A DNA stretch of 28,434 bases from a virus. Shown here piece by piece: positions 1 to 28,434 of this stretch. The position numbers and the translations under genes were made by a program. The stretch is from IMG/VR virus record IMGVR_UViG_3300029319_008964, positions 1 through 28,434 of that record. One strand, given 5' to 3'. How positions within the stretch are numbered: the first letter of the stretch is position 1; each line of letters begins with the position of its first letter. The notes beneath the pieces were generated by a model. That model ran no database searches, had not been told where the DNA came from, and saw only the letters and a program-made list of their open reading frames with translations.

Positions 1-904
1 CGAGGTTATTAAAGTTTAAGACCTCATCGTTGTAGATTAGCCTATATTCTTCAAGTTTTTCAAGCACATCAGTTTTATTGAACACAAGGTGTGTAACGCC
101 ATTGATAGCCAAAGATTTAATAAGATTATCAAGGTTTAGCCAGTTGCATTGTCTTGGTCTGCCGGTAGTTGCGCCATACTCTTCACCGACCTCTCGCATA
201 GTCTTGAACACGTCGTCATCGGGCTCAAAACTTTTGGTGCCGACATAAGTGTCATAGACCTTTGCCACACCCCACACGTGACGAATAGCTTGTGGTGGGA
301 TACCATTTAGCAAGGCAGATGCAGATGTGGTGTGGCTTGATGTAACGTAAGGATAATCTCCCCAATCAACATCCAACTCAAAACCTTGAGCGCCTTCACA
401 CAAGATTTGCACATCTCTTTGCGAATGAAAAACTTTATACAAATCAACAATGTACGGCTGCAACTCGGCAATATCTTTGGCTCTCAAGCCTGTGCGATTA
501 TATTTATCACGATAGGCTGGACCTGTGCCTCGTTTTGTAGTGCCAATCTTTGTATCTCGGCCATCCTCTTCTAAGTGCTCATCAGTGATGATATGACAGT
601 TAGCTGCAATCCTTACCAAGCTAGTGTCAATGCCAGCATCACTTAACTCCTGCATTTCTTGGAGAAAATGCTGTGGGTTAACCACACAGCCATTGCCAAG
701 AATACTTGTGACGTTGTGAAATACGCCAGCGGGAATATAGTGAGTAATAAACTTTTGCCCGTTGTGATAGATTGTATGGCCAGCATTGCCACCGCCATTA
801 AACCTAAGCACATAATCATAATCATAGTTTCTGCAAAGCTGGTGTGTAATCTTTCCCTTTGCCTCATCGCCATGTTGGAGACCAACAACTACATCAACAA
901 TCAT
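1..904 (-). CDS. purA: Adenylosuccinate synthetase (PurA/PurZ family), 3' end cut by the window
   Basis: The family joins aspartate to IMP with GTP hydrolysis, giving adenylosuccinate, the first step from IMP to AMP. 301 codons are visible from ATG at 904, with GGAAGGGG just upstream. The GTP loop HGDEAKGK (residues 11-18) keeps the catalytic Asp13; GGGNAGHT (37-44) keeps the catalytic His; IGTTKRGTGPAY (120-131), EGAQG (170-174), YPYVTSSHTT (184-193), the aspartate-loop TTGRPR (246-251) and the guanine-specific NKTD (276-279) follow in family order. The canonical second glycine of GDEGKGK is Ala15. Spacing fits the compact archaeal-type enzyme of about 340 residues rather than the 430-residue bacterial form, so roughly 40 residues lie outside. 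Phage PurZ, which makes the diaminopurine precursor from dGMP, is related, but described PurZ proteins replace the catalytic Asp kept here. PurA is favoured; a GTP-using PurZ0-like enzyme is not excluded. Confidence 0.9.
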   Translation of the reverse strand, partial: MIVDVVVGLQHGDEAKGKITHQLCRNYDYDYVLRFNGGGNAGHTIYHNGQKFITHYIPAGVFHNVTSILGNGCVVNPQHFLQEMQELSDAGIDTSLVRIAANCHIITDEHLEEDGRDTKIGTTKRGTGPAYRDKYNRTGLRAKDIAELQPYIVDLYKVFHSQRDVQILCEGAQGFELDVDWGDYPYVTSSHTTSASALLNGIPPQAIRHVWGVAKVYDTYVGTKSFEPDDDVFKTMREVGEEYGATTGRPRQCNWLNLDNLIKSLAINGVTHLVFNKTDVLEKLEEYRLIYNDEVLNFNNL

Positions 905-929
905 AACCCCTTCCTTGTGTGACAAATAA

Positions 930-957
930 ACAATAGCAACATGATTAGACGAGTAAA
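930..957 (-). promoter_or_regulatory. Possible sigma70-like promoter of purA
   Basis: The minus strand carries TTTACT (952-957), a 16-base spacer and TATTGT (930-935). The start codon of purA is 25 bases downstream. Each hexamer is an imperfect match, but the 16-base spacer recurs in four other candidate promoters in this window. Confidence 0.4.
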
Positions 958-960
958 AAA

Positions 961-3900
961 CTATTTGGATTCAAAAAATTCATTAAGCTGATTGTTTATT
1001 AAATTCATTAAGTTAGGCACTGATTCAAATAACCTACTTAACTCCTCAACAGTTTGGAGAGCGTTCCAGCGATTAAGCATTCTTTTGATTGCGCCTCGAT
1101 ACCCATTATAATGCTGGTCAGTTAGCTCTCCCCATTTTTTTGGATTGTCCATATTACGAATATCATTGCCTATGCGCTCTAGATCATCCAAGATATCCAG
1201 CCTGTCCTCAACATACTGCTCCATCATTGTGTCTTTAAAGGCCTTAAAAACCCCTGTTCGATACTGAAGGCGTGTGCCGAGGGCTCTGATAGACCACTTC
1301 GATGGCTTGACCTTGCCTGTTCTCGGAGGTGGGCTAGATGAAGTGCTGCCAAACCAAGCTGTAACAGACTGTAATCTTTCAGGATTTATACGAAGATTAT
1401 CTATTTTGCTTAGATCATCGCGATAGAGTTTGACCAATGCATCTATTTCATCATCAATTTTATTGCCTAAGTCAGATATTTCTTGGAATAAGGCCTTGAT
1501 TTTTAAGCCTTTATCGGCGTGTGTCTGCTCTTGCTTTGGTGATAGCGTCTGCAAAACTCCAGCGATCTCCTCAGTGAGTAAAGAAATATCTGAATCAAGC
1601 ATCTTTATAAAGTTGATTGATGCTTTAAAAAGCTCTTCAGTCCTCTCAAAAGATAAGTCATAATGCGGCTCATCATCTAGCGTAAATCTAACGACGGCTA
1701 GTGTAGTTTTGATAGGAGTGCCAACCTTTGGAGTGTAGTCGCTTATTGTTTCTTTGCCGCGACCAGATGCTTTTTCATATTTAATATCCGCGAATCCGAG
1801 CGTAAAACCTGGAGTGATATAATCTTGGATGTCCTCAACTGTAATTTCTCTCTCTGATTCTTCTTGCTCACTTAGCGGCAGCTTAAGCTGCCTCTTCGCA
1901 GACATATGCGCCTGACCAAATAACTTTGCCATCCTGCGTATAATCTGAACAGTAAACTTTTTAGAGGAATAAACAGGTGTATAGCGATTCTGTAGTTTGT
2001 AAACGTCACCATATTTTGCATGGAGCAACTCCATGGTGGGCATACGTCCTGCTGGCACTTCAATATCTTCTTCCCCATCCTCAACATCAACCAACGCATC
2101 CATTTCCATTGGGTAGATTAATGTGTAGCCACCACCATTGTCTGACTGAAGAATAAACTTTTGGAAACTTTCTCTCTCCTCTTGTATATCTTTTTGTAGC
2201 ACATCACTAAAACCAGGCTTCGCGAAGCCGTAATGTTGCAGCACTGATATCATGCCCTGTCTATAAATTTGTTCTTTTTTTAAATCATCACTAATGTCAC
2301 TACAAAAACCCTCAAACTCATCGGCTGATCCACCCACTTCAATCCTTATGTTTAATTCTACAAAGCCAGCATAGTCCTCTTCCAATTCATAATCATATAC
2401 ATAACCAGACGTGTACATATCAATTTCATCAATAATTTCACGAGCTAAAGCCTCTGATGCATCAAAATCATCAGCCTCGGGGCCATTTAGTTGAACTCTT
2501 ACCGATAAAGTCGCACGGCCTGTGACGATTGGGTACATATCATACTGATCCTGCCAAGCATCGTAATATTCAGCTAATTCATTGGTGGCTAAATATGTCC
2601 ACTCTTCAAAATTTTGAGGATCCACAACCTCATAATGCATCTCTGTTAAAAATTGGTCCTCGTCTAAATTATATGCTGCGTCACGGGCTGCTCTCTCCAT
2701 CGAATCGACAACATCATTAATCTGATCTATGTAATACTCAATATTCTGACCTTGTATGAAATCGCGCTCCTGTGATTCATCATCGCCGTATCTTCCACCA
2801 GATGCATGCTCAAAGTCAGCGCCGCCGTGATCTGCAAAGAAACTTTTAAACATGCTTCTAGAGTTTGTATCCTGATATTCACCACCCATGTAGACAAAAT
2901 CACGTAGATAATCAGGGTCCATCTTCATAGGGTCAGGGTTCTCATCGGTCTCACGTTCAACATCGTGCACCAAAGCTTGAGACCATTTATCTTTCTGCGA
3001 CTCTAAAGCCCAGTCACGAATCTTCTCATAGAAACCTGCCATATCTTGACCATAGATTCTTTTCTCAGGTATGAGAAGCGAATATTTCTCTTCAGATGTA
3101 AACGTGCCAGTTTTGTCAAACCTACGCAGGCGCGTCCTACCAACAGGCTCAATGCCATCAACATCTCGATCCCTATCCTCAAAAATCTCGTTGTCATCTT
3201 CAATATCAACGTCATCAAGGTCTTGGGTCTCTACAATATATGCGATCGCACCTGCCGACTTTGCTTCTTTGATGGCACAATGGAAGTGCGAGTTACCCTC
3301 AGAGTGACAAGACTGTATGTTCCTGTGGTCTGACATTCTAAGCACGTCAACCGGATGCCTTGAGATAACAATTGAATAATCTACAAAAGCTTCTTCAGGG
3401 TTCTCGCGAAAGTATCTAGAGTTCTTATTCCAATACTCAACGTAGTTCTGCAGCATACTAGGATAAGGCGTAGCACGCGAAAAATGTTTTTGATAGTCTT
3501 CCTCGGCTTTCCGAAACGCTTTGGTGGCTTTAACAAAACCAGGGTCTTTCTCTAGCTCATCATCACGCATCACTGCCTGCTGACGATCAGGATTGCGTTC
3601 ATAAAAAGCGCGGCGCATACTGTAAAGATCGGCTTGCGTATTAGTCACTTTCATAGATAAGTCATATGCGCGCTGTAAAACTTTACCAATCTTCTGCTGC
3701 TTCATCCGCATAACCTTTTTGGTATTCGGGTCATTTGGATTGCCAGTGTAACTCTCAAACTCTTTTGAAGCTAGACCAGTCTTAAAGTCAACTTCATAGC
3801 CTTGGCTCTCAAGCCAACGCATAATTCTATATATTTCAGAGCTAGGATTTATGGCCTGTCCGAATGGAATAACAATTCTAGATTGATTACCAAACAAGTC

Positions 3901-4050
3901 ACCAAAAGGCAAGTGACTATAACCACCTTCATTGTCAAGGAAGTCCTCGACATGTTCGGCATACTCATAAGATATTTCGTTTAAGACATTCTCCATGAGA
4001 GATTTAACTTCATGGCCCTTACGACCATCTAAAAGTTTCTGTTTCTTCAT
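961..4050 (-). CDS. Large 1029-residue phage protein of unknown function, probably virion-associated
   Basis: No family is recognised with certainty. The N-terminal part contains LMENVLNEISYEYAEHVEDF, similar in style to the starts of other putative virion proteins here. At about residues 225-275 there is a compact segment, ISRHPVDVLRMSDHRN then QSCHSEGNSHFHCAIKEAK, rich in His and Cys, which looks like a conserved functional core. A very acidic region (about 280-300, many Asp and Glu) follows, then long charged segments and a helical C-terminus. There is no signal peptide and no clear membrane segment. The ATG at 4050 has no Shine-Dalgarno sequence; instead the 12-base motif ACTATTTAATAT ends one base before it. 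Size, N-terminus and motif suggest a late structural or injected protein; this is inference. Confidence 0.8.
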   Translation of the reverse strand: MKKQKLLDGRKGHEVKSLMENVLNEISYEYAEHVEDFLDNEGGYSHLPFGDLFGNQSRIVIPFGQAINPSSEIYRIMRWLESQGYEVDFKTGLASKEFESYTGNPNDPNTKKVMRMKQQKIGKVLQRAYDLSMKVTNTQADLYSMRRAFYERNPDRQQAVMRDDELEKDPGFVKATKAFRKAEEDYQKHFSRATPYPSMLQNYVEYWNKNSRYFRENPEEAFVDYSIVISRHPVDVLRMSDHRNIQSCHSEGNSHFHCAIKEAKSAGAIAYIVETQDLDDVDIEDDNEIFEDRDRDVDGIEPVGRTRLRRFDKTGTFTSEEKYSLLIPEKRIYGQDMAGFYEKIRDWALESQKDKWSQALVHDVERETDENPDPMKMDPDYLRDFVYMGGEYQDTNSRSMFKSFFADHGGADFEHASGGRYGDDESQERDFIQGQNIEYYIDQINDVVDSMERAARDAAYNLDEDQFLTEMHYEVVDPQNFEEWTYLATNELAEYYDAWQDQYDMYPIVTGRATLSVRVQLNGPEADDFDASEALAREIIDEIDMYTSGYVYDYELEEDYAGFVELNIRIEVGGSADEFEGFCSDISDDLKKEQIYRQGMISVLQHYGFAKPGFSDVLQKDIQEERESFQKFILQSDNGGGYTLIYPMEMDALVDVEDGEEDIEVPAGRMPTMELLHAKYGDVYKLQNRYTPVYSSKKFTVQIIRRMAKLFGQAHMSAKRQLKLPLSEQEESEREITVEDIQDYITPGFTLGFADIKYEKASGRGKETISDYTPKVGTPIKTTLAVVRFTLDDEPHYDLSFERTEELFKASINFIKMLDSDISLLTEEIAGVLQTLSPKQEQTHADKGLKIKALFQEISDLGNKIDDEIDALVKLYRDDLSKIDNLRINPERLQSVTAWFGSTSSSPPPRTGKVKPSKWSIRALGTRLQYRTGVFKAFKDTMMEQYVEDRLDILDDLERIGNDIRNMDNPKKWGELTDQHYNGYRGAIKRMLNRWNALQTVEELSRLFESVPNLMNLINNQLNEFFESK

Positions 4051-4051
4051 A

Positions 4052-4063
4052 ATATTAAATAGT
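4052..4063 (-). promoter_or_regulatory. Copy 1 of ACTATTTAATAT, candidate phage promoter
   Basis: ACTATTTAATAT on the minus strand ends one base before the ATG of the 1029-residue gene. Exact copies lie at 5851-5862 and 24322-24333, also directly before start codons that lack a Shine-Dalgarno sequence. The TATTTA core is five bases from the ATG, as expected for a -10 element whose transcript begins at the start codon. Here the motif falls outside any coding sequence. Confidence 0.45.
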
Positions 4064-4066
4064 TTA

Positions 4067-4246
4067 TTATTTTAATAGAACCAAAGAAGTTGGGCCGTGG
4101 GAGGACTGCACGCCCGTATTAAACCAATGCACAAGGTAAGTTATGTACATGTTGTGAGATTTTTTGTGCCTCATAGTTTTAACTTCTATAATTATACCTC
4201 GGGAGTCTGGGACAACTCTATCTTTTACTAGATCTCCTACTTCCAT
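4067..4246 (-). CDS. Small 59-residue protein, SH3-like fold suspected
   Basis: A 60-codon frame begins with ATG at 4246, three bases after the stop of the preceding gene. The protein starts MEVGDLVKDRVVPDSRGIII and ends in a segment with YLVHWFNTG and HGPTSLVLL. A GDLV start, a glycine turn, a hydrophobic strand and an aromatic strand are typical of small SH3-like beta barrels. Two other small proteins in the window, at 5647-5850 and 11253-11456, share this outline. It sits between the 100-residue protein and the 1029-residue protein. Its role is unknown. Coding is supported by tight spacing and by a family-like composition. Confidence 0.7.
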   Translation of the reverse strand: MEVGDLVKDRVVPDSRGIIIEVKTMRHKKSHNMYITYLVHWFNTGVQSSHGPTSLVLLK

Positions 4247-4249
4247 CAG

Positions 4250-4552
4250 TCAATCTGACACAATCTTCTCGATGACATCAAGTGTCTTCTCTAGTGCCTT
4301 AAGCGCCATGACATCTTTTATTGCTTCAGCCATATTTTCAGCGTTAGAATTATGTAATTTTATAAAGTCCTCTGTGCTCATACCAGACTTTGAGCTGTGA
4401 CTATTAAATTTTTCGCTGGTCACATGATCTTGTTGCTTTTGTTGATTCGACAGCTTTTTATCTTGCTGAATTTTATTTTCTTCTTGTCCCGCCTGCTGAG
4501 CGCGAGACGCAGGCTGAGCTTGATGGGTAGAATTTGTAGAGTTAACTTTCAT
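4250..4552 (-). CDS. Gln-rich 100-residue protein of unknown function
   Basis: The start chosen is ATG at 4552, preceded by TTGAGG at good spacing; the frame stays open to 4603 but that earlier ATG has no ribosome binding site. The N-terminal half is low-complexity, rich in Gln, Ser, Asn and Lys, and probably disordered. The C-terminal 40 residues (from STEDFIKLHNSNAENMAEAI to the end) are predicted helical with a heptad-like pattern. No signal peptide or membrane segment is seen. A candidate promoter element lies about 55 bases upstream. Its function is not recognisable; a small virion or scaffold-like component is possible. Confidence 0.65.
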   Translation of the reverse strand: MKVNSTNSTHQAQPASRAQQAGQEENKIQQDKKLSNQQKQQDHVTSEKFNSHSSKSGMSTEDFIKLHNSNAENMAEAIKDVMALKALEKTLDVIEKIVSD

Positions 4553-4606
4553 TTTTTCCTCAAGTTTATCTTTAATTTTGTATCCCGAAAGTGGTAAATA
4601 CATCTT

Positions 4607-4618
4607 ATAATAAATAGC
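4607..4618 (-). promoter_or_regulatory. Variant of the CTATTTA motif, candidate phage promoter
   Basis: The minus strand reads GCTATTTATTAT, matching ACTATTTAATAT at 10 of 12 positions. Unlike the three exact copies, it lies about 55 bases ahead of the chosen start (4552), in sequence not occupied by a confident gene. This gives a normal leader with a Shine-Dalgarno sequence and supports a promoter reading of the motif. Confidence 0.4.
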
Positions 4619-4630
4619 CTTGAGAATTAT

Positions 4631-4720
4631 TTAATAGCAACTCTCGTACAATAAAACCATAATAACAATTATGGCTAAGTCAAATATAAAGAAATATAAC
4701 GCTGGCTTAAAATCATCCAT
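4631..4720 (-). CDS. Possible 29-residue single-span membrane peptide
   Basis: A short frame starts with an ATG that overlaps the last codons of thyX by 8 bases. After MDDFKPA the product is almost wholly hydrophobic (LYFFIFDLAIIVIMVLLYE), followed by SCY, which would form one membrane span. GAGAG lies about 10 bases upstream as a weak ribosome binding site. The only support is the tight coupling to thyX and the membrane-like composition, so it could be a chance frame. Confidence 0.4.
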   Translation of the reverse strand: MDDFKPALYFFIFDLAIIVIMVLLYESCY

Positions 4721-5420
4721 TAGATTTACTCTCAATATAGCTTTCAATCGTTATAGGAAAATATCCCCTTGCAATTTCCAGACATGCATGAGCCACTCTT
4801 TGAATTTCCCATTGTGCGCCCTCGTGTGTTCTTAAATCAACAAACTTTAATAAATTCGATAAGTTAACTGTGCCATAATACTCTGTGTAAAGATTCTGTG
4901 GTAAAACTCCACGTGCTTGCTCGCGACAAACACCAGAACTAATTAGATTTTCATATAGACTTAGACTTTCCGAATGATGCTTGCAAACTAAATAAGAAAC
5001 AGATTGACCACCATGCACAGAGTTTTCATTAATTATGGGATTGATTAACTCTTCACTGTTAGAAGCTTGCCTATTGCTTTTGTGCTGGGTGCGAAATTGT
5101 TTAGGCTCATAAAATCTAAGATTTATATCAGTGTAGCGCCGGCTAATCTCGTTATAAGACCAAGTGCGGTGCCGATGATGTTGTGATCTAATAAAAAGCG
5201 GCACTGTAAATCTAAATGTTATTAAGTTGTGCTCTAGTGTAGAGGTATGGCGATGCTTGATTAGATAGCGGATTAATTTTTTATCCTTATCATCTAGCTC
5301 TTGTTTTTCAACGCCAAAGCTAACCCTAGCAGAGTTAACAACAGTAAGGTCTGAGCCCATATGTGAAACATAGTCGACACGGCCAATGCCATCGTCATAT
5401 AATTCAACAGTCTTAATCAT
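4713..5420 (-). CDS. thyX: Flavin-dependent thymidylate synthase ThyX
   Basis: ThyX methylates dUMP to dTMP using methylenetetrahydrofolate and FAD/NADPH, supplying thymidine for phage DNA. The signature RHRTWSYNEISRRY spans residues 83-96 and contains the full RHRx7S motif (R83, H84, R85, S93). An early HTSTLEHN segment (58-65) and a C-terminal REQARGVLPQNLYTEYY segment are also typical. The length of 235 residues is normal. The ATG at 5420 overlaps the stop of the preceding gene (ATGA). It fits with the dUTPase and class II RNR found in the same window, which would supply dUMP and dNTPs. Confidence 0.96.
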   Translation of the reverse strand: MIKTVELYDDGIGRVDYVSHMGSDLTVVNSARVSFGVEKQELDDKDKKLIRYLIKHRHTSTLEHNLITFRFTVPLFIRSQHHRHRTWSYNEISRRYTDINLRFYEPKQFRTQHKSNRQASNSEELINPIINENSVHGGQSVSYLVCKHHSESLSLYENLISSGVCREQARGVLPQNLYTEYYGTVNLSNLLKFVDLRTHEGAQWEIQRVAHACLEIARGYFPITIESYIESKSNG

Positions 5421-5650
5421 TTTTTCCTCTCAAGATAATACCTGCGATCAAAAGCTGCATATGAAGCCTTAAGGTAAGCAGCAACTTCCTCTTTAGAAGT
5501 GTCAAAGCCTTGTGCTTCCATGGCCTCTCTAATATCTCTAATGATATCAGATGGTGGTTTATAGCTTTTGTCCTGTTTTTTTAAAAGCTTTCTATAGCCT
5601 TTGACTCTTTCAGATTTATATTTTGAAAATAGGAGCTTATTGCCTTTCAT
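5417..5650 (-). CDS. Basic 77-residue protein of unknown function
   Basis: The protein is rich in Lys and Arg in its first 35 residues (KYKSERVKGYRKLLKKQDKS). A helical C-terminal half, with SDIIRDIREAMEAQGFDTSK followed by AAYLKASYAAFDRRYY, comes next. It overlaps both neighbours by 4 bases, so it is translationally coupled to thyX. The charge suggests nucleic-acid contact, but no motif is identified. Confidence 0.75.
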   Translation of the reverse strand: MKGNKLLFSKYKSERVKGYRKLLKKQDKSYKPPSDIIRDIREAMEAQGFDTSKEEVAAYLKASYAAFDRRYYLERKK

Positions 5651-5850
5651 TTTACCTCACTTATTATTTCTAAATCTTGCTCTATAAGACTAGTAATTTT
5701 GCCACTTAGCGCTGGAAATATAACTGTACAAACACCACATCTATAGTCAAGCACAATTCCCACTTCATTGAAGGGTATACCTATTACATCCTTAATCCCA
5801 TTGGTAAAATGAGAATGTACGTTAAGTATCACTAGGCTTCCAACCCTCAC
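5647..5850 (-). CDS. Small 67-residue protein with SH3-like outline
   Basis: The start is GTG at 5850, directly following the motif ACTATTTAATAT, with no Shine-Dalgarno sequence. The protein begins MRVGSLVILNVHSHF and contains NEVGIVLDYRCGVCTVIFP, the alternating strand-turn pattern of small SH3-like barrels, then a short helical tail. It overlaps the next gene by 4 bases. Its function is unknown. A similar outline is seen at 4067-4246 and 11253-11456. Confidence 0.65.
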   Translation of the reverse strand: MRVGSLVILNVHSHFTNGIKDVIGIPFNEVGIVLDYRCGVCTVIFPALSGKITSLIEQDLEIISEVK

Positions 5851-5862
5851 ATATTAAATAGT
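5851..5862 (-). promoter_or_regulatory. Copy 2 of ACTATTTAATAT, candidate phage promoter
   Basis: An exact copy on the minus strand ends at the base before the GTG of the 67-residue gene. Its ACT ATT TAA also encodes the last two residues and the stop of the preceding gene (5854-6063). It is thus either a promoter for a leaderless mRNA or a stop/start coupling element. Confidence 0.35.
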
Positions 5863-6063
5863 TTTTGAATAATTTTCTAACGTCGTCAGGCACTCCTCCG
5901 CCTCAGCCAAGACCTTTGTCCAGTGTGTGATCTCATCCAATAGCTTAGAGTGTTCTCCAATGCCTACTGAATCATTAAGGTATGTATCCAACACCGCTTT
6001 TGCCTCATCAGCCTTAGATTGGAAATGAGATAAAGCTGCCTTATAATATAAATTATCTTTCAT
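5854..6063 (-). CDS. Helical 69-residue phage protein of unknown function
   Basis: The protein begins MKDNLYYKAALSHFQSKADE and is almost entirely helical, with a loop NDSVGIGEHS and then a second long helix rich in Glu, Ala and Leu. This suggests a helical hairpin or small coiled coil. Similar short proteins are, from memory, common in large marine phages, with no known role. It overlaps the preceding DUF4385 gene by 11 bases and ends in KTI-stop inside the ACTATTTAATAT motif. Confidence 0.75.
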   Translation of the reverse strand: MKDNLYYKAALSHFQSKADEAKAVLDTYLNDSVGIGEHSKLLDEITHWTKVLAEAEECLTTLENYSKTI

Positions 6064-6520
6064 TTTGTATCTCCTTATGTAATTGTTTCATTCGTAAGTA
6101 TTCTTTATTTTCTCTGGCTTTTTTCCAAGCCTCTCGAAAAATAATCGCGGACACAGCTTTGTCACACACCATGGCATCAGGCTCCTGTGGAATAATTGAT
6201 CCATCTGAATCGTATTTTTTGCCATCGCGATGATTAGCGTATCTTCTTGCCCGTGTAAATCCCATATGTAAAAATTTCTTTGCCATATCAGCACCCACAA
6301 AATCTCCACACCTAATATAATCATGAAACATTTTAAGGATATGTGCGCTGGAAAACGTAGCCTCCTCTGGTGTTTTAAAACGCCAATGTGCACAAATTTC
6401 TGACTTGTAGGGCTCACATATAAGAACACCCTGCTGTCCTCTTCCAATGTTATAAAGATGAGGATTATCGCGGTAATTTACGTTAGGATTCCATTTTTCA
6501 AAATATTCTTCATCAATCAT
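6053..6520 (-). CDS. DUF4385 family protein
   Basis: The ATG at 6520 follows GAGG at six bases. An in-frame GTG at 6538 is rejected because it lies in the 3' end of tRNA-Arg. The 155-residue product contains QGVLICEPYKSEICAHWRFK, then DMAKKFLHMGFTRARRYANH, the conserved core of DUF4385, a family found in bacteria, phages and fungi without a known activity. A basic helical tail ends the protein. The many conserved Arg, His and Lys in the core suggest contact with nucleic acid or a phosphorylated ligand, but this is not established. It lies between tRNA-Arg and small phage proteins. Confidence 0.8.
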   Translation of the reverse strand: MIDEEYFEKWNPNVNYRDNPHLYNIGRGQQGVLICEPYKSEICAHWRFKTPEEATFSSAHILKMFHDYIRCGDFVGADMAKKFLHMGFTRARRYANHRDGKKYDSDGSIIPQEPDAMVCDKAVSAIIFREAWKKARENKEYLRMKQLHKEIQNER

Positions 6521-6532
6521 AAAAACCTCGTT

Positions 6533-6609
6533 TGGCACGCCCGACTGGATTCGAACCAGTGACCTACGGCTTAGAAGGCCGTTGCTCTATCCAGCTGAGC
6601 TACGGGCGC
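6533..6609 (-). tRNA. tRNA-Arg (UCU)
   Basis: A full cloverleaf can be drawn on the minus strand: acceptor GCGCCCG with CGGGCGT (one terminal G-T pair), D arm with AGCTCAGCTGGATAGAGC, anticodon loop CTTCTAA (anticodon TCT), T arm with GGTTCGAATCC, and an encoded CCA. It reads AGA and AGG codons. Confidence 0.95.
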
Positions 6610-6616
6610 ATAACAA

Positions 6617-6748
6617 TTATTTTACCATAAGGTAAACTGCAAGTGACACAAACCACCCTGATAAAATTAGTGTCAGCAGCATTGCATCTGCTGACCTCTC
6701 TGTTGATTTGTAATTAAAAGTTCTTTTATACCATCGTGCAAATTTCAT
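6617..6748 (-). CDS. Small 43-residue membrane protein
   Basis: ATG at 6748 overlaps the stop of uvdE (ATGA) and has GGAGG five bases upstream, within the last codons of uvdE. The product starts [20 protein letters not shown] and then has one hydrophobic span of about 20 residues ([20 protein letters not shown]). The basic N-terminus suggests it stays in the cytoplasm. Its function is unknown. The strong coupling and ribosome site make this a convincing gene despite its size. Confidence 0.75.
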
Positions 6749-7689
6749 GCTGCCTCCATAAGCTCACGCATTTTGTAAAGCCCAATCTCTTTGTGCTTAC
6801 ACTCTAACATAACATCCAAGTCCAGATTGTAAAGGTTAATTGGTGTCCAGTAAGAATCTGAATGTGCGTTAGCTTTAATTTTTGGATTGTTGTGCTCAAC
6901 AGCACGCGACTGTGAGTAATGTACTACCGGTCGGATATCACCCCAGGTCATACATGCGGTGAGCAGAGCCTCCTCTTCATCTTGGCCTCCGTCACAAAAC
7001 TTGTGATGGTGATAATCAAATACGATTGGTATGCCAATCTCTTTGTACACGCCGTCATACAGCTCCTTTGTTGAGTACAGCGAAGCTTTGTCATCATTCT
7101 CCACAGTGAGTCGCGACTTAGCTGCTTCAGATAGACGGTGAAAATTACGATTGAAATTAGCGAGAGCCATGGGCTTGTCATTGTAGTGAGCACCAACATG
7201 AATGTTTAGTTTGTTGTAGGGTGTGCGTGACAAACCTAACATGTCAAATACTTCACCGTGAATATCTAGGTCACGAATAGTATTTGAAATGACCTCCTCA
7301 CGAGGTGAAGTTAGTTTGTTAAATGGTCCTGGGTGTGATGTGATGCGGTGGCCATGATCCTCAATGAAGTCACCAGCCTCCTGAAGTGCAGAGCAAATAT
7401 CAGCAAAATCAGGTAGATCTTTTATCTGATATTCAGAAGCCCAAGGAAACATATTTGATGAAATACGAAAAAAACGAATGCCTCTCGACTCATTCCATTG
7501 CAAAATTTTCAACAAATCCTGGCAGTTAGCTAGCGCTAGCTCAGAGGCATAAGGCAAGCCTTTGGCATCAAAAGTTTTGCGTATCATACTGCGATTGGTT
7601 GTAACCCTCTGTGTACCACGTGGCATGTCTCCCCACTCACGTGGGTAAGATAAGCTCATGTTGACACACGCGTATCCTAGATTATACAT
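6745..7689 (-). CDS. uvsE: UV damage endonuclease UvdE/UvsE
   Basis: This enzyme nicks DNA 5' to pyrimidine dimers and other lesions and starts alternative excision repair. The 314-residue length fits the family. It begins MYNLGYACVN, as family members do, and contains LRW-like repeats such as LLKILQWNESRGIRFFRISS, SHPGPFNKLTSP, LNIHVGAHYNDKP, TVENDD and VFDYHHHKFC, which carry the His, Glu and Asp metal ligands of the TIM-barrel active site. Near the C-terminus VVHYSQSR and HSDSYW match the family. The start has GAGGAGG upstream. It lies between tRNA-Ile2 and a coupled small membrane protein. Phage-borne DNA repair of this kind fits exposure to sunlight. Confidence 0.93.
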   Translation of the reverse strand: MYNLGYACVNMSLSYPREWGDMPRGTQRVTTNRSMIRKTFDAKGLPYASELALANCQDLLKILQWNESRGIRFFRISSNMFPWASEYQIKDLPDFADICSALQEAGDFIEDHGHRITSHPGPFNKLTSPREEVISNTIRDLDIHGEVFDMLGLSRTPYNKLNIHVGAHYNDKPMALANFNRNFHRLSEAAKSRLTVENDDKASLYSTKELYDGVYKEIGIPIVFDYHHHKFCDGGQDEEEALLTACMTWGDIRPVVHYSQSRAVEHNNPKIKANAHSDSYWTPINLYNLDLDVMLECKHKEIGLYKMRELMEAA

Positions 7690-7708
7690 AATTACCTCCT
7701 CTTATGTT

Positions 7709-7784
7709 TGGTGGGCCCTCTCGGATTTGAACCGAGGACTACCCCGTTATGAGCGGGGGGCTCTAACCGCTGAGCTAAAGGCCC
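7709..7784 (-). tRNA. tRNA with CAU anticodon, probably tRNA-Ile2
   Basis: The minus strand folds into a cloverleaf: acceptor GGGCCTT with AGGGCCC, anticodon loop CTCATAA, T arm with GGTTCAAATCC, discriminator A and encoded CCA. The D arm AGCTCAGCGGTTAGAGC has the length of E. coli tRNA-Ile2 and is one base shorter than elongator tRNA-Met. With lysidine at C34, made by host TilS, it would read AUA. Confidence 0.9.
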
Positions 7785-7790
7785 GTGTAA

Positions 7791-7955
7791 TTAATTGTGA
7801 TAACAAGTCCGCACAGTGCGACAATTACTTTTGCCATAACACTGATACTCAGTAACACATTTTTGCTTCCACTTTGGAGCACCAAAGCCAACTGATGGAT
7901 ACGGTACTCGACATCCTGATAATAATATAATAACTAAAATTAAAAAGTATTTCAC
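7791..7955 (-). CDS. Small 54-residue Cys-rich lipoprotein
   Basis: The GTG at 7955 has GGAGAG six bases upstream. The same frame continues upstream through tRNA-Leu, so the longer version is rejected. The product begins VKYFLILVIILLSGC, a lipoprotein signal with lipobox LSGC at Cys15, and the mature part contains four further cysteines (CVTEYQCYG, CRTVRTC). It would be anchored to a membrane after export and could form two disulfides. The gene is squeezed between two tRNA genes. It is not proline-rich like typical outer spanins. Its function is unknown; a surface or superinfection role is only a guess. Confidence 0.7.
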   Translation of the reverse strand: MKYFLILVIILLSGCRVPYPSVGFGAPKWKQKCVTEYQCYGKSNCRTVRTCYHN

Positions 7956-7969
7956 TATCTCTCCATTAA

Positions 7970-8056
7970 TGGTAGCCGAGGCGGGACTCGAACCCGCAAG
8001 CCCAATTGGGCGACAGATTTTAAGTCTGTTGTGTATGCCAATTCCACCACTCGGCC
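7970..8056 (-). tRNA. tRNA-Leu (UAA)
   Basis: A class II tRNA on the minus strand: acceptor GGCCGAG with CTCGGCT, anticodon loop CTTAAAA (anticodon TAA), a long variable arm (CGCCCAATTGGGCT region), T arm GGTTCGAGTCC and encoded CCA. It reads UUA, a frequent codon in AT-rich phage genes. Confidence 0.95.
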
Positions 8057-8061
8057 AAAGT

Positions 8062-8076
8062 GGGCGCATAGCGCCC
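8062..8076 (-). repeat. Short perfect hairpin between a lipoprotein gene and tRNA-Leu
   Basis: GGGCGC and GCGCCC pair around a three-base loop, five bases before the tRNA 5' end. No T-tract follows, so it is not a clear terminator. It may mark tRNA processing or stabilise the lipoprotein mRNA end. Confidence 0.5.
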
Positions 8077-8082
8077 GGTGGA

Positions 8083-8406
8083 TTAAGGAACTTCAGGACT
8101 GAAGAACTGTGAGCCTGGATCAGGATTGCTCCTAAAGCTTGTTGGATCTTCATCTAACTGCTCTGACTCTTCTTCACTGACGTCAGGACCCTCCTCAACG
8201 CTGACATCTGCATCTTCCTCCTCTACATTTACATCTAATGTAGAAACATCATCAACAGAATCAACATCAGAAACAACTTCCTCGTCGACTTCCTCAACCA
8301 CATCAGATACAACCTCTTGTTCCTGCTCCGAAACAACTGGCTCATCTGAGTCGCTACATCCTACAAAAACTAGCGATACAGCTAGCACTGTCATTAACAT
8401 CTTCAT
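8083..8406 (-). CDS. Very acidic 107-residue lipoprotein
   Basis: ATG at 8406 follows AAGGAG. The signal MKMLMTVLAVSLVFVGC ends in a lipobox (FVGC, Cys17). The mature part is dominated by Glu, Asp, Val and Ser with imperfect repeats such as VVSDVVEEVDEEVVSDVDSV, and ends with NPDPGSQFFSPEVP. The protein would be a membrane-anchored, probably disordered acidic chain on the periplasmic or outer face. It lies between tRNA-Asn and tRNA-Leu. No enzyme motif is seen. Its role could be in host surface modification during infection, but there is no direct evidence. Confidence 0.8.
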   Translation of the reverse strand: MKMLMTVLAVSLVFVGCSDSDEPVVSEQEQEVVSDVVEEVDEEVVSDVDSVDDVSTLDVNVEEEDADVSVEEGPDVSEEESEQLDEDPTSFRSNPDPGSQFFSPEVP

Positions 8407-8431
8407 ATAAACTCCTTTTGAAGATAAAAAA

Positions 8432-8504
8432 CTGCGCAGACAGGACTCGAACCTGTGACCCGGCGGTTAACAGCCGCCTGCTCTACCAACTGAGCTACTA
8501 CGCA
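8432..8504 (-). tRNA. tRNA-Asn (GUU)
   Basis: The minus strand gives acceptor TGCGTAG with CTGCGCA, D arm AGCTCAGTTGGTAGAGC, anticodon loop CTGTTAA (anticodon GTT), T arm GGTTCGAGTCC and discriminator G. Unlike the other three tRNAs it has no encoded CCA. Confidence 0.94.
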
Positions 8505-8510
8505 CTAAAA

Positions 8511-8687
8511 CTAAGAATTATCAAGCTCAGATAGTAAAGTTCTTAACTTATCTCTTATGTTGTCGACCATTGACATCCTATTATCAGGAGTGCCAGAATT
8601 ATAGTCAATTGCTTTTTTTAACATATAGAGATCTTGCATAACCTCATTAATAACATTCACTTTTTTATCAGGAACGTATACTTTCAT
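8511..8687 (-). CDS. Small 58-residue helical protein
   Basis: ATG at 8687 has AGGAGT upstream, which overlaps the stop region of the preceding gene. The product MKVYVPDKKVNVINEVMQDL continues as two amphipathic helices split by NSGTPDNR. No motif is recognised. It ends six bases before tRNA-Asn. Confidence 0.7.
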   Translation of the reverse strand: MKVYVPDKKVNVINEVMQDLYMLKKAIDYNSGTPDNRMSMVDNIRDKLRTLLSELDNS

Positions 8688-8698
8688 TAATATTACTC

Positions 8699-8845
8699 CT
8701 AAATATCAACAACAATCACGTGCGGGGTCTCGTCTTTTTTTTGCTTTTCAGCTTGCTCTTTTTTTCGAACCCACTCTTCGTACATTCTTATTTCATCCTC
8801 AACAGATGGTTGAGGCGCCCATAAAGGCTTGTGCTCTTTAGTCAC
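8699..8845 (-). CDS. Small 48-residue charged protein
   Basis: GTG at 8845 overlaps the stop of the basic 60-residue gene by four bases, with GGAAGG just upstream. The product MTKEHKPLWAPQPSVEDEIR is followed by a charged helix (RMYEEWVRKKEQAEKQKKDE) and a hydrophobic end HVIVVDI. It is a member of a chain of coupled small genes after def. Its function is unknown. Confidence 0.65.
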   Translation of the reverse strand: MTKEHKPLWAPQPSVEDEIRMYEEWVRKKEQAEKQKKDETPHVIVVDI

Positions 8846-9024
8846 CTTCCCTGTCCCCTATAAGGTTTTTTTCGACGTCTTGCTCGACTTGGTGTACTCC
8901 CAGATCTGCTGCCATCATAAAAAGTTTCACCACCAGAGTGAGGCTTTTTAGAATATGTACCAGAACCAATTGTGGTCTTTTTCTTTGGGTAACTAGTGCT
9001 AACTTTATTTTTAATACTGGCCAT
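8842..9024 (-). CDS. Small basic 60-residue protein
   Basis: The ATG lies inside the end of the deformylase gene (14-base overlap). The product MASIKNKVSTSYPKKKTTIG continues with Gly, Ser and Lys and ends RARRRKKPYRGQGR. It is strongly basic and probably disordered, as expected for a protein that binds RNA or DNA or a ribosome-associated peptide. The C-terminal KPYRGQGR resembles small conserved phage proteins known to me only as hypothetical. Coupling to def is notable, since deformylase acts at the ribosome exit. Confidence 0.7.
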   Translation of the reverse strand: MASIKNKVSTSYPKKKTTIGSGTYSKKPHSGGETFYDGSRSGSTPSRARRRKKPYRGQGR

Positions 9025-9463
9025 TGAATAACTCCTTGTCTACGGCTCTGTCGAACATTGTAATTCCATTAAGGTGATCAATTTCATGCTGCACACAAAC
9101 ACACTCTAAAGCATTATTCTTAAAAGAAAAGAAAAGTTGATTTTTGTGGTTATCGGCAGTTACAACTATGTCTGTCCAACGTTCAGTTAAAACATAATCA
9201 CCTTGAAATGAAAGACAACCCTCTTGAAAAAAACTTTTTCCAAACTTTCCAACAATTTCAGGGTTGATTAAAATCACTGGCTTCTTAACTTTAATAACGC
9301 AGACCGCTGAGTCAATTCCTATTTGATTTGCAGCAAGGCCGACGCCATCATTTGTTTGCGAGAGCACCTCAAGTAAGCGATTTCCAATGGCCATTCCGTC
9401 TGGGACGCTTCGACATGGTTTACAGGCTTTATTTAATTTACTTCTGTCGCTAACAAATTGCAT
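9011..9463 (-). CDS. def: Peptide deformylase
   Basis: The enzyme removes the formyl group from the N-terminal methionine of new proteins. All three motifs are present: GVGLAANQIG (40-49), EGCLSF (81-86) with the metal-binding Cys83, and QHEIDHLNG (125-133) with His126, Glu127 and His130. At 150 residues it is shorter at the C-terminus than host enzymes, as usual for phage deformylases. The ATG at 9463 is preceded by GGAGGG, which lies in the 3' arm of a perfect hairpin (9466-9503). It follows hsp20 and overlaps a small basic protein. Regulation by that hairpin is likely. Confidence 0.95.
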   Translation of the reverse strand: MQFVSDRSKLNKACKPCRSVPDGMAIGNRLLEVLSQTNDGVGLAANQIGIDSAVCVIKVKKPVILINPEIVGKFGKSFFQEGCLSFQGDYVLTERWTDIVVTADNHKNQLFFSFKNNALECVCVQHEIDHLNGITMFDRAVDKELFNGQY

Positions 9464-9465
9464 AA

Positions 9466-9503
9466 GCCCTCCAGTCTATAATATAAATATAAAACTGGAG
9501 GGC
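9466..9503 (-). promoter_or_regulatory. Hairpin hiding the def ribosome binding site
   Basis: Perfect 10-bp arms GCCCTCCAGT and ACTGGAGGGC flank an 18-base AT-only loop apart from one G. The 3' arm contains the GGAGGG Shine-Dalgarno sequence of def, so the paired form would block translation from mRNA read through from hsp20. No T-tract follows, so it is not a terminator. Confidence 0.7.
9479..9490 (-). promoter_or_regulatory. AT-rich element in the def hairpin loop, candidate internal promoter
   Basis: The loop reads TTTATATTTATATTATAG on the minus strand and shares the TATTTA core and A/T tail of the CTATTTAATAT motif. A transcript starting some 5-7 bases downstream would lack the 5' hairpin arm and leave the def ribosome site free. 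The match is partial. Confidence 0.3.
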
Positions 9504-9519
9504 CAAAACGATTTATTTG

Positions 9520-9942
9520 TTAATCAATCTTAACATTAATCGCTTGCGCTTCAGGCCTGGTAGGCAAACTAATGGTCAATAAACCATTTTCATAGTCTGC
9601 CTTTGCAGCTGTTAAGTCCAGATTATTATCATAATTTACATAAGTCTTCTTAAAACTTCTACGAGCGATACGTCGCTGTGTCTGGGTTGCAGTATCAGAC
9701 CGTGCAGAGACAGTAATAGTGCGCTCTTCTGGCTTAACCTCTACACTTAATTCATTTTTATCGAAGCCTGCCAAAGCAAACTCTAAAGTTGTTGAGCCAT
9801 CATCATTTTTATAAATGTCGGCTACAGGATAGCCTTGTGTCGTCCTTTGCATTAGCTGCGGAAAGTCCAACATTGAATCAAAAATATCGTCAAAGACGCC
9901 TCGCCCTAAAAGATTTGGACGGTATGTAGTTAAAGTAGTCAT
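9520..9942 (-). CDS. Small heat shock protein, Hsp20/IbpA family
   Basis: Holdase chaperone that binds unfolding proteins and hands them to ATP-dependent chaperones. The 140-residue length and order fit IbpA: an N-terminal arm (RPNLLGRGVFDDIFDSMLDF), then an alpha-crystallin domain from about residue 40, with YPVADIYKNDDGSTTLEFAL, AGFDKNELSVEV, and ENGLLTISLP (the A-x-x-x-NGLL-type end motif). A short tail follows with an INVKI segment similar to the I-x-I/V anchor. SD AGGAG lies before the ATG. A sigma70-like promoter lies about 60 bases upstream. It is transcribed ahead of def and fits with GroEL and GroES elsewhere in the window. Confidence 0.93.
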   Translation of the reverse strand: MTTLTTYRPNLLGRGVFDDIFDSMLDFPQLMQRTTQGYPVADIYKNDDGSTTLEFALAGFDKNELSVEVKPEERTITVSARSDTATQTQRRIARRSFKKTYVNYDNNLDLTAAKADYENGLLTISLPTRPEAQAINVKID

Positions 9943-10001
9943 AACAATTTTCTCCTATTATAGCAAGTTATGTTTGATGGCCATAAAGCACCATCATTTT
10001 A

Positions 10002-10029
10002 ATATTAAGCACTGATAACTTATAGTCAA
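10002..10029 (-). promoter_or_regulatory. Sigma70-like promoter of hsp20
   Basis: TTGACT (10024-10029), a 16-base spacer and TAATAT (10002-10007) on the minus strand lie in a 90-base gap ahead of hsp20. The same TTGACT with the same spacer precedes groEL. The site is placed just after the stop of the membrane protein gene. Confidence 0.5.
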
Positions 10030-10032
10030 GCA

Positions 10033-10368
10033 TTATTTCCAAAAAATTTGTATTGCTATTATCAAACATGCTAAAAAAAGAGATATTAATGTTTTTTGAG
10101 AAAACATACTTTCGTTTAAGAAAAACCAAGTCATGATACCAAAGATTATATTACTAACACCAAATCCAACTAGTTTAGACGTCCAAAGCTCACCAGTATC
10201 ATCAACAATATATTTTATTGCATGCCAAAATAATATTGACATTGGTAAAGAAAATATAGCGCAAGTTATAACCGGCTTATCTTGGAACCAAGACCATACA
10301 AACTGAGAATTAAACTGAAACCAAGCTAAAATGTTAGCCAGCATAAATAATAAAACACCGTATAGCAT
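10033..10368 (-). CDS. Four-span membrane protein of unknown function
   Basis: The 111-residue product has hydrophobic segments at about residues 2-20, 30-50, 65-85 and 92-110, ending IFWK. Conserved-looking features are WFQFNSQFVWSW near the start and a short hydrophilic stretch DDTGELW between spans two and three. The arrangement resembles half-size transporters of the DMT/EamA or SMR type, but no signature confirms this. It begins one base after the stop of the preceding gene and is the last gene of the groEL block. A role as holin is possible for any small phage membrane protein; the lytic enzyme in this window is far away. Confidence 0.7.
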   Translation of the reverse strand: MLYGVLLFMLANILAWFQFNSQFVWSWFQDKPVITCAIFSLPMSILFWHAIKYIVDDTGELWTSKLVGFGVSNIIFGIMTWFFLNESMFSQKTLISLFLACLIIAIQIFWK

Positions 10369-10369
10369 A

Positions 10370-10732
10370 CTAATGAAGGCCCATATAAAAAGAATACTTG
10401 CTCAGATCTCTATTAATATAATGTCTATTAACGACCAAAACTTGCAATGCTTGAAGTGTGCCTTCGCTTAGCACATATTCTTCTTCACCGGTATCAGGGT
10501 TGTTCTCTATCACTGGATCCTCCATAAAAAGCTCTAAAATCTTCAAAATAGAAAAATTAGCCCACATAGATTCCACCAGCAAGGGTATTAATAAATCATG
10601 TTTTTTATCGTCTGAGCTTAAAAAATCTTTCATAAGATCTTTAGATATTAATATCTGCTCATCAGCAGTCATAAGTTGCTCAAAAGCATACTCTACAGGT
10701 AGAGTATACATATTGGTATTTTGTTCACTCAT
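10370..10732 (-). CDS. 120-residue protein of unknown function
   Basis: No domain is recognised. The sequence is acidic and helical: an N-terminal part LPVEYAFEQLMTADEQILIS, a segment LLIPLLVESMWANFSILKIL, an acidic loop NNPDTGEEEY and a C-terminal helix. It overlaps the glutaredoxin gene by 8 bases and is followed at one base by the membrane protein. It has no signal peptide and is probably cytoplasmic. Confidence 0.75.
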   Translation of the reverse strand: MSEQNTNMYTLPVEYAFEQLMTADEQILISKDLMKDFLSSDDKKHDLLIPLLVESMWANFSILKILELFMEDPVIENNPDTGEEEYVLSEGTLQALQVLVVNRHYINRDLSKYSFYMGLH

Positions 10733-10967
10733 TTTCTAATTCTTCTGCTAGATCTGTATAACCACCTATAAATTTAGTTTGCTTTCCATCTTTTAATATA
10801 ATCATTGGCACTGTTTGCCAATTAAAGGCGTGCTTTATTTCACTCAAAACACCATGCTGGTCTGGCAAAAAATTAATCACACTGTAATTTAGATTTTTTG
10901 ACTCTAATAGTTCAATCGCCTTTACACAAAAAGGGCAATTGTCTTTTACAAATAGGACATATTTCAT
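10725..10967 (-). CDS. grx: Glutaredoxin
   Basis: ATG at 10967 is chosen because AGGA lies nine bases upstream; an earlier in-frame start at 10985 lies inside the preceding gene. The 80-residue product shows the redox motif CPFC (residues 11-14), the cis-proline TVPMI segment and the GGYTDL motif that binds glutathione. It passes electrons from glutathione to targets. Class II ribonucleotide reductase, also in this window, needs a dithiol reductant at its C-terminal cysteines, so a supporting role for glutaredoxin is plausible. Confidence 0.92.
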   Translation of the reverse strand: MKYVLFVKDNCPFCVKAIELLESKNLNYSVINFLPDQHGVLSEIKHAFNWQTVPMIILKDGKQTKFIGGYTDLAEELENE

Positions 10968-10972
10968 ATTGT

Positions 10973-11260
10973 TTATCCTGCGCACATTGTAGAAATATTC
11001 TTCATATCTTCAACCACCGTCATGCTTTTTACTCGACCACCCGGCGTGGATAAAAGCACCTCTGTGAATTTTGCACTTTTTGTCATGCCAGGAATTACAT
11101 CAGATTTTGTAGCCGTTACAGTCATTGCTTCATCTTCCCTCATCATGATAATATGTCTAGGGTTAACATAAATCTCTCTCAACGAAAAGGCACTTTTACA
11201 TGTTTCCAGCTCTGCATCATAAGCTTTCGGTAGGCTATAAATTTCTACCATTTTAATCAT
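10973..11260 (-). CDS. 95-residue phage protein, FlbD-like segment
   Basis: AGGAG lies seven bases before the ATG. The central part REIYVNPRHIIMMRED followed by FTEVLLSTPGG resembles the short FlbD-type pattern (x-x-YVNPxxI...), which is often assigned to small phage proteins without known function. It has no signal sequence. It overlaps the preceding small gene by 8 bases and is followed at close range by glutaredoxin. The FlbD link rests on pattern memory only. Confidence 0.7.
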   Translation of the reverse strand: MIKMVEIYSLPKAYDAELETCKSAFSLREIYVNPRHIIMMREDEAMTVTATKSDVIPGMTKSAKFTEVLLSTPGGRVKSMTVVEDMKNISTMCAG

Positions 11261-11448
11261 TTTTTTCTCCTATTTTATAAGCATCAGCCCTATCTAAAAA
11301 CCAAGATAGGCCATTGTAAAAAACTTCATATTTTGAGTTATTTTTTCCGATAATTAATAAATTTGTCGGCTCTTCAAGTTTGTGTGTTTTTGAATCATTG
11401 TACAGCATGGATTGTGAAGGAACATAGATTAGCTCTCCAACACAAAAA

Positions 11449-11456
<8 letters not shown>
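11253..11456 (-). CDS. 67-residue protein with SH3-like outline
   Basis: The product starts MNNFCVGELIYVPSQSMLYN, has an acidic/Pro spacer LEEPTNLLIIGKN, then YEVFYNGLSWFLD. This strand-turn-strand pattern with a GELIYVP opening is typical of a small SH3-like barrel and resembles the two other small proteins at 4067-4246 and 5647-5850. It overlaps both neighbours by 8 bases. Its function is unknown. Confidence 0.7.
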
Positions 11457-13358
<1,902 letters not shown>

Positions 13359-13366
13359 CCAAAAAA

Positions 13367-14824
13367 TTAAGCATTTTCTTCAGCGCTGACAGTTTCAATA
13401 GCCCTTGTAGTTGCTGTGCCTAATTGTTTAGCGTCGCTAACAGCCTGTATGCCCCTAGACTTACGATCAGAATCACCAGCACCAAGAAGGTAAGCGTTAA
13501 CATTATTGGTAAATTCTTGAAGATTGCTATAGATTGGATTAATAACTTCCTGCAAAATTTTTGCATAGTTCATCCAAACAGTCTTCATTGTTTCTTCGCC
13601 TATCATCAGCGTACCAATAACTTTAAAGCCTGAGATCTCTTCGGCTTGTTTCCTAGTAAATTCAAACTGCTCTTTACTTTTGTAGCCCGGTGTCTGCTTA
13701 AGAGAATCAATGATTGCTTTTTTATCACCAGATTGGAGATTTCTTTTTAAGATATCCACAACAGCCATTGAGCCAAATAGCTTTTCAGCTTTTGTGCCCT
13801 CAAATCTTTTATCTGCGTGATCAAGTATAAAAGGTGCAAACTGTTGCAGCTCCTCATCTTCCATTTGCACAACACGAGCTAGAATCTTTTTTAGATCCTC
13901 GCCAGAGACGCCCACTTCCTGCAAAAGCTCTTCTGTTAAGAAGCTAGCTTGTTTTGGTGAATATCCAAAACTTTTTGCAGACCGTCGCTCAGGCGCAAAT
14001 CCAGCTCTGTCGAAAACAATAGTTTTAACTGGCTTGCCCTCAGAGTCTAATTTTTTTAAAAACTTTTTAAGCTGCGCTGCATTTTCAATTTTAACGCCTT
14101 TTGTTGTGACTTGCCTTAAGAAAGGAGTGACGAACACATCTAAAAACCTTGGTAAAGTAATTATGAATTCACCAAACTCTAAGCCTTGGTCCCCATCAAT
14201 TCTACGTGCATCTAAGTAAACGACATGATCTAGAGTTTCAAAATGCCCCACCATATTTCTAAATGATCCAGCAACTGCAGTTTTTTGACCAAGTAGTTTT
14301 AGAGAATAGTGCACGCCATTTAAAATAACATCTGTAATCGGTTTTCCAGCTGCATCCATACCCTCAATTTCTTCTGGGCTTGTAATTTGTATGGACTCAC
14401 CACCGAATAAGCCAGCGAGAAAGCCCTCAAAAATAAATCCACCAGCTGATTCAGTAAAATCAGCCAGGATAGTTGATAAAATTTCAACAATAACCATTGA
14501 AGACAGTAAGTCACTAACATTAGTTGCGCCCTGGCCTGAGAGGGTGTTGTTGATATTTGTTAATTTTTCTGCAAGTGTTTTGCCCTGAATTCTTTTACAA
14601 AAAGATTCAATTATCTGCCTATCATCATTACCTTTACGGCCCCAAGCCTCAGTGATCCTTATGGTTGGTAAATTTATGCTAATGTCCTCATCAGGTGTAA
14701 CAGTAGCTGAAGATGGGTCAATCTCTTCATTTAAAACCTCGCCTACCATTTTCATTAAAAAATTTAAATTTAAATTTTGATTTGAATAGTTTTCTTTTAA
14801 AAAGCTAAAGTCTTTTTCGTTCAT
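13367..14824 (-). CDS. 485-residue phage protein with a possible PD-(D/E)xK nuclease core
   Basis: The ATG at 14824 follows GAGGTG. The N-terminal 35 residues (NLNFLMKMVGEVLNEEI) resemble the start of other putative virion proteins here. The middle part holds FEGFLAGLFGG (Glu133), then ITDVILNGVHYSLKLL (Asp165, Ser174-Leu-Lys176) and AVAGSFRNMV (Ser187). The order E...D...(S)xK with a beta hairpin between the last two is that of PD-(D/E)xK nucleases. A long C-terminal half follows with SFGYSPKQASFL and helical stretches; the end is Ala/Thr/Glu-rich. It is directly downstream of clpP. It may be a structural protein retaining a nuclease fold, or an active nuclease. The call is inference from motif spacing. 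Confidence 0.7.
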   Translation of the reverse strand: MNEKDFSFLKENYSNQNLNLNFLMKMVGEVLNEEIDPSSATVTPDEDISINLPTIRITEAWGRKGNDDRQIIESFCKRIQGKTLAEKLTNINNTLSGQGATNVSDLLSSMVIVEILSTILADFTESAGGFIFEGFLAGLFGGESIQITSPEEIEGMDAAGKPITDVILNGVHYSLKLLGQKTAVAGSFRNMVGHFETLDHVVYLDARRIDGDQGLEFGEFIITLPRFLDVFVTPFLRQVTTKGVKIENAAQLKKFLKKLDSEGKPVKTIVFDRAGFAPERRSAKSFGYSPKQASFLTEELLQEVGVSGEDLKKILARVVQMEDEELQQFAPFILDHADKRFEGTKAEKLFGSMAVVDILKRNLQSGDKKAIIDSLKQTPGYKSKEQFEFTRKQAEEISGFKVIGTLMIGEETMKTVWMNYAKILQEVINPIYSNLQEFTNNVNAYLLGAGDSDRKSRGIQAVSDAKQLGTATTRAIETVSAEENA

Positions 14825-14842
14825 AGGTGCACCTCTATATAA

Positions 14843-15487
14843 TTAGACAATAATATCAGCAATTCCCAAACTAACTGCTTCTTCAGCATCTAGGTATACA
14901 TTTGTCTTTCTTTCCATTAATTTTTTAATGTATCTTTCAGTCATATCTGTTTCGGTTGCTAGAGCTTTGACATACATTTTTTGCGTTTGTTTTGTCTCAG
15001 AAAATTCATTTTCAATATCTGCAATGTGTCCATGCTGGCCGGCTACAACACCATGTATCATCACTCTGCAGTGTCTGCCAATTTTTCTTTCACCTTTGGT
15101 TCCAGCAGCTAGAAGTAATACGCCGGCAGACATAACCTTTCCAACGCCATATGTTTCTATCGGCGTTCTTTCTCTGATATCACGCATCACATCATAAACT
15201 GCAAACATTTCAGTTGCTTGACCACCATAAGAAGAAACATAAAAAGTGATTGGGTCACTTAAAGGTGGAGGTTCGCCTTCCTCTTCAGCTACCATAATTT
15301 TAGAAGACGCGTCCAAGGTTAATAAACCATATATGGCTTCAGAACAACGCTCCTCATTAATATCACCATAAATGGCGATCGCTCTCATTTCGGGTCTATC
15401 CATCGCCATGCCCAGCATGGCTGCTAAATCATTATTTTCTTGTCCTTCCTGTTGTTTCTCTTCAACTTCCTCTGAAAACTTTTTCAT
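14843..15487 (-). CDS. clpP: ClpP-family serine protease
   Basis: Self-compartmentalising peptidase subunit. The start at 15487 has AAAGGAG at good spacing, giving 214 residues. GQATEMFAVYDVMRDI, the nucleophile segment GVGKVMSAGVLLLAAG (Ser120) and RVMIHGVVAG (His145) fit ClpP. The third triad residue is unclear: the segment MERKTNVYLDAEEAVSLGIA is two residues shorter than in host ClpP and has Asn or Lys where the catalytic Asp is expected. A 60-residue N-terminal part rich in Glu and Gln precedes the core. No Clp ATPase is seen here. It could be a phage maturation protease or could tap host unfoldases. A terminator stands directly upstream, so expression may depend on read-through. Confidence 0.92.
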   Translation of the reverse strand: MKKFSEEVEEKQQEGQENNDLAAMLGMAMDRPEMRAIAIYGDINEERCSEAIYGLLTLDASSKIMVAEEEGEPPPLSDPITFYVSSYGGQATEMFAVYDVMRDIRERTPIETYGVGKVMSAGVLLLAAGTKGERKIGRHCRVMIHGVVAGQHGHIADIENEFSETKQTQKMYVKALATETDMTERYIKKLMERKTNVYLDAEEAVSLGIADIIV

Positions 15488-15503
15488 TTTTTCTCCTTTT
15501 AAC

Positions 15504-15535
15504 AAAAAAAAAGGCAGGCTTGGTGGCCTGCCTTT
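15504..15535 (-). terminator. Rho-independent terminator before clpP
   Basis: Minus-strand arms AAAGGCAGGC and GCCTGCCTTT (10 bp, loop of six) are followed by a run of nine T. It sits 20 bases after the acidic protein gene and 16 bases before the clpP start, with no room for a promoter in between. Confidence 0.9.
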
Positions 15536-15555
15536 AAAGCTTTTAAATTTTCACT

Positions 15556-16251
15556 CTATCTCTTCATGAGTCTAGCTGCGACTCGACGGACAATCTCATT
15601 AACCATTGCCTCATCCTCTTCTTCGTCCATTGCTTCTTCAAGATCTTCCTCGCCTTCTTTTGCATGGACAGCCTCTTCAAGATCGTCGTCGCCTTCTTTT
15701 GCATGGACAGCCTCTTCAAGATCGTCGTCGCCTTCACCGTATGCGCCCTCGTCAAGTTCATCCTCCATCACCGGAGGACTAGCAGCATCATCATCCTCTC
15801 CCTCAGGAGGGGGCTCAGGAGCATCATCCATAGCATCAGGCTCATCACCCATGGGATCATCCATAGCATCAGGCTCATCCTCAAGCTCTACATCGATTTT
15901 CGCTGCAGCTGCTTCCATGCCCATTTCTTCCAAACCAGCCTTTATAGCTTTAATAACAGTTTGCACGGCCTGCAGAACGTCATCTTCAGCGCCGCCTGGA
16001 GCGTCCATATCATCACCTGGAGCATCCATATCACCACCCGGAGCGTCCATAGCTAAATCATCTGGCTCATCATCTTCTTGTTCCATCATACCATGGTCAT
16101 GACCTTCAAGGCCATAATCCATCTCTTCGACTTCTTCTTCATCATAGTATCCAGCTTCATTAATTTTTTTAACAAAACTATCAGACAAAGCTCCAATGTT
16201 TGCAAACTTCATCATTTTTCGTATTTCTGATTCTTTTAAAAGCTTTTTCAT
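15556..16251 (-). CDS. Very acidic repeat protein, possible scaffold or core protein
   Basis: The 231-residue product starts with a folded-looking helix segment MKKLLKESEIRKMMKFANIG, then ALSDSFVKKINEAGYY, ends with a basic amphipathic helix (EIVRRVAARLMKR), and between them is mostly Asp, Glu, Ala, Met, Pro and Gly. Three repeat families occur: DAPGGDM-like (x3), DEPDAMDD (x2) and a 13-residue AVHAKEGDDDLEE unit (x2.7). A single hydrophobic helix AVQTVIKAIKAGLEEMG lies near the middle. This layout (conserved ends, acidic middle) is reminiscent of phage head scaffold or core proteins. It is followed by a strong terminator, then ClpP; protease plus scaffold would be a usual pairing. AGGAG precedes the ATG. 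Confidence 0.85.
   Translation of the reverse strand: MKKLLKESEIRKMMKFANIGALSDSFVKKINEAGYYDEEEVEEMDYGLEGHDHGMMEQEDDEPDDLAMDAPGGDMDAPGDDMDAPGGAEDDVLQAVQTVIKAIKAGLEEMGMEAAAAKIDVELEDEPDAMDDPMGDEPDAMDDAPEPPPEGEDDDAASPPVMEDELDEGAYGEGDDDLEEAVHAKEGDDDLEEAVHAKEGEEDLEEAMDEEEDEAMVNEIVRRVAARLMKR
15652..15729. repeat. Two exact 39-bp tandem repeats in the acidic gene
   Basis: Units 15652-15690 and 15691-15729 are identical and encode the 13-residue AVHAKEGDDDLEE unit. A third, decayed copy lies at about 15613-15651. Length 39 keeps the frame, so copy number can change without disrupting the gene. Confidence 0.93.
15823..15879. repeat. 24-bp direct repeat pair in the acidic gene
   Basis: Identical 24-base copies at 15823-15846 and 15856-15879 (offset 33 bases) encode the two DEPDAMDD motifs. 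They point to growth of the gene by slippage or recombination. Confidence 0.85.
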
Positions 16252-16286
16252 GTTTTTTTCTCCTGTGTGAGCTTTTACGTCACAAA

Positions 16287-16526
16287 CTAAATAGATTCTT
16301 TTTCAAAGAAATGACTTATTTTTTTCAAAGCCTTATCTTCAATTTGTTTAACTCTAACAAAACTTATTTTAAGTCTGTCAGCAGTCTGTCTTAATGTGAG
16401 TGGTCCATTGATGTTAACGGACTCCAAAAGGCAATTTTTTTCTTTTGGAAAGTTTATCCAATTTCTACACTCTACAACTGGACAATTAACATCCAAGCGC
16501 TTGCATGCTGATAAGCACTCTTTCAT
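16287..16526 (-). CDS. Small sigma-70 region 4-like protein with Cys-rich N-terminus
   Basis: The 79-residue product has a helix-turn-helix GPLTLRQTADRLKISFVRVK (41-60), then QIEDKALKKI, matching the GxTLxExAxxLxxSxxRVRQIExKALxKL pattern of sigma factor region 4, which binds the -35 element. Five cysteines (4, 8, 15, 20, 32) fill the N-terminal part, including CPVVEC, suggesting zinc binding. Regions 2 and 3, needed to melt promoters, are absent. Thus it cannot be a full sigma factor; it could be a DNA-binding adaptor, an anti-sigma or a co-activator. Its ATG overlaps the stop of the ribbon-helix-helix gene (ATGA), so the two regulators are made together. Confidence 0.8.
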   Translation of the reverse strand: MKECLSACKRLDVNCPVVECRNWINFPKEKNCLLESVNINGPLTLRQTADRLKISFVRVKQIEDKALKKISHFFEKESI

Positions 16527-16861
16527 AAGTTCGTCTCCATTTCAATTATATCAAAAATATTCTCCAGCTCATCATTGTTTAAGGCAAACTTAGTTTCAAT
16601 TTCTTTTGAATTTTTTCTCATACTTTCTATTTTTTTAATTTTCGAAACTCCCTGAAGATTATTGTTCTCTTTAAACTTTTTAATAAATTGATATATATTT
16701 TCATCATTACTAATATAACCTGAGATCATCATTCTAAAAAATTGTGATTGTGTAATTCCATCATAATCACATCTAATTTTTAACTTAATTTGATTTTCTG
16801 AAGACTCATAAAACATTATCTTTTTTCTTTTATCAGAATCTGGAATAGTTGGATCTCTCAT
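16523..16861 (-). CDS. Putative ribbon-helix-helix regulator
   Basis: The 112-residue product has a strand NQIKLKIRCDYDG followed by two helices TQSQFFRMMISGYISNDENI and a third helix IYQFIKKFKENN, the layout of a MetJ/Arc-type ribbon-helix-helix domain (about residues 22-65). The C-terminal part is charged and probably helical. It overlaps the GMP reductase-like gene before it and the sigma-like gene after it by four bases each. Together with its sigma-like partner it probably controls phage transcription. No DNA target can be named. Confidence 0.7.
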   Translation of the reverse strand: MRDPTIPDSDKRKKIMFYESSENQIKLKIRCDYDGITQSQFFRMMISGYISNDENIYQFIKKFKENNNLQGVSKIKKIESMRKNSKEIETKFALNNDELENIFDIIEMETNL

Positions 16862-17877
16862 TTATTTCTCCATAAGATGTGTGTATTACTTTCAAGTTGT
16901 GCGGCGCTTGACTGTAAAATAAACTCTGCACGTGCTTGAAGCTCGCTAATATTTCTTGCGCCTGTGTAAGATAAACCACTCCTAATGCCACCTTCTATAT
17001 CTGCTAAAATATCAGCCACAGATCCTCTGTAAGGAACCATGGTTGCAACACCCTCTGGTGTTGAGCTTTTACCCCTCCAATCTCTTTGAGCTTCTTTTGA
17101 AGCCATTCCACGATATTCTTTATATTTTTCACCATTAAGTTTAACACGTACATCTCCCGGAGACTCATCTGTACCAGCCAGCATGGATCCAATCATAACA
17201 AAATCTGCACCAGCTGCCAGTGCCTTAACTATATCTCCACTAGTTTTGATACCACCATCAGCAATTATCTTTGTATCATAGCTGCTCTTAGCGCACTCCA
17301 TAACGCTTTGTAGTGTTGGTACTCCATGACCTGTTACAATTCTTGTAGAGCAAATTGAACCCCCTCCTATGCCCACACGAACTGAATCTGCGCCCCATGA
17401 GGCTAGAGCATCAAAAGCCTCTAGAGTTGCAACATTTCCAGCCATTATATGAACTTGATCTCCAAATTTATCTTTGAGGGTGTTAATTGCCTTATGCATC
17501 ATAGAATGGTGGCCGTGAGCAACATCAATACATAATATATTCGCACCAACATCAACAACTGTAATTGCCCTTTCTAAAAAATCACCAGCTATACCGATTG
17601 CAGCACCAATATTTTTACAGCCCTGAAGTCTTGCATCAACTACCAACTGTGCCTGTTTTTGTATGGTGTTATATCTATGTATAATACCTAGAGCGCCAGA
17701 GTTGCTTAGTGTAGTGGCCATATCCGTTTCTGTAATAGTATCCATTGGACTTGAGATTATTGGTAAACTAAAATCAAAATTAGTTAAGTTACATTTTGTA
17801 TTAACCTCAGATCTAGAATTAATATCACTATATTGTGGAACTAACAGTACATCATCAAAAGAATAAGTTTGTTTCAT
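16858..17877 (-). CDS. guaC: GMP reductase / IMP dehydrogenase family enzyme, GMP reductase favoured
   Basis: The family TIM barrel is complete: [12 protein letters not shown] start, [18 protein letters not shown], the catalytic loop [13 protein letters not shown] (Cys176, Thr178), [12 protein letters not shown] and [24 protein letters not shown] at 17877 is preferred (AGGTGA upstream) to the GTG at 17886. There is no CBS insert; 339 residues fit GMP reductase and short IMPDHs. The flap between GMASKEAQ (258-265) and PEG (274-276) has only about 9 residues and lacks a clear Arg-Tyr dyad, as in GMP reductase (GMP to IMP, NADPH) rather than IMPDH (IMP to XMP). The C-terminal [15 protein letters not shown] is more IMPDH-like. 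With PurA it could route GMP to AMP. Confidence 0.9.
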
Positions 17878-17886
17878 CTTTATCAC

Positions 17887-18432
17887 CTAGAATCCATTTG
17901 GAATATAATCTTTTATTGTTCCAAACTTTTTTGGATATTGATCCCTCATATCCAAATCTGCAACACTAGTGCTTGGTTTGTTAGTGCTACCAAGGGCGTT
18001 TGAGCCTCTACTTGAGATAGCGATGTCCTCATGATATAGTAAATCCGATTCACATTCTCTAACTCTAAAATGCACCACGGGCACAAGAACTAACTGTGCA
18101 ATTTTTGCACCTTTTTCAATAAACTGGGTTTCACTGCCGATATTGTGTAAGTCAATAAAAACTTCGCCATCATAGCCACTATCAATGATGTGCGCTCCAA
18201 CTATTAAAGATCTTTTTGCACCCATGCTACCACGATTACACGCTTGCAGCATGTATCCATGTGGGATCCCAAACTTTAATCCAGTGCCAAGCATCATGTT
18301 TTTTCCAGGCTCAATCTTCACAGCTGAAATATCTGGATCAGATGGGCAATAAAATACATCTAGTCCAGCATCACTTGGATTCGCTCTCTCTGGTGCTTTC
18401 GCATTTGTTGTCTTTGTGAACTCTAAAATCAT
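17887..18432 (-). CDS. dut: dUTPase (dUTP diphosphatase) family enzyme
   Basis: Hydrolyses dUTP to dUMP, keeping uracil out of DNA and feeding ThyX. Motifs in order: DAGLD (21-25), NRGSMGAK (66-73), IDSGYDGE (83-90, with the ribose-excluding Tyr), GAKIAQL (108-114) and RGSNALGST (142-150). The last motif differs from the usual RGSGGFGSTG: the Gly-Phe that covers the uracil is replaced, so activity or substrate choice may differ. At 181 residues it is longer than the 150-residue host enzyme and has a tail after motif 5. The start has a strong GAGGAG and lies 62 bases inside the zinc ribbon gene, an unusually long overlap. Confidence 0.9.
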   Translation of the reverse strand: MILEFTKTTNAKAPERANPSDAGLDVFYCPSDPDISAVKIEPGKNMMLGTGLKFGIPHGYMLQACNRGSMGAKRSLIVGAHIIDSGYDGEVFIDLHNIGSETQFIEKGAKIAQLVLVPVVHFRVRECESDLLYHEDIAISSRGSNALGSTNKPSTSVADLDMRDQYPKKFGTIKDYIPNGF

Positions 18433-18691
18433 TATTAAACTCCTCTATAATTTTGTTCGCTTTGTCCCAGCATTCAGGGCAATATAATCTCACGACTTCC
18501 TCTTTCTCTCTCACAACAACTTTCCAAGTCATCGCGTGCTCCTTAGACTTTTTATCATAAGGCTTACTGCATGCTGAACACTCATTTCCGAGCTTATCGA
18601 ACATGAACAGTTGTTGTTTCATTACTTTTTCAAATTCTTTTTTTTCTTTTTTAGCTTTATTTCTAGCAATCTTTCTTTTTAAACTTCCCAT
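18371..18691 (-). CDS. Zinc ribbon protein of unknown function
   Basis: The 106-residue product begins with a very basic helix (MGSLKRKIARNKAKKEKKEF), then LFMFDKLGNECSACSKPYDK and a second CPEC pair (Cys38, Cys41, Cys71, Cys74), which form a treble-clef or ribbon zinc site around TWKVVVREKEEVVRLY. A charged tail follows. The basic helix and zinc site suggest nucleic-acid binding. Its last 20 codons overlap the start of dut in another frame. It follows the polymerase gene by a few bases, so a role near DNA replication is possible. Confidence 0.8.
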   Translation of the reverse strand: MGSLKRKIARNKAKKEKKEFEKVMKQQLFMFDKLGNECSACSKPYDKKSKEHAMTWKVVVREKEEVVRLYCPECWDKANKIIEEFNNDFRVHKDNKCESTRESESK

Positions 18692-18696
18692 TTTTG

Positions 18697-21600
18697 CTAT
18701 CCTAATAATTTAAAAGTGCGGCTAATTGATCTAGTGCTAAAACCCCAGTCCTCGCTATAATCAAGCTTTGCCGCATAAGGTCTGTTAATATGAATCTGAT
18801 CTGTGTCTTTTATACCCCAGCATTTAATCGCAGTGGTGGTAGATGTATCATCAATAACTTTAACAATCCAATAAAGTTTGTCATTTTTAGTCTTCTTCTG
18901 GATTACCTCTCTAGGTATAAACCAAGCTACACCTAGGTTCTTATCCCAATTGCCTAACGCTGGAACACAGTGACGATCGATTGAATCTCTTATTTGCCTT
19001 GTGAGCACTAAATCAAATGGGAACATACCAGTTAAGTCGGACACATACTCTATTTTTTCTTCGCGAGTAAAATCTTCTTCAGGAGAATACAATTTAATAT
19101 TTTCAATAAGCCTCTTTTCGCTCTTTGGCTTGTCTTTGATAGCCGCCATCCAAAAGTGCTTACAGCCATTAAAACGTGAATCAATAATACAATCTAAGGC
19201 GCCGGACCTACATAATACATCTAAAGCTTTTTTATTAAGCTTAGCATGAACAATGTTGTCGTTAAACAAAATATCTTCAATATTTTTAAAAGGTCGATTG
19301 GTTAATATCTGATCGATAGCTTTATCTCCCAGTCCTTTAATTGAGCTAAACGGCTGAATAAGAGTTAATCCATCATCGCCAATCTCCCATTGTCTTGTTG
19401 AGGTATTAACATTAATACTTTCAATATAGAAACCTAATTTTTGAGCTAAAGAAATAGCGGCCTCTTTTCTAGATTCTGGTTCTTTATCTAGAAAAGCAGC
19501 CATCCAGCACTCAGGATAATAATTTAGGAGCCAAGCACACTGGTATGATAAGATAGAATAAGAAACAGCATGAGACTTATTAAAGCCATATCCAGAAAAA
19601 TATTCAAATTTTTGCCATAAGTCCTCTGCATCTTTCTTAGCCATCCTGTGGCTAACGCAGCCTTTGATAAACCTATCTCTAATACTAATCTTTTCTTCAT
19701 TACCTTTGCCTGTTCCTTTCTTTGTTAGGAGCTTTCTCAGTTTGTTACCTTCTTCTAGAGTAATCCCATCGCCTAATTTGTGAGCCAACAATGCGATCTG
19801 TTCTTGAAAAATAAGAAAGCCGTGTGTTTCTTTAGTTACTTCTTCAATAATATCATTATGGTAAAAAGTATCTCCACTTTTCTTTGCTTTGACATAAAGT
19901 TTGTCAACGCCGGCACTTAGCGGCCCTGGACGATAAATAGATGTAATGGCAGAAATATCAATAATATCTGTTGGCTTTGACTTCATGCTGAGTCTTTGTG
20001 CCCCGGTATTAGTAAACTGAAAAACACCAGCAAATTTGCCTTTATGAAAAATATTTTTGTAAACTTTTTTGTCGTTTAAATCAATAACATCCGGATGTAA
20101 TTTACTATCATAATACTGCTTAACATCAGCAAAAGTTGGATTGTCAACCCCATGATGTCTCTTTAAAACATGAGCAACAGCTGATTGAATCATATCTAGA
20201 GTAGATAATCCTAAAATGTCAAATTTAATATGTCCAAGAGGCTCAAGGTGCCTAACGTTTTGGCCCTCTGACCATGGAGTCTGCATAACTCCACCTGAGC
20301 AAATAAGCGGCATATGTCTATCTAGATCTTCACCGATCACAACGCCGCCAGCATGACGACTGGTAGAACGAACCTGGCCAACAAGTGCCTGAACATGTGT
20401 TTTAACATCTGGATATTTATCCATAAAAGAAATTAAGGACTCTGAATATTTCATTACCTCTTCAAAATTTGGTGTATACATGCCTGCTCGTATTCCGCGA
20501 TCGGCTTTTGCTTTTGGGGTAGCCTCGCGAACCATTCGGCTTGTCACAGCATTGACTTCTTTAAAGGGGATATCATAAAGCTTGCTAATATCTTTAATTA
20601 GCGATCGTAGTTGTAATGTATTGAAATTAGAAATAGGCACAACTGTGGTTTCACCCCACTCTTCCGCTAAGATTTCTTTAAGGCCAAACGCATCGCTGAC
20701 GTCATAATCAATATCTGGATAGTCAGTTGCGTCTGAACGCAAAAAACGACTAAATAGCAAATTATACTTGATCGGGTCGACTTGAGTGATGCCAAGCACA
20801 TATGCCACCAAGGAGCCTGCTGCAGATCCGCGACCTGGGCCAGCTAGCATATGCTCATTAGCTACATCACTAATCGCCTTCATGGTTAAAAAATACTTCG
20901 CAAAGCCGCGCTCATTAATAACAGTTAGCTCATGCTTTAAACGATCAATATATTCTTGATTATTTTCAAAGCCAAAGTTGCGCAAACCACTAATTGACTC
21001 TTTGATAAGAGTTTCAGATGCAGTGGCTCCATCTGGCACAACAAAGCCAGGGAGACGAACTGTGTCATCAGGCATAAAATCTTCAATACGATTGTTGGCG
21101 ATCCAGTGTGTTTTAACGATAGAATCATAAACTAGATCATCATCATAAACAAATTCACATTCCTCAGAATATTTCTTATAAGAAGCCCACATCTGATCAC
21201 CGTTCTTAGGATAAAGCTCCATGCCCATTTCATCAACTTCAATTGGAAGTTCAGTCTTAGCCCACTCGGGTAATTTAGATCCCAACCAGCCTAGGCGTTT
21301 GTATAACTCTCGATCTTTCCACGCTTCTGGGCTAGGGTAATGACTATCAGCTGTTGAGATAAGCTCAATGCCAAATTCTTTATGCATTTGGATAACATAT
21401 TGGTTGAGTCTGTGCTGATTGGGTACATTATTCCATTGCAACTCGCCATACCAACGATCTCCTAGTACCTCCATCATACGCTTAGTTGTCTCTCGCATTG
21501 AGTCAAGGATGGCTTCCTCACCATCTTCATGGTTATCCCAGAAGTTTTGCGCATAAACACCACCGAGGCACGCGGAGGATGCAATGATGCCTTCACCGTA

Positions 21601-22122
21601 TTCTTCAAGCATCTTATAATCTAGCCTAGGCTTTGTATAAAAATTATCTCCACGGTGCGAGTCAGAAACAATTTTAAAAATATTATTAAGGCCTGTCTGA
21701 TTTAGAGCTACCAGAACAATATGGCCCTTCGAGTTGACCTTGTTTTTAGTCTTGCTCTTTGAAGCGTTTTCGTCTTCAATAGAAACTTTATCCGTATCAT
21801 CAATAATTTTTCTTGCCTGCTTTTTATCCGCCTTAATTCTTTCATATTCTTCCTTCCACTCTTCAATGGAGGGCACAAAATAAGCCTCAACACCAAAAAT
21901 AGGTTTAAAGTTTTTGCCCTCTGCCTTCATTTTTTTGGCATGTAGCACTTGATAGGACATACCATTCATGTTGCCATGATCAGTTAGTGCTAGCGCACTC
22001 ATCCCATTCTGATATGCAAAATCCATGTGGTCTTGTGGGTAACCAAAACCATCAAATACTGAACCTGCTACGCTGTGCGCATGAAGCCCCACAAAAGGGA
22101 TGTCACTTTTTACTCTAGTCAA
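18697..22122 (-). CDS. dnaE: DNA polymerase III alpha subunit (DnaE type)
   Basis: Replicative C-family polymerase of 1141 residues, starting at TTG with GGAGG nine bases upstream. PHP domain: HAH (14-16), LTDHGNMNG (46-54), GVEAY (77-81), His134, Cys185 and TADSHY (257-262) keep metal ligands lost in E. coli DnaE, so an intrinsic proofreading exonuclease is plausible. Palm: AGPGRGSAAGSL (427-438), the acid pair YPDIDYD (468-474) and KFDILGLSTL (633-642) with Asp635. Then thumb and fingers (YRPGPLSAGVD, FLIFQEQI, FNKSHAVSYSILSYQCAWL) and an OB-fold-like C-terminus. It has no separate exonuclease insert of PolC type. A DnaE enzyme in a phage implies clamp loading by host or phage partners. Promoter candidate lies upstream at 22154-22181. 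Confidence 0.96.
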   Translation of the reverse strand: MTRVKSDIPFVGLHAHSVAGSVFDGFGYPQDHMDFAYQNGMSALALTDHGNMNGMSYQVLHAKKMKAEGKNFKPIFGVEAYFVPSIEEWKEEYERIKADKKQARKIIDDTDKVSIEDENASKSKTKNKVNSKGHIVLVALNQTGLNNIFKIVSDSHRGDNFYTKPRLDYKMLEEYGEGIIASSACLGGVYAQNFWDNHEDGEEAILDSMRETTKRMMEVLGDRWYGELQWNNVPNQHRLNQYVIQMHKEFGIELISTADSHYPSPEAWKDRELYKRLGWLGSKLPEWAKTELPIEVDEMGMELYPKNGDQMWASYKKYSEECEFVYDDDLVYDSIVKTHWIANNRIEDFMPDDTVRLPGFVVPDGATASETLIKESISGLRNFGFENNQEYIDRLKHELTVINERGFAKYFLTMKAISDVANEHMLAGPGRGSAAGSLVAYVLGITQVDPIKYNLLFSRFLRSDATDYPDIDYDVSDAFGLKEILAEEWGETTVVPISNFNTLQLRSLIKDISKLYDIPFKEVNAVTSRMVREATPKAKADRGIRAGMYTPNFEEVMKYSESLISFMDKYPDVKTHVQALVGQVRSTSRHAGGVVIGEDLDRHMPLICSGGVMQTPWSEGQNVRHLEPLGHIKFDILGLSTLDMIQSAVAHVLKRHHGVDNPTFADVKQYYDSKLHPDVIDLNDKKVYKNIFHKGKFAGVFQFTNTGAQRLSMKSKPTDIIDISAITSIYRPGPLSAGVDKLYVKAKKSGDTFYHNDIIEEVTKETHGFLIFQEQIALLAHKLGDGITLEEGNKLRKLLTKKGTGKGNEEKISIRDRFIKGCVSHRMAKKDAEDLWQKFEYFSGYGFNKSHAVSYSILSYQCAWLLNYYPECWMAAFLDKEPESRKEAAISLAQKLGFYIESINVNTSTRQWEIGDDGLTLIQPFSSIKGLGDKAIDQILTNRPFKNIEDILFNDNIVHAKLNKKALDVLCRSGALDCIIDSRFNGCKHFWMAAIKDKPKSEKRLIENIKLYSPEEDFTREEKIEYVSDLTGMFPFDLVLTRQIRDSIDRHCVPALGNWDKNLGVAWFIPREVIQKKTKNDKLYWIVKVIDDTSTTTAIKCWGIKDTDQIHINRPYAAKLDYSEDWGFSTRSISRTFKLLG

Positions 22123-22153
22123 TTTAATATGCCTCCGCTTATCTTGCTTTTAG

Positions 22154-22181
22154 ATAATAACAACAAGAAGAACGAAGTAAA
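22154..22181 (-). promoter_or_regulatory. Sigma70-like promoter of the polymerase block
   Basis: TTTACT (22176-22181), a 16-base spacer and TATTAT (22154-22159) lie in the 59-base gap upstream of dnaE. Each hexamer has five of six consensus-like bases (relative to TTGACT and TATAAT). Confidence 0.5.
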
Positions 22182-22382
22182 CTAGTTTTCCAGATCATTA
22201 TTTTTTTCAAATAAGTAAAGAGCCATTGATTCTAAATTCAAACTATATGGAATTGGAAAAGGTGGAAATATAGCATGAATGGTAAAATATAATGACGATA
22301 TAGAAAGCCTCCAGGCGATACCAAGAGCAAAAACTAGATGGCTCAAATAACTTACTTTTTTTTCTTTTAAGTGTTTAAACAT
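22182..22382 (-). CDS. DUF6356 family small membrane protein
   Basis: ATG at 22382 is favoured; GAGGATTGA lies directly ahead and the preceding stop is one base away. The 66-residue product begins MFKHLKEKKVSYLSHLVFAL and continues with GIAWRLSISSLYFTIHAIFP, matching the HLxExxxSYxxHxxFAxxxxxRLxxxxxxxxIHAxxP pattern of DUF6356. It has one or two membrane helices and a short soluble tail. No activity is known for the family. It ends the block that starts with the GapR-like gene. Confidence 0.75.
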   Translation of the reverse strand: MFKHLKEKKVSYLSHLVFALGIAWRLSISSLYFTIHAIFPPFPIPYSLNLESMALYLFEKNNDLEN

Positions 22383-22383
22383 T

Positions 22384-23238
22384 TCAATCCTCCTCATCGT
22401 AACCAAGTTCATTCCATTCAATAGACTTAAGAATTTTTGGTTTTTTTATTAATGGGTTGTGTGATATAAATTTACAATAGTCAAGCCAGTTGTCTAAATT
22501 ATAGTAACTGTCAATACTAAACTCACTATAATTAGAACAATCTAGTGTTTCAAACACTTCTTGCAGATCAAAATTTTTATAGCAATACCTTTCATCAACT
22601 GAGTGTTTCTTTTCTCTTGTCTCAGGATTAATCCACAGGCCCGTTGATCTTGTTCTGGATTCATCGATCAATTTTTCTACTTGTCGCATATCCAAAGTGA
22701 GGCCCAAATACATATTGTTTTTTACTGTTTGATTATTATAGCATATTGCCACGTTGCTATTAGATATGTTCTTTCTAGAGGCGCGCATGACATCTGGCTT
22801 GTAATATCCATAAGGCCATGAAATCCAAAATTTATCTGGCGACAAATGAGAGCTTATCTTTCGTAATATTTTATTAGCAGTTTTTGCGCCATGAATAGCC
22901 GACCAAGCTAAGTTATCTCTTTTATTTATATCCCTTATATTAATCGGTACATAATATATTCTTATCGGGCGTTTTAAATCTTTCTTGTTGTGCTCAAAAT
23001 GCCTGTAATTATACACAGGATCTTGTATCGCTTCACCAACCTGATATCTGATTAAAGGGGTGACGTCATCACTGCACACAATCCATATTGTATTGCAGCC
23101 AGCATATGCACACTCAAGCACAGAGCGCTCAACTGCCAAATAGTTTGGGGCAATTGGCATAAGGCTTTCATGCCATGGCATGTTAAAGTCAGATTTTAAT
23201 CCTGACACAGGAATAATACCTGCGAGATGTTTCTTCAA
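22384..23238 (-). CDS. Nucleotidyltransferase-like (GT-A fold) protein
   Basis: Start is TTG at 23238 with GAGGTAAGA ahead. The 284-residue product starts LAGIIPVSGLKSDFNMPWHE, then LMPIAPNYLAVERSVLECAY, AGCNTIWIVCSDDVTPLIRY, which resembles the first strand, helix and second strand of sugar-nucleotide transferases (GxxPxSGxxxxFxMPWxxxLxPIAPNxLxxERxV). It lacks the usual GGxGTR/L loop, so activity is uncertain. Middle and C-terminal parts are specific. From memory, similar proteins occur in large marine phages without known role. It could transfer a nucleotide or sugar to protein or host component. Coupled to the DUF6356 membrane protein. Confidence 0.7.
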   Translation of the reverse strand: MKKHLAGIIPVSGLKSDFNMPWHESLMPIAPNYLAVERSVLECAYAGCNTIWIVCSDDVTPLIRYQVGEAIQDPVYNYRHFEHNKKDLKRPIRIYYVPINIRDINKRDNLAWSAIHGAKTANKILRKISSHLSPDKFWISWPYGYYKPDVMRASRKNISNSNVAICYNNQTVKNNMYLGLTLDMRQVEKLIDESRTRSTGLWINPETREKKHSVDERYCYKNFDLQEVFETLDCSNYSEFSIDSYYNLDNWLDYCKFISHNPLIKKPKILKSIEWNELGYDEED

Positions 23239-23249
23239 TCTTACCTCTT

Positions 23250-24320
23250 CTACGGCACCGGACCTATCTCTTCCTCTGGTGTCTCTGGTTCGCGAGCGCT
23301 TGAATATTCGCCTGGATAATCTTCAATATCTCCCGGCCATCCCGAAGCATCTGGGCGAGATCGATATGGAAGCAGGCCCCCAAGAGTTGCGATATCCTCT
23401 CCAAAATAACTTGCTAAAGCGAGGGCAATTTCGACGCCACCTTTTACATCACCTATAATCGGTATCCAGTCGGCTGCGTTATCAGCATAAACTTTAGCTG
23501 CGGCTTCTGGCCCTCCTTTTGCATATGCCTCTTCCGCCTCAGATACAACCATAGTTGCAACTGTTGACGCAAATAAAAATTTAAATATTCGGCCTAAACC
23601 AGGTATTTTTGTAGACCATTTGGCTACAAACTCCTTAAATGTTTGTGGGCGGGGTGTCTCTGGATCACTCAGCCGCCCAAGTAATTCAAGCTCTTTGTTG
23701 ATTTTCTTTTCAATTTTTGGATCCAGCGACTTCTGAGTTTTTGGTTTAAAAAGCTTACCTTTCATGAGGCCTGGAAATGTAGCATCTTTAATTTTCCATT
23801 GAGCTATCCATTTAGTTTTAATTGCGCCATATCTTTTTAAAATTCTATTTATCTTTTTAGGCGTTAAAAACGAAGCCTTCCCCTTGCTTACCTTTTTATA
23901 GTAAGCGTCTTCAGCCATAAAATTTCTTTTAGCGCCGGGCAAATCACCAACATCTTTTCCTGCAGGGTTTTTAATCACCCACTCGCCTCGCTGGAAGAGG
24001 GCTTTTTTTTCAAACTCTATTTGTTTAGGGCTTTTATCTTTAAAAAACTGCTGAACTTTTTTTGGTGTCCATGGGTCTGCTTTGCCCGTACCAAGATCAA
24101 AATGAAAATCTAGTTCTGATATCCCACCAAACTGCACAAGATCGCCACGCTTAGTATATCCGCCGCCGCCGGTGCTAGTGTAATATGCCGTTTTGTTTGC
24201 TACATCCATGTAGACTGATCTATGAACCTGATCGGTATCAACCCAAACTCCAATAAATTTAAGTTCATTTGATTTTGCTTCAGCGAGAAAATCACGCCAA
24301 TTTTCAAATAAAAGTTCCAT
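23250..24320 (-). CDS. Putative virion protein with a hydrophobic insert
   Basis: The 356-residue product begins MELLFENWRDFLAEA, an N-terminal motif that I associate with structural proteins of large marine phages. Residues 16-190 are rich in Lys, Trp and Phe. From about 235 there is a hydrophobic stretch (IPGLGRIFKFLFASTVATMV), then EAEEAYAKGGPEAAAKVYAD and DWIPIIGDVKGGVEIALALA, an Ala/Gly-rich pair of helices of the kind seen in membrane-inserting toxins. The tail is Pro/Glu-rich. No Shine-Dalgarno; ACTATTTAATAT ends one base before ATG. A role as an ejected or membrane-penetrating virion protein is plausible, not shown. Confidence 0.75.
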   Translation of the reverse strand: MELLFENWRDFLAEAKSNELKFIGVWVDTDQVHRSVYMDVANKTAYYTSTGGGGYTKRGDLVQFGGISELDFHFDLGTGKADPWTPKKVQQFFKDKSPKQIEFEKKALFQRGEWVIKNPAGKDVGDLPGAKRNFMAEDAYYKKVSKGKASFLTPKKINRILKRYGAIKTKWIAQWKIKDATFPGLMKGKLFKPKTQKSLDPKIEKKINKELELLGRLSDPETPRPQTFKEFVAKWSTKIPGLGRIFKFLFASTVATMVVSEAEEAYAKGGPEAAAKVYADNAADWIPIIGDVKGGVEIALALASYFGEDIATLGGLLPYRSRPDASGWPGDIEDYPGEYSSAREPETPEEEIGPVP

Positions 24321-24321
24321 G

Positions 24322-24333
24322 ATATTAAATAGT
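24322..24333 (-). promoter_or_regulatory. Copy 3 of ACTATTTAATAT, candidate phage promoter
   Basis: An exact copy on the minus strand ends one base before the ATG of the virion-like gene, the same spacing as copy 1. The ACT ATT TAA in it also forms the last codons and stop of the preceding gene. No ribosome binding site is present. Confidence 0.45.
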
Positions 24334-24981
24334 CTTATATATTGGAAATATGTCTCTCTTCCAAGAAGACATCCTAGGATTTGAAATTCCTTTTTTCTTA
24401 AGCGTGTCTACAATCTTAAACCTAGCCATTGTATCACTATAATCAAATTTTTTTAACTGCTCCTCTGTTAAAAATGATTCGCAAAACAGGTCATAGTACT
24501 TCTGGTTGCCATCTATTCTTTTAGATAAGAAAAACTGTATATTACTAACAAATTTTTCGCTAGTTGATATTGGTAAGTTTTCAATATTATACAACCCCTG
24601 GCAATCAAACCAATCAATTACGCGGTAATGAAGTAGCTCCCGGTTCAGTGAGACACCTTCAAGATTCTCGTCATCATATAAATGCAACCTGTCGTATCTC
24701 ACCGTATATACGTTACGATCTGTAAAAACCTTAATAATTTTTTCTTCTAAAAATACTCTTATAACATTAGATTTGTCTACAAAAGGCACAAGAGCCATCT
24801 CGTAAAGTTGATATATTTTTTTAGCCCACTCTTGCTCAATGTCCTCATATGAATGATGGTATGGAGAGCGATTCTTAATTAAGAAATATTTGTTTTGATG
24901 AGCAAATGTAACAGCATCTAAATCAGCACCAATGACAACATCTTGAAAGTATAAGTCAGCATCCACAAGTTTCCTTTCCAT
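24325..24981 (-). CDS. Conserved 218-residue phage protein of unknown function
   Basis: ATG at 24981 is chosen over the GTG just before it; neither has a clear ribosome site, and the gene overlaps the preceding one by about 26 bases, so coupled translation is likely. The sequence YFQDVVIGADLDAVTFAHQN, then KYFLIKNRSPYHHSYEDIEQ is distinctive and, from memory, recurs in hypothetical proteins of marine phages. Later DGNQKYYDLFCESFLTEEQL is another well-formed segment. No signal peptide or catalytic motif. Its role is unknown. Confidence 0.8.
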   Translation of the reverse strand: MERKLVDADLYFQDVVIGADLDAVTFAHQNKYFLIKNRSPYHHSYEDIEQEWAKKIYQLYEMALVPFVDKSNVIRVFLEEKIIKVFTDRNVYTVRYDRLHLYDDENLEGVSLNRELLHYRVIDWFDCQGLYNIENLPISTSEKFVSNIQFFLSKRIDGNQKYYDLFCESFLTEEQLKKFDYSDTMARFKIVDTLKKKGISNPRMSSWKRDIFPIYKTI

Positions 24982-25606
24982 CACAACTTTTGCTGTCTGA
25001 CTCTCTGTAATTTTGAATATTTTTGTGCCATCTTTTTAAGATTCTATAAAATTTAGGTCTTTCATTGCATCTTCCACCAGGCTTTGGTGCTCTTATTGCA
25101 GTTGCCCAAGCAGCTAGCCATTTCTTTGTATCAGTTCTTATATTGCATTTTCTATTAACTTTTTTATACATCTTTTTTATATGTTTCATATATGCATCAG
25201 CGGAATCTTCAACATGAGTGCGGCTAATCTTGTAGTATCTTTCCCACCATGGCCACATTTGAAAAAGACCCAAGGCCATAGCTTTCTTTTTTCCTTTTAC
25301 AACCTTATAATCGCCTTTAGCTGATGTCTCATAGCCAGACTCATGACAAGCTGCAGCCAACAACATACCTCTTAAATTAGGCGGTAAGTTAAAAGATTTT
25401 TCAACTTCAATTAATTTTGATATAATTTTTTGCTTTTCCACGCTAACTCTAGAGAATGGGCAATTAAATAAAGCCTCATCATGTATTTCCTCATAAGAAA
25501 TAATTTGTTGTGAATTATTTTGAATTGGCTTAATAAAATTAGCGTATTCAATATTTTGTGGGCTGCTAAGAGCAGCTGCAATAAATAATGTGTACATATA
25601 AGTCAT
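24956..25606 (-). CDS. Lytic transglycosylase-like muramidase
   Basis: The 216-residue product has an N-terminal hydrophobic stretch (MTYMYTLFIAAALSS) that may be a signal peptide, then a linker and a lysozyme-like domain. AAACHESGY (Glu89) matches the catalytic Glu-Ser of SLT domains, and MALGLFQMWPWWERYY the GLxQ motif. A Cys-rich end (SKSCDGKETCGC) is unusual. It cleaves peptidoglycan and could act in lysis or as a virion-associated muramidase. It follows groES in the same block. AAGGAG lies ten bases upstream of the ATG. Confidence 0.8.
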   Translation of the reverse strand: MTYMYTLFIAAALSSPQNIEYANFIKPIQNNSQQIISYEEIHDEALFNCPFSRVSVEKQKIISKLIEVEKSFNLPPNLRGMLLAAACHESGYETSAKGDYKVVKGKKKAMALGLFQMWPWWERYYKISRTHVEDSADAYMKHIKKMYKKVNRKCNIRTDTKKWLAAWATAIRAPKPGGRCNERPKFYRILKRWHKNIQNYRESDSKSCDGKETCGC

Positions 25607-25629
25607 AATAAACTAACTCCTTGTAATCG

Positions 25630-25893
25630 TTATGCTTCGTAAAAAGCCATAACGTGATTTTCGAGTATTAAATAGTGCTGCTCACCAAAAAAAGATACTT
25701 TCTCAACCATATGAGACGGCGCAACAATCCTCATACCTTTCCTCAGCCTAGAATCTACGTGTGGCTCAACTATAGTCAATAATTTATAGGGTGAATTATC
25801 AATTTCAACATCTTGTGGAACTAGAACACCAGAATCTTTCTTAACCTCCTCAAGAGGCTCCACAACAAGATATTTATTAATTGGGTAAATCAT
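25630..25893 (-). CDS. groS: GroES-type co-chaperonin
   Basis: ATG at 25893 lies one base after the preceding stop. An upstream start at 25938 would lie inside that gene. The 87-residue product starts IYPINKYLVVEPLEE, contains the mobile-loop region KKDSGVLVPQDVEID with the hydrophobic triple VLV, and has the later strands RLRKGMRIVAPSHMVEKVSF and HYLILENHVMAFYEA, as in GroES and T4 gp31. The tip hairpin is short. It closes the GroEL cage. The groEL gene of this phage is 12 kb downstream, under its own promoter, so the pair is not a classical operon. Confidence 0.88.
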   Translation of the reverse strand: MIYPINKYLVVEPLEEVKKDSGVLVPQDVEIDNSPYKLLTIVEPHVDSRLRKGMRIVAPSHMVEKVSFFGEQHYLILENHVMAFYEA

Positions 25894-25894
25894 A

Positions 25895-26140
25895 TCAAGC
25901 ACCGACCTTCTTTGAAATTTCATCAAACATATCAACAAATTGATCTACGTTATCACCTTTCTTTAACATTCTAAAAGCTCTAACTGCTTGACGCATTTCA
26001 TCTTTTGTAAGCCAACCGTTTTGTACATAATTTTTTCTTAAATCTCTTTTATGTTCCTTATATGGCTCCATCTCATCTTCAATCGCTTTTAATGCTTTAA
26101 TATACTCTACTACATATTCTTTTGTTGTAAGATCAGTCAT
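25895..26140 (-). CDS. GapR-like (DUF2312-like) small helical protein
   Basis: The 81-residue product has a long N-terminal helix (VEYIKALKAIEDEMEPYKEH), a basic turn (KRDLRKNYVQNGWL), a helix KDEMRQAVRAFRMLKKG and a C-terminal helix FVDMFDEIS. This order resembles GapR, a nucleoid protein that binds overtwisted DNA ahead of replication and transcription. The similarity is by pattern only. It is the first gene of a block with a strong sigma70-like promoter and has AAGGAG eight bases ahead of the ATG. It is followed by groES. Confidence 0.65.
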   Translation of the reverse strand: MTDLTTKEYVVEYIKALKAIEDEMEPYKEHKRDLRKNYVQNGWLTKDEMRQAVRAFRMLKKGDNVDQFVDMFDEISKKVGA

Positions 26141-26160
26141 TTTTTCTCCTTGTTAGATAT

Positions 26161-26188
26161 ATTATAGTGACAGATTTAAAAATGTTAA
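26161..26188 (-). promoter_or_regulatory. Sigma70-like promoter of the GapR-like/groES block
   Basis: TTAACA (26183-26188), a 16-base spacer and a perfect TATAAT (26161-26166). The -35 box overlaps the stop codon of the RNR gene. It is the best promoter match in the window. Confidence 0.6.
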
Positions 26189-28041
26189 ACTAATTCACAC
26201 GCGCCGCCGGCGCATGCTAATTCACCTTTCAAATCTGTGTTGTCTTCAATTTCAATCACTTTTGAGACATCAAGTTGTGATAATGATTTAAGCTTTTGAT
26301 TATATTCATCTTCGCTACAATCTTCAAAAGGTGCTTGTTTATATGTATGATCACTATGTGGGAGAACTGAAAGACCATTATAAAAATCTTTATTTTCCCA
26401 CATCCAGTTAGCTACTGATTGCCACTCATCTTTTTTAACAGTTATCGTTGCTGAAACATTATGAGTATTTTGCCCTCTTTGATGTCCAGTTTTAACCCAC
26501 TCATCAGAAACTTTCTTTACCCTACTTAAAAGCTCAACACTAGGCTCCTGTCTCGTTATCGCTCCCTCTGGCGCACGTTGAGGTACTTCAATAACAGCTG
26601 TGTCGTGCGGTCTAAAAAATTCATCCTCAATAAGTTCTGGATGATAAATCTGTAAGTGAGTGTAGATAGCTTCATTTTTACCCACTCTTAATCTTCTAAT
26701 ATAATGATTATTGTGCCAGGCATGGATACCAGATGATGTTCCCAGGGTTAGCGATGTGGTGCCAGCTGGCTTCACACAAGTTGTTCTTGCTGCTGGCTTT
26801 ATGCCAATTTCAGCTGCTACTCTACAATTTTCTTTCTTAACTACCAAGGCAGCTGATTTCATGTCCAAATTTAAAACCTTACCAGATGCAATCCCTGTCA
26901 TTGACACACCGATTAAAGCGTCTTTTTCAGTAGTTCTACGCCAAACATCTCTTAAGTAATGAAAGTCAGTATAACCAGCTTGCAAAGTACCTATGAAAGC
27001 TGCGGCTTTAGCTCGTGCTTCATAGTCTTGCTGAGACTGTAAATCAGAGGAGTTAATTTCGGTCAAATTACAAAACTGATAGGGACGCAAAGCAATTTCA
27101 CAGCACGGATTAGTGCCCCAATCTTTATCATTCGAAAAATAAAAACCAGGCTCTCCAGATCCTGATTCTCTCACTCTTTCCCAAATTTTATTAAAATATT
27201 TTTTTGTAATTAAATGCCTCATCAAGACAACTGAATTGTTTGCTCTTCCTCGCTGTGGGTTTGTTTCCCACCAGTTACCTGTTTTTGCGGCAAGCATCTC
27301 TTCATCTTCTGCGGAAAAAAGTGAAATAAGAGCAGCCCTACGGATCCCCCCGGCAAGAACAGCATCAGCAATATAGCAAATGATATCATGTACTTCGATA
27401 GGCTCAAGTTTGTCACCATTGTCCTTCTCATCAAGGATACCTTGCACCTTGAGGAGACATTCTTTTAACGGCTGAGGGCCGGGAGCTTTACCTCCACTTG
27501 TAACTAGTCTGCTACCCTTCGGACGGATATCAGAAAAATCAAATTTTATTTTTGAGCCACCTTTAAAGTACGATTGCATTAAAACTTTTACTGCATCGGC
27601 CCATCCTTCGATTGAATCACCGATAAGAAATCTTCTACTGCGCTTTGAATTCGGCTTCTGAATTTCCGGGAGCTTATCAACATGATGCCTTTGAACAGAA
27701 TATCCAACACCAGTGCCCCCAAGAAGGAGAAACATGCACTCAGAAAAAGAAGCGAGATGATCGATAGGCATATAAGCGCAGTTGTATATCCTGTTAGGTG
27801 CCACTTCAATCGGCTTGCCGCCAAATTGCATGGATCGCATAGATGGTAAAACTTTTTTTTCATAGACATAATTATAAGCCTCATTTATTTCATTCGTTAA
27901 ATGAGGGTATTTTTTGATGTGCATGTTTTTGTTCCTAGTAACTAGTTCGCTCCAAGTCTCACGACGTTCTAATTCAGGAACATACTTCGCGTACTTCATA
28001 TGCACTGTAATATCTGATAAAATTTTGCTAGCTATATCCAT
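26185..28041 (-). CDS. nrdJ: Class II (cobalamin-dependent) ribonucleoside triphosphate reductase
   Basis: Reduces ribonucleoside triphosphates to dNTPs with adenosylcobalamin. The 618-residue length and motifs fit the monomeric RTPR type: VLPSMRSMQFGG, NRIYNCAYMPID (Cys88), LLGGTGVGYSVQ, NPCCEIALRP (Cys313 region and Glu315 for the thiyl radical) and YQFCNLTEIN (Cys324, pairs with Cys88), PAGTTSLTLGTSSGIHAWHN, and the C-terminal shuttle CAGGACELV (Cys610, Cys615). The ATG follows GGGAGG. It needs no oxygen and no separate small subunit, only B12 from the host or environment. It lies directly after the helicase and may be reduced by the glutaredoxin made in this window. Confidence 0.96.
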   Translation of the reverse strand: MDIASKILSDITVHMKYAKYVPELERRETWSELVTRNKNMHIKKYPHLTNEINEAYNYVYEKKVLPSMRSMQFGGKPIEVAPNRIYNCAYMPIDHLASFSECMFLLLGGTGVGYSVQRHHVDKLPEIQKPNSKRSRRFLIGDSIEGWADAVKVLMQSYFKGGSKIKFDFSDIRPKGSRLVTSGGKAPGPQPLKECLLKVQGILDEKDNGDKLEPIEVHDIICYIADAVLAGGIRRAALISLFSAEDEEMLAAKTGNWWETNPQRGRANNSVVLMRHLITKKYFNKIWERVRESGSGEPGFYFSNDKDWGTNPCCEIALRPYQFCNLTEINSSDLQSQQDYEARAKAAAFIGTLQAGYTDFHYLRDVWRRTTEKDALIGVSMTGIASGKVLNLDMKSAALVVKKENCRVAAEIGIKPAARTTCVKPAGTTSLTLGTSSGIHAWHNNHYIRRLRVGKNEAIYTHLQIYHPELIEDEFFRPHDTAVIEVPQRAPEGAITRQEPSVELLSRVKKVSDEWVKTGHQRGQNTHNVSATITVKKDEWQSVANWMWENKDFYNGLSVLPHSDHTYKQAPFEDCSEDEYNQKLKSLSQLDVSKVIEIEDNTDLKGELACAGGACELV

Positions 28042-28055
28042 TAGTTATTCCTCCC

Positions 28056-28434
28056 TTATAATCTTGCTTTTGCTTTTCTCATTTCTTTATATTTTTCTTT
28101 TAGTGCTTTCCCATAGTCACTTGCTTTTCCGCCGGCGGCAACAACAGGCCGATCAGCACGTGCCAATACTTTAATACTTACATTGCTTGTGTCCATGAAT
28201 ATTGGAAACACTAAGCCATCTGGTCCATTTCTATTTTTTGCTATGAATATTCTTCCTGTATTAGCATTTCTATCTTTAATTGTTCTTGATATAGAGCAAA
28301 TAAAGTCAGACACAAAACACTTGTTAAATGCTTCTGAAATAGATTCCATAGTTACAACTTCTGCGTTCAATCCTGTCCTATTTGTTTGGGATGCTGTCCA
28401 GACTGGACACTTAAATTCTTGTGCAATAGCACGT
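28056..28434 (-). CDS. C-terminal end of a DnaB-like replicative helicase
   Basis: The frame runs open to the window edge; 125 codons are visible. The segment VWTASQTNRTGLNAEVVTME, then SISEAFNKCFVSDFICSISR and RIFIAKNRNGPDGLVFPIFM matches the end of the RecA-type domain of DnaB helicases (PVxxxSQxNRxG, then xxKxRNGPxG as arginine-finger and hairpin region). A basic tail (KALKEKYKEMRKAKARL) follows. The N-terminus and Walker motifs are outside. With DnaE it indicates a phage replisome. The stop is 15 bases before the RNR start. Confidence 0.8.
   Translation of the reverse strand, partial: RAIAQEFKCPVWTASQTNRTGLNAEVVTMESISEAFNKCFVSDFICSISRTIKDRNANTGRIFIAKNRNGPDGLVFPIFMDTSNVSIKVLARADRPVVAAGGKASDYGKALKEKYKEMRKAKARL

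What the first reader, a model, noticed from the sequence alone, without database searches (positions are those of the whole stretch)
9464..9506. Deformylase mRNA hairpin with a possible promoter in its loop: a T4-like early/late translation switch
Seen: perfect 10-bp arms (9466-9475 and 9494-9503) on either side of an AT loop, the 3' arm holding the GGAGGG of def, which starts three bases beyond. mRNA read through from hsp20 would pair and hide this site. The loop holds a TATTTA-type element similar to the CTATTTAATAT motif found directly before two other genes. Known: in T4, genes such as e (lysozyme) have early read-through RNAs with a hidden ribosome site while late promoters inside the hairpin give a free site. 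Inferred: def is silent on hsp20 read-through RNA and made only from a short late RNA.
Basis: partly seen in the sequence, partly recalled or inferred. Interest (0 to 1): 0.72.

Follow-up and report, generated by a model that had tools for sequence, protein, structure and literature searches.

The report
Phage late-promoter hairpin gating deformylase
In a family of uncultured, mostly marine T4-type phages, the start site of the peptide deformylase gene is locked inside an RNA hairpin whose loop carries the phage's late promoter, so the enzyme should be made only from late transcripts; this is the trick known from T4 lysozyme, found here on a different gene with a different promoter sequence and strong evolutionary support.

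Summary
The hairpin is real: perfect 10-bp arms (9503-9494 / 9475-9466, minus strand) lie between hsp20 and def, with the def ribosome site GGAGGG in the 3' arm. It is under selection as RNA. In ten distinct relatives, 8 of 11 pairs show compensatory double changes (95.5% paired; at most 58% when slid; 0/500 shuffles), cognate arms beat swapped arms in all 20,000 permutations, and pairing fits the coding strand best. The only invariant loop letters are ATA-TTA, part of a CTA(T/A)TTAT box. That box lies on the coding strand before virion genes (sheath, tube, genes after gp23) and is absent before nine metabolic, replication, chaperone and sigma genes and hsp20: a late promoter. Opening the ribosome site costs 16 kcal/mol on read-through RNA and 4 on RNA started at the box. 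Where a terminator or strong stem separates hsp20 from def (seven relatives), the box stays but the sequestering stem is weak or lost. The T4 gene-e-type reading is well supported, by comparison only; no RNA was measured. The mechanism is a new member of a known kind. The phages appear to use their own sigma-70-type factors. In passing: the same box sits 4-8 nt before conserved ATGs without a ribosome site, suggesting leaderless late mRNAs.

The parts
9520..9942 (-). hsp20 (140 aa), gene directly upstream; no late box before it and no terminator after it
   Evidence: Pfam HSP20 1.5e-10; upstream box scores at most 4.9 bits in 9 genomes; no terminator between hsp20 and def
9494..9503 (-). 5' arm of the hairpin (GCCCTCCAGT), present only on read-through RNA
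   Evidence: compensatory changes in relatives
9483..9490 (-). late-promoter box ATATTTAT in the loop (ATA-TTA invariant in relatives)
   Evidence: box class defined
9476..9478 (-). predicted transcription start of the short late RNA, about 5-7 nt after the box (inferred)
   Evidence: calibrated by the conserved 4-nt box-to-ATG spacing of leaderless-type genes and by T4 precedent (PMC2988020)
9466..9475 (-). 3' arm of the hairpin (ACTGGAGGGC)
9467..9472 (-). Shine-Dalgarno GGAGGG of def, inside the 3' arm
   Evidence: opening cost 16.2 kcal/mol on read-through RNA vs 4.4 on short RNA
9011..9463 (-). def, peptide deformylase, 150 aa
   Evidence: Pfam Pep_deformylase 6.6e-27; phrog_2890

Best explanation
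The element is a translational switch of the T4 lysozyme (gene e) type. Transcripts that enter from hsp20 carry both hairpin arms, fold, and hide the def ribosome-binding site, so def is not translated from them. Later, the phage's late RNA polymerase starts inside the loop at the ATATTTAT box. That short RNA lacks the 5' arm, its GGAGGG is free, and deformylase is made with the virion proteins. Shown by computation: the stem, its selection as coding-strand RNA, the invariant box in the loop, the box's link to virion genes, and the calculated accessibility difference. Inferred: promoter activity and timing, existence of hsp20 read-through RNA, and repression in vivo.
For: Covariation: 8/11 pairs with double changes, 27 double-change cells vs 8.5 in shuffles, 95.5% paired vs at most 58% for slid partners. 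Arm swap: cognate mean -23.6 vs -16.3 kcal/mol, 0/20,000 permutations. G-U cells make coding-strand pairing 105/110 vs 95/110 on the complement. In the loop only ATA-TTA is invariant. The box is strand-biased before genes (ACTATTTA 40:1; PWM sites 110:7), sits before sheath, tube and post-gp23 genes, and is absent before RNR, Pol III alpha, dUTPase, IMPDH, ThyX, UvdE, GroEL, Grx, the region-4 sigma gene and hsp20. SD opening 11.9-19.2 kcal/mol in ten hairpin loci vs 1.2-7.1 in seven loci with a terminator or strong stem. Among 148 box-bearing genes def has the strongest enclosing stems.
Against: No RNA data of any kind. The loop box has A instead of the usual C at its first position and scores 5-9 bits against 10-13 for structural genes, so the promoter may be weak. 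In L005, L007 and L067 (and L001, 9.1) the predicted short RNA still costs about 8-12 kcal/mol to open. L011 has a weakened stem and more distant relatives lack the hairpin. The tests share ancestry, so the counts are not independent events.
Confidence: 0.82

Rival explanations
1. The hairpin is an RNA operator: a phage or host protein (a RegA- or gp43-like repressor, or deformylase itself) binds stem and loop and represses def; ATA-TTA is the recognition loop.
For: Stem plus invariant loop letters is also the pattern of a protein-binding hairpin such as the T4 gene 43 operator (PMC3014915).
Against: The same letters recur before virion genes without a hairpin and directly before ATG codons. 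Loop length and distance from box to 3' arm vary widely. Seven relatives keep the box but lack the tight stem.
Confidence: 0.08
2. The hairpin mainly protects or processes the 3' end of hsp20 mRNA, and SD overlap is incidental.
For: It lies between hsp20 and def, with no other stem there.
Against: The purine-rich SD is inside the 3' arm in all ten hairpin relatives and the box is in the loop. There is no U tract after the stem. L011 keeps a partial stem and the loop box without hsp20 upstream.
Confidence: 0.05
3. A DNA-level palindrome (repressor operator or cruciform) rather than an RNA structure.
For: Perfect arms in this window.
Against: Ten G-U cells and no A-C cells: pairing is 95.5% as coding-strand RNA, 86% on the other strand. 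Arm sequence changes freely while pairing is kept.
Confidence: 0.03
4. RNA thermometer coupled to heat shock (hsp20 neighbour).
For: hsp20 is adjacent and the SD is sequestered.
Against: Predicted SD opening stays below 0.1% up to 65 C; the hairpin controls def, not hsp20; no Rfam match.
Confidence: 0.01

Closest known systems
T4 gene e (lysozyme) leader hairpin with internal late promoters (McPheeters 1986, as reviewed in PMC3014915)
   Same: SD held in a stem on read-through RNA; late promoter located so that late RNA lacks the 5' arm; late RNA has a free SD.
   Different: Gene is def, not a lysis gene; box is (C/A)TA(T/A/G)TTA(T/C) instead of TATAAATA; here conservation is shown by covariation in divergent phages; no experiment yet.
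T4 I-TevI, segB, soc, gene 49 and Aeh1 mobE hairpins (PMC2988022, PMC3014915)
   Same: Same logic on late genes embedded in longer polycistronic transcripts.
   Different: Several of those are homing endonucleases; here a metabolic gene in uncultured phages that carry Pol III alpha and sigma-70-type factors.
T4-type late promoters (gp55/gp33/gp45; PMC2988020)
   Same: Single 8-bp AT box about one turn before the start, before virion genes, in phages with a T4-type Gp23 capsid protein.
   Different: CTATTTAT-type consensus; phage-encoded sigma-70-type factor (regions 2-3) and a small region-4 protein found; gp45 not detected.
Peptide deformylases of pelagimyophages and cyanophages (PMC7029224)
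   Same: Phage-encoded def as a metabolic gene in marine T4-like phages.
   Different: There reported inside a DNA metabolism operon (pelagimyophages) or with photosystem genes (cyanophages); late-promoter prediction failed in pelagimyophages and no hairpin is mentioned in the main text.

Membership tests
T4 gene e-type RBS-sequestering hairpin with internal late promoter | SD or start codon paired in a stable stem on read-through RNA | tested here: met
   Opening cost 16.2 kcal/mol; covariation
T4 gene e-type RBS-sequestering hairpin with internal late promoter | Late promoter placed so that its RNA lacks the 5' arm | tested here: met
   Box in the loop in all ten hairpin relatives; predicted start 9478-9476; promoter activity itself not measured
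T4 gene e-type RBS-sequestering hairpin with internal late promoter | SD is freed on the short late RNA | tested here: inconclusive
   Window 16.2 to 4.4 and most relatives fall to under 5 kcal/mol, but L001, L005, L007, L067 stay at 8-12
T4 gene e-type RBS-sequestering hairpin with internal late promoter | Long RNA exists and is not translated; late 5' end mapped | not testable with these tools
   needs infection RNA-seq or reporter assays; no host or isolate known
T4-type late promoter | Box before virion genes, on the coding strand | tested here: met
   (box and gene-class contrast); absence of a -35 element was not modelled
T4-type late promoter | Exact TATAAATA consensus | tested here: not met
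   TATAAATA: 4 of 55 sites within 60 nt upstream of starts; CTATTTA(T/A): 51 of 101
T4-type late promoter | gp55 sigma, gp33 and gp45 clamp encoded | tested here: inconclusive
   gp45 C-domain Pfam not found in 9 records but no positive control rang; sigma-70-type regions 2-3 protein and region-4 protein found; gp55 and gp33 not searched for specifically
Intrinsic terminator | U tract after the stem | tested here: not met
   3' arm is followed by TTATGCAATTT; not listed
RNA thermometer | SD opens at heat-shock temperatures | tested here: not met
   closed to 65 C in prediction

The most novel reading that the evidence does not exclude
The gene-e-type switch arose here outside the T4 gp55/gp45 machinery. 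A clade of T4-capsid phages uses its own sigma-70-type factors, perhaps split into a regions 2-3 protein and a free region-4 protein, to read a CTA(T/A)TTAT late box. The same box is deployed in three ways: before ordinary leaders, inside SD hairpins that stand in for terminators as insulation from read-through, and fused to the start codon to give leaderless late mRNAs.
Probability: 0.35. Interest if true: 0.68.

Novelty: new member of a known kind. Interest (0 to 1): 0.55.

Why it matters
It shows by covariation that read-through-silencing hairpins with an internal late promoter are a selected solution well beyond the T-even phages and on a metabolic gene. Relatives that solve the same problem with a terminator or strong stem suggest the two devices are interchangeable insulators. 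It also gives a concrete late-promoter consensus for uncultured T4-type phages, which makes temporal classes in metagenomic contigs predictable; a published attempt to predict late promoters in pelagimyophages failed (PMC7029224). It implies that phage deformylase is wanted late and kept off early.

Tried and rejected
RNA thermometer, intrinsic terminator, known Rfam element (only four tRNAs) and sigma-70 promoter in the loop (a 9-of-12 match among 44 such sites in 10 kb; 31 expected) were considered and not favoured. MAFFT on full hairpins misregistered L002-L004, so stems were counted on arm-box-arm strings with the rest of the loop removed (A4); one bulged T in L008 was dropped. A first version carried a mistyped base in the window row and was discarded. 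The genome-wide test for enclosing stems shows that most late promoters are not in hairpins; beyond def, the next are the genes starting at G002:85334, G004:2839 and G006:2431 (428, 162 and 170 aa; CTAATTA box in loop, SD in 3' arm), with weaker support. Searches for cultured close relatives by def, sheath and Pol III alpha found only distant hits. Paper searches for the CTATTTAT box as a phage promoter and for a deformylase hairpin found nothing relevant, which does not cover most subscription journals.

Full report
OBSERVATION. The minus strand reads GGCCCTCCAGT-TTTATATTTATATTATAG-ACTGGAGGGC-TT-ATG between the hsp20 stop (9520) and the def start (9463). The arms are perfect over 10 bp, the SD GGAGGG is 9472-9467, and ATG follows after CTT. 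Only two such GC-containing perfect 10-bp hairpins exist in the window (the other is a terminator at 15510), against a mean of 0.22 in dinucleotide shuffles. The neighbourhood folds better than shuffles (z = -3.8). hsp20 and def are confirmed by Pfam and PHROGs. The window is part of a 30-kb virus record. Several relatives encode T4-type Gp23, so these are T4-type phages; the nearest cultured relatives are distant.

CONSERVATION OF THE STEM. Fourteen viral contigs encode def 65-93% identical to the query, and a profile search gave 69 loci. Ten distinct loci (window, L002, L003, L005, L006, L007, L008, L010, L011, L067) align as arm-box-arm. Eight of 11 pairs have changes on both sides, with 27 such cells (shuffles 8.5), 95.5% of cells paired (73.8% shuffled; 44-58% when partners are slid by 1-3) and covariation score 0.747 (0.281 shuffled, 0/500). 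Independently, each 5' arm was hybridised in silico to every 3' arm (L004 included): cognate mean -23.6, non-cognate -16.3 kcal/mol, and no permutation of 20,000 was as good. The ten G-U cells are allowed only on the coding strand: 105/110 paired there, 95/110 on the complement. The stem is therefore selected as RNA of the def sense. These sequences share ancestry, so the figures measure consistency, not independent events. The hairpin is a trait of one def clade; L004, placed beside that clade, has a terminator and an SD that is not tightly held.

THE LOOP. In the hairpin alignments the only invariant loop columns are ATA-TTA. Unbiased 8-mer counts upstream of genes in the relatives give ACTATTTA as the top word (40 upstream on the coding strand, 1 on the reverse); CTATTTAT and CTAATTAT are also enriched. 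A position matrix learned from all upstream gaps (not sorted by gene class) finds sites of 10 bits or more before 110 genes on the coding strand and 7 on the reverse. Sorted afterwards by gene, sites of 10-13 bits lie before most orthologues of tail sheath, tail tube, the two genes after gp23 and a 704-aa gene. RNR, Pol III alpha, dUTPase, IMPDH, ThyX, UvdE, GroEL, glutaredoxin, the region-4 sigma gene and hsp20 have none. T4's exact TATAAATA is not enriched (4 of 55 sites near starts). I read the box as this clade's late promoter. The def loops hold a weaker form, with A rather than C first (5-9 bits).

WHERE THE LATE RNA WOULD START. The box-to-ATG distance is bimodal: a sharp peak at 4 nt, almost never with an SD, and a broad class at 13-25 nt with an SD. 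The close spacing is conserved in four genomes for the 1029-aa gene (4 nt) and in ten genomes for the 117-aa gene (about 1-6 nt), whose protein is conserved from its first codons. If these are leaderless mRNAs, transcription starts about 5 nt after the box. Applied to def, the late RNA starts near 9478-9476, just before the 3' arm; in L002 it would start at the SD itself. The 5' arm is absent in every case.

CONSEQUENCE FOR TRANSLATION. Freeing the SD costs 16.2 kcal/mol on read-through RNA and 4.4 on the short RNA in the window; 11.9-19.2 on read-through RNA in the ten strong-hairpin loci (window, L001-L003, L005-L008, L010, L067). Among seven relatives with an intrinsic terminator (L004, L013, L078, L079, L109) or another strong stem (L014, L086) between hsp20 and def, the cost is only 1.2-7.1. 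All seven still carry the box. Terminator and sequestering hairpin therefore look like alternative ways to keep def off transcripts coming from hsp20. Four relatives (L001, L005, L007, L067) keep 8-12 kcal/mol on the modelled short RNA, which is unexplained and may reflect a wrong start position or pairing further into the gene.

HOW SPECIAL IS DEF. Of 148 genes with a box at the right distance, def orthologues have the strongest stems enclosing it. The next are genes following the gp23 region (428 aa in G002, 162 aa in G004, 170 aa in G006), with the box in the loop and the SD in the 3' arm. Most late promoters are not in hairpins.

COMPARISON. T4 genes e, soc, 49 and I-TevI, and Aeh1 mobE, work this way: SD sequestered on early read-through RNA and a late promoter that yields RNA without the 5' strand, about 100-fold lower lysozyme synthesis for e (PMC3014915, PMC2988022). 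The element works like these and meets the sequence-testable features, except that freeing of the SD on the short RNA is only clear in some relatives. Membership in the gp55/gp45-driven T4 late system is not shown: the box differs, gp45 was not detected (without a positive control), and the relatives encode a sigma-70-type regions 2-3 protein and a small region-4 protein of their own.

STATUS OF EACH STEP. Shown by computation: hairpin, RNA-level selection, box in the loop, association of the box with virion genes, difference in SD accessibility, alternation with terminators or strong stems. Inferred: late activity of the loop promoter, hsp20 read-through RNA, silence of def on that RNA, and the benefit of late deformylase.

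Noticed in passing
window 4062-4050, 4617-4603, 24332-24320 (minus strand); G003, G004, G012, G016, G017: CTATTTA(T/A) box a few nt before ATG with no SD, conserved in orthologues of a 1029-aa gene (4 genomes, 4 nt) and a 117-aa gene (10 genomes, 28-54% identity): likely leaderless late mRNAs. Box-to-ATG distances 2-8 nt: 39 sites vs 6-8 for control patterns.
   Followed up: partly
window 16287-16526 (minus strand): 79-aa protein with only sigma-70 region 4; other records of the clade also carry a separate sigma-70-type protein (Pfam regions 2-3, 333 aa in L129). Possibly a split late sigma factor.
   Followed up: partly
G002:85334, G004:2839, G006:2431: Genes following gp23 with a CTAATTA box in the loop of a hairpin whose 3' arm holds the SD; a second candidate for the same switch.
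   Followed up: partly
window 11729-13312, 14843-15505: GroEL-like and ClpP-like genes in the same cluster as hsp20 and def; a terminator precedes the ClpP-like gene (window 15510-15535).
   Followed up: no
G006:36995, G011:4248, G013:6201: The gene after the region-4 sigma gene has a conserved CTATTTAA box followed by a long leader with a small hairpin before its SD.
   Followed up: no
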